Both the position numbers and the translations under genes were made by a program. From positions 62,001 through 126,000 of the forward strand of contig JANQEE010000013.1 of NCBI GenBank assembly GCA_028278525.1: 64,000 nucleotides of DNA, given 5' to 3'. The DNA is from Minwuiaceae bacterium (GTDB lineage Bacteria; Pseudomonadota; Alphaproteobacteria; Minwuiales; Minwuiaceae). The notes under the pieces are model-generated. The model searched no databases. It saw nothing but the letters and a program-made list of their open reading frames with translations, and was not told the origin of the DNA. This document shows positions 1 to 64,000 of this stretch, piece by piece. Numbering within the stretch: position 1 is the first letter of the stretch; the number at the start of each line of letters is the position of its first letter.

Positions 1-782
1 ACCGGCTGGTCGAGATTCCGGCGGTGCGCCGATCCATCGCGCTGGCGGAAGCCGGACAGTCGCACCTCGCGGATTCGGAACTCAAAAAACTGCACCGGCG
101 TGCCGGGCCGAACCTGCGCGACGCCCTGCTTGGCCTGGTAACCCGCATCAACGCGCCGGCGACGGCGCTGCGCATGGCCAGAGCGACACGCTATCAGGTC
201 GACGGCCCGTTCGACATGGCGCTCTATCCGATGCTGGCCGACAGTCCCGTCGACCGCTTCGCGGTCGACCGGGCGCTGGTACATGCGCTGATCCGCCAGG
301 AATCGCAGTTCAAGACCAGAGCCAAAAGCCGGGCCGGCGCGCGCGGCCTGATGCAGCTGATGCCGAGCACGGCCAGCTTCATCGCTGCCGACCGGTCGCT
401 CAGGCGGCGCAACCGCTCCACCCTGTACGCGCCGGACGTCAACCTCATGCTCGGCCAGAAATACGTCAACCACCTGCTGGAAGACGACTATGTCGCGGGC
501 GACCTGATCCTGATGATCACGGCCTACAACGGCGGACCCGGCAACCTGCGCAAATGGCTGCGCCGCGTGCGCTTCCAGGAAGACCCGCTTCTATTCATCG
601 AAGCGATCCCGGCACGCGAGACGCGGAACTATGTGGAGCGGGTACTGTCCAACTTCTGGATCTATCGGCACCGCCTCGGTCAGGAGACACCTTCGCTCGA
701 TGCCATTGCTTCCGGCGAATGGCCCAGCTATATCGCTTTGGACGGCAAACCTGGGCCGCTCGCGAGAGCATCGTCCGATTAA
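1..782 (+). CDS. Lytic transglycosylase, SLT domain (5' end outside window)
   Basis: C-terminal part of a soluble lytic murein transglycosylase, a periplasmic enzyme that cleaves the MurNAc-GlcNAc bond of peptidoglycan. The reading frame is already open at the first bases (codons from position 3), so the GTG at 24 is internal and the true start lies upstream. The catalytic SLT domain is complete: LIRQESQF carries the catalytic glutamate, followed by GLMQLMPSTA and AYNGGPGNL, the usual order for family 1 lytic transglycosylases. The stop codon TAA (780-782) falls in the centre of a palindromic repeat, so the last few codons are supplied by that repeat. The missing N-terminal part would normally be the superhelical domain. 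Confidence 0.9.
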   Translation, partial: RLVEIPAVRRSIALAEAGQSHLADSELKKLHRRAGPNLRDALLGLVTRINAPATALRMARATRYQVDGPFDMALYPMLADSPVDRFAVDRALVHALIRQESQFKTRAKSRAGARGLMQLMPSTASFIAADRSLRRRNRSTLYAPDVNLMLGQKYVNHLLEDDYVAGDLILMITAYNGGPGNLRKWLRRVRFQEDPLLFIEAIPARETRNYVERVLSNFWIYRHRLGQETPSLDAIASGEWPSYIALDGKPGPLARASSD

Positions 783-799
783 TCGGATAAAGATGCTCT
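765..799. repeat. Short intergenic palindromic repeat overlapping a stop codon
   Basis: Nested inverted repeat. The outer arms AGAGCATC (765-772) and GATGCTCT (792-799) are perfectly complementary and enclose the perfect palindrome TCCGATTAATCGGA (774-787). The TAA in its centre is the stop codon of the lytic transglycosylase. The AGAGCAT...ATGCTCT arms resemble short dispersed palindromes known from alphaproteobacterial genomes; that resemblance is from memory. As RNA it would form a hairpin at the 3' end of the upstream message. No clear T-run follows, so an intrinsic terminator role is uncertain. Confidence 0.7.
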
Positions 800-821
800 A
801 ACTTAGTTTAAGAGGCGAGCG

Positions 822-837
822 ATATCCGAACGGATAT
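822..837. promoter_or_regulatory. Inverted repeat upstream of moaB
   Basis: Perfect inverted repeat ATATCCG-AA-CGGATAT ending 25 bases before the moaB start codon. It lies between the transglycosylase 3' repeat and the ribosome-binding site (GAAGAAGGA at about 855-861). It could be an operator or a short 5' UTR hairpin; nothing else in the sequence decides. Confidence 0.4.
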
Positions 838-862
838 TGCTCCGGCAATCGGGAAGAAGGAT

Positions 863-1408
863 ATGCCAATTGACGAGACGCGTCCGTTCATAGCCGTCAA
901 TATCGCGGTTCTGACCGTCTCCGACACCCGCACGGAAAGCGAAGACAGATCAGGACAGATCCTGGTCGACCGGATTACGGAAGCCGGCCATAACCTGGCC
1001 GACCGGAAGATCGTGACCGACGATATCGACCGCATTGTCGACCAACTGCAAAGCTGGATCGCCGACGACGGCATCGACGTCGTCATTTCGACAGGCGGCA
1101 CCGGCGTTACCGGCCGCGATGTAACGCCAGAGGCTTTCGAAAGCGTTTATGAAAAACCGATCCCGGGTTTCGGCGAACTGTTCCGGATGATTTCTTTCGA
1201 CAAGATCGGAACCTCCACCGTTCAGTCGCGCTGCACCGCCGGCGTGGCGCACGGCACCTATCTCTTCGCGCTGCCCGGCTCTCCGGGCGCCTGCAAGGAC
1301 GGCTGGGACGGCATCTTGAAGAGCCAGCTCGACTATCGCTTCATGCCCTGCAATTTCGTCGAACTGATGGACAGGCTGCAGGAACACGAAAAACGCTCGG
1401 CCAGTTAG
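863..1408 (+). CDS. moaB: Molybdenum cofactor biosynthesis protein B (MoaB)
   Basis: MoaB/MogA-family protein of 181 residues, about the usual length, acting in the cytoplasm in molybdopterin adenylylation during molybdenum cofactor synthesis. Diagnostic motifs are TVSDTR near residue 16, the molybdopterin-binding signature STGGTGVTGRDVTPEA near residues 76-91, and the ALPGSPGACKDGWD segment near residue 137. The ATG at 863 follows an AAGGAT-type ribosome-binding site. No other cofactor genes are adjacent. The 3' end overlaps the convergent glycosyltransferase gene by 4 bases. MoaB and MogA are hard to separate by eye; MoaB is preferred from length and the TSTVQSRCTAG segment. Confidence 0.88.
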   Translation: MPIDETRPFIAVNIAVLTVSDTRTESEDRSGQILVDRITEAGHNLADRKIVTDDIDRIVDQLQSWIADDGIDVVISTGGTGVTGRDVTPEAFESVYEKPIPGFGELFRMISFDKIGTSTVQSRCTAGVAHGTYLFALPGSPGACKDGWDGILKSQLDYRFMPCNFVELMDRLQEHEKRSAS

Positions 1409-1998
1409 CGACCGCGCCAGGCAGCCAGATCGGCGCCGGTATCGATATCGTTCAACTCGTCCACCATCGCCACGCGCCGGCCAGCGAGATTGCGGAGCGT
1501 GTCGGCCAGTGCATGCGGCCCGGACCAGCGTACATTGTCGAACGGTGCATGCGGCCAGGGCCGCCGTTTGAACCCGACCAGCCAATAGCCACCGTCCGAT
1601 GCCGGCCCGAACACGGCGTCGTTGTCTCCCAAAGCCGCAAAGGCGCGCGCGATGTGATCGCTTGTGACGTCCGGTATGTCGTTGCCGATCAGGATCGCCG
1701 GGCCCGGCGGCGGCGCTTTCAATGCCCGCTCCATTCGCTGGCCGAGATCGCCCAGGCCCTGTTTCTTCCGTTGAAATCCGTTCGGCCAGAAGCGACCTAT
1801 CTCCGCGTCTCGATCCGGGCTTACGACCAACATCGTGTTCCAGCGCGGATCGGTGCCGACCCGACGGAGCAACGACGCCGTGGCCGACCGGCAGAACGAG
1901 ACGGCTGCCACCGCGCCGACATCGCGAGACAGCCGCGTCTTCACCGCACCCAATCTCGGCGCCTTTGCGAAGACAATCAGATGCGCCGACGGCTTCAC
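1405..1998 (-). CDS. TIGR04282/DUF2064-type glycosyltransferase
   Basis: Protein of 197 residues in the DUF2064 (TIGR04282) family of GT-A-like nucleotidyl/glycosyltransferases. The start is GTG at 1998, giving the typical N-terminus HLIVFAKAPRLGAVKTRL, a nucleotide-binding region rich in Lys and Arg. Further motifs are ILIGNDIPDVT and FGPASDGGYWLVGF, the metal- and sugar-binding segments of this family. The start overlaps the stop of the upstream gene as GTGA, so the two are translationally coupled. DUF2064 proteins are usually paired with TIGR04283 family 2 glycosyltransferases, as here, and are annotated as arsenosugar-related in some genomes; the substrate in this organism is unknown. Confidence 0.8.
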   Translation of the reverse strand: MKPSAHLIVFAKAPRLGAVKTRLSRDVGAVAAVSFCRSATASLLRRVGTDPRWNTMLVVSPDRDAEIGRFWPNGFQRKKQGLGDLGQRMERALKAPPPGPAILIGNDIPDVTSDHIARAFAALGDNDAVFGPASDGGYWLVGFKRRPWPHAPFDNVRWSGPHALADTLRNLAGRRVAMVDELNDIDTGADLAAWRGR

Positions 1999-2666
1999 GT
2001 ATAGATCCTGGCGATAGCGCCCGCCGGCACACCCGCATAATAGAGTCCGAGGCAGAAAAGGTTGCGCGTGCTCCGCCGCAAATATCCTTCCCGCCGATAG
2101 CGGGCGGCGGAGGTTATCGCCCGCGAGCGCAGCAGAACGATCCGCTGCCTGCCGATCCGGCGGATCAGGTCGACGTCCTCCATCAACGGCAACGGGCGAT
2201 AGCCGCCGAGACTTTCGTAAAGCTCTCTGGAAATCAGCAAGCCCTGATCGCCGTAGGGCAATGCGAGACGACGGGCACGCCACCCGACCATGCGTTCCAG
2301 CCGGCGCGCCTTTGCACTGTCGTCGTCCAACGCAAACCGAAACACGCCGGCCCGATCGGCATTTGCTTGCCGTGTCATGAACGCCTCAACCTCGCCCGCC
2401 CAGTCGGCATCGAGCCGGGTATCCGCGTGCAGGAACAACAACCAGCTGCCGCCCGCCACCTCTGCGCCGGCCGCCAGTTGGCCGCCCCTTCCCGGTTCCG
2501 TTTCGATCAGTCTCGCGCCGAACTGTGCGGCGATCTCGGCGGTACCATCAGCCGAGCCTGCATCCACGACGACAACTTCTCTGGGCCAGTCGGCGGAGGC
2601 CAAGGATTCCAGCGTTCCGGCCAGTGCCTCGCCGGCATTCAGTGTGGGAATCACGATGGACAACAT
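1995..2666 (-). CDS. TIGR04283-type family 2 glycosyltransferase
   Basis: Family 2 glycosyltransferase of about 223 residues. LSIVIPTLNAG at the N-terminus, VVVDAGSADGT, LLFLHADTR (the DXD-like metal site) and the C-terminal segment RREGYLRRSTRN match the TIGR04283 family. The preferred start is ATG 2666, giving the family's usual MLSIVIPTLN beginning; ATG 2678 is 4 codons longer, and the reading frame continues upstream to 2798 without support. Neither start has a strong ribosome-binding site. The gene diverges from the radical SAM gene at 2764. It probably acts with the DUF2064 partner immediately downstream, with which it overlaps by 4 bases. Confidence 0.8.
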   Translation of the reverse strand: MLSIVIPTLNAGEALAGTLESLASADWPREVVVVDAGSADGTAEIAAQFGARLIETEPGRGGQLAAGAEVAGGSWLLFLHADTRLDADWAGEVEAFMTRQANADRAGVFRFALDDDSAKARRLERMVGWRARRLALPYGDQGLLISRELYESLGGYRPLPLMEDVDLIRRIGRQRIVLLRSRAITSAARYRREGYLRRSTRNLFCLGLYYAGVPAGAIARIYT

Positions 2667-2763
2667 GGCCGCGATCATAGTCGCCGTTGTCGATCTGACC
2701 AGATTGCTGATGTTCGAAATCGAAATATGTTCTTGTTTTGTTCTTATCCAATGATACCATTCG

Positions 2764-3888
2764 ATGATGAGCCCGAAACCGAAGCGCCGACTTGTCATGG
2801 ATCCGGAGGGATCGACCCTTCAACCGCCCGATGCGCGGCGGGGACGGGGCGCGGTGAGCAATGCCGTCAGTCGCTTCGACCGGGAGACGCGGGAGATTGC
2901 CGATGACGGTTGGGGCGGATTGGAAGCGGACCTGCCACCGCTTAGGACGACCGTCACGAAAGACGCCACCCGGACGATCATCGCCCGCAACACGTCGCCG
3001 GATGTCGGTTTCGACCGATCGATAAACCCTTATCGCGGCTGCGAACATGGCTGCATTTACTGTTTCGCGCGGCCGACGCACGCCTATCTAGGCCTGTCGC
3101 CGGGCCTGGATTTCGAAAGTCGACTTTTATACAAGCCGGAAGCGGCTACCCTGCTGCGGCAGGAGCTGAGCCATCCGAAATACCGATGCCGAACCATTGC
3201 GATGGGCACCAATACGGACCCCTACCAGCCAATCGAGCGGGACTACGAGATAACAAGACAGATCCTTCAGGTCCTCGAGGAGTGCGACCACCCGGTCAGC
3301 ATCGTCACCAAATCGCATCTCGTAACCCGCGACGTCGATATCCTGTCGCGCATGGCGGCCAAGGGCCTGGCCAAGGTCGGCGTGTCGGTCACGACATTGG
3401 ACCGCGACCTCGCGCGCCGGATGGAGCCGCGCGCCAGTACGCCAGGCAAACGGCTTGAGGCGCTGAGGACGTTAAGCGATGCCGGCGTGCCGACCATCGT
3501 GATGTTCGCCCCGGCCATTCCCGCACTCAACGCCGACGAAATGGAATCGGTCCTGGAGGCAGGCAAGGCGGCCGGCGCGAACGGCGCCGCTTACGTCCTG
3601 CTGCGGATGCCGTTGGAGATCAAGGACCTGTTTCGCGAATGGCTGGCGGAGAACGAACCCGATAAGGCAAGCCGGGTCATCCGCCTGATCCGGGAGATCC
3701 ACGGCGGCAAGGACTACGACCCGACTTTCCAAAGGCGACAGGTTGGTAGCGGTCCCTATGCCGACCTGATGCGGCGGCGATTCAAGATCGCCAGCAAGAG
3801 GCTCGGCCTGGGTGGCGACCGCGTGCCGTTGGACACGGGCCTCTTCAAAAAGCCTGCCCGGGCCGGCGATCAGATGAGCCTGTTCTAG
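2764..3888 (+). CDS. PA0069-family radical SAM protein
   Basis: Radical SAM enzyme of 374 residues. The [4Fe-4S]-binding cysteines are C93, C97 and C100 in NPYRGCEHGCIYCFARPTH, the CxxxCxxC signature. This exact context, followed by YLGLSPGLDFESRLLYKPEA and later MGTNTDPYQPIE, is characteristic of the PA0069/Rv2578c subgroup, related to spore photoproduct lyase-like proteins. The reaction is not established for this subgroup. It diverges from the glycosyltransferase pair across about 100 bases. Two adjacent ATG codons occur at 2764 and 2767. The arsenosugar radical SAM enzyme ArsS has a different signature, so this should not be read as ArsS. Confidence 0.85.
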   Translation: MMSPKPKRRLVMDPEGSTLQPPDARRGRGAVSNAVSRFDRETREIADDGWGGLEADLPPLRTTVTKDATRTIIARNTSPDVGFDRSINPYRGCEHGCIYCFARPTHAYLGLSPGLDFESRLLYKPEAATLLRQELSHPKYRCRTIAMGTNTDPYQPIERDYEITRQILQVLEECDHPVSIVTKSHLVTRDVDILSRMAAKGLAKVGVSVTTLDRDLARRMEPRASTPGKRLEALRTLSDAGVPTIVMFAPAIPALNADEMESVLEAGKAAGANGAAYVLLRMPLEIKDLFREWLAENEPDKASRVIRLIREIHGGKDYDPTFQRRQVGSGPYADLMRRRFKIASKRLGLGGDRVPLDTGLFKKPARAGDQMSLF

Positions 3889-4074
3889 CGCTTATCCCAC
3901 CTGGGTTTTTTGTGGGAATTGTGTGGGTTCTTAACGACGGCTCAATCCGGCTGTTGCAATATGCCCAGGGCATCGGCATTTGCAGGCTGGGTTCGGGGCG
4001 TTGGACGATTGCCTGCTCGCTGCCGACTCGCTACACGTTGAGCAGTAACTTCGTCGGCGGCAAAGATCTATCCC

Positions 4075-5535
4075 ATGCACGGGAACGAGCTGACAGAAAT
4101 AGCCATCGTCGCCGTGATCGCGTTGATCTGCGGCATCCTGCTGACGCGCCTGCGTCAGCCGGCCGTGGTCGGTTACATCCTGGCGGGCGTGGTGCTGGGA
4201 CCGTCCAGCCTGGGGCTGGTGGAAAATCGGGAAAACGTCAATCTGCTCGCCGAACTCGGCGTGCTGATGCTGCTGTTCCTGATCGGCATGGAACTGTCGC
4301 TGCGTGCGTTCAAGCGCGTCTGGCGCGTGGCCCTGCTCGGCGCGTCCTTGCAGGTGGCGCTGGCGCTGGGCGTCATGTGGCTACTGTCGTTTCTCTTCGA
4401 CTGGCCGCTCGGGCTCGCCATTCTGCTGGCGTTCGGCGTGGCACTCAGTTCGACGGCGGTCACCATCAAAATCCTGGAAGATATCGGCGAACTTCGAACG
4501 GACGTCGGGCGTGCCGCCGTCGGCGTGCTGATTGCCCAGGATCTGGCGGTGGTGCCGATGCTGCTGGTGATCAACAGTCTGGCGGGCGATGGCGGCAACG
4601 CATGGGGCGCCGCCTTTGTCATCGCCGCCGCCGTCGCCGTGCTGGTCGGCCTTGTCGTGATCCTCAGCCGCCGCCAAAGCCTTGCCTTGCCGCTGGCCAA
4701 TTGGATTGCCGACAACGCCGACCTGACCGCCATGGCCGGCCTTACGGTTTGCTTCGGCGCCGCGGCGTTGAGCGGCGTGCTCGGCCTGTCGCCGGCCTAC
4801 GGCGCGTTTCTGGCCGGCCTGTTCGTCGGCAACACCCGCGAGCGGCCGAAGATGATCGCCGCGACGCTGCCGATACAGTCGGTCCTGCTGATGGTCTTCT
4901 TCGTCTCCATTGGGCTGCTGCTGGACCTCGCCTACATCTGGGAAAATATCGGCACGGTCCTGTTGCTGCTGGCGATGGTGACGGTGGTCAAGACCATTGC
5001 CAACATCGGCATCCTGCGGCTGGTCGGCGAGCCCTGGCCGCGCGCCTTCCAGGCCGGTACGGCGCTCGGCCAGATCGGGGAATTTTCGTTCGTGCTGATG
5101 GCGGCCGGTGTTTCGGCCGGCATTGTCGACGAAGACGGCCGCCGGCTGATGGTCTCGATCATCGGCCTGTCGCTGGTGACCAGCCCGCTTTGGCTGATCA
5201 CCGCGCGGCGTTTGCAGCGGGTTGCCTGGCGCCGGATCACCACCTTCCAGCAGCTTTGGAAACAGATCTACGGCAAGGAAACCAACGCCGTCGTGTCGGC
5301 CTCCGGCCGCGCCGTGACCGGCACCGTGAAATTCACGCTGTCGCTCGGCGCGCATGGGTCCGACGCAATCCACAAAATGTTCGGCCAGGAAGCAAAGGCC
5401 GACCAAAATCCGGCGGGCGCCAAGCCCGGCGAACCCGCCAACGACACGATGCTGCCCGGCGATGCGGCGGCGGACACCGAGCCCCAGCCGGACTCTATTC
5501 CGCCGGCCCGCGGCAAACTTCCGTCCGATGCCTGA
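4075..5535 (+). CDS. CPA2-family monovalent cation/proton antiporter
   Basis: Integral membrane protein of 486 residues with about 12-13 hydrophobic segments, in the CPA2 (KefB/KefC-like) Na+/K+:H+ antiporter family. Visible family features are [19 protein letters not shown] near residue 25, [15 protein letters not shown] near residue 62, [10 protein letters not shown] near residue 123 and the [17 protein letters not shown] segment near residue 335. The tail after about residue 390 is hydrophilic and rich in Pro, Ala and Asp. It contains no recognisable RCK/TrkA-N nucleotide-binding domain, unlike KefB and KefC. The 186 bases before it show no strong promoter. The stop codon lies inside the start of rnhB (8-base overlap), which implies co-transcription. 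Confidence 0.85.
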
Positions 5536-6137
5536 TTTCGAGTTGGAGCGCGGCCACGGCGGATTGGTCGCGGGCGTCGACGAAGCGGGGCGAGGCCCCC
5601 TGGCCGGACCGGTCGTCGCCGCGGCGGCGATCCTCGACGCGGCCGCAATCCCGGACGGATTGGACGATTCGAAACGCCTGAGCGCGGCAGTCCGGGAATC
5701 GTTGTTCGCCCAACTTCAATCCGCGGCCCGTATCGGGATCGGCATCGCGACGGTCGACGAAATCGACCGGATCAACATTCTGCAAGCCACCATGCTGGCG
5801 ATGCGCCGGGCCGTGGAGGCGCTGCCGGTAGCGCCCGACCTGGCACTGGTCGACGGCAATCGGGCGCCGGACCTGGCCTGCCCGGTACGGACCGTTGTCA
5901 AAGGCGACGCGAAATCGCTTTCAATCGCGGCCGGGTCGATTTGCGCCAAGGTAACCCGCGACCGGATCATGGCCGAACTGGCCGGCGCCAACCCCGGTTA
6001 CGGCTGGGAACGCAACGCCGGATACGGCACCGCGGAGCACCGCTCGGCCATGAGCCGGCTTGGCCTGACCGACCATCATCGCCGCAGCTTCGCGCCCGTC
6101 CGCGCCATCGCGACTGAAGAACATCCCGTAAACAATT

Positions 6138-6139
<2 letters not shown>
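5528..6139 (+). CDS. rnhB: Ribonuclease HII
   Basis: Ribonuclease HII, 203 residues, removes ribonucleotides from RNA/DNA hybrids. The catalytic acidic residues are seen in [13 protein letters not shown] (DE pair near residue 18), LVDGNRAP and the TRDRIM region. DDSKRLSA and [18 protein letters not shown] are also standard. ATG 5528 is chosen because homology begins directly after it and it overlaps the antiporter stop. The gene is followed by ccrM, an adjacency frequent in alphaproteobacteria. Its TGA stop overlaps the first of three GANTC sites upstream of ccrM. Confidence 0.93.
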
Positions 6140-7291
<1,152 letters not shown>

Positions 7292-7292
<1 letters not shown>

Positions 7293-7693
7293 TGCGCCTG
7301 ATCGCCGCGCTTCTGATCGGCGGACTTGCAGCCCCGGCACTGGCGCAGACAGCGGCCGACGACATCCAGTTCCTCGCCCTCGACCGCAATCTGGACGGCG
7401 GTATTGACCGGGGCGAAGCGGCTCACTTCCGCAAGCGCATGTTCCAAACCCTGGACACCGGCAAGGACGGGTCGATAACCGCCCGGGAATGGCTGGCAGC
7501 GACGGCGTCAGGCACCGGCACGTCGCAAACGGCGCCGGAAACGCCGCGGCCGTTTCTGGAAGCCGACGCGGACGAGAACGGCGCGGTCACCGAACAGGAA
7601 CTGCTGGCGGTCGGCCGCGCCCGGTTCGAGGAACTGGACGCCGACGGGAACGGCCGTATCGACAAAAATGAGTTCCAGCGCGACAGGCTTTAG
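7292..7693 (+). CDS. Secreted EF-hand calcium-binding protein
   Basis: Protein of 133 residues beginning with a Sec signal peptide (MRLIAALLIGGLAAPALAQ), so probably periplasmic. It contains EF-hand loops: LDRNLDGGIDRGEA near residue 30, LDTGKDGSITAREW near residue 53, ADADENGAVTEQEL near residue 88 and LDADGNGRIDKNEF near residue 114. Acidic ligands at loop positions 1, 3, 5 and 12 are largely kept. The ATG at 7292 shares a base with the ccrM stop, which suggests co-transcription, although a functional link is not known. The 3' end overlaps the convergent mutY by 4 bases. Confidence 0.82.
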
Positions 7694-8775
7694 AGAAGCA
7701 ACCCCGGCCCATTGGCCTGGTCCAGCGCGTGCCGGCAGACCTTCTTCATCACGGTCGGCAGGGCGTACTCGCCAAACGCGTCCGGCAAACACCACACACC
7801 CGCCGCACCGGCCCGGTCTTCCACGTCACGCGCCGCCATGACGGTCAATTCCAGATGGAAATGCGTGAAGGTGTGGCTGACCAGGCCGGGCAAAAGCCGC
7901 CAGTCGGCGTCGGCAACCGGTGCGTGATCGAGCAGACCGCCGTTGTCGGTATGGCCTTCGCGCCATGGCGAGGACGGCACCTCCATCATGCCACCCAACA
8001 GTCCCTCCTCCGCCCGCCGGCGCAGCAGCACGGCACCGTCGCCGCGGACCGCCCAGAAAGCGACGCCGCGCCGGACCGGCTTGGCCTTCTTCGGCGCGCG
8101 CCGCGGCAAACTCTCGGCGATCCCCGCAGCCCTCGCGGCGCAGATATCGCTCAACGGGCAACGGTCGCAGTGCGGTGAGCGCGGCGTGCAAACCGTGGCG
8201 CCCAGATCCATCATGGCCTGGGCGAAATCGCCAGGGCGCCGGTCCGGTGTCAGGTCCGCCGCCAGGGCCCGCAACTCCGGCTTGACTTTGGGCAACGGCG
8301 CTTCGACGGCGCCGAGCCGGGCGACCACCCGTTCGACATTGCCGTCCACTACGGTGGCCCGCCGGTCGAAGGCAATGGCCACCACAGCCGCCGCCGTGTA
8401 AACGCCAATACCGGGCAGCGCACGCAGTGCCTCTTCGGTATCCGGAAACCGCGACCCCGGCAAAGCCGCGACGGCCTTGGCGCATTTATGCAGGTTGCGG
8501 GCCCTGGCGTAGTAGCCGAGCCCCTGCCAGGCGTGCAGCACCTCGTCCAGATCGGCGGCGGCCAGCGCATCGACCGTCGGCCAACGTTCCAGGAAACCGC
8601 GAAAGTACGATCCGACCGTCGCCACGGTGGTTTGCTGGAGCATGATTTCGCTCAACCATACCCGATAGGGATCGGCCGGTTCGCCCGGCTTCGCGCGCCA
8701 TGGCAGGTCGCGCCGGTGCCGGTCGTACCAAGCCAGCAACTCCGGCGCGATTTCCAATGCGTCAAACTGTCTCAT
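7690..8775 (-). CDS. mutY: A/G-specific adenine DNA glycosylase MutY
   Basis: MutY, 361 residues, removes adenine mispaired with 8-oxoguanine. Catalytic Glu is in WLSEIMLQQT. The helix-hairpin-helix is LPGIGVYTAAAV, followed by the catalytic Asp in VVDGNVERV. The [4Fe-4S] cluster ligands are CTPRSPHCDRCPLSDIC, the C-x6-C-x2-C-x5-C pattern. The C-terminal part is the NUDIX-like 8-oxoG recognition domain (HTFTHFHLELTVMA). The gene diverges from DUF721-dsbA-smc, a common alphaproteobacterial arrangement. The window also encodes an Fpg/MutM-family enzyme at 57567. Confidence 0.94.
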   Translation of the reverse strand: MRQFDALEIAPELLAWYDRHRRDLPWRAKPGEPADPYRVWLSEIMLQQTTVATVGSYFRGFLERWPTVDALAAADLDEVLHAWQGLGYYARARNLHKCAKAVAALPGSRFPDTEEALRALPGIGVYTAAAVVAIAFDRRATVVDGNVERVVARLGAVEAPLPKVKPELRALAADLTPDRRPGDFAQAMMDLGATVCTPRSPHCDRCPLSDICAARAAGIAESLPRRAPKKAKPVRRGVAFWAVRGDGAVLLRRRAEEGLLGGMMEVPSSPWREGHTDNGGLLDHAPVADADWRLLPGLVSHTFTHFHLELTVMAARDVEDRAGAAGVWCLPDAFGEYALPTVMKKVCRHALDQANGPGLLL

Positions 8776-8862
8776 CGGATCACAAAATTATCATTCGTTG
8801 CGCCGCCAGCCAGCCTTAGAATGCGACTATGCTGGTTCCGGCGGCAACGATGGATGCTCACC

Positions 8863-9360
8863 ATGGCTTATAAGGCGCCCGGCCCACGCGGCATAGCGGC
8901 TGCCCTGCCCAAGGTCACACGGGCCGTCTTCAAACGCCAGGGTTTCACCAAAAGCGACGTGCTGACCAACTGGAAAAGCATCGTCGGCGACGAACTGGCG
9001 ACGCGCTGCTGCCCGGAAAAGCTGACCTGGCCAGGCCGGGGAACCGACGGCGCCACATTACGGGTTCGGGTCTCCTCCGGCTGGGCGCCGAAGATGCAGC
9101 ATCTGGAACCACGGCTCGTCGAGCGGATCAACACTTACTTCGGCTATCGCGCGGTGGCCCGACTGAAACTGGTTCAGGGCACGGTCCGCGTCATCGAACC
9201 GCGAGCGCCACGGCAGGCACGCCCGTTGACGGACGAGGAAGCCGACGGCCTGGAGCAGCGCCTGAGCGCCATTAAAGATCCGGACCTTGCCGCCGCGATG
9301 CGCGGCCTCGGCCGGCAAGTTATCGCCGCCGGCACGGGCAGCGGCGGCGGACAGCGCTGA
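8863..9360 (+). CDS. DUF721 (DciA-like) domain protein
   Basis: Protein of 165 residues with a DUF721 domain over roughly residues 10-100: TNWKSIVGDELATRCCPEKL, then LRVRVSSGWAPKMQHLEP and INTYFGYRAVARLKLVQG. DUF721 includes DciA, the replicative-helicase loader partner of most bacteria; that role is inferred here. The preferred start is ATG 8863 (MAYKAPGPRG); ATG 8854 is 3 codons longer. It is the first gene of DUF721-dsbA-smc and diverges from mutY. The tail after residue 120 is charged and unrecognised. Confidence 0.75.
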   Translation: MAYKAPGPRGIAAALPKVTRAVFKRQGFTKSDVLTNWKSIVGDELATRCCPEKLTWPGRGTDGATLRVRVSSGWAPKMQHLEPRLVERINTYFGYRAVARLKLVQGTVRVIEPRAPRQARPLTDEEADGLEQRLSAIKDPDLAAAMRGLGRQVIAAGTGSGGGQR

Positions 9361-9439
9361 CGCCTGCCGGCGCCGGCGATGCCCAAATTGCGCCATTAAG
9401 ATTTCGCAAACCATATCCATCCATGTTGAGGAGCGACAA

Positions 9440-10105
9440 ATGAGGCTCTATACTGCCACAACATCTTGTGTCTTGGAGTCGGACGTGACGCTATCAAGGC
9501 GAACGTTTGTTGGTTCTGCTTTTGCCTTCGCCACGGCCGTGGGGCTTGGCGCCGTCGCGATGCCCGCCAAGGCTGTCGCCGCCAACTATGCGCTGGGCGA
9601 CATGGTGATGGGCGACGAAAACGCCGCGATCACCATCATCGAATATGCGTCCTTCACCTGCCCGCATTGCGCCAGCTTTCACGCCGAAACTCTGCCGCAG
9701 CTGAAAGAGGCCTGGCTGGATACCGGCAAGGCCAAACTGATTTTCCGCGACTTTCCGTTCGACGAGATGGCCCTGCGCGCCTCGATGCTCGCCCGCTGCG
9801 CCGGGCCGGAACGCTATTTCAACTTCGTCGACGTCCTGTTCAAGCAGCAACGCCAATGGGCCCGGTCCCAGGACCCGGTTGCGGCGCTTGGCCGCATCGC
9901 CCGCCTAGGCGGCATCGGCAGCGCCGACTTCGAAGCCTGCATGGCCGACCAGGCGCTTGGCGACAGCGTCCTGAAGACGCGGCTGGAAGGCGCCCAGAAA
10001 TACGATGTGCGGGCAACGCCGACATTAATCATCAACGGCGAGAAACACGCAGGCGCGATGCGCTTCGAGGAGATGGACAGTCTCCTCCGCAAGCTGTCTC
10101 CCTGA
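9440..10105 (+). CDS. DsbA-family thiol oxidoreductase with Tat-like signal
   Basis: Thioredoxin-fold DsbA-like protein, 221 residues from ATG 9440. The active site is CPHC (C74, C77) in YASFTCPHCASFH, and the cis-proline loop is VRATPTLII near residue 193. The N-terminus carries an SRRTFVG twin-arginine motif followed by a hydrophobic stretch ending at AKAVA, so export to the periplasm may be by Tat. Two starts are possible: ATG 9440 with GAGGAG 6 bases upstream, or GTG 9485 with GGAG 6 bases upstream, which would place the RR motif four residues from the start. It lies between DUF721 and smc. Confidence 0.85.
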   Translation: MRLYTATTSCVLESDVTLSRRTFVGSAFAFATAVGLGAVAMPAKAVAANYALGDMVMGDENAAITIIEYASFTCPHCASFHAETLPQLKEAWLDTGKAKLIFRDFPFDEMALRASMLARCAGPERYFNFVDVLFKQQRQWARSQDPVAALGRIARLGGIGSADFEACMADQALGDSVLKTRLEGAQKYDVRATPTLIINGEKHAGAMRFEEMDSLLRKLSP

Positions 10106-10130
10106 CCGATAACCACGAAGCGAGGGCTCG

Positions 10131-13100
10131 GTGCAATTCACCAAACTGCGGCTGGTCGGATTCAAGTCGTTCGTAGAACCGACCGAACTGGTGATCGAAC
10201 CGGGCCTTACCGGCGTTGTCGGACCGAACGGTTGCGGCAAATCCAACCTGGTCGAAGCGATCCGCTGGGTCATGGGCGAGAACTCCGCCAAGCGGATGCG
10301 CGGCGGCGCGATGGACGACGTGATTTTCGCCGGCACCGCGACACGGCCGGCGCGCAACCAGGCCGAAGTCGGGCTGTTCCTAGATAACGCCGAACGGCGG
10401 GCGCCGGCGGCCTTTAACGACGAGTCCGAGTTGGACATATCGCGCCGGATCGAACGCGAGAGCGGGTCGACATACCGCATTAATGGCCGGGAGGTTCGCG
10501 CCCGCGACGTGCAACTGCTGTTCGCCGATCTGTCGACCGGCGCGCATTCGACCGCGATCGTCAGCCAGGGCCGCATCGGCTCCATCATCAACGCCAAGCC
10601 GACCGACCGCCGCGGCCTGCTGGAAGAAGCGGCCGGCATCACCGGGCTGCATTCGCGCCGCCACGAAGCGGAACTCCGCCTACGCGCCGCGGAAAACAAC
10701 CTGGAACGGCTGGACGACGTCACCACCCAGTTGGAAGCCCAGTTGCAGAGCCTGAAACGGCAGGCGCGGCAGGCGACGCGGTACCGCAACATCAGCGGCC
10801 ATATCCGGCGCGCCGAAGCGACCCTGTTCCACCTGCAATACACGGCAGCCGACGAAGCGTTGACCAGTGCTCGGGCCGGGCTGACGGAAGTCGACTCTCA
10901 GGTCGGTGATCTTACCGCCGAGGCTGCGGCGGCGACGACCGCCCAGGCCGAGGCCTCGACCGCCCTACCGCCGCTCCGCACGGCCGAAGCCGAAGCAGCG
11001 GCGGCGGCGCATCGCCTATCCGTCGCCCGCGAAGGGTTGGATCAGGAAGAGGCCCAGGCCCGCGAGGCGCTCGCCCGCGTCGTAGCGCGGATCGAGCAGA
11101 TCGCGGCCGACCGCGCACGCGAGGAGGCTTTATTGGCCGAGGCGCGCGAGGCGGTGGAACGGCTTGCGGAAGAGGCGACCAACCTGGAAGCCGCGGGCGA
11201 AGGCGAGCAGAGCGAACAGGAATCCGCCGCGGCCGCGGTCGAAGCCGCGCAGGAGTTGGTTACCGAACGGCAGCAGTCCCTAGACGACGCGACGGAACAG
11301 GCCGCCGGCGAAGCTGCCCGGCGCAGCAGCGCCGGACAGCAAATCGCGCAGTTGTCGGACCGCATTCCGAAATTGGAAACGCGGGCGCGGGACGCCGCCG
11401 CAGAAAAGGCCCGCCTGGCCGCGGAATCCGCCGACGACCGAACACTCGCCGATGCCGCGGAAGCCGTCGAACAGGCGCGGGAAGGCGCCGCCGAGGCAGG
11501 CGAAACGGCGGAAAGCACCGAACGTGCCCGGCTGGAAGCGCAGGGCGCGGAAGCCATCGCCCGCGAAAAGATGCGCGAGATGCACGAAGCCGCGGCGCGG
11601 CTGGAGGCTGAGGAATTCGCGCTCGGCAAGGTACTCGACAGCCAGGACGACGAGCTTTGGCCGCCGCTGATCGACGCGGTCACCGTCGAACCCGGTTACG
11701 AATCCGCGCTTGGCGCGGCGCTCGGCGACGACCTGAACGTACCCGCCGACACGGCGGCGCCCGTGCACTGGTCTCAACTGCCGCCCTATGACCGCCCGGC
11801 CGCCCTGCCGGACGGCGCCGTGCCGCTGGACCGCTTCGTCAGGGCGCCGGCGGCACTTGCCCGCCGGCTGTCGCAGGTCGGGGTTGTCGACAGCGGCGAT
11901 GCGGCGCGCCTGATGGCCGGCCTGGCCCAAGGCCAGCGGCTGGTCAGTCGCGACGGCGGCCTGTGGCGTTGGGACGGTTTGGCCGTCAAGCCGGGCGCGG
12001 CGACTGCCGCCGCGACGCGCCTGGAACAGCGAAACCGCCTGTTCGACGTACGCGACGAGTTGGACCGCGCGCGCAAGCGGCTGGACGGCGCCAAGGAGAA
12101 TTTCGAGTCTGCCCGGCAAGCTGTCGAGGCGGCATCGACGGCGGAGCGCGCGGCCCGACAGGCGGCGCGCGAAGCGGACGCCGTGCTCAGCACGGCCCGC
12201 GACCGGCATGGCGAAGTCGCCCGCCATGCGGCGGAACGCACATCTCGCCTGAAAGCGCTGCAGGAGACCGAAGCGCAGGCAACGGCCGACCTGGCCGAGG
12301 CGCGGGACGCGCTGAAAGAAGCCGAAGAAGCGCTGGCCGGCCTGCCGCCCGAAGACGACGCCAAGGCCAAGATTGCCGCTCTGCGCAGCGACGTCGACGG
12401 GCTGCGCGGCAACCTCGTCGACGCGCGCGCGCAGCTGGAGCAGTTACGCCGGGCCGTCACGGCGCGCAAGGAGCGGCTGGCGCAGATCGGCCGCGAACGG
12501 GAAAGTTGGGCCGGGCGCACCGAAAGCGCCGAGCGCCAGGTGCTGGCCCTGGCCGAACGCAATACGGAAGCCGAAACCGAGCGCGAAGCGCTCAACCGCA
12601 GGCCGGAAGAAATCGCGGCCCGCCGGGTCCAACTGCTCGACCAGATTGAAACGGCCGAGGCCAATCGAACTCGCGCGGCCGACGAACTGGCCAAGGCCGA
12701 GGCTGTGCTTGCCGACTGCGACGCCCGAGCCAAGTCGACGCAGGCCACCCTGCAGGAGGCGCGCGAGGAGCGCGTCCGACGTCAGGGACAGGTCGAACAT
12801 ACCGAAGCGCAGATTAACGAGTTGACGCGCCGGATCCGCGAGGAAATGGAATGCGAGCCGAGGGCCGTGCTGGAAGTCGGCGGCGTCGAAGCGGACGCCG
12901 ACCTGCCGGAACTGGCTGCCGTCGAAATGAAGTTGGAGCGCCTGAAGCGCGAGCGCGACAATATGGGACCGGTCAACCTGCGCGCCGATATCGAGGCGCA
13001 GGAGATCCAGGAGAAGCTGGAAACGCTCGGCACCGAACGCGAAGACCTGGAAGCCGCCATCGCGCGGCTGCGTCAGGGCATCTCCAGCCTCAATCGAGAA

Positions 13101-13589
13101 GGCCGGCAACGGCTGCTGGCCGCGTTCAAGCAGGTGGACGAGCATTTCCAGGTGCTGTTTCAGCAGATCTTCGGCGGCGGCCGGGCACATCTGGCCCTGA
13201 CCGAATCGGAAGACCCATTGGAAGCCGGCCTAGAAATTATGGCGAGCCCCCCCGGCAAACGGCTGCAGGTGATGTCGCTGCTGTCCGGCGGCGAGCAGGC
13301 GTTGACCGCCATATCGCTGCTGTTCGCGGTGTTCCTGACCTGCCCGGCACCGATCTGCATCCTCGACGAGGTCGACGCCCCCTTGGACGATTCCAACGTG
13401 GAGCGTCTGTGCGGTCTGCTGGACGAAATGGCGCGCAACGCACAGACCAGATTCCTGGTGGTTACCCACAATCCGATCACCATGGCCCGCATGGACCGGC
13501 TGTTCGGCGTCACGATGGGCGAACGGGGCGTCTCGCAGCTTGTATCGGTCGATTTGGGCGAGGCCGAGGAGCTGCGCGAAAGCGCCTGA
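10131..13589 (+). CDS. smc: Chromosome segregation ATPase SMC
   Basis: SMC protein, 1152 residues, full length. The ABC head halves are at the ends: Walker A GPNGCGKSN (residues 31-39) with the following EAIRWVMGE, and at the C-terminus the signature LLSGGEQALTA and Walker B ICILDEVDAPLDDSN. Between them lie long Ala/Glu/Arg-rich coiled coils and a hinge region near residues 500-620 (DAVTVEPGYESALGAALGDD to VVDSGDAARLM). It condenses and segregates chromosomes, normally with ScpA and ScpB, which are not encoded here. The GTG start at 10131 follows a GAGGG ribosome-binding site, 25 bases after dsbA. Confidence 0.96.
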   Translation: MQFTKLRLVGFKSFVEPTELVIEPGLTGVVGPNGCGKSNLVEAIRWVMGENSAKRMRGGAMDDVIFAGTATRPARNQAEVGLFLDNAERRAPAAFNDESELDISRRIERESGSTYRINGREVRARDVQLLFADLSTGAHSTAIVSQGRIGSIINAKPTDRRGLLEEAAGITGLHSRRHEAELRLRAAENNLERLDDVTTQLEAQLQSLKRQARQATRYRNISGHIRRAEATLFHLQYTAADEALTSARAGLTEVDSQVGDLTAEAAAATTAQAEASTALPPLRTAEAEAAAAAHRLSVAREGLDQEEAQAREALARVVARIEQIAADRAREEALLAEAREAVERLAEEATNLEAAGEGEQSEQESAAAAVEAAQELVTERQQSLDDATEQAAGEAARRSSAGQQIAQLSDRIPKLETRARDAAAEKARLAAESADDRTLADAAEAVEQAREGAAEAGETAESTERARLEAQGAEAIAREKMREMHEAAARLEAEEFALGKVLDSQDDELWPPLIDAVTVEPGYESALGAALGDDLNVPADTAAPVHWSQLPPYDRPAALPDGAVPLDRFVRAPAALARRLSQVGVVDSGDAARLMAGLAQGQRLVSRDGGLWRWDGLAVKPGAATAAATRLEQRNRLFDVRDELDRARKRLDGAKENFESARQAVEAASTAERAARQAAREADAVLSTARDRHGEVARHAAERTSRLKALQETEAQATADLAEARDALKEAEEALAGLPPEDDAKAKIAALRSDVDGLRGNLVDARAQLEQLRRAVTARKERLAQIGRERESWAGRTESAERQVLALAERNTEAETEREALNRRPEEIAARRVQLLDQIETAEANRTRAADELAKAEAVLADCDARAKSTQATLQEAREERVRRQGQVEHTEAQINELTRRIREEMECEPRAVLEVGGVEADADLPELAAVEMKLERLKRERDNMGPVNLRADIEAQEIQEKLETLGTEREDLEAAIARLRQGISSLNREGRQRLLAAFKQVDEHFQVLFQQIFGGGRAHLALTESEDPLEAGLEIMASPPGKRLQVMSLLSGGEQALTAISLLFAVFLTCPAPICILDEVDAPLDDSNVERLCGLLDEMARNAQTRFLVVTHNPITMARMDRLFGVTMGERGVSQLVSVDLGEAEELRESA

Positions 13590-13639
13590 CCGGCACCTTG
13601 AAACAGGCCGTTTTCGTCACTGAAATGACCCATTTGCGC

Positions 13640-13669
13640 TTGACTCGGGCTTTCCGTCGCAAGTAGCTT
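13640..13669 (+). promoter_or_regulatory. Possible sigma-70-type promoter of the atp Fo operon
   Basis: TTGACT (13640-13645) and TAGCTT (13664-13669) are separated by 18 bases, in the 141-base gap between smc and atpI. The -35 is a good match and the -10 a moderate one. Assigned by eye only. Confidence 0.4.
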
Positions 13670-13730
13670 GGCCGCGCTTTCGGTGAGGGTTGAGCCGGGA
13701 CGGACGGGCCTGTGGTGGGGGGTTCAATCG

Positions 13731-14096
13731 ATGACCGACCCCAACAATGGGACCTCTGAATCGGCTCGGCGTAAGTCACTGGAGGACTTGGATAAACGCC
13801 TGAAGACAGCGCGTGGGCAAAGTCCGGATTCGGCTCACGGGGGGAAGTCTCGGGCATCTGGTAGTAACAGCGGCGTTGCGGTCGCCTGGCGCATCTCGAT
13901 CGAGCTGGCAGTAGCGATCGGTGTTTGCGCCGCGATCGGCATCGGTCTGGATACCTGGTTGGGAACCAAACCCTGGCTCCTTGTGGTGTTCATTGTCCTC
14001 GGGTTCGCCGCCGGCGTAAGGAACGTCTACCGCATCGCGCAAAAGGTCGCGGCGGAGATGGAGGAAGAAGAAAAGTCATCGGATCGCGGCGCTTAA
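13731..14096 (+). CDS. atpI: ATP synthase assembly protein AtpI
   Basis: AtpI, 121 residues, a small membrane protein at the head of Fo operons that assists c-ring assembly. The hydrophilic N-terminus includes RRKSLEDLDKRLKTA, followed by two hydrophobic helices: WRISIELAVAIGVCAAIGIG (about residues 44-63) and LLVVFIVLGFAAGVRNVYR (about 77-95). ATG 13731 is used because the sequence before it is not conserved-looking; a longer frame begins at 13668. It is the first gene of the atpI-B-E-F'-F operon. Confidence 0.88.
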   Translation: MTDPNNGTSESARRKSLEDLDKRLKTARGQSPDSAHGGKSRASGSNSGVAVAWRISIELAVAIGVCAAIGIGLDTWLGTKPWLLVVFIVLGFAAGVRNVYRIAQKVAAEMEEEEKSSDRGA

Positions 14097-14141
14097 GACC
14101 GCGGCCGGAATAGTCAGGCAACAGTGTCGGATCGGTAAAAA

Positions 14142-14888
14142 GTGGCGGAATCGACGGAACAACACGGACCTCTCGAGCAATTCGAGGTCAAGTCGCTGGT
14201 GGATATGCATCTCGGCGGCCTGGACGTGTCTTTCACCAACTCATCGGCCTGGATGGTCCTCGCCATCATTCTGGCGACGCTTCTGCTGACGCTGAGCATG
14301 AGCGGCCGGGCGATGGTGCCGGGACGCTGGCAATCGATCTCCGAGCTCTGTTACGAGTTCGTGGCCAACATGGTGCGCGACAATGTCGGCAGCGAGGGGC
14401 GCAAGTACTTCCCGTTCATCTTCACGCTGTTCGTATTCATCCTGTTCAGCAACATCCTCGGCATGTTGCCCTACAGCTTCACCACCACCAGCCACATCAT
14501 CGTGACCTTCGCCCTGGCGTTCGTCGTCTTTCTGGGCGTTACCGTGATCGGCTTCCTCAAGAACGGTCTGGGCTTTCTTAAGCTGTTCGTGCCGTCCGGC
14601 GTGCCTGTCGCGTTGATGCCGTTGCTGGTGGTTATCGAAGTCATCTCCTACTTCATCCGGCCGATCAGCCTGTCGGTCCGACTGTTCGCGAACATGATGG
14701 CCGGCCACACCATGTTGAAGGTGTTCGGCGGCTTCGTGATTTCGCTTGGCCTGCTGCTCGGCTGGGCGCCGCTGGTCTTCCTGGTCGCCCTGACCGGACT
14801 GGAGATCGGCATCGCCTTCCTGCAAGCCTACGTGTTCACCATTTTGACCTGCCTGTACCTGCACGATGCGCTGCATCCGGGTCACTAG
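14142..14888 (+). CDS. atpB: ATP synthase Fo subunit a
   Basis: Subunit a, 248 residues, forms the proton half-channels beside the c ring. The essential arginine is in SLSVRLFANMMAGHT (helix 4), and the last helix carries LEIGIAFLQAYVFTILTCLYL, both standard. Five to six membrane helices are visible. The start is GTG 14142. It lies 45 bases after atpI and 51 bases before atpE. Confidence 0.96.
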   Translation: MAESTEQHGPLEQFEVKSLVDMHLGGLDVSFTNSSAWMVLAIILATLLLTLSMSGRAMVPGRWQSISELCYEFVANMVRDNVGSEGRKYFPFIFTLFVFILFSNILGMLPYSFTTTSHIIVTFALAFVVFLGVTVIGFLKNGLGFLKLFVPSGVPVALMPLLVVIEVISYFIRPISLSVRLFANMMAGHTMLKVFGGFVISLGLLLGWAPLVFLVALTGLEIGIAFLQAYVFTILTCLYLHDALHPGH

Positions 14889-14939
14889 GCGGCGATCCAT
14901 TCCAACCAAACAATCCACACAACCAAAAGGAAACAGATC

Positions 14940-15167
14940 ATGGAAGTTGAAGCCGCAAAACTGATCGGCGCCGGCCTCGCCACCATCGCACTCGCCGGTG
15001 TCGGCATCGGTATCGGTAACATCTTCGGCAGCTTCGTCTCCGGCGCGCTGCGCAACCCGGCCGCCGCGCCGAAGGTTTTCGGCAACGTGCTGCTGGGCTT
15101 CGCCCTGACCGAAGCAATCGCGCTGTTCGCGCTGGTCATCGCGCTGCTGCTGCTGTTCGCATTCTAA
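14940..15167 (+). CDS. atpE: ATP synthase Fo subunit c (operon copy)
   Basis: Subunit c, 75 residues, forms the proton-driven rotor ring. Two helices are joined by the RNP loop (R38-N39-P40). The first helix has the glycine repeat GVGIGIGN and the second carries the proton-binding E58 in ALTEAIALF. An AAAAGGAAAC-type ribosome-binding site precedes ATG 14940. A second gene for an almost identical protein is present at 53138-53365 on the minus strand, differing only at residues 3 (V here, A there) and 34 (S here, I there). Confidence 0.97.
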
Positions 15168-15208
15168 ATTGAAGACCGGTTCCGCTCGGGACCGCATCGG
15201 GGCACGGT

Positions 15209-15700
15209 ATGCCGCAACTAGAATTCGATACCTATACGCCGCAGCTTGTCTGGCTGGCGATCACTTTCATCCTGCTCTATCTGGTGATGTGGCGGGTCGC
15301 CCTGCCACGCATCGCCGAGGTGCTGGAAGAGCGCCAAAGCAAGCTCCAGCACGATTTGGATGAAGCGGATCGCCTGAAGGGCGAGGCCGAAACCGCGTTG
15401 TCGGAATACGACGCGGCCCTGGGCGAGGCGCGCGGTTCGGCGCACGGCATTGTCGCCGACGCCCGCGCCAAACTGACCGCCGAGCTCGACGCGCATCGGC
15501 ATGAGGTGGAAGCAGACCTCGCGGACAAGACCCAGGCCGCCGAGGCCGCGATCCTGGCCGCGAAGCAAGAGGCGATGGCCGGCGTTCGGGCCGCCGCGGT
15601 CGACACCACCAGCGCGGTCGTCGCCCGGCTGTCCGGCAACCAGGTCGACGATTCGGCGGTCGGCTCGGCCGTCGACGCGGCGATGTCCGGGCGCGCTTAA
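15209..15700 (+). CDS. atpF': ATP synthase Fo subunit b'
   Basis: Subunit b', 163 residues, one half of the heterodimeric peripheral stalk found in alphaproteobacteria. One N-terminal membrane helix (LVWLAITFILLYLVMWRVAL) is followed by a long charged coiled coil starting RIAEVLEERQSKLQHDLDEA. It lies between atpE and the second b-type gene. This member is called b' because it directly follows atpE and has the PQLEFDTYTPQLVWL N-terminus. Confidence 0.92.
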   Translation: MPQLEFDTYTPQLVWLAITFILLYLVMWRVALPRIAEVLEERQSKLQHDLDEADRLKGEAETALSEYDAALGEARGSAHGIVADARAKLTAELDAHRHEVEADLADKTQAAEAAILAAKQEAMAGVRAAAVDTTSAVVARLSGNQVDDSAVGSAVDAAMSGRA

Positions 15701-15711
15701 GGAGGCCGACC

Positions 15712-16197
15712 ATGCTGCATGATCCGACATTCTGGGTTGCCGTTTCCTTCGTCGGCTTCGTCCTTGTGGCGTTCTACTTCAAGCTGCCCGCCATGATCGG
15801 CAAGCAGTTGGACGACCGCTCCGAACGCATCGCCAAGGAGCTGGAAGAAGCCCAACGCCTGCGCGAGGAGGCCCAGGCCCTTTACGCGGAGTACAAGCGC
15901 AAGGCCGAAGACGCGGTCAAACAGGCCGAACAGATCGTCCAACAGGCGAAAGTCGACGCGGACGAAATGGCCAAGGAAGCGCGCGCCGCGACGGAAACGA
16001 TGCTGGAACGGCGTAAGGCGCAGGCCGAGCTGAAGATCCAGCAGGCTGAGGCGCAGGCGGTCAAGGAAGTGCGCGAAGCCACCGTCGATGTCGCCATCGC
16101 GGCGGCCCGTCAGGTCATGCAAACCGAAGTGACAGGCGACAAGGCCGGAAAGCTGATCGACGCGTCGATTGCCGACCTCGGCAAACACCTGAACTGA
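15712..16197 (+). CDS. atpF: ATP synthase Fo subunit b
   Basis: Subunit b, 161 residues. N-terminal membrane helix FWVAVSFVGFVLVAFYFKL, then the dimerising helix DRSERIAKELEEAQRLREEA, ending with ATVDVAIAAARQVMQTEV and an amphipathic tail. AGGAGG precedes ATG 15712, which is 11 bases after atpF'. It is the last gene of the Fo operon; no F1 genes are in the window, in line with the separate Fo and F1 operons of alphaproteobacteria. Confidence 0.94.
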   Translation: MLHDPTFWVAVSFVGFVLVAFYFKLPAMIGKQLDDRSERIAKELEEAQRLREEAQALYAEYKRKAEDAVKQAEQIVQQAKVDADEMAKEARAATETMLERRKAQAELKIQQAEAQAVKEVREATVDVAIAAARQVMQTEVTGDKAGKLIDASIADLGKHLN

Positions 16198-16297
16198 CCG
16201 GAAGGCGGTGGCCGGCTTCGGCCGCCCCTTCGCCAATTTTCCCGTTTTGTGGCAAGCTTGCCCTCGCAGACGGAAATCCCCACGCGAGGGCGGCAGC

Positions 16298-17098
16298 ATG
16301 CAATTGACCGATCGGCAAATCGAGAGCTTTCAGACCGAAGGCTACCTGTTCCTACCGGACGTTTTTTCGAAAGCTGAAGTCGCGGTGCTAAACCGCGAAG
16401 TGCCCGGCATCTTCGCGTTGGACCGCCAGGAGATCGTCCGCGAGAAGGACGGCAAAACCGCTAGAACCGCTTTCGCCGCGCAGCATTTCAACGAGCCCTT
16501 CCGGCGCCTGTCGCGCCACCCCCGGTTGGTCGAGCCGGTCCAACAGTTGCTCGACGGCGACGTCTACATCCACCAGTTCAAGATCAACGCCAAGGCGGCG
16601 TTCGACGGCGACGTCTGGCAGTGGCATCAGGATTACGGCACCTGGGCGCGCGACGATCTGATGCCGGAACCGCGCGCGCTCAACATTGCGCTGTTCCTGG
16701 AAGACGTGACCGAGTTCAACGGCGCGCTGATGTTCATCCCGCGGAGCCACCGCCACGGCAAGCTGGACGCGGGCCACGACCTCAAGACGACCAGCTACCC
16801 GTTATGGACCCTCGACAACGAGACGGTGTCGCGGCTGGTCGACGAAGGCGGTCTGGTCGCGCCGACCGGGCCCGCCGGCTCGGTGCTGATGTTCAACTGC
16901 AACCTGGTGCATGGCTCGCCCAGCAACATGTCGCCGTTCGACCGCACCATCGTCTATGTCAGCCTCTGCCACGTCGACAACCATATCCGCCAGTTCAAAC
17001 GCCCGGATTGGATCGCCGAACGCGACTTTACGCCGATCGAAACCTTAAGCGACGACTGCCTGGCCGACCTTGTTCGGGAGACCGCCGCGGCGGTGTAG
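16298..17098 (+). CDS. Phytanoyl-CoA dioxygenase (PhyH) family protein
   Basis: Fe(II)/2-oxoglutarate dioxygenase of 266 residues. The iron triad is H110 and D112 in WHQDYGTW and H205 in NLVHGSPSNMS; R215 (FDRTIVYV) should bind 2-oxoglutarate. The stretch WHQDYGTW...NGALMFIPRSHRHG is close to the ectoine hydroxylase/PhyH subgroup acting on small molecules. No ectoine genes are near, so the substrate is not called. ATG 16298 follows GCGAGGG. The promoter region holds the perfect palindrome GGCAAGCTTGCC at 16251-16262. Confidence 0.82.
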   Translation: MQLTDRQIESFQTEGYLFLPDVFSKAEVAVLNREVPGIFALDRQEIVREKDGKTARTAFAAQHFNEPFRRLSRHPRLVEPVQQLLDGDVYIHQFKINAKAAFDGDVWQWHQDYGTWARDDLMPEPRALNIALFLEDVTEFNGALMFIPRSHRHGKLDAGHDLKTTSYPLWTLDNETVSRLVDEGGLVAPTGPAGSVLMFNCNLVHGSPSNMSPFDRTIVYVSLCHVDNHIRQFKRPDWIAERDFTPIETLSDDCLADLVRETAAAV

Positions 17099-17106
17099 CC
17101 GACGCG

Positions 17107-17661
17107 TCAGGCGGCGTCGGGGAAACGGGCGCCGTAGCTTTCCAGGTCTACGCCCAGCGCGTTGGTCGCGAACGAGATTGAGTGATAGAAGCCGGTCAGG
17201 ACGACCAGTTCCACCAGTTGCGCCGCGTCCCAATGCTCCCGCAATGCCTGCCACAGTTCGTCGCCGATCCTGCTGGTGTCATGCAGCTCGTCAACCAGTT
17301 GCACCAGAACCCGGTCGCGCGTCGACCATGCCGGATCGTCGGTCGGCCCGACGGCCGTTGCCGCTATCTCCGCCTTCGTGAATCCGGCCTTCTCGGCGAA
17401 GAAAGTCACGTGGACGCCCCATTCATATTCCGATTCGCAGCGCGCGCAGGTGCGCAGGATCACAATCTCCCGGTCGCGCAGGTCGATCGAGCCGCGGTCG
17501 AGCAACCCGCCGCCGAACACGCGCAGCAGTACCCGCGGATTGTGCGCCAACGTGCGGAACAGTTTGAGCGGATCGACACCGGCTGGCATGATCCGTTCCA
17601 ATTCCGCCGCGATCTCGGGATCGAACGGCGGGTCGAGCGGTTCAAGTCGCGATGCAGCCAT
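17107..17661 (-). CDS. Carboxymuconolactone decarboxylase (CMD/AhpD-like) family protein
   Basis: Protein of 184 residues in the CMD superfamily. The core motif is RTCARCESEYEWGVH with a CxxC pair (C72, C75), E/Y and H84, as in AhpD-like proteins with thiol peroxidase or lyase activity. The substrate is unknown. A strong GGAGACC-type ribosome-binding site precedes ATG 17661. The gene diverges from an HxlR-family regulator across a 69-base gap that contains two back-to-back palindromes, so it is the obvious target of that regulator. HxlR proteins often respond to aldehydes, quinones or oxidants. Confidence 0.82.
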   Translation of the reverse strand: MAASRLEPLDPPFDPEIAAELERIMPAGVDPLKLFRTLAHNPRVLLRVFGGGLLDRGSIDLRDREIVILRTCARCESEYEWGVHVTFFAEKAGFTKAEIAATAVGPTDDPAWSTRDRVLVQLVDELHDTSRIGDELWQALREHWDAAQLVELVVLTGFYHSISFATNALGVDLESYGARFPDAA

Positions 17662-17685
17662 GGGGGTCTCCTTATTGTGTTTTTC

Positions 17686-17719
17686 GCTACTGATAATGTA
17701 GCGCTACTTATTTTGTAGC
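17686..17719. promoter_or_regulatory. Tandem GCTAC-N7-GTAGC operator
   Basis: Two abutting 17-base inverted repeats: GCTAC (17686-17690) N7 GTAGC (17698-17702), then GCTAC (17703-17707) N7 GTAGC (17715-17719). The N7 spacers are AT-rich. The junction forms a further palindrome, GTAGCGCTAC. The site is centred between the divergent CMD and HxlR genes and ends 11 bases before the HxlR start codon, so a bound dimer of dimers could cover both promoters. Confidence 0.75.
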
Positions 17720-17730
17720 ACAATCGCCGA

Positions 17731-18054
17731 ATGGCAACCCCAAAACCCGGCAAGCCCGTCCGCGGCTCCACCACCGGCCGGCCGGTCATGGCCCTGCTCG
17801 ACCTGCTGGGCCGCCGCTGGGCGCTGAGAGTGATGTGGGAATTGCGCGAACCGCTGACCTTTCGCGCCCTTCAGGAACGCTGCGGCGGCATCTCGCCGAC
17901 GGTCCTGAACCACCGCCTCGCGGAGCTGCGCGAGGCAGGCATCGTCGAATTAACCGACGGGACGGGTTATGCCCTGACCGAGGAAGGCGGACTGCTGGTT
18001 CAAGACCTTTTGCCGCTCGACCGCTGGGCCGAGCGGTGGGCTAAGCGCTCATAA
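17731..18054 (+). CDS. HxlR-family winged-helix transcriptional regulator
   Basis: Protein of 107 residues, the usual HxlR length. Winged-helix core: LLGRRWALRVMWELREPLTF, then LQERCGGISPTVLNHRLAEL (recognition helix) and the wing GTGYALTEEG. One cysteine, C50 in LQERCGGIS, could be a redox sensor as in other HxlR proteins. No ribosome-binding site precedes ATG 17731 and the operator ends only 11 bases upstream, so the message may be nearly leaderless and autoregulated. Divergent from the CMD-family gene. Confidence 0.86.
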   Translation: MATPKPGKPVRGSTTGRPVMALLDLLGRRWALRVMWELREPLTFRALQERCGGISPTVLNHRLAELREAGIVELTDGTGYALTEEGGLLVQDLLPLDRWAERWAKRS

Positions 18055-18066
18055 CGTCAAGGCTGG

Positions 18067-18177
18067 CCCCTCACCCAGCTTCGGCTAGGGCTTGGCTTTC
18101 AGCCGCGCCAAGCCTCCGCAACCCTCTCCCCATGGGAGAGGGAGGGACCCGGCGCGAAGCGCTGGGAGGGTGAGGGG
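18067..18177. repeat. Long intergenic palindromic repeat (CCCTCACCC/GGGTGAGGG type)
   Basis: The element is bounded by CCCCTCACCC (18067-18076) and GGGTGAGGGG (18168-18177). Inside are the hairpin CCCTCTCCC-cat-GGGAGAGGG (18122-18142) and a GGCTTGG...CCAAGCC hairpin (about 18089-18114). Elements of this look are dispersed in many proteobacterial genomes; that statement is from memory. It lies between the convergent HxlR and gcvPB genes and could end transcription from both sides. It accounts for most of the 158-base gap. Confidence 0.75.
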
Positions 18178-18212
18178 ATTTACAACAAACCGATTTGCGG
18201 AACGAAGCCAAC

Positions 18213-19733
18213 CTACTCCGCTGCGTCGGCGGCCGGCGGGGGCTGCCAGCGCAGCACCGGACTGCGCGCCGCCCGAGTCTCGTCGAGGCGTCGCCTCGGC
18301 GTCAGCTCCGGCGCCTGTTCGAAGAACGCGGTGTCGCCCGACTTCGCCTTCTCGGCTAGGTAACGCAGGCTGTCGATGAAGCGGTCGACGGAATCCTTCG
18401 ATTCGGTCTCGGTCGGCTCCACCAGCATGGCGCCATGCACGATCAGCGGGAAATAGACGGTCATCGGATGATAGCCCTCGTCGATCATCGCCTTGGCGAA
18501 ATCCAGCGTCGAGACGCCGGTGTCCTTTAGGAAATGATCGTCGAACAACACTTCGTGCATGCAGGGGCCAGGGTAAGCCGGCGACATCACGTCCTGCAGC
18601 CGCGCCAGCACATAGTTGGCATTCAGCACGGCGTCCTCCGCCACCTGGCGAAGCCCGTCCGAGCCGTGGCTCAGCATGTAGCTGAGCGCGCGGATGAACA
18701 TGCCCATCTGGCCGTGGAAGCCCTTCATCCGGCCGAAGGTCTTGGCCGCGTCGCCGCCGGCGTGTTCGGCCAGCCTGAAGCCATCCGGCCCATGCACCAC
18801 GAACGGGACCGGCGCATAGGGCGCCAGAGCCTCCGACAGGACCACCGGACCGGAGCCCGGCCCGCCGCCGCCGTGCGGCGTCGAGAAGGTCTTGTGCAAG
18901 TTGAGATGCATCGCGTCGATGCCCAGATCGCCCGGCCGAACCCGACCGACGATGGCGTTGAAATTGGCGCCGTCGGCGTAGAAATAGCCGCCGATCTCGT
19001 GGATCCGGTCCGCGACCTTGACGATATCGTTTTCGAACAGGCCGCAGGTGTTCGGGTTGGTCAGCATGACACCGGCGACATCGTCGCCGAGCTTCGCCTC
19101 GAACGCCGCCAGATCGACGCGGCCCCGGTCGTCAGCCGGGATCGCGTCCACGGTGTAGCCGCACATCGCCGCCGTCGCCGGGTTGGTGCCGTGCGCCGAT
19201 TCCGGCACCAGCACCCGGGCGCGCGGGTTGCCTTTGGCCTCGTGCGCGGCGCGGATACACATCAGCCCGCACAGCTCGCCATGGGCGCCCGCCGCGGGCG
19301 ACATCGCCACCGCCGGCATGCCGGTCAGCGTCTTGATCCAATGGGCCAGGGTGTCGATCAGTTCGAACGCGCCCTGCACTGTCTCCTCCGGCTGCATCGG
19401 ATGCAGATCGCCGAGGCCCGGCAACCGCGCAACTTTTTCGTTAAGCCGAGGATTGTGCTTCATGGTGCAGGAGCCGAGCGGATAGAGCCCGGTATCGATC
19501 GCGTAGTTCATGCGGCTGAGCCGGGCGAAGTGGCGCACCACCTGCGGCTCCGACAGGCCGGGCAGGCCGACGGGCCCACGCCGCGCCAAACCACCCAGGC
19601 GGTCCTGCACCGCCGGCGGCTCGGCCAGGTCGACGCCGGTGCGGCCCGGCGCGTCCTGTTCGAAGATCAGCGGCTCGTCCATATCCAGGCCGCGGTGGCC
19701 CGAATGAGTCTGCTTCGCGTTGCCGGCCATCAC
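18213..19733 (-). CDS. gcvPB: Glycine dehydrogenase subunit 2 (GcvPB)
   Basis: C-terminal half of the split P-protein, 506 residues, the PLP-bearing subunit of the glycine cleavage decarboxylase. The Schiff-base lysine is K281 in [19 protein letters not shown]. Substrate-site segments [16 protein letters not shown] and [16 protein letters not shown] are present. Start GTG 19733 or ATG 19730; either overlaps the gcvPA stop, so the two subunits are translationally coupled. It is the last gene of gcvT-H-PA-PB. The split P-protein is common in alphaproteobacteria of this type. Confidence 0.95.
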
Positions 19734-21073
19734 AGCACCTCCGTCAAAGCGGCTACCAGTCGGTCCATCTCGGCTTCGGTATTGGTCTCCGTCGCCGCGA
19801 CCAGCAGCAGGTCGGCCATGGCCGGGTCGTCCGGCAGCAACCGCGATACCGGCACGCCGCCCAGGATGCCCTGAGCAGACAAGGCCTCAACCACTTCCGC
19901 CGCGGGCTTCGGCAGGCGCAGTGTGAATTCGTTGAAGAAGCTGTCGTTGACCAGGGTCACGCCCGGCACCGCCGCCAGCTTGTCGGCCAGGGTGGCCGCC
20001 GCCGCATGGTTCAGCTCGGCCAGCCGGCTAAAACCGGCCTCGCCCAGCAGTGTCAGATGGATGCAGAAGGCCAGGGCGCAGAGGCCGGAATTGGTACAGA
20101 TATTGCTGGTCGCCTTCTCGCGCCGGATATGCTGTTCGCGCGCGGACAGGGTCAGCACATAGCCGCGCCGACCGTCCTGGTCGACGGTCTCGCCGCAGAG
20201 CCGGCCCGGCATCTGGCGAATGTACTTCTGCCGCGTCGCCAGCAGCCCGACGTAAGGTCCGCCGAAGCTGAGCGGCACACCGATCGACTGGCCCTCCGCC
20301 ACCACGATGTCGGCGCCCATTTCGCCCGGCGACGTTATCGCGCCGAGCGACACCACCTCGGTCACGACCGCGACCAGCAGAGCGCCGGCCCGGTGGCAGG
20401 CGTCGGCCAGCGCGGTCAAGTCGCGCACATGGCCGAAGAAGGTGGGGTTCTGCACGACCACGCAGGCCGTGTCCTTATCGATCAGGGCAGCCAGGTCTTC
20501 CGTGCCGTCCGCGTCGACCGGCGCCGACTGCATCTCGAAGTTGGTGAACTGCACCAGGGTTTCCGTCGCGTCCCGGTAATGCGGATGCAGGCTGCCGGAC
20601 AGGACCGACTTGCGCCGCTTTGTAATCCGATGCGCCATCATCACCGCTTCGGCGCAGCCGGTCGCGCCGTCGTACATCGACGCGTTGGCCACTTCCATGC
20701 CGGTGATCGCCGCGACCTGGGTCTGGAACTCGAACAGGACCTGCAAGGTGCCCTGGCTGATCTCCGGCTGGTATGGTGTGTAGGCGGTGAGGAATTCCGA
20801 GCGCTGAATCAGGTGGTCGACCGACGCCGGAATATGGTGCCGATAGGCGCCGGCGCCCAGGAAACAAGGCGCGACCGACGGCGACAGGTTCTTGGCGGCC
20901 AGCGCCGACAGGGTGCGCTCGACCTCCATCTCGCCGGCATGGGTCGGCAGATCGACGAGGCCGTCGCGGCGGGCGCTTTCGGGCACATCGACGAACAGGT
21001 CGTCGATCGAATCGACGCCGATCGCGCCCAGCATTGCCCGGCGGTCGGTATCGGTAAGCGGCAGATAACGCAT
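19730..21073 (-). CDS. gcvPA: Glycine dehydrogenase subunit 1 (GcvPA)
   Basis: N-terminal half of the split P-protein, 447 residues, starting at ATG 21073 ([15 protein letters not shown]). Family segments: [51 protein letters not shown] and [20 protein letters not shown]. The start overlaps the gcvH stop by one base (TGATG). It forms the decarboxylase with GcvPB; it lacks the PLP lysine, as expected for this subunit. A longer open frame runs upstream to 21418 but lies inside gcvH. Confidence 0.95.
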
Positions 21074-21450
21074 CACTCCAGACCCTCGACAAAGCTTTTG
21101 TAGGCCGCCTCGTCCATCAGGGCGTCCAACTCGTCCGGATCGGACAGCTTGATCTTGAAGAACCAGCCATCGCCAAACGGACTTTGATTCACGGTCGCCG
21201 GTGCGTCTTCCAGCGAATCGTTGATTTCCGTCACCTCGCCGGAGGCCGGCGCGTAGATCTCGCTGGCCGCCTTGACCGATTCGACCACAGCCGCCTCGCC
21301 GCCTTTCTCGAGCTGCCGGCCGACTTCCGGCAATTCGACAAAGACCACGTCGCCAAGCTGTTCCTGCGCGTAATCGCTGATGCCGACCGTGCCGACGTCG
21401 CCGTCGACGCTGATCCATTCGTGATCCTCGGTGAATTTCGTCCCACTCAT
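21073..21450 (-). CDS. gcvH: Glycine cleavage system H protein
   Basis: H protein, 125 residues, carries the lipoyl arm that shuttles the aminomethyl group between P, T and L proteins. The lipoylated lysine is K60 in [21 protein letters not shown] at the N-terminus and [13 protein letters not shown] near residue 90 are standard. ATG 21450 is preceded by AAGGGA; a frame starting at 21480 would add ten unlikely residues. Located between gcvT and gcvPA. Confidence 0.96.
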
Positions 21451-21490
21451 CGCATCGTTCCCTTGTTTAAAGAAATCCAATCCCAGATGT

Positions 21491-22606
21491 TCAGCCCTTG
21501 GCGTAGCGCTGCGCCACGAACGGCGTCTTGACCACCTCCGCCGTCAGCGTCCGGCCGCGCACCACCAGGCCAACCGGCGTACCCGGCGCGGCCAAAGCGA
21601 CCGGCACGTAGCCCATGGCGATGGGCCCTTCCACGGTCGGCCCGAAGCCGCCTGACGTGACCTTGCCGACGACGGCACCGTCTTTGTCGACAATGTCCGC
21701 GCCCTCGCGGGCCGGCGCCCTGCCCTCCGGCCGGATCCCGACCCGGCGTCGCGACGGCCCATCGGCCAGTTGCTTTAGGATCACGTCCGCGCCGGGGAAT
21801 CCGCCCTCCTCCCGCCGCCGTTTGTTGATCGCCCAACTAAGCCCGGCCTCGACGGGCGTGGTGGTCGTGTCGATGTCGTGGCCATAAAGGCAAAGCCCCG
21901 CCTCCAGCCGGAGCGAGTCCCTGGCGCCAAGCCCGATCGGCTCAACTTCCGCCTCACCGGTCAGGACCCCGAACAGGTCCGCGGCCCGGTCCGCCGGCAC
22001 CGAAATCTCGAAGCCGTCCTCGCCGGTATAGCCGGAGCGCGTGACGAAACAGTCGATCCCCGCCACCGGCATCGCCGCCGCGCTCATGAACACCAGCGAC
22101 CCCGAATCGGGCGCGTGCCGCGCCAGGACGGCCGCCGCCGCGGGCCCCTGCAGGGCGAGCAGCGCCCGATCATCCAGCATTTCGACCGTCGCATCGCCGG
22201 CCATGCCGGCCTGCATATGGGCGAAATCCTGCTCCTTGCAGTCGGCATTGACCACGACGAACAGGTCGTCCGCCCGCCGCGTGACGATCAGGTCGTCCAG
22301 AATGCCGCCGGTTTCGTTGGTGAACAGGGTGTAGCGCATGCGGCCCGGGGCCAGAGCCTGGATATCGCCGGGCACCAGGCTTTCGATCGCCCGGGCCGGG
22401 TCAGCGCCGGTGACTCGCACCTGACCCATATGCGAGACATCGAACAGCCCCGCCTGGGCCCTTGTGTGACGATGCTCGGCCATGATTCCGAGCGGGTATT
22501 GCACCGGCATTTCGTATCCGGCGAACGGCACCATTTTTGCGCCGCAGGCCACGTGCTGATCATACAAAGGGGTCCGCTTCAGGGGGGTATCGGATTGCTC
22601 TTGCAC
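21491..22606 (-). CDS. gcvT: Aminomethyltransferase (glycine cleavage T protein)
   Basis: T protein, 371 residues, transfers the one-carbon unit from the H protein to tetrahydrofolate. Motifs: [43 protein letters not shown] and [13 protein letters not shown]. The start chosen is GTG 22606, preceded by GGGAGAG; this gives the usual N-terminal [11 protein letters not shown]. It is the first gene of the operon, about 50 bases downstream of a tandem glycine riboswitch, so expression should rise when glycine is abundant. Confidence 0.94.
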
Positions 22607-22657
22607 CGTTCTCTCTCCCGCCGACAGGCAACGTCGCGAGCCTTGGCTCACGGACGC

Positions 22658-22862
22658 CCCCTCTGTCTCGGGACCTGAGAGATTTCACCGCCCTGCACCG
22701 GCTGTCGATGCCCGGCGGTCTTACCCCTTCGGTGAGACGCGGCATAGCGCTGCGCCTGCTTTCCAGAGTTCCATCACCCCGCGGTCCGGGTGCCTGAGAG
22801 TTTCCGGGGCGGTTGCTCCTTCGGCGCCGGCGATAACCAAATGCCGGACTCTCCCGCAGGGT
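22658..22862 (-). promoter_or_regulatory. Tandem glycine riboswitch
   Basis: Read on the minus strand, the leader of gcvT shows two successive glycine aptamers. The first (about 22862 to 22776) contains GCGGGAGAG, GCCGAAGGAGCAA and AACTCTCAGGCACC. A short linker follows, then the second (about 22770 to 22660) contains AACTCTGGAAAGC, ACCGAAGGGGTAAG and ATCTCTCAGGTCC. P1 of the second aptamer pairs CTCTG with CAGAG. These are the conserved segments of the glycine riboswitch, and the downstream genes are exactly its usual target. Tandem glycine riboswitches normally switch gcv operons on with glycine. Confidence 0.93.
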
Positions 22863-22971
22863 TCGACTGGTTGACTACTATTCGAACCGTCGATGCAGAT
22901 CATAGTCCGCCCAACCTGCCAGTCAACGCGAAGCCGACAAGAAACCGCTCACCTCTTCGCGACATCCGCCC

Positions 22972-22983
22972 GTCAAATTTGAC
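22972..22983. promoter_or_regulatory. AT-rich palindrome in the gcvT/Mpo1-like intergenic region
   Basis: Perfect 12-base palindrome GTCAAATTTGAC, standing out in a GC-rich background. It lies 63 bases before the Mpo1-like start (23047) and about 110 bases upstream of the glycine riboswitch 5' end. It may be an operator for either divergent unit. The rest of the 22863-23046 gap shows no other clear element. Confidence 0.35.
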
Positions 22984-23046
22984 CGGATGCCGTACGCTTT
23001 CTACCATGTCGCGAACAATCCCTCGGCCGACACGGAGGCGTCACGG

Positions 23047-23592
23047 ATGCACGGTTACTTTGTCGAACAGATGGCGATGTATTCGTCCTACCATCGGGAT
23101 TTGCGCAACAAGCTCACGCACTTCATTGGCGTGCCGGCCATCGCCTTCTCCCTGCTCATCCCCACGGCCTGGCTGGAGATCGCGCAGGTCGGCCCGTATA
23201 CGGTATCGGTCGCCACCTTGGTCGCCGCGGCGGTGATGCTGTTCTGGATCCTTCTGGATGCTCCGTTGGGCCTGGCTACAGCCTTGTTCTATATACCGTT
23301 TCTGGCCGTTGCCGACTGGCTTTCCGGACTGACGGCAACCACCGGATGGATCGTTTTCGGGGTATTTTTCGTGGGCGGCTGGGTGTTCCAGCTTGTCGGC
23401 CACGGGTTCGAGGGGCGCAAGCCCGCGCTGGTCGATAACCTGCTGCAGATATTCATCGCGCCGATGTTCCTGATGGCCGAAGTCTTTTTCGCTCTGGGCC
23501 TGCGCCGAAGCCTGCACGACGAAGTCGAGAACCGCTGGCGCGACTATCTGCCGGACGGCGCCGCTGACCGATCGGACCCGAAACCCGCTTAG
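23047..23592 (+). CDS. Mpo1-like (DUF962) membrane protein
   Basis: Membrane protein of 181 residues in the DUF962/YGL010w family, whose yeast member Mpo1 is an Fe(II)-dependent dioxygenase acting on 2-hydroxy fatty acids. Family-type histidines are seen in YSSYHRDLRNKLTHFIGVP near the N-terminus and in VGHGFEGRKPALVDN after the third hydrophobic helix. About four membrane helices. The start at 23047 is preferred because GGAGG (23034-23038) sits 8 bases upstream; a frame starting at ATG 22987 would add 20 residues without a ribosome-binding site. The bacterial substrate is unknown. Confidence 0.75.
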   Translation: MHGYFVEQMAMYSSYHRDLRNKLTHFIGVPAIAFSLLIPTAWLEIAQVGPYTVSVATLVAAAVMLFWILLDAPLGLATALFYIPFLAVADWLSGLTATTGWIVFGVFFVGGWVFQLVGHGFEGRKPALVDNLLQIFIAPMFLMAEVFFALGLRRSLHDEVENRWRDYLPDGAADRSDPKPA

Positions 23593-24206
23593 GACCGGGT
23601 CGCGACGTAGGCGGCGGTGCCGGTCATGATCGCCGCGCTGCCGCGATTGACAGCGCGCAACGCCTGCGGGCTGGTAAACAGATGGCGGGCGCGTAGGGCC
23701 CCGGCCATATAAGTGGCCAGCACACCGGCATAAACCGTCGCGACCACCGCCGCCAGCCGGACGAACGTGCCGATGTCGACCGCAGCAACGTCGATCAGGT
23801 TCGGCAGCAGGGCCAGATAGAACATCATCGTCTTGGGGTTGGCGATGGCAACCGCCAGGCCGCCGGCCGCCGCGCCCATCGGATGGCGCCTGACCGGCTG
23901 CGCGTTGCCAGTGGACGAAGCCGTTGGCGCCGTCCACAGCCGGTAGGCGAGATACAGCAGATACGCCGCCCCCAGATATTTCAGCACAACCATCACGTCA
24001 TGCAGATGGACGGCGATTGCGGCGATACCGAAAACCGCGCAGGCCAGCCAGAATACGTCGCCGACGATCAGGCCAAACGCGAATGCGAGGTTGCCACTGC
24101 GCCCGGTGGCCAGCACACGCGCGACCAAGGTGACGACCGTCGGGCCAGGCGTCGCTGTCGCGACGGCGATTATCGCGGCGAAAGCCAGCATCGAAAAGAT
24201 ATCCAT
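23589..24206 (-). CDS. LysE/RhtB-family amino-acid exporter
   Basis: LysE-type translocator of 205 residues with six hydrophobic segments. Family features: ATPGPTVVTLVARVLATGR near residue 19, GDVFWLACAVFG near residue 49, LKYLGAAYLLYLAYRLW near residue 75 and AIANPKTMMFYLALLP near residue 119. Such proteins export amino acids or related metabolites; the substrate cannot be read from sequence. GAGGA precedes ATG 24206. The 3' end overlaps the convergent Mpo1-like gene by 4 bases. Confidence 0.85.
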   Translation of the reverse strand: MDIFSMLAFAAIIAVATATPGPTVVTLVARVLATGRSGNLAFAFGLIVGDVFWLACAVFGIAAIAVHLHDVMVVLKYLGAAYLLYLAYRLWTAPTASSTGNAQPVRRHPMGAAAGGLAVAIANPKTMMFYLALLPNLIDVAAVDIGTFVRLAAVVATVYAGVLATYMAGALRARHLFTSPQALRAVNRGSAAIMTGTAAYVATRS

Positions 24207-24233
24207 CGCGTCCTCCTTCAGCCGTGCGGCCCG

Positions 24234-24800
24234 CTATTGGGCCGCTGCCGCCTTGCGGTTATAGGCCAATTGCTCGGGCGTCAGTTGCAGGCCGATAACG
24301 ATGTCGAAGTCGGCACCGGAATCGTTCGGGCCGGGAAAGATCGACTGCAGGGAGCGTTCCTCGACCTCGATCCAGCGATCCCCCGGTTCGAAGGCCATCT
24401 CGCTTTGGAACACCTCCTTGACCAGGATCTTGCCGCCCGGCCCAACCACGGAGATGAAATACGGCACGGTGATCTCGAAATCCTTGATGGCCGGACCGAC
24501 GGTCGCCGAAATCGCGACCTCCAGCTCGATATCGTAGGCGTTGGCTTCATCGTCATAGCTGCAGATGCTGCGCGCCGGCTCGATGGCCGTCTGGTACATG
24601 ACGTCCGTCAGCGCGCCGCTGGATTCGGGCACGAACCAGACACCCGTTGCCGCCTCCCGCAGCACCAGTACTTCCGGGCAGGGACCGATGTCTTCCACCT
24701 CGAAAGGGTCCCGCTGCAGCGCGGCGCAACCTGTCGCCAGAACGGCCAGCATCAACGCCGCTCCAACGCCGGTGCGGCCGCCGCATCGGCGTCCTGTCAT
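24234..24800 (-). CDS. Predicted lipoprotein of unknown function
   Basis: Protein of 188 residues with a lipoprotein signal: hydrophobic GVGAALMLAVLATGC, with lipobox LATGC and lipidated C25. The rest is a soluble domain rich in beta-type sequence (VYDIELEVAISATVG-like stretch, then FEITVPYFISVVGPGGKILV and VFQSEMAFEPGD), recalling small outer-membrane-associated lipoproteins of alphaproteobacteria. I do not recognise a named family. It lies between lysE and the CDGSH gene, all on the minus strand. Confidence 0.7.
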   Translation of the reverse strand: MTGRRCGGRTGVGAALMLAVLATGCAALQRDPFEVEDIGPCPEVLVLREAATGVWFVPESSGALTDVMYQTAIEPARSICSYDDEANAYDIELEVAISATVGPAIKDFEITVPYFISVVGPGGKILVKEVFQSEMAFEPGDRWIEVEERSLQSIFPGPNDSGADFDIVIGLQLTPEQLAYNRKAAAAQ

Positions 24801-24815
24801 CGATTCTGTCCTTGC

Positions 24816-25055
24816 TTAGAGGGCGTTGTGGCTGCCGTCGCAGAGCGGCTGCTTTTTCGAATACTTGCAGCCGCAGAAGAATACTGTCCGGCTGTTCTCG
24901 GCGGTGTATTTGACTGGTTCGAACCCGGAGTCCTTGTGCGATCCGTCGCAAAACGGCTGATTGGCGCTGCGTCCGCAGGCACACCAAAAATAGGTCTTGC
25001 CTTCCGCCACATCTACGGCATATGGGGCAGTCTGGGCCACAACGGGGTCGCTCAT
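24816..25055 (-). CDS. Tandem CDGSH iron-sulfur protein
   Basis: Small cytoplasmic protein of 79 residues with two CDGSH zinc-finger-like iron-sulfur motifs. Each should bind a [2Fe-2S] cluster with three Cys and one His: C25, C27, C36, H40 and C61, C63, C72, H76. The sequences are CACGRSANQPFCDGSH and CGCKYSKKQPLCDGSH. Tandem CDGSH (mitoNEET-like) proteins are proposed to act in electron or cluster transfer. AAGGAAAGC precedes the start. It diverges from ispH, itself an iron-sulfur enzyme. Confidence 0.9.
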   Translation of the reverse strand: MSDPVVAQTAPYAVDVAEGKTYFWCACGRSANQPFCDGSHKDSGFEPVKYTAENSRTVFFCGCKYSKKQPLCDGSHNAL

Positions 25056-25209
25056 ACCAATGCTTTCCTTGTTAGCGCGGCTGTACTATTTTCCTGACGC
25101 CTGACGGGGCCGAACGGCGCGACTTTAATCAAGCGTGCCCGGCCACACAAGCGTTGGTCGGCCCAGGCCGGTTGACAAGCCCCTGAGAACCGAACGAACC
25201 GCTACGTCA

Positions 25210-26154
25210 ATGTCTAAACCCAGTCTGGATATCCTGCTCGCCAGCCCGCGTGGCTTCTGCGCCGGTGTCGACCGCGCGATCCAGATCGTGGAACGGTGCC
25301 TGGAGAGCTACGGCAGCCCCATCTACGTACGGCACGAGATCGTGCACAATCGTTTCGTGGTCGAGCGCCTGGAGCGGAAAGGCGCCGTATTCGTCGAGGA
25401 GCTGGATGAGGTGCCGGAAGGCGGCCGCGTCATTTTCTCCGCCCACGGCGTGCCTAAGGCGGTTCCCGACGAGGCCAAGCGGCGCGAGCTTTTCTATATC
25501 GACGCGACCTGCCCTCTGGTCAGCAAGGTCCACGTCGAAGCGGAACGGCATTTCCGGGACGGTTACCACATCATCCTGATCGGCCATGCCGGACATCCGG
25601 AAGTGGTCGGCACGCTGGGCCAGTTGCCGGAGGGCGCGATCAGCCTGGTCGAGACCGTCGAGGAAGCGGAACGCTTTCAGCCGGCCGATCCGAAGAACCT
25701 TGCCTATATCACCCAGACCACATTGTCGGTCGACGATACCGCCGGCATCGTCGCGGCTCTGAAACGCCGGTTCCCTGAAATCTGCGGGCCTCACAAGGAA
25801 GACATCTGCTATGCGACGACAAACCGTCAGCAGGCGGTAAAGGCCATCGCCGCGGACTGCGACGCCCTGATGGTGATCGGCTCGCCCAATTCATCCAATT
25901 CGATGCGGCTGGTCGAAGTCGCCTGCCGGGCCGGCTGCGGAAATTCGATGCTGGTGCCGCGCGCCGAGGATATCGACTGGGAACGCCTGGCCGGCGTTCG
26001 CCGCCTGGGCATTACCGCGGGCGCGTCGGCGCCGGAAGTGCTGGTCGTCGAGGTGATGGACGCACTGCGCGACCGCTACGACGTCACCGTGGCAGAGACC
26101 GTTGTCACCACGGAAGAAGTCACCTTCAAACTGCCCCGCGTGCTGCAGGCCTAA
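25210..26154 (+). CDS. ispH: 4-hydroxy-3-methylbut-2-enyl diphosphate reductase (IspH)
   Basis: IspH, 314 residues, the last enzyme of the MEP isoprenoid pathway, makes IPP and DMAPP with a [4Fe-4S] cluster. Cluster cysteines: C17 in [13 protein letters not shown], the Cys of [11 protein letters not shown], and the Cys of [13 protein letters not shown]. The proton-donor Glu region (QTTLSVDDT) and [14 protein letters not shown] substrate loop are present. ATG 25210 is chosen because homology begins there. First of ispH-thrB-rnhA, a common alphaproteobacterial order. Confidence 0.95.
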
Positions 26155-26195
26155 GCGCCTGACAGCGCAGCGTCTTCAAGCAATACTCTCGACCC

Positions 26196-27161
26196 ATGGC
26201 CGTTTACACCGAAGTCGGCGACGAAGAACTGGACGACCTGGTCGCCCAGTACGACATCGGACGCGTGGTGTCGTGCAAGGGCATCGCCGAGGGTGTCGAG
26301 AATTCGAACTTCCTGCTGCAAACCGATGCCGGCACATACATCCTCACCCTGTACGAAAAAAGGGTGGACGCAGCGGATTTGCCGTTTTTCCTGGGTCTGA
26401 TGGACCACCTCGCGGCCGGCGGCCTTGCCTGCCCGAGGCCCATCCACGGCCGGGACGGCAAGGCCCTGCGGTCGGTTGCCGGCAGACCGGCGGCGATTAT
26501 CGAATTCCTGCAGGGCCGCTGGCCCAGGCGCCCGAAGCCCGTTCATTGCGCCGAACTCGGCAAGGCCATGGCGGAGTTGCATAACGCGGCGAGGGATTTT
26601 CCCATGCGCCGGCCCAATGCATTGGCGATCGGCGACTGGCGGCCCTTGTTCGAAGCTTGCAAGGACCGCGCCGACGAAGTGCATGCCGGTCTCGCCGCCG
26701 ACCTGGAGCGGGAGTTGGATACGCTGGAGGCAAGCTGGCCGTCCGGCCTGCCGGACGGCGTGATCCACGCAGACCTGTTCCCGGACAATGTCTTCTTCCT
26801 GGATAACCGTTTAAGCGGGCTGATCGACTTCTATTTCGCCTGCAACGATTTCCTCTGCTACGACGTAGCGATCTGCCTCAACGCCTGGTGCTTCGAAACG
26901 GACGGGTCGTTCAACGTGACCAAGGCCAGAGTGATGCTGCAGGCCTATCGCGAGGTTCGCGAAATCACCGAATCGGAGTATTACACCCTGCCGATTCTGG
27001 CCCGGGGCAGCGCCATGCGGTTCCTGCTGACCCGGCTCTACGACTGGCTCAACCATCCGGAAGGGGCGTTCGTGCAGCCCAAAGACCCGTTGGAATACTA
27101 CGCCAAGATGCGCTTCCACCGCGCGATCATCGGGCCGAGCGCCTACGGCCTGGATTACTGA
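26196..27161 (+). CDS. thrB: Homoserine kinase (ThrB, APH-fold type)
   Basis: Homoserine kinase, 321 residues, of the aminoglycoside-phosphotransferase fold used in alphaproteobacteria and pseudomonads instead of the GHMP type. It phosphorylates homoserine for threonine synthesis. The catalytic loop is [11 protein letters not shown], the metal-binding segment [10 protein letters not shown], and the N-terminus has [21 protein letters not shown]. Its pathway partner thrC is about 9 kb away at 36016. It lies 41 bases after ispH. Confidence 0.92.
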
Positions 27162-27166
27162 GCGCG

Positions 27167-27601
27167 ATGGCCGATAGGGTAGAGATCTGGACCGACGGCG
27201 CCTGTTCCGGCAATCCGGGACCTGGCGGCTGGGGCGCCGTCCTGCGTTATGGCGACCGGGAGAAGGAACTGTTCGGCGGAGAACCGGACACCACCAACAA
27301 CCGGATGGAACTGATGGCCGCGATCCAGGCGCTGGAGGCGCTAAAACGGCCGAGCCAGGTCAGTATCACCACCGACAGCACCTATGTCAGAAGCGGCATC
27401 ACCGATTGGATCCAGGGTTGGAAACGCAACGGCTGGCGCACCGCCGCGAAGAAGCCGGTGAAGAACGCCGACCTCTGGCGCCGCCTCGACGACGCCAGAG
27501 GCCGGCACCAGGTCGACTGGCATTGGGTGAAGGGGCATGCCGGTCATCCGGAGAACGAACGCGCCGACGAACTGGCCCGGCGCGGCATCGCCGAGCTTTA
27601 G
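27167..27601 (+). CDS. rnhA: Ribonuclease HI
   Basis: RNase HI, 144 residues, degrades the RNA strand of RNA/DNA hybrids. The catalytic acids lie in [17 protein letters not shown] (D), NRMELMAAI (E) and TTDSTYV (D), with the active-site His/Asp in [15 protein letters not shown]. The basic handle [16 protein letters not shown] is present. The start ATG 27167 is 5 bases after the thrB stop. The 3' end overlaps the convergent nfeD by 4 bases. Confidence 0.95.
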
Positions 27602-28083
27602 GAGCCCTCCGATGACTGCCCGCCGTCGGCGGGTTCGACCGCCAGCACCACGCCGTCGACGGACACCACCTGGACAGCAGCGCCTGCCGGCAGATCGGGT
27701 CCTTCGATCTTCCAGCTTGAATCGTCGACCACGATGCGCCCACGGCCGTTGACGATAGGCTCGGCCAAGGTGAAGCGCCGGCCGACATACTGCGCGCTGC
27801 GGCGGTTCAGGAGCGGCTCGTCGGTGTCGATCGGGTGCCGCTTCAGATACATCCGGGAGATCGCGATGGACGCCACGGACAGCAAGGCGAACAGCATGAA
27901 CTGGTACTGCCAGCCGAGATCCTGAAAGATCCACGCGACGATGCCGACGACGCCGGCGGAGATGCCGAGCCAGAGGAAAAACGCCCCAGGCACCAGCACT
28001 TCGACGACCACCAGCAGCACACCGGCGATAAGCCAGGCCCAGTGCCCGAGACTGGCTATCCAAACGATCAGCGGGTCGCTCAT
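27598..28083 (-). CDS. NfeD-family membrane protein
   Basis: Short NfeD-like protein of 161 residues. Two or three N-terminal membrane helices ([20 protein letters not shown] and [20 protein letters not shown]) are followed by an OB-fold NfeD domain with [23 protein letters not shown]-type sequence. It partners the SPFH protein encoded just upstream, as in the QmcA-YbbK pair. Such pairs are linked to membrane quality control. The gene starts 18 bases after the SPFH stop. Confidence 0.85.
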
Positions 28084-28101
28084 TTCAGATCTCCGCCCCG
28101 G

Positions 28102-29142
28102 TCAGGTGCTGGGCCCTGATGTCGGCACGCTGCCTCTCGGCGCGACCGCAGCAGGCCCCGGCGATGGGCGGCGCGGCGGCGTCGGCCGGGTGCCGTTACC
28201 GCCGCCGCCATCGCCGTTGCCGAACAGCTCCTTCGAAATCTGGCCGATGCCGCCAATCGAGCCAATCAGGCTGGAGGCTTCCAGCGGCATCAGCACGACC
28301 TTGGAATTCGGCGCCGCGCCGATATTCTCCAGGGCATCGACGTATTTCTGGGCAACGAAGTAATTGACCGCCTGCATGTCGCCGGATGCGATCGCATCCG
28401 AGACCATCTGCGTTGCTTCGGCCTCGGCCTTGGCCAGACGCTCCCGCGCCTCCGCATCGCGGAAAGCCGCTTCACGCCGGCCCTCGGCTTCCAGCACCGC
28501 GGCCTGCTTCAGGCCTTCCGCGCGCAGGATTTCGGCCGCCCGATCGCCCTCCGCCTCCAGTACCTGAGCGCGTTTTTCCCGTTCCGCCTTCATCTGCCGG
28601 CCCATCGCCTCGACAAGATCCCGCGGCGGCGAAATGTCCCTGATCTCCACCCGGGTCACCTTCACGCCCCAGGGGGTCGTCGCCTCGTCGATCACCGTCA
28701 GCAGGCGAGCATTAATCGCGTCCCGCTGCGACAGAAGCTCGTCCAGGTCCATCGAACCCATCACGGTACGCAGGTTGGTCATGGCCAGATTGAGGCTCGC
28801 GATAGTCAGGTCGCGAACCTCGTAGGCCGCCTTGGCGGCATCGATCACCTGGAAGAACACTACGCCGTCCACCGCCACCATGGCATTGTCCCGCGTAATG
28901 ACCTCCTGCGTCGGCACGTCCAGCACCTGCTCCATCATGTTCATCTTGGCGCCGATTCGGTCGACGACCGGCACGATCAGATGCAGCCCCGGGCGAAGCG
29001 CGCGGGTGTAACGGCCGAACCGCTCGACGGTGAACTCGAAGCCCTGGGGCACCAGTTTGACGCCCATGAAGACAAGAATTACAGCCAGCGCCACAAGGAC
29101 GATGACGAAGACCGAGAATCCCGAAATCACTAAGGCGCCCAT
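28102..29142 (-). CDS. SPFH/stomatin-like membrane protein (QmcA type)
   Basis: Paraslipin-type SPFH protein of 346 residues. N-terminal membrane helix (VFVIVLVALAVILVFMG), SPFH domain about residues 25-190 with VPQGFEFTVERFGRYTRALRP, TRDNAMVAVDGVVFF and RDISPPRDLVEAM, then a long Ala/Glu coiled coil (EREKRAQVLEAEGDRAAEIL) and a Gly/Pro-rich tail after residue 305. It forms oligomeric membrane scaffolds. ATG 29142 with AGGAGA upstream is chosen over a frame open from 29232. Operon with nfeD. Confidence 0.9.
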   Translation of the reverse strand: MGALVISGFSVFVIVLVALAVILVFMGVKLVPQGFEFTVERFGRYTRALRPGLHLIVPVVDRIGAKMNMMEQVLDVPTQEVITRDNAMVAVDGVVFFQVIDAAKAAYEVRDLTIASLNLAMTNLRTVMGSMDLDELLSQRDAINARLLTVIDEATTPWGVKVTRVEIRDISPPRDLVEAMGRQMKAEREKRAQVLEAEGDRAAEILRAEGLKQAAVLEAEGRREAAFRDAEARERLAKAEAEATQMVSDAIASGDMQAVNYFVAQKYVDALENIGAAPNSKVVLMPLEASSLIGSIGGIGQISKELFGNGDGGGGNGTRPTPPRRPSPGPAAVAPRGSVPTSGPST

Positions 29143-29198
29143 ATCGGATCTCCTTTTAACAAAATTGTCGGGAGTGTTTCCCACGGCAGGTAAGCATT

Positions 29199-29225
29199 GG
29201 GTAAATATGGTAGCTGTATTTACCC
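29199..29225. promoter_or_regulatory. Inverted repeat GGGTAAATA-N9-TATTTACCC
   Basis: Perfect 9-base inverted repeat with a 9-base spacer, centred in the 141-base gap between the divergent SPFH and HTH genes. It ends 58 bases before the HTH start and begins 57 bases before the SPFH start. The half-site length and spacing (about 18 bases centre to centre) fit a dimeric helix-turn-helix repressor, so autoregulation by the adjacent protein is plausible. Confidence 0.65.
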
Positions 29226-29283
29226 GCTGCACGCGGAATTTTCGCCTGATTTTCCGACGCTACGGTATTGAAGGGTGTTACAT

Positions 29284-29775
29284 ATGCCAAAACAAAGCCG
29301 AATTCACTCGTTTCTGCCGCGAACCTATGGCGACCTGAAAGCAGCGGTCGCCGCCCTGATCCACGGCGCCGGCGGCGAGACGCAGGCGGCGGGCCATTGC
29401 CGGGTCGGCAAGAGCATGCTGTCCGACTACGCCAATCCGAATCGCGATTCCGTGCATATGCCGGTGGACGTTGTATTGCAACTCGAGCGTGCGGCAGGCC
29501 ACAGAGCCGTCACGGAGCATCTCGCCGCGGCGCACGACTGTGTCCTGGTCCAATTGCCGAGCCGGCCGTCCAGCGACATCGCGTGGTACCGGCGGCTGGC
29601 CCAAATGGGCAAGGAAGCCGGAGACGTCTTCGAAAAAGCGGAAAACGTCCTGGCGGAGTCCGGCGACATCGACAGCGAAACGGCGCCCCATTTGCTTCAA
29701 GAAGTCGACGAACTGCTGGCGGTCGTCGCCGAACTGCGCGCAGCAGTGCGCGGCCGTCTTACCGATGGGGCTTAG
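29284..29775 (+). CDS. Phage CII-like helix-turn-helix protein
   Basis: Protein of 163 residues. Residues 12-75 look like a lambda-repressor/CII-type HTH region: LKAAVAALIHGAGGETQAAG, then HCRVGKSMLSDYANPN, with DVVLQLERAAGHRAVTEHLA after it. The C-terminal half is helical (DVFEKAENVLAESGDIDSET...LLQEVDELLAVVAELRAAV) and may oligomerise. It resembles the phage regulatory CII family found as single genes in alphaproteobacteria. No phage genes are nearby, so it is probably a domesticated regulator. ATG 29284 has AAGGG 8 bases upstream; GTG 29275 would add three residues. Confidence 0.6.
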   Translation: MPKQSRIHSFLPRTYGDLKAAVAALIHGAGGETQAAGHCRVGKSMLSDYANPNRDSVHMPVDVVLQLERAAGHRAVTEHLAAAHDCVLVQLPSRPSSDIAWYRRLAQMGKEAGDVFEKAENVLAESGDIDSETAPHLLQEVDELLAVVAELRAAVRGRLTDGA

Positions 29776-30238
29776 GGCGAAAAGCACGTATCCTTGCTTC
29801 CGCCTCGGTAATCTGGGACTTCGTCATGTCCCCGGCCACTTCGCGCTGCCGCTCTTCGGCCCACGCGCGCCCCTGAACGGCCGCCAATCCAAGCCACTTG
29901 TAGGCCTCCACAAGATCGCGCTCTAGGCCCAATCCCCGCGCCGTCAGATCACCCAGATTGAGTTGGGCGCTGGCGTCGCCTCTATCGGCCGCGGCCCGAT
30001 ACAACCGCGCAGCTTCGGTCAGATCCAGCGCCACGTAGGTACCGGTTCTGTATAGACCGGCCAAAGCCAACTGAGACGACGGGTCCCCGGCCTCCGCGAG
30101 GCCACGCCAGATACGGACCGCTTCCGGGTAGTCGCCCGCATCGAAGGCCTTCAATCCATCGGCCAGCGTCTCGCCCAAAGCCGGCGGAACAGTCAGCCAG
30201 GAAACAACCAGAATCGTGACAAATTTACGGCACCGCAT
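29759..30238 (-). CDS. Secreted Sel1-repeat protein
   Basis: Protein of 159 residues with a Sec signal peptide (FVTILVVSWLTVPPALGE) and about three Sel1-like repeats: DAGDYPEAVRIWRGLAEAGD, LALAGLYRTGTYVALDLTEA and LNLGDLTARGLGLERDLVEA followed by YKWLGLAAVQG. Such periplasmic helical-repeat proteins mediate protein contacts. The 3' end overlaps the convergent HTH gene by 17 bases. No function can be assigned. Confidence 0.78.
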   Translation of the reverse strand: MRCRKFVTILVVSWLTVPPALGETLADGLKAFDAGDYPEAVRIWRGLAEAGDPSSQLALAGLYRTGTYVALDLTEAARLYRAAADRGDASAQLNLGDLTARGLGLERDLVEAYKWLGLAAVQGRAWAEERQREVAGDMTKSQITEAEARIRAFRPKPHR

Positions 30239-30614
30239 ACCCCGACTTTAACCCAAATCACGCAGTTTTCGGCCCATCGGCAAAATCGCACAAGGTCAAA
30301 GCGGAATCGCAGCGCCGCAAGGGTCCTCATTTGTGGCAAAAAAGGGCTCGGAAATCGTAACGGTTGACGTGAGCATGGTAAATTTTGATGCTGCTGCCTT
30401 TGATTCAGTCTCGGATCAAAGAATCATGAGCGTTAGTGTCTAGGAGTTTTATTCGGTTTTTCGGACGCGGTTGCAGCTTGAGAGTCCGTTCGAGATTTTT
30501 TAAGCATTTATTTAATCGGTATGAACATAAGGTTTAACTGGCGCAACTCTTGGATTCGTCCGGGTCGGTATTGCGCTAAACAGGCTATCGAATGCAAGGA
30601 TCGTTGCTGATCTT
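30239..30614. promoter_or_regulatory. 376-base AT-richer intergenic region with five GANTC sites
   Basis: This gap separates the Sel1 gene (minus) from a GT4 gene (plus) and is visibly richer in A and T than its surroundings. It has five GANTC sites: 30304-30308, 30402-30406, 30421-30425, 30482-30486 and 30553-30557. A TTGACG (30364-30369) and a direct repeat TTTAA-N7-TTTAA (30499-30515) also occur. No open frame of note, tRNA or strong hairpin was seen. It is the longest non-coding stretch in the window. Confidence 0.5.
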
Positions 30615-31808
30615 ATGAAAGTTCTAATGCCTTGTTACGAATTTCCGCCGCTCGGTGGCGGCGGGGCCAAGGTGGTCGACGGCCTCTCGTCGGAACTCGT
30701 GCGCCAGGGCCACCAGGTCGATATCGTAACCATGGGCTTCCGAGATCTGCCTCGTTACGAGGAAGTAAACGGCGTCAAGGTGTATCGTGTCCCTTGCCTG
30801 CGGCGCAGTGAAGCGATCTGCTCGCCGCTGGAAATGATCACCTACATCGTATCCGCCTTCTTCAAGGTGCTGAAACTGAGCGCCAGCGGCCGGTACGACA
30901 TCATTCATCCGCACTTCATCTTTCCGGACGGCATCACGCTGTTGCTGCTCAAGCTGCTGAAAGCAAAGCGCTACATCGTCACGGCGCACGGATCCGACGT
31001 GCCGGGCTACAACCCGGACCGCTTTAAGCTGATGCATGTTCTGCTGGCGCCATTCTGGAAAATGACTGTACGCAACGCGGATTCGATCGTTTGCCCGTCG
31101 GAGTCTCTGCGCGAGCGTATCGTGCGTGCCTGCGCCTCGGCCAGAACCTGCCTCATACCGAACGGTTTCGATATCGATCGACTCACCGGAAAGAAGCCCA
31201 AGCAGAAGCGTATCCTGGTCGTATCCCGCATGTTCGAACGCAAGGGCGTTCAGTATTTTCTGAAGGCGCTGGCCGGTCTGGACCTCCAGCACGAGATCCA
31301 TGTCGTCGGCGACGGCCCCTACCTTCCGGAACTGCGCAAAATGGCGGAACAGGACGGGGTCGACGTCAAATTCTGGGGCTGGGTCGATAACGAGGCCCCA
31401 GAACTGGCCGACCTCTATGAAACGTCGGAGATATTCGTCTTTACATCGGAGGCCGAGAATTTCCCGATCGTGCTGCTGGAGGCAATGGCCGCGGGATCGG
31501 CCATCATCACGACCGACGGTACCGGATGCGCCGAGGTCGTCGGCGATACCGGACGTCTCGTCGAACCGAAGAACTCCCTGGCAATCCGGGAAGCCCTCGC
31601 CGAGCTGATCGGCAATCCGGAACGTTGCCGCAACATGGGCCAGGCCGCGCGGCGCCGACTGGAGGACAATTTCTCATGGCGGTCCGTGGCGCAGCGCTAC
31701 GTCGAGCTATACACGTCGCGTGACAGGCTCGTCCATGAAACGACCGAGCCATCGGCCGACTTAATGCCGCCGCCGGTTCATCAGCACGAAAACAGCTCGT
31801 CGCGATAA
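30615..31808 (+). CDS. Family 4 glycosyltransferase
   Basis: GT-B-fold glycosyltransferase of 397 residues, retaining family GT4. N-terminal acceptor domain begins MKVLMPCYEFPPLGGGGAKV with the glycine-rich loop. The C-terminal donor domain has VVSRMFERKGVQYFLKALAG, HVVGDGPYLPELRKMAEQDG and the EX7E motif in SEAENFPIVLLEAMAAG. It probably acts in surface polysaccharide or glycolipid synthesis, but it stands alone, so the product is unknown. A strong terminator follows 2 bases after the stop. Confidence 0.88.
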   Translation: MKVLMPCYEFPPLGGGGAKVVDGLSSELVRQGHQVDIVTMGFRDLPRYEEVNGVKVYRVPCLRRSEAICSPLEMITYIVSAFFKVLKLSASGRYDIIHPHFIFPDGITLLLLKLLKAKRYIVTAHGSDVPGYNPDRFKLMHVLLAPFWKMTVRNADSIVCPSESLRERIVRACASARTCLIPNGFDIDRLTGKKPKQKRILVVSRMFERKGVQYFLKALAGLDLQHEIHVVGDGPYLPELRKMAEQDGVDVKFWGWVDNEAPELADLYETSEIFVFTSEAENFPIVLLEAMAAGSAIITTDGTGCAEVVGDTGRLVEPKNSLAIREALAELIGNPERCRNMGQAARRRLEDNFSWRSVAQRYVELYTSRDRLVHETTEPSADLMPPPVHQHENSSSR

Positions 31809-31810
31809 AA

Positions 31811-31834
31811 AAGGGGGCTTTGAGCCCCCTTTTT
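31811..31834. terminator. Bidirectional intrinsic terminator
   Basis: Perfect 9-base stem AAGGGGGCT-TTG-AGCCCCCTT with a run of T after it on the plus strand and a run of A (T on the minus strand) before it. It sits between the convergent GT4 and peroxiredoxin genes and should end both transcripts. Confidence 0.93.
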
Positions 31835-31859
31835 CTTGGTCTGATTCAATCGTCTAGAA

Positions 31860-32342
31860 TTAGAGCTGATTCAGCATGTATTCCGCGCTGGATACCTCGA
31901 ACGCGCCCGGCGCCTCGATATTCAGTTCCGTCACCGTGCCGTCATCGACGATCATGGAAAAACGCTGTGAACGCGTGCCCAAACCAAAACCGGACCCGTC
32001 GAGTTCCAGGCCCAACGCCTTGGCGAACTCGCCATTGCCGTCGCCCAACATGCGCACTTTATCGCCGACGTTCTGATCCTTGCCCCATGCGCCCATAACG
32101 AATGCGTCGTTGACCGACATGCAAACGATGCTGTCCACGCCTTTCGCCTTGATGCCATCGGCGTTCTTTACGAACCCCGGCAGATGCTTGGCCGAACAGG
32201 TCGGTGTAAAAGCACCTGGTACGGAGAACAAAGCGACTTTCTGACCCTTGAACAGATCCGCCGTGCTGACCGGCGCCGGCCCATCGCCCGTCATTTCCAT
32301 CATTGTCGCTTGCGGAATCTTATCTCCAACTTTGATCGTCAT
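31860..32342 (-). CDS. Peroxiredoxin (Prx5 type)
   Basis: Peroxiredoxin of 160 residues in the AhpC/TSA Prx5 subgroup, which reduces hydroperoxides. The peroxidatic cysteine is C49 in PGAFTPTCSAKHLPGF; a second Cys lies in DSIVCMSVNDAFVM. RSQRFSMIVDDG supplies the conserved Arg. ATG 32342 is preceded by GAGGGAG. Located between the terminator and a DsbD-like gene, all minus strand. Confidence 0.92.
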   Translation of the reverse strand: MTIKVGDKIPQATMMEMTGDGPAPVSTADLFKGQKVALFSVPGAFTPTCSAKHLPGFVKNADGIKAKGVDSIVCMSVNDAFVMGAWGKDQNVGDKVRMLGDGNGEFAKALGLELDGSGFGLGTRSQRFSMIVDDGTVTELNIEAPGAFEVSSAEYMLNQL

Positions 32343-32467
32343 GGCTCCCTCGATAGTCTGAAGTTGCGCCGGCATTCGCCGGCCGATGATTGGTTAAGAC
32401 ATACCTCCCGGACATAGGTGGATATGCGGCCAGAGTCCAGCCCGGTCCCGCTGCGCCACCTCCTTTG

Positions 32468-33322
32468 TCAGGGCTTCGGCACCGCGACCACAGTGCGCTC
32501 GACTGCCCGGGCGCCGTCAATCAGCGTCACCGTCAGAGGCACCCCGGCCAGCGGTTTCCCCGACTTCCCGGCATCGACATGAATCCGAAACCCCGCCCGC
32601 CGGCCGCCATCGGACAGGGTCAATTCGGGTCGACCGAAAGCGTACCGCCCCGGCGCTTCCACCAGCATGTCCGGTAGCCCGAAGGGGCGATCCGCGGTAA
32701 CCGAGACGAGCAGGACCTGGTCGCGGCCGACACCGCCGGCGCTGACGCTGTCGATTTCGAAATGTTTATCGGGCGCGCGCGTCGGCACCTCCATGGCATA
32801 GCGCGCGATGGTCGAGGCATGCGGCGTCGATTGCGGCGGGCCGGCCGGCAGGTCCAGCACCAGTTCCTCATCGTGGGGAACGCAGATATTGGAGCAGACT
32901 GCATAACGGATACCCAGGCGGAACGTCGCCGCCTCGCCCGCCTTCGCAAGCCGCGCCCTGACCGGCAGCACCACCGTATCCTCGTAGCCGAATGTCTCGA
33001 GCCCATAGAACTGAAACCGGCTTGGCGCGGGCCAATCGACGGGCGCGTCGGCCAAGTTTGCCGAGGCGGACCAGTCGAAATGTGGCGGAATTCCAGCATC
33101 TCCCGGGCTGCGCCAATAGATCTTCCATCCCGGCTGCAGCCGGAACTCCAGGCCCAGTTGAACATCCTTGCCGTCGCCAACGGTGCTCTGGGCCGAGATC
33201 AACCTCAGCCGGCTGTGATCCGTCTCCTGCCATGGAGAAGCGGCCGTATCCGCATATGCGGGAACCGCCACGGCGAGCGTCAGCAGCGCCCCAATCACCC
33301 CACCGGACCACTTAGCGATCAT
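32468..33322 (-). CDS. Periplasmic DsbD N-terminal-like (DsbC/DsbD alpha) domain protein
   Basis: Secreted protein of about 284 residues. The signal peptide IGALLTLAVAVPAYA is followed by a domain like the N-terminal part of ScsB/DsbD: LQPGWKIYWRSPGDAGIPPH, FQFYGLETFGYEDTVVLPV and the redox-type pair in YAVCSNICVPHDEELVL (CxxxC). In ScsB and DsbD this domain relays electrons to periplasmic partners, but here the membrane and thioredoxin domains are absent. The frame is open to 33400; ATG 33322 is preferred because the signal peptide starts there. Partner reductant unknown. Confidence 0.78.
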   Translation of the reverse strand: MIAKWSGGVIGALLTLAVAVPAYADTAASPWQETDHSRLRLISAQSTVGDGKDVQLGLEFRLQPGWKIYWRSPGDAGIPPHFDWSASANLADAPVDWPAPSRFQFYGLETFGYEDTVVLPVRARLAKAGEAATFRLGIRYAVCSNICVPHDEELVLDLPAGPPQSTPHASTIARYAMEVPTRAPDKHFEIDSVSAGGVGRDQVLLVSVTADRPFGLPDMLVEAPGRYAFGRPELTLSDGGRRAGFRIHVDAGKSGKPLAGVPLTVTLIDGARAVERTVVAVPKP

Positions 33323-33440
33323 CGTTTCGAACCATGCAGTCAATCCGACCCCGGAATATAGGCCGACAATCTTTCTCAATAACCTCTTCCGGCCCTTCAA
33401 TTCATAACAATCGCGTCATATCGCCGGACTGTTAACCAAA

Positions 33441-33485
33441 CCGACAATCGTGAAAAACGTGATCGCGAAACGATCACATTGTCGG
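33441..33485. promoter_or_regulatory. Composite palindrome upstream of yqgE
   Basis: Inner inverted repeat GTGATCG-CGAAA-CGATCAC (33459-33477) nested in an outer pair CCGACAAT (33441-33448) and ATTGTCGG (33478-33485). The left side has a 10-base bulge between the two arms and the right side has none. It lies in the 210-base divergent gap, 47 bases before yqgE. It could be a structured 5' UTR, a small RNA hairpin or an operator. Confidence 0.55.
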
Positions 33486-33532
33486 CCGTCAGCCTTGTAT
33501 TGCGGGGCTGATGGATACATTCTGTAGGTATC

Positions 33533-34099
33533 ATGTCCGATGAAAACGGATACCTCGAAGGACAACTTTTGATCGCCATGCCGAGCATGAGCGATCCTCG
33601 GTTCGAGCGTACGGTCATTTATCTGTGCGCCCATTCATCGTCAGGCGCGATGGGCTTGGTCGTTAATAAGCCTTTGGAAAATATAACATTCCCCGAGCTT
33701 ACCGGACAACTCGGCATCGAAGACGTGCCGGAGCGCAGCGATATCCGTGTGCAGTTCGGCGGGCCGGTGGAAACCGGCCGTGGTTTCGTGCTGCATTCGC
33801 CGGACTATGCCCGGGAGGCCACGGCGATCGTCGGGGACGAAGTCGCCCTTACCGCGACGGTCGACGTGCTCAGGGCTCTGGCGACCGGAGAAGGCCCGAA
33901 TCGAGCGATACTGGCGCTTGGCTACGCCGGATGGGCACCGGGGCAGTTGGAGGACGAGATCCAGCGCAACGGCTGGCTGCACAGCGAAGCCGACAACGAT
34001 CTGGTGTTCGGCGAAGAGCTGGAGAAGAAGTGGCCCAACGCGGTCAGTAAGCTTGGGATCGATCCAAGCCTGCTGTCCTTGGACGCCGGGCACGCCTGA
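33533..34099 (+). CDS. YqgE/AlgH (UPF0301) family protein
   Basis: Protein of 188 residues of the YqgE/AlgH family: [20 protein letters not shown] at the start, [19 protein letters not shown], the [15 protein letters not shown] segment and [16 protein letters not shown]. The family is widespread and of unresolved function; AlgH was named as an alginate regulator in Pseudomonas. The convergent GNAT gene ends 10 bases away. Confidence 0.93.
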
Positions 34100-34109
34100 G
34101 CGAACCGAC

Positions 34110-34727
34110 TCAGGACCGCTTGGTCGCGATGGCCTTTTCGGTGTAGGTCGGCCGCGGGTCGGAATTCAGCAAGGCAAACAGCAGGTGGTCGCGCCAGGCG
34201 CCGTTGATGCAGAGATACTCCCTGGCGTAGCCCTCTTCCGTAAACCCGCATTTGCGCAACAGATCCTGGCTCGGTTGGTTCTGCGGCAGGCAGGCCGCTT
34301 CCAGCCGATGCATGCCAAGCTCCCCGAACACCCACGGGATCATGGCGCAGAGCGCCTCGTGCATGTATCCGCTTCGCGCGAACGGTTTGCCGATCCAATA
34401 GCCGGTCGCGCAGGCTTGCGTTACGCCGCGGCGCAGATTGCTCAACGTGATTCCGCCAAGCAGCGTGCTGGCCTCGCGATCGAAAATGAAGAACGCGTAG
34501 CCGGCATCGTCGCGCGCATCCTGGGCATAGCGTTTCATGCGCCGCCGGAAGGCTGACCGCGACAGGGCGTCGGCCGGCCAAGTCGGCTCCCACGGCGTCA
34601 GGAATTCCCTGCTTTCGGCCCGTAGGCGCGCCCAGTTGGTCCAATCGGACAGTTGCGGCGGACGCAGATAGATCCGCGTGGAATCGAGCACGGGGCCGGG
34701 AACGATCAGCGATAATCTATCGAGCAT
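34110..34727 (-). CDS. GNAT acetyltransferase, RimJ/RimL type
   Basis: N-acetyltransferase of 205 residues. N-terminal TRIYLRPPQLSDWTNWARLR, acetyl-CoA-binding region GYWIGKPFARSGYMHEALCA and the C-terminal RLEAACLPQNQPSQDLLRKC with GFTEEGYAREYL match RimJ-like ribosomal-protein alanine acetyltransferases. The substrate is inferred only. It is the last gene of the long minus-strand oxidase-thrC-M16 block, an order seen in other alphaproteobacteria. Confidence 0.88.
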   Translation of the reverse strand: MLDRLSLIVPGPVLDSTRIYLRPPQLSDWTNWARLRAESREFLTPWEPTWPADALSRSAFRRRMKRYAQDARDDAGYAFFIFDREASTLLGGITLSNLRRGVTQACATGYWIGKPFARSGYMHEALCAMIPWVFGELGMHRLEAACLPQNQPSQDLLRKCGFTEEGYAREYLCINGAWRDHLLFALLNSDPRPTYTEKAIATKRS

Positions 34728-34759
34728 ACTGCGTTACCGCCCTAGCGCGGCTTGGTGAG

Positions 34760-36019
34760 TCAGCCGAATCTTGCCGCGATACTGTCGTAACTTTCAAGCC
34801 CGCCCACCGGACCGATCGCGGCCACCGCGGGGCGTCCCGACTCGATCAGCCTGGCCGCCGCCTGGGCAACCGCGCCGGCATCGACCGCATTCACCCTGTC
34901 CATGACTTCCTGCGTGGAGAGCGGCCTGCCGAAAATATGCATCTGCCTGCCGATCTGTTCGATCCGCGCGGTTGGGCTCTCCAGTGACATGAACAGGCCG
35001 GCCTTGAATTGCGCACGCGCGCGGCCGATCTCTTCGCCGCCGACGTGGCCGGCCACTTTCGCCACTTCGCCGCAGAGCACCGGCACCAGTTCGTCCAGGT
35101 GATCGGGGCTTGTGCCCGCGTAGATCCCGAACATGCCGCCGTCGACATAGGCCGAGGCAAAACTGAAGACGGAATAGGCCAGGCCGCGTTTCTCTCGGAT
35201 TTCCTGGAACAGCCGGGACGACATGCCGCCGCCCAAGACCGTCGCCAGCACCTGGAGCGGATAAAAATCGTCATCGTGGTATGACACCGCGTCGAACCCA
35301 AGCGCCAGGTGCACCTGTTCCAGGCTGCGCCCCTCGCGCCGGTCCCCACCGCTCCAAACCGCGGCTTCCGGAACCACCTCAACCGCCGCCTCCAGTTTGT
35401 CGAAGGCCCGGTCGGCGAGCGCCACCACCGTATCGTGATCGACGGCGCCGGACACCGCGAGCACCATGCGCGGACCGCGGTAGTGAAGTTTCATGTAGCG
35501 GTTGAGGTCCTCGCGGGCGTAGCTGGCGACGCGCTCGGAGGTACCGAGAATGGAGCGTCCGAGCGGCTGTTCCGCGTAAGCGATTTCCTGCAGCCAGTCG
35601 AAGACGATGTCGTCGGGCGTGTCGTGCGCCTGAGCGATCTCCTGGATTACCACCTCTCGCTCGCGCGCCAGCTCGGCTTCCTCGAACGTCGAGTTCTGCA
35701 AGATGTCCGCCAGAATATCGAGCGCCAAGGGCATGTCGTCTTTCAACACCCGGGCGTAGTAGGCCGTGTGCTCGCGGCCGGTATAGGCGTTGAGATGCCC
35801 GCCGACGGCCTCGATCTCCTCGGCGATGGCGCGCGCGTCTCGGCGCTCCGTGCCCTTGAAAGCCATATGCTCAAGCAGGTGGGCCACGCCGTTCTGAGCA
35901 ACGGTTTCGTGCCGGGCGCCGGCGTCGACCCAGATACCAACGGCTGCCGTCTCCAGGTGATCGATGCGGTCCGTTACGACACGCAGGCCGTTATCCAACG
36001 TCGTTATATTCACATTCAT
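34760..36019 (-). CDS. M16 family metallopeptidase (processing-peptidase like)
   Basis: Pitrilysin-family zinc peptidase of 419 residues. The inverted zinc motif is HLLEH (residues 47-51), with the distal Glu in AREREVVIQEI near residue 125. RIDHLETAAVGIWVDAGARHE and the Gly-rich loop VLGGGMSSRLFQEIREKRGL are the same as in the mitochondrial processing peptidase beta subunit and its bacterial relatives. Overlaps the thrC stop as ATGA, so translation is coupled. Confidence 0.93.
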   Translation of the reverse strand: MNVNITTLDNGLRVVTDRIDHLETAAVGIWVDAGARHETVAQNGVAHLLEHMAFKGTERRDARAIAEEIEAVGGHLNAYTGREHTAYYARVLKDDMPLALDILADILQNSTFEEAELAREREVVIQEIAQAHDTPDDIVFDWLQEIAYAEQPLGRSILGTSERVASYAREDLNRYMKLHYRGPRMVLAVSGAVDHDTVVALADRAFDKLEAAVEVVPEAAVWSGGDRREGRSLEQVHLALGFDAVSYHDDDFYPLQVLATVLGGGMSSRLFQEIREKRGLAYSVFSFASAYVDGGMFGIYAGTSPDHLDELVPVLCGEVAKVAGHVGGEEIGRARAQFKAGLFMSLESPTARIEQIGRQMHIFGRPLSTQEVMDRVNAVDAGAVAQAAARLIESGRPAVAAIGPVGGLESYDSIAARFG

Positions 36020-37437
36020 CGGGTATTTTTCTCTGTCGGCCGGGTCAGGCTTGCCCGGTCAGCGATATAGGTTTCTACCGATTGCAGATCGTTGGCCAGC
36101 CGGTCGTAACGCTCCTCGCGCTGCAACAGGTCGGCAAGCCGAGGTGGAAGCGATGGCCGGACGCCCGTCGCCCGCTCCACCGCGTCGGGGAATTTCGCCG
36201 GATGCGCCGTCGCCAACGTAATCATCGGGATCGCCGGTTCGGCCCGGCATTGCCGCGCGGCCCTGACACCGACGGCCGTGTGCGGATCGATGATCTCGCC
36301 GCAGGCCGCATGGACCTCGGCAATCGTCTCGAGGGTTTCGTTCTCGTCAACGCGGCAGCCGACGAACAGAGTGCCCGTTGCCGCCTTTTCCGCGTTGGTG
36401 AGCCGAAATCCGCCATGCTCGGCGAACTGGGCCATGCAGGCGCGTAGCCGCTCCGGATCACGGCCATGCAGGTCGTACAAATAGCGTTCGAAATTCGACG
36501 CGACTTGAACGTCCATGCTCGGGCTGATCGTCGGGTGCACCGTGCCGGCCCTGTATTCGCCGCTTTGGAAGAACCGCGCCATAATGTCGTTCCGGTTGGT
36601 CGCGACCACCAGCTTGTCGACCGGCAAGCCCATCTGCCGCGCGGCATAGCCCGCGTAAACGTCACCGAAATTGCCGGTTGGCACCGAGAACGCCACCGGG
36701 CGGTGCGGGCCGCCAACCGCCACCGCCGCCGTGAAGTAATAGACGATCTGCGCCATCACGCGGGCCCAGTTGATCGAGTTGACCGCCGACAGCCGGACCC
36801 GGTCACGGAACGCCGCATCGTTGAACATGTCCTTCAGCAACGCCTGGCAGTCGTCGAACGTGCCTTCCAGCGCGATGTTGTGGACGTTGTCGTCGAGGAC
36901 GGTCGTCATTTGGCGACGCTGGACTTCCGATACCCGGTCGTGCGGATGCAGGATGAAGATGTCCACCGCCTCTCGCCCACGGCAGCCTTCGATCGCCGCA
37001 GGCCCGGTGTCGCCGGACGTGGCGCCGACCACCGTGATCCGCTCGCCCCGCTTGCTCAGCACATGGTCGAACAGCCGGCCAAGCAGCTGCATGGCGACAT
37101 CCTTGAACGCCAACGTGGGGCCATGGAATAGCTCCAGCAGCCAGTCATTGTCGCCGATCTGCTTCAGGGGTACGACGGCCGGGTGCCCAAAACCCGCATA
37201 GACCTCACCGGCCATTTGGGCCAGCGTCTGCTTCGAGATGCTGTCGCCGACAAACGGCTGGATCACCTCGACCGCCACCTCGGCATAGGGACGCCCGGCC
37301 ATGGCCGCGATCTGCGCCGACGAAAACGCCGGCCAGGATTCCGGCACATACAGGCCGCCGTCCCGGGCCAGCCCGGCCAGCAATACCTGCTCGAAGTCGA
37401 CCGCGGGAGCCTCTCCCCGCGTGCTGACAAAGCGCAA
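36016..37437 (-). CDS. thrC: Threonine synthase
   Basis: Threonine synthase, 473 residues, PLP enzyme converting O-phosphohomoserine to threonine. The PLP lysine lies in GPTLAFKDVAMQLLG; VVGATSGDTGPAAIEG and VPTGNFGDVYAGYAARQMG bind phosphate and substrate. The best start is TTG 37437: it gives MRFVSTRGEAP, the usual N-terminus, and GGGAG lies 8 bases upstream. A longer frame begins at another TTG (37470). The preceding enzyme, ThrB, is encoded at 26196. Confidence 0.93.
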   Translation of the reverse strand: MRFVSTRGEAPAVDFEQVLLAGLARDGGLYVPESWPAFSSAQIAAMAGRPYAEVAVEVIQPFVGDSISKQTLAQMAGEVYAGFGHPAVVPLKQIGDNDWLLELFHGPTLAFKDVAMQLLGRLFDHVLSKRGERITVVGATSGDTGPAAIEGCRGREAVDIFILHPHDRVSEVQRRQMTTVLDDNVHNIALEGTFDDCQALLKDMFNDAAFRDRVRLSAVNSINWARVMAQIVYYFTAAVAVGGPHRPVAFSVPTGNFGDVYAGYAARQMGLPVDKLVVATNRNDIMARFFQSGEYRAGTVHPTISPSMDVQVASNFERYLYDLHGRDPERLRACMAQFAEHGGFRLTNAEKAATGTLFVGCRVDENETLETIAEVHAACGEIIDPHTAVGVRAARQCRAEPAIPMITLATAHPAKFPDAVERATGVRPSLPPRLADLLQREERYDRLANDLQSVETYIADRASLTRPTEKNTR

Positions 37438-37492
37438 CCGCTTGTCTCCCAATCTTATTCTGCTTTTCAACCGGTGCTAGGCGAGCCTTACC

Positions 37493-38983
37493 CTAGTCAA
37501 AATAACGCGCCTGTAAATGCGCCTTAAAAGCCTGGGTATCAAGCGGTTTTCCCGTCGCTTCCGTCAACAGCGCATCGGTGTCGAACCGCCGGCCATGGCC
37601 GTGCACGTTGGCGCGCAGCCAGGCCAGCAACGGGCCGAAATCGCCCCGCGAGATTCCCGGCAGGATATCCGGCGCTTCCGCCGTGGCCGCGGCGAACAGC
37701 TGCGCGGCCGCCAGGGCGCCCAACGTGTAGGTCGGGAAATAGCCGTAGGCGCCGTCCATCCAATGGATGTCCTGCATGCAGCCGTCGCGGTCGTCCGGCG
37801 GCCGGATGCCGACCAGATCCTCCATCGCGTCGTTCCAGGCGCCCGGCAGGTCCTTGACCGCGAGATCGCCGGACAGGATCGCCCGTTCCAGCCGGTAGCG
37901 CAGCATCACGTGCAGAGGATAGGTCACTTCGTCGGCGTCGACGCGGATCAGGCCGCGCGCTACTTTGGCGTAGAGCCTGGCCAGATTGTCGATTTCCCAG
38001 GCCGGACCGCTGCCGCCGAATACCTCACGCATCAGCGGCGCGGCATAATCCAGGAAGTGCCGCCCCCGGCAGACCTGCATCTCGACCAGCAGCGACTGGC
38101 TTTCATGCAACGCCATGCCGCCGGCCTCTCCGACCGGCTGATAGCGCCAGTCCCGCGGCAGGCCCATCTCGTAGAGCGCGTGGCCGGTTTCGTGCAGCGT
38201 GCCCATCAGCGACTGAGTGAAATCCTCCTCGCTGTAGCGCGTGGTGATCCTGACATCGTCGACCACGCCGCCGGTGAACGGATGATGACTGACGTCCAAC
38301 CGGCCCTGATCGAAATCGAACCCCAGGGCGCGCATCAGCCGCTCCCCAAGGTCACGCTGCGCATCCACCGGGAACGGCCCGTCGGGAATGACGGGTTCCG
38401 GCCGGCTCGCCTGCGCTTCCAGAACCTTCTCCAGGAAGCCCGGCAGGAAGCCTTCCAAGTCGGCGAACAAGGTGTCGATCCGGGCCGTGCTGCCGCCTGG
38501 CTCGTATTGGTCGAGCAACGCATCGTAGGGTGAGCAATCGAGCGCGTCGGCCCGGGCCATTGCCGATTCACGGGTTAATGCGACGACTTTTTCCAGGTGC
38601 GGACAGAGGCGCTGGAAGTCGTTCGCCTGACGCGCCTCGCGCCAAACCATCTCGCAGGCCGAGCCGGCGCGCGTCAATGCCGCGACCAGATCGGGCGGCA
38701 CCGCATTGGCATGTTGCCAGGCGCGCCGCATACGACCCAGATTGGCCGCCTGCCAGGCATCCGCCCCATCGACCGACGCTTCGGCGTTATCCAACAGGTC
38801 AGCCACGTCCGGCTCGGTCAGGATCGCCTGTGATTCCAACGTCAGGGCGGTCAGTTGCTCCGCCCGCCCTTCCGCCGCGCCGGACGGCATCGTCGTCGCG
38901 TAGTCCCAATGCAGAATAGCCATGGCTTCGCCCAGCAGGGCACGCCGGCGAAACCGGCTTTCCAGGTCTTGGTAGGCGTTCAT
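37493..38983 (-). CDS. Carboxypeptidase M32 (Taq type)
   Basis: Zinc carboxypeptidase of 496 residues, the usual family length. Zinc motif HETGH (residues 264-268) in GTLHETGHALYEMGLP, with HESQSLLVEMQVCRG downstream giving the third ligand, and the DVRITTRYSEEDFTQSL segment just before. It releases C-terminal residues from peptides in the cytoplasm. The start overlaps the surf1 stop by 4 bases. Confidence 0.95.
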   Translation of the reverse strand: MNAYQDLESRFRRRALLGEAMAILHWDYATTMPSGAAEGRAEQLTALTLESQAILTEPDVADLLDNAEASVDGADAWQAANLGRMRRAWQHANAVPPDLVAALTRAGSACEMVWREARQANDFQRLCPHLEKVVALTRESAMARADALDCSPYDALLDQYEPGGSTARIDTLFADLEGFLPGFLEKVLEAQASRPEPVIPDGPFPVDAQRDLGERLMRALGFDFDQGRLDVSHHPFTGGVVDDVRITTRYSEEDFTQSLMGTLHETGHALYEMGLPRDWRYQPVGEAGGMALHESQSLLVEMQVCRGRHFLDYAAPLMREVFGGSGPAWEIDNLARLYAKVARGLIRVDADEVTYPLHVMLRYRLERAILSGDLAVKDLPGAWNDAMEDLVGIRPPDDRDGCMQDIHWMDGAYGYFPTYTLGALAAAQLFAAATAEAPDILPGISRGDFGPLLAWLRANVHGHGRRFDTDALLTEATGKPLDTQAFKAHLQARYFD

Positions 38984-39693
38984 ACGACCGCTCGTTTCCG
39001 TCGGCTTCGGTGCCAGAGAATGTAGATCGCGACCAGCGCCGCGGCGAGACCGTACCAGGTGATCGCGTAAGCCAGGTGGTTGTTGCGCAGCGTCACCCGT
39101 GTCTGGCCGCCAAGCGGATAGCCGCCGGGATTGGGGTCAGGGCCTGCCGCGACGTACACGGTCGGCGGGTCGATATCCATGGTCTTGGCGATCGCCGGCA
39201 GGTCGGCGAAGAACCAGACGTTCTTTGCCGGGTCGTTGTCCGGCACGAACGACGCCTGCCCCCAGCCCTTGCGTACGATACCGTCGACAACGACCGAACC
39301 GCCGACCTGGCCGTCGGCGCGGGTCGCCGGGTCCTTGTTGTCTCTCGGCACCCAGCCGCGGTTGACCAGAACCACGCCATCGCCGTCGTCGCGGTTAAGC
39401 GGCGTATAGATGTGATAGCCAAGATTGCCGCGATGGGAGTGCGAAACCATGTGCACTTCCTTCGCATGATCGAAGGTGCCCGAGACGGTGACACGCCGGT
39501 AGTCCCAAGTTTCGGGATCGACCGGGCCGGCCGGCAGCGGCACCGGCGCCGCGGCAAGCTGCGCCTCCATCTGCGCGATCAGGTTGAGTTTCCAGTCAAG
39601 CCGGTACACCTGCCAGCTGCCGAGGGCGATCATCGCCAACACGGCCGGCACGGTCATCACAGTCGGCCAGAAAGCCGGACGAAAGCCGCTCAT
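38980..39693 (-). CDS. SURF1-family cytochrome oxidase assembly protein
   Basis: SURF1 protein, 237 residues, supports haem a insertion into cytochrome oxidase subunit I. Two terminal membrane helices (VMTVPAVLAMIALGSWQVYRL and YAITWYGLAAALVAIYILWH, each about 20 residues) flank a periplasmic domain with GNLGYHIYTPLNRDDGDGVV and VLVNRGWVPRDNK. It is encoded in the oxidase block with ctaB, ctaG and DUF983. Confidence 0.94.
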   Translation of the reverse strand: MSGFRPAFWPTVMTVPAVLAMIALGSWQVYRLDWKLNLIAQMEAQLAAAPVPLPAGPVDPETWDYRRVTVSGTFDHAKEVHMVSHSHRGNLGYHIYTPLNRDDGDGVVLVNRGWVPRDNKDPATRADGQVGGSVVVDGIVRKGWGQASFVPDNDPAKNVWFFADLPAIAKTMDIDPPTVYVAAGPDPNPGGYPLGGQTRVTLRNNHLAYAITWYGLAAALVAIYILWHRSRRKRAVV

Positions 39694-39696
39694 CGC

Positions 39697-40071
39697 CTAT
39701 CCAACTTCGATGTTCGAGGTGGCTTTGTGGCGAAACTGCAGCGCGATCAACGTCGCCTTGAACGGCCTAAGCAGCATCGCCGCCCCGACCAGGATCGACG
39801 GCAGCCACAACGCAGCGTGCAGCCAGTAAGGCGGTTGATGCATCACCTCCACCACCAAGGCGCCGGCCACCACCATAAAGCCCAGAATGAGAATGACGAA
39901 AACCGCCGGCCCGTCGCCGGAATCGGCAGCGGCGTAGTCGAGATCGCAGTTCGGGCAGCGCTCGGCGAGCTTAAGGTATCCCTGGAACAGCCGGCCTCCA
40001 CCACAGCGCGGGCATTTGCAGGTCAGCCCGGCGCGAAACGGCGACACCTCCGGCCCGGCGGAATACACCAT
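39697..40071 (-). CDS. DUF983 family protein
   Basis: Protein of 124 residues. Two CxxC pairs (CKCPRCGGGRLFQGYL and RCPNCDLDY) probably bind zinc, followed by two membrane helices (FVILILGFMVVAGALVVEVM and LWLPSILVGAAMLLRPF). DUF983 proteins are found beside surf1 in alphaproteobacterial oxidase operons and are presumed to be assembly or accessory factors; the function is not proven. Confidence 0.9.
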   Translation of the reverse strand: MVYSAGPEVSPFRAGLTCKCPRCGGGRLFQGYLKLAERCPNCDLDYAAADSGDGPAVFVILILGFMVVAGALVVEVMHQPPYWLHAALWLPSILVGAAMLLRPFKATLIALQFRHKATSNIEVG

Positions 40072-40095
40072 ATGGCGCGCCGTTGCCCCGACTGC

Positions 40096-40917
40096 CTAGC
40101 CGAACAGCGGCGCGTCCCCTTTCCCCCACAGATAAATGCAGAAGAACAGGAACAGCCAGACCACGTCGACGAAATGCCAGTACCAGGCGGCCGCCTCGAA
40201 GCCGAAATGATGGTCGGGCTTGAAGTGCCCTGCCGTCGCACGGAACAGGCAGACAATCAGGAAGATGGTGCCGATCAGCACATGCGCGCCATGGAAGCCG
40301 GTCGCCATGAAGAACGTGGATGCATAGATCCCGCTGTCGAACGCAAACGGCGCATGCCAATACTCGTAGGCCTGAATACAGCTGAATAGCGCGCCCAGGA
40401 CCACGGTGCAGATCAGCCCCTGAACCAGCCCTTTGCGATCGCCGTGTTGCAGCGCGTGGTGTGCCCAGGTCACGGTGGTGCCGGACAGCAGCAGGATGAC
40501 GGTGTTGACGAACGGCAGGTGCCAGGGATTGAAAACCTGGATGCCTTCGGGGGGCCAGACGTCGCCCATCTGCTCGGTCGGAAACAGGCTGGCGTTGAAG
40601 AACGCCCAAAACCAGGCAACGAAGAACATCACCTCTGAGGCGATGAACAACACCATGCCGTAGCGCAGGCCCAGTTGGACGATTGGGGTGTGGTGGCCCT
40701 GATGCTCTCCCTCGCGGATCACGTCGCGCCACCAGACGACCATGGTGTAGGCGACACCGACAAGCCCGATGACCAGCAGCCAGGGGCCCATGTCGTACAT
40801 GTACATGACCAGCCCGATCGCCATGACGAAGGCGGCGACGGCGCCGACCGCCGGCCAGGGACTGGGGTCCACCAGATGATAATCGTGACCCTTTGCGTGC
40901 GCGTCAGCCATGGTCAT
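40096..40917 (-). CDS. ctaE: Cytochrome c oxidase subunit III
   Basis: Subunit III of the aa3 oxidase, 273 residues with seven membrane helices. Conserved features: [20 protein letters not shown] at the start, [39 protein letters not shown] and the terminal [20 protein letters not shown]. It lies 30 bases after ctaG in the same operon. Confidence 0.96.
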
Positions 40918-40947
40918 GCTCCCTACAAACGCTGTCAGTCTCGGCGG

Positions 40948-41553
40948 TCATTCGAACCCGCCCAAAATATCGCGGCCGGCGGCGGCCAGCTTGGTCGGGC
41001 CGTCGTCCGCCCGGCCTGCCGTCTCTTCCGTACGAAAAAATGTATAGGACAGCGTGATCGTGTTCACGTCGTCCATGTTGGGATCGTCGACCAGTTCCGG
41101 ATCGACGAAAAACTCAACCGGCATCTCGACCGTCTGGCCGGGCGCCAGGGTCTGCTCGGTAAAGCAGAAACATTCCATTTTGCTGAAGTAGATGCCGGCT
41201 TTCTGCGGCGTCACGTTGAACGTCGCCGTACCGGTAATTTGATCGGCCGTCGGATTGGCCGCGTTGTAGAACGCAAGCCCGCTCTGTCCGATCTTCAGTT
41301 CCATTTCGCGCTGGGCCGGCTGAAACCGCCACGGCATTTCGCGCGCCACATCGGCATTGAACCGAACCTTGATCACCCGGTCGACGATCTGCCCGGGCGC
41401 CGCATCCGCGACCTGCGTGGTGCCGCCATAGCCGGTCACCCGGCAGAACAAGTCGTAAAGCGGCACCGCCGCGTAGGACAAGCCAATCATGCCGGCGACG
41501 AAGCCGGCCGCCGACAAAGCAACGATCCCGTTCCGGTTCACCACTGCCCCCAT
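40948..41553 (-). CDS. ctaG: Cytochrome c oxidase assembly protein CtaG (Cox11)
   Basis: Cox11-type copper chaperone, 201 residues, delivers CuB to subunit I. One N-terminal membrane anchor (FVAGMIGLSYAAVPLYDLFC) and the copper motif CFCF in SKMECFCFTEQTLAPGQ. VRFNADVAREMPWRFQPAQ and the DPELVDDPNMDDVNTITLSY tail are typical. Its start overlaps the 3' end of the small CoxF-like gene by 16 bases. Confidence 0.95.
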   Translation of the reverse strand: MGAVVNRNGIVALSAAGFVAGMIGLSYAAVPLYDLFCRVTGYGGTTQVADAAPGQIVDRVIKVRFNADVAREMPWRFQPAQREMELKIGQSGLAFYNAANPTADQITGTATFNVTPQKAGIYFSKMECFCFTEQTLAPGQTVEMPVEFFVDPELVDDPNMDDVNTITLSYTFFRTEETAGRADDGPTKLAAAGRDILGGFE

Positions 41554-41687
41554 CTCAAACCCTGAAACTTGACGATTGTGATCACGAAGAACAACGCGAC
41601 CAGCGCCAGCAACACGCCGGCCAGTGCGTAGTTGCGGCCCCGCCGCCGCCTATGTTCTTCCGATATCGGCATATCAAGCGAAGACAT
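41538..41687 (-). CDS. Small CoxF-like membrane protein of the oxidase operon
   Basis: Protein of 49 residues: a basic N-terminus ([10 protein letters not shown]) and one membrane helix ([20 protein letters not shown]) ending in [10 protein letters not shown]. Small single-helix proteins of this kind sit between ctaB and ctaG in many alphaproteobacterial oxidase operons. ATG 41687 overlaps the ctaB stop by 14 bases; ATG 41672 just after that stop is an alternative. It is easily missed in annotation because both neighbours overlap it. Confidence 0.7.
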
Positions 41688-42597
41688 CGAAGCCACGGTC
41701 CGCCAACAGCGTCGCGAACAACAGGAAAAGGTAAAGGATTGAGTAGCCGAACATCTGCTTGGCCGGCCTCTCGTCGCCATCGGCGGCGCGCAGGACCCGT
41801 ACCGAAGACAGGACGAACAGCACCCCAAGCACCGTCGCGACACTGCCGTAGATCATACCGGCGGCGCCCAGCGCCACTGGCGCGAGCGTGATCGGAAACA
41901 GCAGCAGGGTGTAGATCAGCATCTGCCGGCGGGTCGCGGCGCGCCCGGCAACCACCGGCAGCATCGGCACGCCGGCCTTGGCATACTCGTCGGAACGGTA
42001 CAAAGCCAGCGCCCAGAAATGCGGCGGCGTCCACATGAAAATGATGGCGAACAAAGAGATCGACGCGAGGCTGATATCGCCGGTCACCGCCGCCCAGCCG
42101 ATCATCGGCGGAAAGGCGCCAGCCGCGCCGCCGATTACGATGTTCTGCGGTGTGCGCCGCTTCAGCCACATGGTGTAGACCAGAACATAGAACGCAATGG
42201 TCAGGGCCAGCAGGCCGGCCGCGACGGCGTTGATCGCCAAGCCCATCACCAGCACCGATGCGACGGACAGGGTGACCCCGAAACCGAGCGCATCCGCCGG
42301 CGTGATCACACCGCGCGGTATAGGCCGGCTCTGGGTCCGGCGCATCACCGCGTCGATGTCGGCGTCGAACCACATGTTGATCGCCCCCGACGCCCCGGCG
42401 CCCACCGCAATGCAGAGCAACGCAGTAAAGGCCAGAACCGGATGCAGACCGCCCGGCGCCAGCAGCATGCCGGCGAGACCGGTGAATACGACAAGCGACA
42501 TCACCCGCGGTTTCAGCAACGCGAAGTAATCGCGCGCGTCCGCCGCCGGCCCGCTCTCCGAGCCGACCGCGGCCGGGTTTAGGCTAACGTCCGACAA
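41674..42597 (-). CDS. ctaB: Protohaem IX farnesyltransferase (haem O synthase)
   Basis: UbiA-superfamily prenyltransferase of 307 residues that farnesylates haem b to haem O for the oxidase. The Asp-rich motif [20 protein letters not shown] and the second motif with [20 protein letters not shown] (after FAIIF) are diagnostic of CtaB/Cyo[16 protein letters not shown] near residue 37 is also typical. Located 19 bases after ctaD. Confidence 0.96.
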
Positions 42598-42616
42598 TTC
42601 TCCGATGCCCTCGACG

Positions 42617-44230
<1,614 letters not shown>

Positions 44231-44248
44231 TTAAACCTCTCGCAACCG

Positions 44249-45097
44249 TCAGTTGGCGTCTGGCGTCGCCGCGGCCACGTCGACCGCCGGCGCATCCGCA
44301 CGCGCAAATTCTTTCTTCGCTTCTTCGACCCAGGCGTCGAACTCTGCCTTGGGCACGGCTCTGACCATGATCGGCATGAACCCGTGCCGGATGCCGCAGA
44401 GCTCCGAGCATTGCCCGTAGTAGACGCCCGGCTCCTCGACCCGGAACCAGGTTTCGTTCAGCCGCCCGGGCACGCCGTCCAGCTTCACGCCGAACTGCGG
44501 CACCGCCCAGGAGTGGATCACGTCTTCCGCGGTGACCAACAGCCGGACGTTGGCATCGGTCGGCACGACGACGGCGTTATCGGTGGCCAGCAGACGGGGC
44601 TCGCCCGGCTCCAACTCGTCGTCTTCCTTCATCACCGCGTCGAAGCGGAAATTGTCGTGATCCGGATATTCATAGGACCAGTACCATTGCACGCCGATGG
44701 CCTTGATCGTCATGTCCGCCTCGGCCGTCCGGTCGCTGTAGTACAGGAGTCGGAAGGACGGAATGGCTATGACGACCAGTATCATGATCGGCACGACCGT
44801 CCACAGCACCTCGATCGTCGTGTTGTGGGAGGTTTTCGACGGCACCGGATTGCGGCGCGCGTTAAAGCGGATCATGACAATCAGCAACAGCACCAGCACG
44901 AACAAGGCGATGAACGTGATGATGAACAGCAGCAGGGTGTGGAAGTCGTGAATCCGCTCCATCACCGGCGTAACGGCTTCCTGCAGACCCAGTTGCCAGG
45001 GCACCGAATTCGCGAACGCCGTGGCCGGCATCGCTGCCAGCACCGCGCCGGCCGTCGCCAAACGCGAGCAAGCCTTACGAAGCAACATTGCGTGCAA
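44249..45097 (-). CDS. ctaC: Cytochrome c oxidase subunit II
   Basis: Subunit II, 282 residues. Signal peptide, two membrane helices (LLLFIITFIALFVLVLLLIV; VVPIMILVVIAIPSFRLLYY) and a CuA domain with VIHSWAVPQFGVKLD and YGQCSELCGIRHGFMPI supplying the Cys, Cys, His and Met ligands. No C-terminal cytochrome c domain, so this is an ordinary aa3 type. First gene of the operon; a RegA/PrrA-like palindrome lies 107 bases upstream. Confidence 0.96.
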   Translation of the reverse strand: MHAMLLRKACSRLATAGAVLAAMPATAFANSVPWQLGLQEAVTPVMERIHDFHTLLLFIITFIALFVLVLLLIVMIRFNARRNPVPSKTSHNTTIEVLWTVVPIMILVVIAIPSFRLLYYSDRTAEADMTIKAIGVQWYWSYEYPDHDNFRFDAVMKEDDELEPGEPRLLATDNAVVVPTDANVRLLVTAEDVIHSWAVPQFGVKLDGVPGRLNETWFRVEEPGVYYGQCSELCGIRHGFMPIMVRAVPKAEFDAWVEEAKKEFARADAPAVDVAAATPDAN

Positions 45098-45203
45098 CTC
45101 TCTACGCTCCCAATTAATTCTGTCGAACGGGAAGTTCGGACCCCCTCAAGCCCGAGCGGATTATAGTCGCAGCCCTCTAACGAAAGCCGCCTAGATCCAA
45201 AAA

Positions 45204-45220
45204 TGCGACCTTATGTCGCA
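45204..45220. promoter_or_regulatory. RegA/PrrA/RegR-like box upstream of ctaC
   Basis: Perfect inverted repeat TGCGAC-CTTAT-GTCGCA. The core fits the GCGNC-N5-GNCGC pattern known for the RegA/PrrA/RegR redox response regulators of alphaproteobacteria; in the stricter RegR form one position differs. It lies in the 264-base divergent gap between ctaC and tldD, 107 bases before ctaC and 142 before tldD. Redox control of a terminal oxidase would suit this family. The remainder of the gap shows no second copy. Confidence 0.5.
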
Positions 45221-45361
45221 CAAACCTGAAATCATCCGACGGTAACGATTAGCTGACCGGCCGATAAAATTCGGCGGCACCCCTTACCATATGCTAGGAA
45301 CAAACCGCTATAGGGTTTGCCGACGCTGCAGTTCCGGCGCCCGCCAGACAGGAGCTTATTG

Positions 45362-46795
45362 ATGAGCGATCTCGTCGTTTCGGACGGCCTCTTCTTCGAC
45401 CGCACCGGCCTGGGTAAGGACAAGGTGCAGACCATCGTCGACGACGCGTTGCATGGCGCCGACGACGGCGAGATGTACCTCGAATACACACAGTCGGAGA
45501 GTTTCGCGTTCGACGACGGTCGGCTGAAAAGCGCGAGCTTCGATACCGCCCAGGGCTTCGGCCTACGCGCCGTGTCCGACGAATCGACCGGCTACGCCCA
45601 TGCCTCCGACCTGAGCGAGCAGGCAATGAAGCGCGCCGCCGGCACGGTCAAGGCGGTGCGCAGCGGCCAGGGCGGCGTGATGGCCGCGCCGCCGCCCGGC
45701 ACCAACACGTCGCTCTATGTGGACGACAATCCGCTCGGCGCGGTGCCGTTCGACGCCAAGGTAAAGTTGCTTCAGGACATCAATGAATATGCCCGCGCCA
45801 AGGATCCCCGGGTGCGGCAGGTGAGCTGTTCCCTGCTTGGCTCGTGGCAGGCGATCCAGATCATCCGCGCCGGCGGCGAACGGATGGCCGATATCCGGCC
45901 GCTGGTCCGACTCAACGTCTCGGTCGTCGCCGGCGACGGCGACCGGCAGGAGTCCGGCTCCTACGGCATGGGCGGGCGCACCGGCTACGACCTCTACCTC
46001 CGGCCCGGCGAATGGCAGGGCGCTGTTGACGAAGCCTTGCGCCAGGCCTTGGTCAACCTGGATTCGATCCCGGCGCCGGCCGGCGAGATGACCGTTGTAC
46101 TTGGCCCGGGCTGGCCCGGCATCCTGCTGCATGAAGCCATCGGCCACGGCCTGGAAGGCGATTTCAACCGCAAGAAGACCTCGGTCTTTTCGGGCCTGCT
46201 CGGCGAACGGGTGGCCGCGCCCGGTGTCACCGTCGTCGACGACGGCACCATCCAAGACCGGCGCGGCTCGCTCACCATCGACGACGAGGGCACGCCGGCC
46301 CAGAACACCGTGCTCATCGAGGACGGCATTCTGAAAGGCTATATGCAGGATCGCCTGAACGCCCGCCTGATGGGCATGGAAGCGACCGGCAACGGCCGCC
46401 GTCAGGGCTTCGCGCATATGCCGATGCCGCGAATGACCAACACCTACATGCTGGCCGGGGACCGCGACCCGAAGGAGATTCTGTCGGGTGTGAAGAACGG
46501 CGTCTACGCGGTCTCGTTCGGCGGCGGCCAGGTTGACATTACCTCCGGCAAGTTCGTGTTCTCCTGCACCGAGGCTTACCAGGTCCAGGACGGTAAGGTC
46601 GGCGCGCCGCTGAAAGGCGCGACCCTGATCGGCGCCGGCGAAGACGTGCTGCGCAAAGTCGCCGCCGTCGGCAACGACCTGGAGCTGGACAGCGGCATCG
46701 GCACCTGCGGCAAGAACGGCCAGGGCGTGCCGGTCGGCGTCGGCCAGCCGACCTTGCAGATCGACGGCCTCACCGTTGGCGGCACGGCGGCATAG
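45362..46795 (+). CDS. tldD: TldD metalloprotease
   Basis: TldD, 477 residues, forms with TldE/PmbA a zinc protease that degrades unstructured peptides and matures some peptide natural products. The zinc motif is HEAIGH in GILLHEAIGHGLEGDFNRK. Other segments: YLEYTQSESFAFDDGRLKSA, MGMEATGNGRRQGFAHMPMP and RMTNTYMLAGD. ATG 45362 follows AGGAG. No pmbA is present in the window. The 3' end overlaps the next gene's TTG start by 20 bases. Confidence 0.95.
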   Translation: MSDLVVSDGLFFDRTGLGKDKVQTIVDDALHGADDGEMYLEYTQSESFAFDDGRLKSASFDTAQGFGLRAVSDESTGYAHASDLSEQAMKRAAGTVKAVRSGQGGVMAAPPPGTNTSLYVDDNPLGAVPFDAKVKLLQDINEYARAKDPRVRQVSCSLLGSWQAIQIIRAGGERMADIRPLVRLNVSVVAGDGDRQESGSYGMGGRTGYDLYLRPGEWQGAVDEALRQALVNLDSIPAPAGEMTVVLGPGWPGILLHEAIGHGLEGDFNRKKTSVFSGLLGERVAAPGVTVVDDGTIQDRRGSLTIDDEGTPAQNTVLIEDGILKGYMQDRLNARLMGMEATGNGRRQGFAHMPMPRMTNTYMLAGDRDPKEILSGVKNGVYAVSFGGGQVDITSGKFVFSCTEAYQVQDGKVGAPLKGATLIGAGEDVLRKVAAVGNDLELDSGIGTCGKNGQGVPVGVGQPTLQIDGLTVGGTAA

Positions 46796-48047
46796 CCTTG
46801 CCGCGGTTGCGCTGAGCCTTGCGCTCGGCAGCGGCGCATCCGCGCAGAGCCAGCTCTCCGACAGCCGCTGGCTGCCGCCCGGCAGCGACATAGCGTCCAG
46901 CCTGAGCAGCGAACCGCGCGAGATCCTGCGCGTGACCGAGGCCGGCGGCATCGAACCCTTCCTGGTTGGATTGGGCCGCCTCGCCTTCCGCTCGCCGTTG
47001 CTGCTCGGCGGCGAAGCGCGGCGGCTCGGCCTGTCCTGCAACACCTGCCACACCGGCGGCGGCGCCAATACCAGCTTCTTCGTCGCCGGCGTCTCCGATC
47101 TGCCGGGCAATGTCGACGGCGCGCACAGCTTCTTCAACCTGAAGGCCGACGACGGCCGCAACCGATCGATCAACATTCCCGACCTTCGCGGCGTCCGCTG
47201 GCGCGGGCCTTATGGGCATGACGGCCGGTTCTGGAGCCTGCGCGAATTCACCCGCGACGTCATCGTCACCGAGTTCGCCGGCGACGACCCGCCGGCCGTC
47301 ATCCTCGACGCGCTGGTCGCCTACCAGAACGAACTCGATCAGCCTACCAACCCCAACCTCGCCCCGAATGGCGCCCTGACGGACCGGGCGTCCGAGGCCG
47401 CGCATCGGGGTGAAACCCTGTTTCGCCGGGATTGCGCGGCATGCCATATCCCGTCCGCCGGTTTCGTCGACCGCCTGAACCACGACGTCGGTACCGGCGA
47501 ACGTATCGATACCCCAACCCTGCTGGGCCTGTCGGTAACCGCCCCATACCTGCATGACGGCGGTGCCGCGGACCTCGGCGCCGTGATCGATCACTTCGAC
47601 AAATTGCTCGGCCTGGGCTACGGCGCCGATGATAAGCAGGCCCTGACCGCCTACCTGGACGCCGTCGGCGCGGTTGCGGAACCGGATGTGCCGGTCACGC
47701 TCGACCGCGACCTCGTCCGTCTTCGGGCCCTCGCCGGGCTGGCGATGACCCCTCTGCAGGACGAAGACCCCGCATTGACCGACCTGATCGTCGAACTGAC
47801 GCGTTTCGAGATCGGGCGAATTTTCGAACGCTTCCACCGCAACGACCACCAACCGGCGCAACGATTGCTGATCCGCTGGTCGCGCGCCCTCGGCGACATT
47901 GCCACCCTCGCCCATGACCGCAAGTTCGCCGCCGCCCGCGTGGCGCTGGCCGGCTGGCAAACAATGCTCGACGAAGAGCGGTCAAAACTGGACGGCGCAG
48001 CCGGAACGTCCCTCTACAACCCTGACGTTCTCGCCAAGGCCGGCTGA
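46776..48047 (+). CDS. Di-haem cytochrome c, CcpA/MauG-like
   Basis: Exported protein of 423 residues with a signal peptide (LAAVALSLALGSGASAQ) and two haem c sites, CNTCH (C88, C91, H92) and CAACH (C220, C223, H224). Each half has a peroxidase-type loop (GPYGHDGRFW and APYLHDGGAA), matching the cytochrome c peroxidase/MauG superfamily. The long C-terminal part after residue 300 has no CxxCH. The only start that keeps the signal peptide is TTG 46776, inside the tldD 3' end. The electron partner and substrate are unknown. Confidence 0.82.
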   Translation: MAARRHSLAAVALSLALGSGASAQSQLSDSRWLPPGSDIASSLSSEPREILRVTEAGGIEPFLVGLGRLAFRSPLLLGGEARRLGLSCNTCHTGGGANTSFFVAGVSDLPGNVDGAHSFFNLKADDGRNRSINIPDLRGVRWRGPYGHDGRFWSLREFTRDVIVTEFAGDDPPAVILDALVAYQNELDQPTNPNLAPNGALTDRASEAAHRGETLFRRDCAACHIPSAGFVDRLNHDVGTGERIDTPTLLGLSVTAPYLHDGGAADLGAVIDHFDKLLGLGYGADDKQALTAYLDAVGAVAEPDVPVTLDRDLVRLRALAGLAMTPLQDEDPALTDLIVELTRFEIGRIFERFHRNDHQPAQRLLIRWSRALGDIATLAHDRKFAAARVALAGWQTMLDEERSKLDGAAGTSLYNPDVLAKAG

Positions 48048-48173
48048 CGGATACCGCCCCTGTGGGCTATCCCACAGCGCGCCGCCCGCCGCGGCGACAT
48101 GATCCGATCAAAAGGGATTGGGCTGTCATTGGACGGGCGTCGGCAGGGCCGGCGCCTCTTGTCGGAGGTGACA

Positions 48174-48497
48174 ATGCCCGGAACAATCAGACGGCATCTT
48201 TCGCAGCTTTCGGTCGCGGCGGTCATTCTGGCCGTTGTGGGTTTGACCAGTGTCGTCGTCGACGCGCAGCAGCGCGTGATCATCGTCAACGGCGAGCTGC
48301 TTTCGACCCGGCAGCTCATTCTCTTCGACCGCATGCTCGGCGGTCATATGCCCGACGGCAACTACTGGCTCAATACCCGCAGCGGGCTCTGGGGCTTCGT
48401 CGGCGACCCGGTGCCGCACGGCCGCATTGCCGGCCATCGGCAGGCCGACCCCGACAAAACGGACACCGCGTCGCCTTCCGACGAAGACGCCGCCTGA
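48174..48497 (+). CDS. Small secreted protein with YWLN...GLWGFVGDP motif
   Basis: Protein of 107 residues with an N-terminal signal or anchor (LSVAAVILAVVGLTSVVVDA). The mature part has DGNYWLNTRSGLWGFVGDP followed by PHGRI, a short pattern like the YWYD..SGAWG..GGP segment seen in assorted secreted bacterial proteins. No named family is recognised. ATG 48174 has GGAGGTG 3 bases upstream; the open frame extends to 48099 without support. It follows the di-haem cytochrome by 126 bases and converges on gshA. Confidence 0.65.
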   Translation: MPGTIRRHLSQLSVAAVILAVVGLTSVVVDAQQRVIIVNGELLSTRQLILFDRMLGGHMPDGNYWLNTRSGLWGFVGDPVPHGRIAGHRQADPDKTDTASPSDEDAA

Positions 48498-48510
48498 TTT
48501 TCCGGGCCGC

Positions 48511-49872
48511 TCAGTAGTGGAATTCGGTGAAGACCGGCTCGACCCGGCCTTTCCAGCGGCCGTGATAGAGGTCGAGCAATTCCTCCGCCTGGGTGCGCCC
48601 GCTGTCGGCAATCTCGTACAGGGTATTCAGGAACCCGGTCTCGTTGTTGCCGCTTGAATCGGTCCGCGCTCTGGCCTGCAGGCCGGCGGCGGCGATCTTC
48701 AGCACTTCCTGGGCCACGTCCTGGAGCGTGCCGCCGCCAGGGGCGGCTGTTTTCAGGGCTGTCTTCGGCACCTCGTCACGCAGCCGCTGGCGGTCCTCGG
48801 CCGTCCAGTCCTTGACCAGATCCCACGCCGCGTCGCGCGAGGCCGTGTCGTACAGCAGACCGACCCAAAGCGCCGGCAGCGCACAAAGCCGCGCCCACGA
48901 TCCGCCGTCGGCGCCGCGCATCTCCAGAAAGCGCTTCATGCGCACTTCCGGGAAGATCGTGGTCATATGGTCGTCCCAATCCTTCAGGCTGGGAATTTCG
49001 CCGGGTAGCGCCGGCAGCCGGCCGGCCAGAAAATCGCGGAACGACTGGCCCGAGGCGTCGATATACTTTCCGTCGCGGTAGACGAAATACATCGGCACAT
49101 CCAGCGCGTAGTCTGCGTAAGCCTCGAACCCGAATCCGTCCTCGAACACGAATGGCAGCATGCCGGTACGGTCCGGGTCGGTATCGGTCCAGATCTGGCT
49201 GCGGAACGTCAGGAACCCGTTTGGCTTACCCTCGGTGAACGGCGAATTCGCGAACAGCGCGGAGGCGACCGGCTGCAAGGCCAACGCCACCCGGAACTTG
49301 CGGATCATGTCTGATTCGGAGCCGAAATCCAGGTTCACCTGCACCGTGCAGGAGCGCAGCATCATGTCGAGGCCGAGCTTGCCCTTGGTCGGCATGTAGG
49401 CGCGCATGATGTCGTAGCGCCCCTTCGGCATGACCGGGATGTCCTCCCGCCGCCAGAGCGGATGGAAACCGAGCCCCAGGAAGCCGAGGCCGATCTCTTC
49501 CGCCACCATCTTCACCTGCGCCAGGTGGGTGTTCACTTCGTTGCAGGTGTCGTGCAGGGTCCTGAGCGGCGCGCCGGAAAGCTCGAACTGGCCGCCAGGC
49601 TCCAGGCTGATCGACGCGCCGTCCATTGTCAGCGCGATGACGTTCGGGCCTTCGTAGACCGGCTCCCAGCCGAACCGCGTGAGTCCCTCCAGCATGGCGC
49701 GAATGCCGCTCGGGCCGTCGTAGGGCGGGGTCCGCAGGGTCTTGAGGTCGTAGCCGAACTTCTCGTGCTCGGTGCCGATACGCCACTGTTCCGGCGGCTT
49801 GCAGCCACGCTCTATATACGAAACGAGCTGCGCCTTATCGGTGACGGGTATGCTTTTAAGCTCCGCCGTCAT
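48511..49872 (-). CDS. gshA: Glutamate-cysteine ligase (plant/alphaproteobacterial type)
   Basis: GshA of 453 residues, class II/III (GCS2-like) enzyme catalysing the first step of glutathione synthesis. Segments: [49 protein letters not shown] and [21 protein letters not shown] 49872 with GGGAGA upstream is preferred over 49887. The 97 bases before it hold no evident gene. gshA-rsmE-ubiA neighbourhoods are common in alphaproteobacteria. Confidence 0.95.
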
Positions 49873-49969
49873 GGTCTTCTCCCGCAACGGGCGTCTGGGC
49901 GCCCTTGATCTTCGTTACCCACTAAACCGGCCAACGGCAGTACCGCAACCGTAAAAAAACGCATCACTC

Positions 49970-50704
49970 TCATGCGCGCCAGTCACCCAAAGTCGCTTGC
50001 CAAAGGCTCAATGCGGCGATAGCCGCCGTATCGGCGCGCAGCAGGCGACGGCCGAGTCCCACCGAAACCGTGAATTCCAGGCCTTTCAGCATTGTCGCTT
50101 CTTTGTCGCTGAAACCGCCTTCCGGGCCTACCAGAACCGCCCATGGCCCTGGTTTGGCGCCGGCCAGCGCCTCGGTTGGAACCGGCGCGCCGCGTTCGTC
50201 ACAGAACATCAGCTGACGGTCCGCCGGCCAGTCTTCCAAGGCGCGGTCCAGGCGTCTCGGCTCGTGAATATCGGGCACGGTCAGCCGGTCGCACTGTTCG
50301 GCCGCTTCGACGGCGTTGGCGCGCAGGCGGTCCGAATTCACCCGGTCGACCGCCGTGTGTTGCGTGAACACCGGACAGATCGCCGAGACGCCCAGTTCCG
50401 TCGCTTTCTGGGCGATGAAGTCGATCCGCGCTCGCTTGATCGGCGCGAAGACCAGCCAGAGATCCGGCTCCGGGCTTTGCGGTGACGTCCGGTCGCCGAC
50501 TGTGACCGAGCACCATCCCTTGCCGAACCCGTCGATCCGGCCGCGCCATTCGCCGTCCCGCCCGTTAAACAGGGCGATTTCGGCGCCCGCCTGTTGCCGC
50601 ATCACATGCTTCAGGTAATGCGCCTGCGGCGCCGAAAGCCCCAGCGCGGCGCCCTCGCCGAGATCGTCTTCCACGTAAATCCGTATGTTCGGTCGATCGG
50701 CCAT
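49970..50704 (-). CDS. rsmE: 16S rRNA m3U1498 methyltransferase RsmE
   Basis: RsmE, 244 residues, SPOUT-class methyltransferase that methylates N3 of U1498 in 16S rRNA. N-terminal PUA-like part (LSAPQAHYLKHVMRQQAG) and C-terminal knot: FAPIKRARIDFIAQKATELG, VLVGPEGGFSDKEA and SVGLGRRLLRADTAAIAALS. ATG 50704 is chosen from homology; the frame is open far upstream to 51274 but that part is a shadow of the divergent methyltransferase. Confidence 0.95.
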   Translation of the reverse strand: MADRPNIRIYVEDDLGEGAALGLSAPQAHYLKHVMRQQAGAEIALFNGRDGEWRGRIDGFGKGWCSVTVGDRTSPQSPEPDLWLVFAPIKRARIDFIAQKATELGVSAICPVFTQHTAVDRVNSDRLRANAVEAAEQCDRLTVPDIHEPRRLDRALEDWPADRQLMFCDERGAPVPTEALAGAKPGPWAVLVGPEGGFSDKEATMLKGLEFTVSVGLGRRLLRADTAAIAALSLWQATLGDWRA

Positions 50705-50752
50705 GTCGCGGAGCCGGGCTCGGTGGTTTAGCTTATGACGAAGGAGTATCCC

Positions 50753-51442
50753 ATGAGCCTGCCGCAGGAAACCATAGCCGCGCACCACGTGGACCCGGCC
50801 GCCTTCGTCGTGGCCAACACGGCAGTGGATTCGCCACCGCTGGTGCCGGAAATCAAACTGCGGCTGGCGAGCGCAATGGTGCCGCTCTGGCACCTGACGG
50901 AAGCCGAACTGGAGGCCACCGGGCAGCCACCGCCGTACTGGGCTTTCGCATGGGCCGGCGGCCAGGCCATGGCGCGCTACCTGCTGGACAATCCCGAAAT
51001 CGCCGCCGGCAAGCGCGTGCTGGATTTGGGCAGCGGTTCCGGCCTGGTCGGCATCGCAGCGCTGAAATGCGGCGCAACGGCGGTAACGGCGGCCGATACG
51101 GACCGGTTCGCAGCAGCCGCGGCAGCGATCAATGCCGATCTCAATGGAGTAACGCTCGATTGCACCGATAATGACCTGCTGGACGGCCCGGGGCTCGGCT
51201 GGAACCTGGTCGTCGCCGGCGACGTGTTCTTCGAACAGCCGATGGCGGGCCGGATGGAAGCCTGGTTGCGGCATCTCGCCGGCGCGGCCACCGTCCTGAT
51301 CGGCGACCCCGGGCGGACCTATCTACCGAAAACCGGACTGGTCAAACGCGCGAGCTTCAGGGTCGCAACCAGCCGGGAATTGGAGGATTCCGACATCCGC
51401 AGCACCCATGTCTGGCAAATGATGCCGAACGCCACGCATTGA
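50753..51442 (+). CDS. ETF-beta lysine methyltransferase-like (METTL20 family) protein
   Basis: Class I SAM methyltransferase of 229 residues. PPPYWAFAWAGGQAMARYLL followed by VLDLGSGSGLVGIAALKCGA and ADTDRFAAAAAAINADLN closely follows the METTL20/ETFBKMT family, whose bacterial members trimethylate lysines of electron transfer flavoprotein beta. Post-motif I and the GDVFFEQPM segment (D/E..F family signature) are present. ATG 50753 has AAGGAG 6 bases upstream. Divergent from rsmE, 31 bases before ubiA. No ETF genes in the window. Confidence 0.8.
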   Translation: MSLPQETIAAHHVDPAAFVVANTAVDSPPLVPEIKLRLASAMVPLWHLTEAELEATGQPPPYWAFAWAGGQAMARYLLDNPEIAAGKRVLDLGSGSGLVGIAALKCGATAVTAADTDRFAAAAAAINADLNGVTLDCTDNDLLDGPGLGWNLVVAGDVFFEQPMAGRMEAWLRHLAGAATVLIGDPGRTYLPKTGLVKRASFRVATSRELEDSDIRSTHVWQMMPNATH

Positions 51443-51473
51443 GCGGCGAGGCCGGCATGCTACATATCCTGAT

Positions 51474-52397
51474 ATGAACCATCGGTCGCACACCATCGCC
51501 GACGCACCGGTCGACAATTGGGTGGACCGCCTGGCTCCGGCCGGGCTCAGGCCGTATCTGAAACTCGCCCGCATGGACCGGCCGATCGGTACCTGGCTGC
51601 TGCTCTGGCCCTGCTGGTGGTCGATCGCGCTCGCCGCGCCGGCCGGCACATGGCCGGACCTTTGGCTACTGGTCCTGTTCGGCATCGGCGCGCTGGTGAT
51701 GCGCGGCGCGGGCTGCACCTTCAACGATATCGTCGACCGCGATTTCGACTCCCGGGTCGAGCGCACGCGCCTCCGCCCAATTCCGGCCGGCCAAGTCAGT
51801 CTCAAACAGGCCATTGCCTGGATGGTGCTTTTAAGCCTCGTCGGTTTCGTGATCCTGCTCCAGTTCAATATATTCGCCATCGGCGTCGGCGTGGCGTCGC
51901 TCGCGCTGGTCGCCGCCTATCCGTTCATGAAGCGGATCACCTACTGGCCGCAAGCCTGGCTCGGCCTCACCTTCAATTGGGGCGCATTGCTTGGTTGGGC
52001 GGCGGTGACCGGTAATCTAGGCCCGGCGCCGCTGACGCTCTATGCCGCCGGCCTATTCTGGACGCTCGGCTACGACACCATCTACGCCCACCAGGACAAG
52101 GAAGACGATGCCCTGATCGGCGTCAAATCGACGGCACTGAAGCTCGGCCAGCGTACGCGGCCGTGGCTGTTCGTCTTCTACGCCGTGGCGACCGCCGGCA
52201 TCGCCGCCGCCGGCTTCCTTGCCGGCACGGGCTGGCCATTCTATCTCGGTCTCATGATCGCGGCCGGCCATCTGGCCTGGCAGGCGGTTCGCGTGGACAT
52301 CGACGATTCTGCCGACTGCCTTGCCAAGTTCCAGTCCAACACCCTGTTCGGCTGGCTTCTGTTCGGCGCGATCGTCGCGGGCGGGCTGGCGGCATGA
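51474..52397 (+). CDS. ubiA: 4-hydroxybenzoate polyprenyltransferase
   Basis: UbiA, 307 residues, an integral membrane enzyme attaching the polyprenyl chain to 4-hydroxybenzoate in ubiquinone synthesis. Asp-rich motifs NDIVDRDFDSRVERTRLRPI and YDTIYAHQDKEDDALIG are diagnostic, and ARMDRPIGTWLLLWPCWWS is the standard N-terminal segment. Eight to nine membrane helices. Its stop overlaps the DCC gene start (ATGA). ubiD, the next pathway function, is 1.1 kb downstream. Confidence 0.96.
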   Translation: MNHRSHTIADAPVDNWVDRLAPAGLRPYLKLARMDRPIGTWLLLWPCWWSIALAAPAGTWPDLWLLVLFGIGALVMRGAGCTFNDIVDRDFDSRVERTRLRPIPAGQVSLKQAIAWMVLLSLVGFVILLQFNIFAIGVGVASLALVAAYPFMKRITYWPQAWLGLTFNWGALLGWAAVTGNLGPAPLTLYAAGLFWTLGYDTIYAHQDKEDDALIGVKSTALKLGQRTRPWLFVFYAVATAGIAAAGFLAGTGWPFYLGLMIAAGHLAWQAVRVDIDDSADCLAKFQSNTLFGWLLFGAIVAGGLAA

Positions 52398-52777
52398 CCG
52401 ACAAGATCACCACCTACTATTACGGCGACTGCCCGGTATGCGGCACCGAAATCGGGCATTACAAACGGATCTGTGCGGGTTCATCGGTGCTGGATTGGCG
52501 CGATATCAGCGCCAACCCCGATATCCTCGCCCATCTCGGCATCGATATCGCCTCGCTGAAACGCCGCCTGCATGTGATCGACGCCCAAGGCAACGTCCAT
52601 GTCGGCGTGCCCGCCTTCGCGGTGCTCTGGTCAGAGATGCCCCGCTACCGTTGGCTTGGCCGGCTGGTCCGGCTGCCGATTATCCGCACGCTTGCCGCCG
52701 GTTTGTACGAAGTCCTGGCGGCGCTTCTGTTCGCCTACAACAGGCGCCGCGAAGCGCGCCAGCACAAGACGGCCTAA
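52394..52777 (+). CDS. DCC-family (DUF393) thiol-disulfide oxidoreductase-like protein
   Basis: Protein of 127 residues in the DUF393/DCC family. The name-giving motif is YYYGDCPVCGTEIGHYK near residue 9, a thioredoxin-like CxxC. WRDISANPD and HVGVPAFAVLWSEMPRYRWL follow the family pattern. Function is unproven. Translationally coupled to ubiA by ATGA overlap; the 3' end overlaps the convergent membrane-protein gene by 4 bases. Confidence 0.86.
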   Translation: MTDKITTYYYGDCPVCGTEIGHYKRICAGSSVLDWRDISANPDILAHLGIDIASLKRRLHVIDAQGNVHVGVPAFAVLWSEMPRYRWLGRLVRLPIIRTLAAGLYEVLAALLFAYNRRREARQHKTA

Positions 52778-53121
52778 GCCTTGCCCGAAGCTGCAGCCTC
52801 CGCCGCTTCAGCCAGGTCCATTTCCTCATAGAAGATGTCGGGCACTTTGTTGACCCGCCGGTAGGCGTCGTAGGCCGCTTCGAAGCGGTCGAAGTCCCGT
52901 TTCAGGCTGGCGGCGACGACTACGTTCAGCACCAGAATGCCGAGCGTCGCGGCGGCCGCAACGATAACCCCGATCAGCGCTGCCAAGGCAATCGCCACCG
53001 GCTCGAAATAGTCGGTGAACCAGGCGCCGGCCGCCGCGGCGAGGCCGATCGCGACGATCAGCGCCAGCGTCTTGTAGAACGGCCGCGCGTAGTCGGTGAG
53101 CAGGAATTTGAGCATGTACAT
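52774..53121 (-). CDS. Unrecognised two-helix membrane protein downstream of the second atpE
   Basis: Protein of 115 residues: a short basic/aromatic N-terminus (KFLLTDYARPFYK), two hydrophobic helices (about residues 18-37 and 42-71, Ala/Val/Ile-rich with no charges), then a charged helical C-terminus (LKRDFDRFEAAYDAYRRVNK, then EEMDLAEAAEAA). GGGAGA precedes ATG 53121. It starts 16 bases after the atpE2 stop, so the two are surely co-transcribed. It does not resemble AtpI, subunit b or any family I know. A role linked to the second c subunit is an inference from the operon only. Confidence 0.72.
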   Translation of the reverse strand: MYMLKFLLTDYARPFYKTLALIVAIGLAAAAGAWFTDYFEPVAIALAALIGVIVAAAATLGILVLNVVVAASLKRDFDRFEAAYDAYRRVNKVPDIFYEEMDLAEAAEAAASGKA

Positions 53122-53137
53122 AATCGTTTCTCCCGCT

Positions 53138-53377
<240 letters not shown>

Positions 53378-53446
53378 TTACCGGTTACGCGCACCTAAAG
53401 CCCGGTGCCTCACACTAGAGATAAGCGCTCCGGGCCGTCGGTTAAA

Positions 53447-53490
53447 TTACCTGAGAGGTAAGGCGGCCAAGGCCGAATTTGGCCGCTTTA
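53447..53490. promoter_or_regulatory. Two overlapping hairpins between atpE2 and ubiD
   Basis: TTACCT-GAG-AGGTAA (53447-53461) and a second stem built on GCGGCCAA (53463-53470) and TTGGCCGC (53479-53486). The latter is extended by TAAG/TTTA (53459-53462, 53487-53490) to 12 pairs with one G-T. They share bases 53459-53461, so only one can form fully at a time. The region is the 156-base divergent gap. It may be the 5' UTR of atpE2 or ubiD, or a pair of operators. Confidence 0.5.
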
Positions 53491-53521
53491 CCCCACCACC
53501 GCGCCCGCTATAGTCCCCGCC

Positions 53522-55030
53522 ATGCCCTATGCTTCGCTTCGCGATTTCATTCAGCGGCTGGAACAGGCCGGCGATCTGGTCCGCGTGACCGAGCCCGTCT
53601 CGACGGTGCTCGAGATGACCGAGATCCAGACCCGTCTGCTCGCAGAAGGCGGACCCGCTGTGCTGTTCGAAAACGCCGTGAAGGCGGACGGAAGCCCTTC
53701 GGACATGCCGGTGCTGGTCAACCTGTTCGGCACCGTCGAACGCGTGGCGCTCGGCATGGAGCGGCAGCCGCCCCAACTGCGCGAAGTCGGCGAGATGCTG
53801 GCCTTCCTGCGCCAGCCGGAGCCGCCCGGCGGCTTCCGCGAGGCTGTCGGCATGCTGCCGCTGCTCAAGACCGTGATGGCGATGCGGCCGAAGACGGTCG
53901 GCCACGGCCCGGTGCAAGACACCGTGCTGATGGGAGACGACATCGACCTCAGCCGCCTGCCGGTGCAAACCTGCTGGCCCGGTGAGCCGGCGCCGCTGAT
54001 CACCTGGCCGCTTGTCGTGACGCGCGGCCCGAGCGACAGGCGCGAGGACAATTTCAATCTCGGCATCTACCGCATGCAGGTGCTCGGCCGCGACCGCACC
54101 CTGATGCGCTGGCTGAAGCACCGCGGCGGCGCGCAGCACCATCAGCGCTGGGCCAAAGAGAAGACCGAGCCGCTGCCGGCCGCCGTGGTGATCGGCGCGG
54201 ACCCCGGCACCATCCTCGCCGCCGTTACGCCGGTGCCCGATACGCTCTCCGAATACCAGTTCGCCGGCCTGCTGCGCGGCCGCGCGGTCGACCTGGTCGA
54301 CTGCAAGACCCAGCCGTTGAAGGTCCCCGCCGAAGCCGAGATCGTGATCGAGGGCGAAGTGTCGCTCGACGAATACGGCGACGAAGGCCCCTATGGCGAC
54401 CATACCGGCTACTACAACGCGGTCGAGCCGTTCCCGGTATTCCGCGTCACCGCGATCACCATGCGCCGCGACCCGATCTATCTCTCGACCTTCACGGGCC
54501 GGCCGCCGGACGAACCGAGCGTTTTGGGCGAGGCGCTGAACGAGGTGTTCGTACCGCTGCTGACCCAGCAGTTCCCGGAGATCGTCGACTTCTACCTGCC
54601 GCCGGAAGGCTGCTCCTACCGCATCGCCGTCGTCTCCATGCGCAAGGCCTATCCCGGCCACGCCAAGCGGGTGATGCTCTCCGTCTGGTCCTATCTCCGA
54701 CAGTTCATGTACACCAAGTGGGTCATCGTGGTGGACGACGATGTCGATTGCCGCAACTGGAAGGATGTGATGTGGGCGATCTCCACCCGCATGGATCCGG
54801 CGCGCGACATCACCGTCATCGAGAACACGCCGATCGACTATCTGGACTTCGCCTCGCCGGAAAGCGGCCTCGGCAGCAAGATCGGCCTGGACGCCACCAC
54901 CAAGCTGCCGCCGGAGACCCATCGCGATTGGGGCCGGGAAATCCGCATGACCGACGACATCGTGCGAACCGTCAGCGAAAAATGGCCGAGCCTCGGCCTG
55001 CCGGGTTCCGGCAAACCGATCTGGAAATAG
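53522..55030 (+). CDS. ubiD: UbiD-family decarboxylase
   Basis: UbiD, 502 residues, prenylated-FMN-dependent decarboxylase of 3-polyprenyl-4-hydroxybenzoate in ubiquinone synthesis. Segments: [60 protein letters not shown] with the catalytic Glu/Asp region, and [20 protein letters not shown]. The prenyl-FMN synthase UbiX is not in the window. The threonine dehydratase-like gene follows 8 bases later. Confidence 0.95.
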
Positions 55031-55038
55031 GAAATCCC

Positions 55039-56022
55039 ATGAGCATACCGACCATCGCGGAGATCGAGGCGACACGGGAGCGCATCGCTCCCTACGTGAT
55101 AGAAACGCCGGTCACGCCGTGGCCCGGAGCCGAGATCGCCGACAGAGTGTCGGCCGGCACGGAAATAACGCTCAAGCTGGAGCTATTGCAGCGTACCGGC
55201 ACCTTCAAGCCGCGCGGCGCGATCGCGGTCATGCTCAACCTGACCGGCGAAGAGAAGGCCCGCGGCGTGACCGCGGTCAGCGCCGGCAATCATGCGATTG
55301 CGACGGCCTATGCCGCCAACATCCTGGGGCTGTCGGCCAAGGTGGTGATGCATAAAAAGGCGAACCCCTACCGGGTGGGCCTCTGCCGCCGCTACGGCGC
55401 GGACGTCATCCAGACGGAAGACATCGCCGCCGCGTTCGACGAGGTACACCGCATCGAACGAGAGGAAGGCCGCGCCTTCGTGCATCCGTTCGAAGGCCCG
55501 CAAACCGCGCTCGGCACTGCCACGGTCGGCCTGGAACTGTGCCGCCAGGCCAATGACCTGGACGCAGTGATCGTGCCGATCGGCGGCGGCGGCCTGGTCG
55601 CCGGCATCGCCGCCGCAGTCAAACAGATCCGCCCGGATTGCGCGGTCTACGGTGTCGAGCCGGTCGGCGCCCAGGGCATGAGCCAGAGCCTCGCTCAGGG
55701 CGCACCCGTCGACACCGTCGCGGTGGACACAATCGCCGACAGCCTCGGCGCGCCATTGCACATGCCGGTGTCGTTCGATCTGGTGCAGCGTTTTGTAGAC
55801 GATGTGGTGCTGGTCGACGACGACGCGTTAATCGACGCCATGGGCCTAACGTTCCGTGACGCGAAACTGGCGGTCGAACCCGCCGGCGCGGCCGCCGCGG
55901 CCGCGTTGATTGGACCGCTTAAAGACCGCCTCGCCGGCAAGCGGGTCGGGTTGGTCGTCTGCGGCAGCAATATCGACACCGGAAGCTATTCGGCCCTGAT
56001 GGCGCGCGCTGCCGGCGCATGA
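55039..56022 (+). CDS. Threonine/serine dehydratase-like PLP enzyme
   Basis: Fold-type II PLP enzyme of 327 residues. The PLP lysine is in RTGTFKPRGAIAV; AVSAGNHAIATAYAA contacts the cofactor phosphate region and VPIGGGGLVAGIAAAVK is the phosphate-binding glycine loop. It lacks the C-terminal ACT regulatory domain of biosynthetic IlvA, so it is a short catabolic or racemase-like member (threonine or hydroxyaspartate type). The true substrate is uncertain. Start ATG 55039, 8 bases after ubiD. Confidence 0.85.
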   Translation: MSIPTIAEIEATRERIAPYVIETPVTPWPGAEIADRVSAGTEITLKLELLQRTGTFKPRGAIAVMLNLTGEEKARGVTAVSAGNHAIATAYAANILGLSAKVVMHKKANPYRVGLCRRYGADVIQTEDIAAAFDEVHRIEREEGRAFVHPFEGPQTALGTATVGLELCRQANDLDAVIVPIGGGGLVAGIAAAVKQIRPDCAVYGVEPVGAQGMSQSLAQGAPVDTVAVDTIADSLGAPLHMPVSFDLVQRFVDDVVLVDDDALIDAMGLTFRDAKLAVEPAGAAAAAALIGPLKDRLAGKRVGLVVCGSNIDTGSYSALMARAAGA

Positions 56023-56055
56023 GTCTGTCGGGGACAGGGAGAGCGACGGCAAGCC

Positions 56056-56505
56056 CTAACTTGGAGCCTCGCCAATGTTTTTTTTGATGTAGTCGATCAC
56101 CAGGAACAGCATGTCGATGTCAGTGCCGTTGCTGGAGAGCGGCATGGTGATCTGCCGCGTGGTGATGAAGTCCTGATGCCGTCCCACATACGGCACGCTG
56201 CGCGTTGACGGGCGGCGTTCCTCGATCACGGCCTGCAAATTATCCCAGACATTGCTGGGCGGCGCCCGCTCCGGGATGTCCGTGATCCATTTACCGGTGT
56301 GGTTGCCGGCGGAATGACGTTCTATCTCAGTCCCGATCAGTCGATAGCGGAAATTCAGCGGATCGCGCGACACGTCCATCAGGATGACGTTGGGCAGCAG
56401 TTTGACGATCGCTTCCGGAACGATATCGGCGCGCGCCGGCATCAGCCGCGCACCGCGGATACTGTTCCAGTACTCTTCAGCCTCTCGAATAACGTCCCTG
56501 CCCAT
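56056..56505 (-). CDS. Stand-alone PAS-domain protein (PAS_5 type)
   Basis: Protein of 149 residues that is essentially one PAS-like domain of the proteobacterial PAS_5 group: EYWNSIRGARLMPARADIVP, LLPNVILMDVSRDPLNFRYR, LIGTEIERHSAGNHTGKWIT. No output domain is attached. Such proteins are frequent in Rhodospirillales and of unknown role. Located between two unrelated genes; its start is about 36 bases from the EamA gene end. Confidence 0.75.
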   Translation of the reverse strand: MGRDVIREAEEYWNSIRGARLMPARADIVPEAIVKLLPNVILMDVSRDPLNFRYRLIGTEIERHSAGNHTGKWITDIPERAPPSNVWDNLQAVIEERRPSTRSVPYVGRHQDFITTRQITMPLSSNGTDIDMLFLVIDYIKKNIGEAPS

Positions 56506-56540
56506 AGGGACAGTATAATTCGGCCGATTTCTACAATCTA

Positions 56541-57470
56541 TTAATCACGAATAAGTGTGTTCATCGAAGCGCGCCTCAGAAATACGGAGAACGCCCGCCC
56601 GTCGACCGAGGCAAGCCCAAGGAATATCAGCCCCATACCGGCGAAGGCGTTCCAATCCAGCCGTTCGCCCAAAATCGCCATGCCCAGGACCAAGGCGCTC
56701 ACCGGCACCAGCAATGTTACCAGCAGCAGATTGGTGGCGCCGGCGGTGGCCAGCAGGCGAAAATAGATCAGATAGGCCAACCCAGTGCTGAGCACGGCGA
56801 TGGCACCCATGGCGGCCCAGGTTAGAAGGTCGGGACCGGCATCGAACGGCTGCTCGAAGGCCAGCGCCAGCGGCAGCATCATGACCGTGCTGCCGGTCAG
56901 CATGCCGGCGGCGGCCACCGACGTCGGCACCGATTTCAGGCGGCGCCCGTAAATGCCGGCGCAGGCATAGGAAACCGCGGCACCGACGATCGCAAGCTGC
57001 CCCAAACCATGCAATCCAAGGCCCTGCAGCGCTTGCGGCCCGATCAGCAGGGCTACACCGCCAAGACCGAACAGTACACCGACGACCTTGCCCGGCGTCA
57101 TACGCTCGTCGCTGGTTAGGAAGTGGGCGAGAACCACCGTGAAAATCGGTGTCGTGCCGTTCAACACGGACGCCAGTCCACTGTCGATATGCACCTGGCC
57201 CCAGACGATCAGGCTGAATGGGATCGCATTGTTCAGCGCCCCCATGATGAAAAAGGCACCCCAAAGCCGCAGGTCACCGGGCATTCTGTCCCCGGACAGA
57301 TAAACCCACCCGATCAACACCAACGCCGCCAACCCGACCCGACCGACCACGACGGTCAAGGGCTCCAAGTCGCGCAACGCGATTTCGACAAAGAAGAACG
57401 ACCCGCCCCACAGAACGGACAGCGAGATCAGCAAAGCCCATTCGGTCGCGCCCATGGTCCGGTTCGCCAT
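56541..57470 (-). CDS. EamA/DMT-family transporter
   Basis: Drug/metabolite transporter superfamily protein of 309 residues with ten membrane helices in two EamA repeats. First repeat: LLISLSVLWGGSFFFVEIAL and RVGLAALVLIGWVYL; second: GQLAIVGAAVSYACAGIYGR and LGMAILGERLDWNAFAGMGL. ATG 57470 has GGAGAG upstream and is preferred over 57515. Substrate unknown. Confidence 0.86.
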   Translation of the reverse strand: MANRTMGATEWALLISLSVLWGGSFFFVEIALRDLEPLTVVVGRVGLAALVLIGWVYLSGDRMPGDLRLWGAFFIMGALNNAIPFSLIVWGQVHIDSGLASVLNGTTPIFTVVLAHFLTSDERMTPGKVVGVLFGLGGVALLIGPQALQGLGLHGLGQLAIVGAAVSYACAGIYGRRLKSVPTSVAAAGMLTGSTVMMLPLALAFEQPFDAGPDLLTWAAMGAIAVLSTGLAYLIYFRLLATAGATNLLLVTLLVPVSALVLGMAILGERLDWNAFAGMGLIFLGLASVDGRAFSVFLRRASMNTLIRD

Positions 57471-57566
57471 TTTATGCTCTCCACCCATTTGTTCAGGGCA
57501 TTTGACAGCCGACACAACGGGCTTTCTATCCGCGCATTGTCATGGAAGTCGAACCGGCAGAAGAGA

Positions 57567-58475
57567 TCAGCCGCGCGTCGACCGTTTCAGTTCTTCGAGT
57601 TCTTCGATAGTCCGCGGCCAGTCCTTCTTCAGCAACCGGGACAAGGCGCGGTCGGCCAGCAATTTGCCGCCGGTCTGGCAGACCGGGCAATAGTTGGTTT
57701 CGTTCGAGGCATAGCGGATCCGCTGCACCGGCGTGCCGCAGTCCGGGCATTGCTCGCCATAACGGCCGTGCACCGCCATGTCCGGCCTGAACGCCGTGAC
57801 CTTTTCCGGAAAACCATCACCGGTCTCGGCCTTCAGCGCGGCGATCCAATTCTCCAGCGTCGCTCGCGTCGCGTCATACAGCCGGCCGATCTCTTCCGCG
57901 CTCAATTTCTGCGTCATCGCCACCGGCGACAACCGCGCCCGGTGCAGGATCTCGTCCGAATAGGCATTGCCGATACCGCTGAACTTGCGCGGATCGGTCA
58001 GCGCCCGCTTCAGCGTGTGATTGGTGTCGGTCAGTGCCTGTTCGAAAGCGGCGCGGTCTATCTCGAAAATTTCCAGGCCGCCCGGGTCGTGCGCCGCCAG
58101 ATCCGAGTCGCCCTGCACCACGTGCAGGGACGCCCGCTTCTTCGACCCGGCTTCGGTCAGAATCAGCGTGCCATCCGCAAAATCGAACGCCGCCAAGCCA
58201 CGCTTGCCTGGAAGTCCTGCGTCCGGCTTTTGCCAATGCAGCCGGCCGGCAATCATCAGGTGGATTACCAGCCACAGGTCGTCCTGCAGGCCGATGGCAA
58301 TGCGCTTGCCGAGCCGTTTCAGGCCCAGCACCTGCTTGCCTTCAGCAGCCGAAACGGGCGGCGTCACGGTGCGCAGCAGGAACGGGTTGCCCAGCCTGAC
58401 CTTCTGAAGCGTCGCACCGACGATCCGCTTCTCCAGCGCTTCGATGTAGATGGTAACGTCGGGCAGCTCGGGCAT
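57567..58475 (-). CDS. Fpg/Nei-family DNA glycosylase
   Basis: Formamidopyrimidine-DNA glycosylase family, 302 residues. After Met removal the catalytic Pro1 and Glu2 are kept ([10 protein letters not shown]). The conserved lysine is in [10 protein letters not shown], the DNA-binding helix-two-turn-helix in [20 protein letters not shown], and the C-terminal zinc finger ligands are C243, C246, C263 and C266. It removes oxidised bases such as 8-oxoG. The sequence differs from typical MutM ([12 protein letters not shown] in the middle), so it may be the Fpg-like paralogue rather than the main enzyme. Confidence 0.88.
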
Positions 58476-58586
58476 GGCAGTAGTACCTTCGCATCGGCGC
58501 GGACCGGCAACAAGGGCGCCGCGTTGGACGAGCGGAACGGCGCTCTGATAGTCTCGCCCTGCACAAAACCGGAATGGGAGGCCAGG

Positions 58587-59045
58587 ATGGGCGCCGAAGC
58601 GCGGCTAAAGGAACTCGGAATAGACCTGCCCGAACCGATGCCGCCGGCCGGTCTTTACGCCGGCGCCACGACGGTCGACAAAATGGTGTTCGTGGCCGGC
58701 CATGGTCCGGTCGGGTCGAACGGCGAGATCGTCACCGGTAAGGTGCCGAGCGAGCGCAGCGTCGAAGAGGCGGTCACGGCCGCGCGCTTGACGGGCTTAA
58801 GCGCCCTGGCGTCACTGCGCGCCGAGATCGGCGACTTGGACCGGGTCGACCGGGTGGTGAAGATCTTCGGCATGGTCAACGCGGATCCCGACTTCAAGGA
58901 ACACCCCAAAGTCATCGACGGCTTTTCCCAGTTGATGATCGACGTGTTCGGCGAGGCCGGCCGCGCCTCCCGCTCCGCCGTGGGGCTCGGCTCGCTGCCG
59001 TTTCAGATCTCGGTCGAGGTCGAAATGGTGGTGACACTGAAATGA
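58587..59045 (+). CDS. RidA/YjgF-family protein
   Basis: Protein of 152 residues of the larger RidA-like subgroup: [40 protein letters not shown] and [20 protein letters not shown]. RidA proteins hydrolyse reactive enamines and imines formed by PLP dehydratases; the canonical arginine region appears here as [10 protein letters not shown], and the fit to the active-site set is only partial. A strong GGGAGG ribosome-binding site precedes ATG 58587. A threonine-dehydratase-like gene is 2.6 kb upstream. Confidence 0.85.
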
Positions 59046-59064
59046 CCCGTTCCGGCCGGGACTG

Positions 59065-60438
59065 ATGCCGGACCCGGGCCAGCGATCCAGCGATCCGATC
59101 GCGGCGGCCTTCGCGCGCGAACAGGACCGGGGAATGCGCATCGGTCTCCGCGTCCGCCTCGCTCTGACGGCAGTCATCACCGTCTGGGTTCTGATCGAGA
59201 ACGGCTGGCTGGCGGGTTCGTTCTATCTCCCGTTCCTGGCGTTCTTCGCTCTGTCCGGCGCCGCCTATCTATGGGTCGCCCGGTTTCCGTCGATGGTGCG
59301 GCTTTGGCCGTATCTGTTGGCTATGTCCGACGCGGGATTGCTGACCTGCATAATCCTTGTCGCAAATCCGTGGGACGGCCTTTCTTTTCCGGCCACCGCC
59401 CGGCTCGATTTCGGCAACGAAGTCTATTTCATCCTGCTGATCGTCGGCTCGGCCTTTACATTCTCGCCTCTGGTCGTCGCCTGGAGCGGTATTGCCTGCG
59501 CTCTCGCTTGGGGCATCGGCGTCGGATTCATCGCCACCCTGCCGGACACCGTTCTGTTCCTGTCTGCCGAGCAATGGGAGGGCTTCAGCAATGCCGAGAA
59601 ACTGGCCTTCGCCAGCGACCCGCATATGCTGCCGGTCGGCCGGTTGGCTCGACAATTGTTGATCTTCGTCCTGGCCGGCCTGGCGCTGGCCGTCCTGGTG
59701 TGGCGGGTTCGCCGGATCGTCTACAACCAGGCCGAAGCGGCGCGGGAGCGCACCAACCTGGCCCGCTATTTCTCGCCCAACATGGTCGACCAGTTGGCCC
59801 GTACTGATACGCCGTTGGCCGCCGCGCGGACCCAGGAGGTCGCGGTGTTGTTCGTCGACATCGTCGGCTTTACGGGCTTGAGCGAAGCCATGCCGCCGGA
59901 CCGGCTGATCGCGCTGCTACGTCGTATCCACGGCATCCTCTCGCATCAGGTGTTCGTCCATGGCGGCACGCTGGAGAAATTTACCGGCGACGGCCTGATG
60001 GCGACCTTCGGCACGCCGGCGAAAGGCGACGGCGATGCCGGCAACGCGCTGCAATGCGCCATCGCCATGGCGGATGCCATCGCGGCCGAACACCATGCCG
60101 GCGCCGGCAATGGCGATCCGCCGGTCGATATCGGCGTCGGCCTGCATTACGGCCCAGTGGTGTTGGGCGATATCGGCGACGAGAACCGCCTCGAATTCGC
60201 CGTCCTCGGCGATACCGTCAATGTCTCGAGCCGCCTGGAGCGGCTGACCCGCGACCTCGGCACCCGCGTCGTCACAAGCGCGGAAACCGTCGCGGCGGCG
60301 CGCGCCGAAGGCCTGGAGGACAAAGCCGTCTTCGGCCGCCTGCGTGCCCTGACCGGCCAGCGGCTTACCGGCCGGGCCGAGCCGATTGACGTCTGGGTTT
60401 TAACGGAGGTCGGCGGGCCGGCCTCCATCGCGCCCTAA
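59065..60438 (+). CDS. Membrane-bound class III adenylate cyclase
   Basis: Protein of 457 residues. The N-terminal half has about five to six hydrophobic helices (residues 30-215). The cyclase catalytic domain spans about 255-440: FVDIVGFTG with metal-binding D265, and LEKFTGDGLMATFG with D309; then DIGVGLHYGPVVLGDIGDEN and VLGDTVNVSSRLERLTR. The motifs favour adenylate cyclase, so it should make cAMP. The membrane part may sense a signal. Its end overlaps the convergent OsmC gene by 4 bases. Confidence 0.9.
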   Translation: MPDPGQRSSDPIAAAFAREQDRGMRIGLRVRLALTAVITVWVLIENGWLAGSFYLPFLAFFALSGAAYLWVARFPSMVRLWPYLLAMSDAGLLTCIILVANPWDGLSFPATARLDFGNEVYFILLIVGSAFTFSPLVVAWSGIACALAWGIGVGFIATLPDTVLFLSAEQWEGFSNAEKLAFASDPHMLPVGRLARQLLIFVLAGLALAVLVWRVRRIVYNQAEAARERTNLARYFSPNMVDQLARTDTPLAAARTQEVAVLFVDIVGFTGLSEAMPPDRLIALLRRIHGILSHQVFVHGGTLEKFTGDGLMATFGTPAKGDGDAGNALQCAIAMADAIAAEHHAGAGNGDPPVDIGVGLHYGPVVLGDIGDENRLEFAVLGDTVNVSSRLERLTRDLGTRVVTSAETVAAARAEGLEDKAVFGRLRALTGQRLTGRAEPIDVWVLTEVGGPASIAP

Positions 60439-61019
60439 CCTTCGAGAACCAACTCGGCGTCGATTTCGACCGGCCGCGAAACGTTGAAGTAGTTCGGCGA
60501 CGTCTTGATCACCGTGCGGTGGATTTCGTCGAACTGCTCCGGCGTGCCGTCGCCTTTGATCCGAACGACGTAGCGGATCTTCTCGTAGCCGGGGCGCACC
60601 GTCTCATCGATCCCGAGGAAACCGCGCAGGTCCAAAGCGCCGGCCGTCTCGATCTCCAGCTTTTCCAACGTGATCCCACGCACCGACGCGCCGGCGACAT
60701 AGCCGACCGTGACGCAGGCATTGAGCGCGGTCATCAGCAATTCCTGCGGGTTCGCCGCCGTGTTCTCGCCCAGCAACTCGAACGGCTCGTCGACGGCGAT
60801 CTTGAAATCGCGCTTAACCGTCTCGCCGCCGATTGTGTAGGATTCAACCGTCGCCTCGCACCGCGTCTGGCCCTTCCAGGCCGATTTCACGCGGAACTCG
60901 ACGATGCCCCTGGCGGAATCCTGCTCTATCTCGCCGATCACCTGCTGCAGGGCGTCGACATCCAGTCCGTTGACGCGTCCGTCGTCGGTCGGTTTCACGG
61001 TCCGTGCTTGCCTACTCAT
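60435..61019 (-). CDS. OsmC-family protein lacking the second catalytic cysteine
   Basis: OsmC/Ohr superfamily protein of 194 residues. The first active-site cysteine is in NPQELLMTALNACVTVGYVA. At the place of the second cysteine (CPV in OsmC) it reads TSPNYFNVSRPVE, without Cys, so classical thiol peroxidase chemistry is doubtful. Another Cys lies at GQTRCEATVESY. AAGGAG precedes ATG 61019; the frame is open to 61091. It is downstream of, and probably co-transcribed with, the diiron protein gene (41 bases). Confidence 0.82.
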   Translation of the reverse strand: MSRQARTVKPTDDGRVNGLDVDALQQVIGEIEQDSARGIVEFRVKSAWKGQTRCEATVESYTIGGETVKRDFKIAVDEPFELLGENTAANPQELLMTALNACVTVGYVAGASVRGITLEKLEIETAGALDLRGFLGIDETVRPGYEKIRYVVRIKGDGTPEQFDEIHRTVIKTSPNYFNVSRPVEIDAELVLEG

Positions 61020-61059
61020 TGTCGTTCTCCTTCGCTTGTCTTCGGTATCACCGGCCGGT

Positions 61060-61971
61060 TCAGCAGAACGCCGGCGCGACCGCCGCCACACGCTCCCTGG
61101 CGGCGGGTTTCAGTTCCTCCAGGGTCGCCAGGAAGTTCGGATGGGTCATGCCGGTGCCGAGGAAGGTCCAGCGGTTCGCCTGATGCTGCACGATGCGGAA
61201 GGTTCCCGCGTCGGTGTCCGACAGGCGCCGGCCGATCGACCGGCACAGGCTGTCCAGGTCGAACTCGACCTGCTGCTTCAACCCTTCGTCCAGCATCATG
61301 CCGATCTCGAGGTATTCCTCGACCGCAGCCTCGATCTCGCCCTCACTGCACATCCTGGCGATACTCCGGACCATCAGGGTGTCGAGCTTGGCGTGCTGCG
61401 CCTCTTCCATCCAATGATGCTTCAGCAGACTCTTGAACTGCGGGTCCAATTGCTCGTCGCCCCGGATGCTCTCCACATAGTGGCGCTGCGTCATCCACTC
61501 GATGTGCAGGATGACCAGCGCCACGGCCAGCGGATGGTGCTTCAGCACAGCGCGCGCGATCTCCTGCGGCGGGCCTATCACCGCGCAGGCGGTGCCGAAG
61601 CCCCGCTCGAAGTCGGCGCGGAACTGCTTGAACAAATGAATGTGCTTGGCCTCCTCCTCGGCAAAGGCCAAGAAGGCGCGGACCCGGCAATCGTCGCCCG
61701 AAAGCTGCGGCCTGGCATGATCTAGAACGAACGGCAGGATGAATTCCTCGACCAGGCCGAAGATATACAGATAGCCGTGGCCGCGGATCTGGTTGAGCGC
61801 CCGCTGCTCGACCGGAGTCAGGAAACCCAGGGCCTGGGCACGGACATAGGTTTCCGGCAGGAACGGCTTGCCGAAATCGAGCCGAAGATCCCCGCCGATC
61901 AGGTCCTCCACCCGCCAATTGACGCGCTCGGACGCGGCGAGGATCGCCTGGTAGCTGTATTGATGTTCCAT
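61060..61971 (-). CDS. Ferritin-like diiron carboxylate protein
   Basis: Helical protein of 303 residues with the ligand pattern of a diiron four-helix bundle: GLVEEFILPF (Glu), FAEEEAKHIHLFKQF (Glu and ExxH), VILHIEWMTQRHY (Glu) and HHWMEEAQHAKLD (Glu and ExxH). It may be an oxygenase or oxidase of the AurF or related type; the exact family was not recognised. It diverges from the BTAD-ATPase regulator across 255 bases and is followed by an OsmC-like gene, suggesting a small oxidative or detoxification unit. Confidence 0.72.
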   Translation of the reverse strand: MEHQYSYQAILAASERVNWRVEDLIGGDLRLDFGKPFLPETYVRAQALGFLTPVEQRALNQIRGHGYLYIFGLVEEFILPFVLDHARPQLSGDDCRVRAFLAFAEEEAKHIHLFKQFRADFERGFGTACAVIGPPQEIARAVLKHHPLAVALVILHIEWMTQRHYVESIRGDEQLDPQFKSLLKHHWMEEAQHAKLDTLMVRSIARMCSEGEIEAAVEEYLEIGMMLDEGLKQQVEFDLDSLCRSIGRRLSDTDAGTFRIVQHQANRWTFLGTGMTHPNFLATLEELKPAARERVAAVAPAFC

Positions 61972-62226
61972 GGTGCGCTCCCTTCGAAATCTGCCTGGTT
62001 GGTCAACCGGTAGTTAGGAAGGGCTCAGTTGAGCGAGCGTTTGAATCACCGTTGAATTCGCGTTGTTTTGGCGATCCGGGCGTGGAAATTGCCGCGCGAT
62101 CCACCAAATGCGTTGCCAGTGGACTTTGCCGGCGATTGGGACATTGGTGTGGCATCTGATCTAGTCTATTCAACGGATGTTGCGCGTGGACGGGCGGAAA
62201 CCCGGCGCCAACACGGGTGGGGACCG

Positions 62227-64000
62227 ATGTCTGGGACGGAAACGCTGCAGATTCGACTGCTGGGTGGGATGGAGGTCGTGCGCGGCGGCGAGCCGCTGGT
62301 CCTCCCGCCGTCGAAGAAAACCCGTGCCTTGCTGGTTTACCTTGTCATGACTGGACGGGCTCACCGGCGAGAAAGGCTGTGCGACCTGCTCTGGGACGTA
62401 CCCGACGATCCGCGCGGCGCGTTGCGCTGGAGCCTCAGCAAACTGCGCCCTTTGGTCGACGATCCGCAGCGGCCCAGAATCATTGCCGGCCGCGACACCG
62501 TCGCTTTCGACGCGGACGGCATAAGCGTCGATCTGCTCGATATTCGCCGTCGTCTCGCAGCCGGCATAGACTCCGCCTCGACCGAGCAACTGACGGACCT
62601 GGTCAATCAGTTCCGCGGCGAATTCGTCGAGGGCCTGGAACTGCCGAATTGCTATGACTTCCACGCCTGGTGCACGGCGGAGCGGGAGGAAGTCCGTGCC
62701 CTGCAGACGGCAATCCTGCGCGCCCTGATCAGCCGGCTGGCGGCCCGCGCCGATGTCGCCCTGCCCCACGCCCGCGCCCTCGTCCAGATCGACCCGCTCA
62801 GCGGCGACGCGCAGGCCGAGTTGTTGCGGCTGCTGGCGGCAACCGGACGGCGCGGCGAGGCCGAGCACCAATACAGCGCCGGTCGCCGGCTACTGCAGCA
62901 ATTGGGCCCGGACGAGTTGGAGGCGCTGGATCGCGCCTGGCGCCGGATAGCGTCCGCGCCGGCCGACACCGGCCGACGACCGTCGCTCGCCGGGGTCTCC
63001 GCCACCCCCTCGCCGACGACGGCACCCGATTTCGATCATGCGTCGCTCGACGAACCGCCGGCGACGGTTCTGGTCGGACGGACCGCCGAAAGGGCTCGGC
63101 TGCGCGAGATGATGGATACAATCCGGTCGCAACGACGCGAAGGGGTCATATTGCTGAAGGGCGAGCCTGGGATCGGCAAAAGCCGTTTGCTGGCAGCCTT
63201 GGTCGCGACGGCGAAGGAACAGGGGGCCACGGTCCTCGACGGCGAAGCCTTCGAAGCGGAAAGCGGCCGGCCCTACGGCCCCTGGATCGATGCCCTGCGG
63301 CGCGTGCCGGCGGTATCGGTGGGTCCGACGCTCGGCAACGAACTGGCGCCGTTGCTGCCGGAGCTCGGCCAAGACGAGGATACGGAACCGAGTCGCGACC
63401 GGCTGTTCGGAGCGGTGGTCGAATTGATCGCCGCCCGCGCCCACAGCACCGGCCTGGTGGTGCTGGCCCTGGACGATGTCCAATGGATTGACGAGGCGTC
63501 CGCATCGCTCCTGCACTACGTCGTCAGAATGAACCGACACCGGCCGGTCATGATCGTTCTCGCCGGGCGCGAAGGAGAACTGCCCGACAACGAGCCGATG
63601 CTTCGTGTGCTGCGCGGCATGCGGCGGGACCGCGTTATCGACGAAATCGCGCTCGGCCCGCTTGGCGATTCAGAGATCGCCGAACTGGTTCAGCACGTCG
63701 CGCCGGAGATCGACACGAGGCGTGTATTCGCCGAAAGCGCCGGAAATCCGTTGTTCGCACTCGAAGTGGCACGCGCTTTGCCGCACCGGCAGGAAGAGGA
63801 TATGCCGCAAACCGTGACCGAGTTGGTCCGGGACCGCATTGACCGCCTGCCTGACTTGGCGACGGACATGCTGCGCTGGGCCGCGGTGATGGGCGTGTCG
63901 TTCAATCTGCGCCGCTTGCCGCACCTGATTGCCGCCGACCTGGACGAGTTGGTCACCTCGCTGGAAGTGCTCGAACGGCATGCGCTGCTGCGTCAGGGCC
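62227..64000 (+). CDS. SARP/BTAD-type regulator with AAA ATPase domain (3' end outside window)
   Basis: 591 codons read open to the window end without a stop. The N-terminus (LQIRLLGGMEVVRGGEPLVL, then KKTRALLVYLVMTGRAHRRE and LSKLRPLV) is a winged-helix OmpR-like DNA-binding region. Residues about 95-245 form a bacterial transcriptional activator domain (IDPLSGDAQAELLRLLAATG). From about 280 a signalling NTPase begins: VLVGRTAERARLREMM, Walker A GEPGIGKSRLL and Walker B region VVLALDDVQWIDEAS. AfsR/SARP-like and MalT-like regulators have this build. It probably controls the divergent diiron-OsmC genes, by position. Confidence 0.85.
   Translation, partial: MSGTETLQIRLLGGMEVVRGGEPLVLPPSKKTRALLVYLVMTGRAHRRERLCDLLWDVPDDPRGALRWSLSKLRPLVDDPQRPRIIAGRDTVAFDADGISVDLLDIRRRLAAGIDSASTEQLTDLVNQFRGEFVEGLELPNCYDFHAWCTAEREEVRALQTAILRALISRLAARADVALPHARALVQIDPLSGDAQAELLRLLAATGRRGEAEHQYSAGRRLLQQLGPDELEALDRAWRRIASAPADTGRRPSLAGVSATPSPTTAPDFDHASLDEPPATVLVGRTAERARLREMMDTIRSQRREGVILLKGEPGIGKSRLLAALVATAKEQGATVLDGEAFEAESGRPYGPWIDALRRVPAVSVGPTLGNELAPLLPELGQDEDTEPSRDRLFGAVVELIAARAHSTGLVVLALDDVQWIDEASASLLHYVVRMNRHRPVMIVLAGREGELPDNEPMLRVLRGMRRDRVIDEIALGPLGDSEIAELVQHVAPEIDTRRVFAESAGNPLFALEVARALPHRQEEDMPQTVTELVRDRIDRLPDLATDMLRWAAVMGVSFNLRRLPHLIAADLDELVTSLEVLERHALLRQG

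Follow-up and report, generated by a model that had tools for sequence, protein, structure and literature searches.

A maintained ectopic gene for ATP synthase subunit c and an adjacent, probably coding, orphan reading frame in a Minwuiaceae bacterium

The genome of a Minwuiaceae bacterium (5.95 Mb in 71 contigs) contains, apart from its ATP synthase cluster, a second gene for the F-type subunit c, atpE2, whose substitution pattern points to maintenance by purifying selection. It is followed by an orphan open reading frame, here called X, which is probably coding and whose product is predicted to fold into a helical hairpin. Both lie in the analyzed stretch of 64,000 nucleotides (contig JANQEE010000013.1, positions 62,001 to 126,000), below referred to as the window. 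The relevant features, in window coordinates, are:

14940..15167, plus strand: atpE1, canonical subunit c gene of the atpI-atpB-atpE-atpF'-atpF cluster, likely parent copy
52397..52777, plus strand: gene of a DCC1-like thiol-disulfide oxidoreductase, convergent with X (PF04134, 66.8 bits)
52774..53121, minus strand: X, open reading frame of 115 amino acids with an ATG start and coding-like codon use; orphan whose product is predicted to be a membrane protein of two helices and a charged, helical tail
53122..53137, minus strand: spacer of 16 bases between atpE2 and X, AGCGGGAGAAACGATT, with the ribosome-binding-like stretch GGGAG
53138..53365, minus strand: atpE2, second gene for the F-type subunit c, at an ectopic site, encoding 75 amino acids (PF00137, NCBIfam NF005733)
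53366..53521, no strand assigned: intergenic region of 156 bases between the divergent genes atpE2 (minus) and ubiD (plus)

AtpE2 is recognized both by the Pfam family PF00137 (51.4 bits, cut-off 24) and by the NCBIfam F0F1 subunit c family NF005733 (89.4 bits, cut-off 85). It retains the ion-binding Glu58, the carboxylate of helix 2 (GFALTEA), and the polar RNP loop (ALRNP). The main cluster atpI-atpB-atpE-atpF'-atpF occupies 13.7-16.2 kb of the window and includes an ordinary AtpI. AtpE2 differs from AtpE1 of this cluster at two of the 75 residues, V3A and S34I (97% identity). The genes differ at 27 nucleotides, with 22 synonymous against 2 replacement codon changes (NG86: dN 0.025, dS 0.48, dN/dS about 0.05). 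Since nearly all differences are synonymous, atpE2 is maintained by purifying selection; by this comparison it is an older duplicate, neither a recent copy nor a decaying one. The flanks of the two genes are unrelated. In every readable comparison with the c genes of related species atpE2 shows more synonymous differences than atpE1. Thus atpE2 looks like the derived copy, and atpE1 is the likely parent. Of 94 c sequences compared, AtpE2 alone has Ile at position 34, a site towards the cytoplasmic end of helix 1; the other 93 have S, A, T, Q or N there.

Separate extra c genes are rare. More than one strong c match was found in only 3 of 385 genomes of the class, the source genome included, and atpE2 is the one case in this sample of a separate and near-identical c gene. 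Each of the eight same-family genomes sampled has a single c gene. Two candidate parallels were rejected. A second c in G354 (L074, G354:C34) has a nad1-like neighbour and occurs with nad-like genes; given this neighbour, the contig is probably mitochondrial contamination. The double c of G139 is fused and lies inside its own operon: in this small alphaproteobacterial genome (0.8 Mb), the F-type operon encodes one double-hairpin c, a fused protein of 162 amino acids (L080:1213-1701). In GTDB r220, each of the best 80 c loci is an operon copy, 79 having an AtpB match and the last being an incomplete locus with b' downstream; none of these 80 has a match to X. Some plasmid DNA matches to atpE2 were candidate orphans; the three that were read are operon copies, having AtpB upstream and b' downstream. 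A tblastn search of c in plasmids yielded no match, for which the low-complexity filter may account.

Multiple c genes are known from several bacteria. Acetobacterium woodii and Clostridium aceticum have them as neighbours within the atp operon, and the identical A. woodii subunits c2 and c3 are encoded by separate genes (PMC7911925). The Minwuiaceae genome is similar in encoding the rotor subunit more than once; however, atpE2 is situated 38 kb from the atp operon, alone and paired with the orphan X. Photobacterium profundum SS9 likewise has two atpE genes, expressed in a condition-dependent manner, but there each belongs to one of two complete F-ATPase loci, whereas here only c is duplicated (PMC10054830). 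Sporadic, species-specific duplications of single ATP synthase subunits outside the main locus are known across bacteria (PMC4154653). In the portions of that survey used here, duplicated c genes accompany a full or Fo locus or an N-ATPase, or lie within the locus, and a lone ectopic near-identical c of the present kind is not among them.

X and atpE2 are flanked by ubiA and the DCC1-like gene on one side and by ubiD on the other. In a genome of the same family, G001, the gap between ubiA and ubiD is 26 bases and contains no DCC1, X or atpE2. As this junction is empty, the block was either gained in the lineage of the source genome or lost in G001. A repeat search around the X-atpE2 locus gave no sign of an insertion element. 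The promoter or promoters of the divergent genes atpE2 and ubiD must lie in the region between them; a scan of the minus strand found no sigma-70-type match there. The stretch AAGGAG is situated 7 bases 5' of the atpE2 ATG. Just upstream of ubiA, at 50735-51439 on the plus strand, there is a methyltransferase gene with Methyltransf_16 and PrmA matches; in G001, the interval from the rsmE-like gene to ubiA lacks it. The enzyme presumably resembles the METTL20-type protein lysine methyltransferases.

The first-pass annotation had reported a frame with its own good ribosome-binding site 16 bases downstream of atpE2, and it is present as claimed: it encodes 115 residues and begins 16 bases past the atpE2 stop codon, and the Shine-Dalgarno-like GGGAG lies about 8 bases 5' of the X ATG. 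The frame scores 0.64 bits per codon, whereas the other five frames do not exceed 0.16. GC content at its three codon positions is 0.66, 0.42 and 0.83, the same profile as in the genes of UbiD and AtpE2. Since codon usage and codon-position GC match the neighbouring genes and the score is far above those of the other five frames, X is probably a real gene. Its stop codon touches, and slightly overlaps, that of the convergent DCC1-like gene. The sequence scan found no terminator-like site between atpE2 and X. From their spacing and common strand, the two genes are probably transcribed as one message.

The X protein contains 24% alanine and has two strongly hydrophobic segments, with hydropathy maxima near residues 28 and 55, separated by a short acidic loop. 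Net charges are +2 at the N-terminus, -2 in the loop, +2 in the first half of the tail and -5 at its end. Composition, hydropathy and charge thus bear out the earlier description of two uncharged Ala/Val-rich segments with a charged tail containing F and Y. The charge pattern suggests an N-in/C-in topology with both ends cytoplasmic. The AlphaFold2 model, built from the single sequence, is a helical hairpin with helices at 2-37, 40-91 and 98-111 (mean pLDDT 73, pTM 0.39).

Nothing significant was found for X in Pfam, NCBIfam, PHROGs or PDB sequences, and these scans agree with the first-pass view that it is neither AtpI nor subunit b. The best family matches, DUF443, LapA_dom and EpaQ, are at chance level and were rejected. 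No homologues were found in 60 relatives or in the eight sampled genomes of the same family, nor in 385 genomes of the class and 399 of the phylum. Weak matches in the class genomes were rejected, as they lie inside long frames (304-1358 amino acids) and seem to be due to hydrophobic segments matching by chance. Plasmids and phages gave no homologues, and neither did pattern scans of GTDB r220 (84,980 species) and IMG/VR viral contigs; these scans need exact conserved octapeptides, so that remote homologues could escape, and the genome collections are samples. Foldseek found no PDB fold matching the model, and there is no convincing paralogue in the source genome. As no search produced a homologue, neither a conserved X-atpE pairing nor an X homologue away from atpE was seen. 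There is no second pair on which conservation could be judged, and the co-occurrence amounts to one observation. X, like AtpE2, is a lineage-specific protein, and its pairing with atpE2 is real and seen once.

The source genome contains other rotary ATPase genes. An orphan Fo pair, atpB2-atpE3, lies at about 47.4-48.4 kb of contig C37 (L070:7401-8168 and the following c gene, L005:1477-1704). It encodes a subunit a of 255 amino acids and a diverged c of 75 amino acids with intact LLGFALTEA; b and F1 genes are missing, and genes for LysR, UspA-like and Mrp/Na+-H+ antiporter-like proteins are located nearby. The pair recurs in a similar setting in a genome of another family (G191, L165:11174-12208), with AtpB2 83% identical, and was found in no more than two of 190 class genomes. 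Having been seen twice, and X once, it is the stronger lead. Contig C5 (L071:1-7100) carries an operon of an A/V-type ATPase (B-like, I, double-hairpin K, E and others). Together with the F-type cluster this makes at least two rotary ATPases in the genome, besides the extra Fo genes.

Among known systems, X may be compared with AtpI, a small membrane protein that aids c-ring assembly; the A. woodii c-ring requires its own AtpI (PMC8904574). Like AtpI/UncI (PF09527, PF03899), which has two membrane helices, X is predicted to be a small two-helix membrane protein, and its gene adjoins an Fo gene. However, it has no family match, and its gene follows that of c, whereas the AtpI gene lies upstream of that of a. 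Pfam and NCBIfam gave no AtpI match to X even at E<=1. X was compared by HHalign with a profile of 75 alphaproteobacterial AtpI sequences, using 55 membrane-protein segments and 60 block shuffles as controls. Its score, 24.3, corresponds to a probability of only 25%; it exceeds those of all 55 real membrane-protein segments (best 20.8) and of 59 of the 60 shuffles, and one shuffle exceeds it. The loop signature LD..LGT.P, present in the listed AtpI sequences, is missing from X. The resemblance may be regarded as a hint, not as membership. Two other assignments were rejected. Subunit c has the opposite topology to that predicted for X, which has no acidic residue among residues 41-73 and no match to PF00137. 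Subunits b and b' have one membrane helix and a long, hydrophilic helical stalk, whereas X has two hydrophobic segments, a short tail and no family match.

Our tentative explanation is that atpE2 and X form a two-gene unit specific to this lineage, in which X helps to insert or assemble c subunits and AtpE2 feeds the ordinary ring. Being nearly identical to AtpE1, AtpE2 most likely joins and mixes into the ordinary c-ring. Under its own promoter, atpE2 would provide extra or differently timed c subunits. X, probably made from the atpE2 message, would form an N-in/C-in hairpin in the membrane and place its helical tail on the cytoplasmic side. The most economical suggestion is that it would aid the insertion or assembly of c subunits from the shared message, in the manner of AtpI. 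This assembly-factor role of X is putative. The explanation agrees with the maintenance of atpE2 and of its ion-binding glutamate, and with the coding-like X, short same-strand spacer and predicted hairpin. Further points in its favour are the separate extra copy, unique among the 385 class genomes, in a unit gained locally or lost elsewhere, the AtpI-profile score above the membrane controls, and the A. woodii precedents (PMC7911925, PMC8904574). On the other hand, the pair occurs in one genome only, and the main operon already has an ordinary AtpI. The HHalign probability of 25%, the higher-scoring shuffle and the missing AtpI signature also speak against this role, as does the single-sequence model with its pTM of 0.39 and no PDB fold match.

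Almost as likely, and of about equal weight, is that X is an unrelated lineage-specific membrane protein, perhaps recently arisen, which shares only the promoter with atpE2 and was gained with or near the duplicated gene when DNA entered between ubiA and ubiD. AtpE2 alone would then be functional, as a dosage or regulatory duplicate. Adjacency is indeed the sole tie between X and c, no search found a homologue, even in the eight genomes of the same family, and the order ubiA-DCC1-X-atpE2-ubiD against ubiA-ubiD in G001 indicates a rearranged region. However, an unrelated X is less easily reconciled with the tight 16-base spacing, the ribosome-binding site of its own and the good codon usage, or with an AtpI-like profile score that, although weak, exceeds the membrane controls.

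It is unlikely that X is a strongly diverged AtpI (PF09527/PF03899) serving the extra c gene. In favour are its similar size, the predicted N-in/C-in topology with two helices, a charged tail on the cytoplasmic side, the adjoining c gene and an HHalign score exceeding those of the 55 membrane segments and of all but one of the 60 shuffles; against it are the absence of a Pfam or NCBIfam AtpI match at E<=1, the HHalign probability of 25%, the one shuffle that outscores X and the missing conserved loop motif. A similarly small chance is given to X being the first example of a new assembly or quality-control factor, distinct from AtpI, for an AtpE2 marked by Ile34, the two genes being a switchable module that alters the supply or composition of the c-ring.

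It is rather improbable that X is a spurious, unexpressed frame. No homologue was found, and this high-GC genome has many long chance frames, but its codon-position GC and codon score fit real genes and are clearly above the five other frames, and it has a good ribosome-binding site, an operon-like position and hydropathy typical of membrane proteins. Very improbable is the first-pass suggestion of an alternative rotor built with AtpE2 and having X as a part or a cap: the extra c gene adjoins X and has its unique Ile34, but with 97% identity to AtpE1 the same ring is expected, helix 2 of X lacks the carboxylate and its predicted topology is reversed, and there is no alternative a or b gene beside atpE2.

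Where c subunits are duplicated, one may ask whether bacteria tune the ATP synthase via the supply of c or the make-up of the ring. Should X be only a passenger, the locus would amount to a plain gene duplication beside an orphan reading frame. If, however, this lone near-identical ectopic c does have a small membrane partner of its own, the question of tuning would become testable by two gene deletions.
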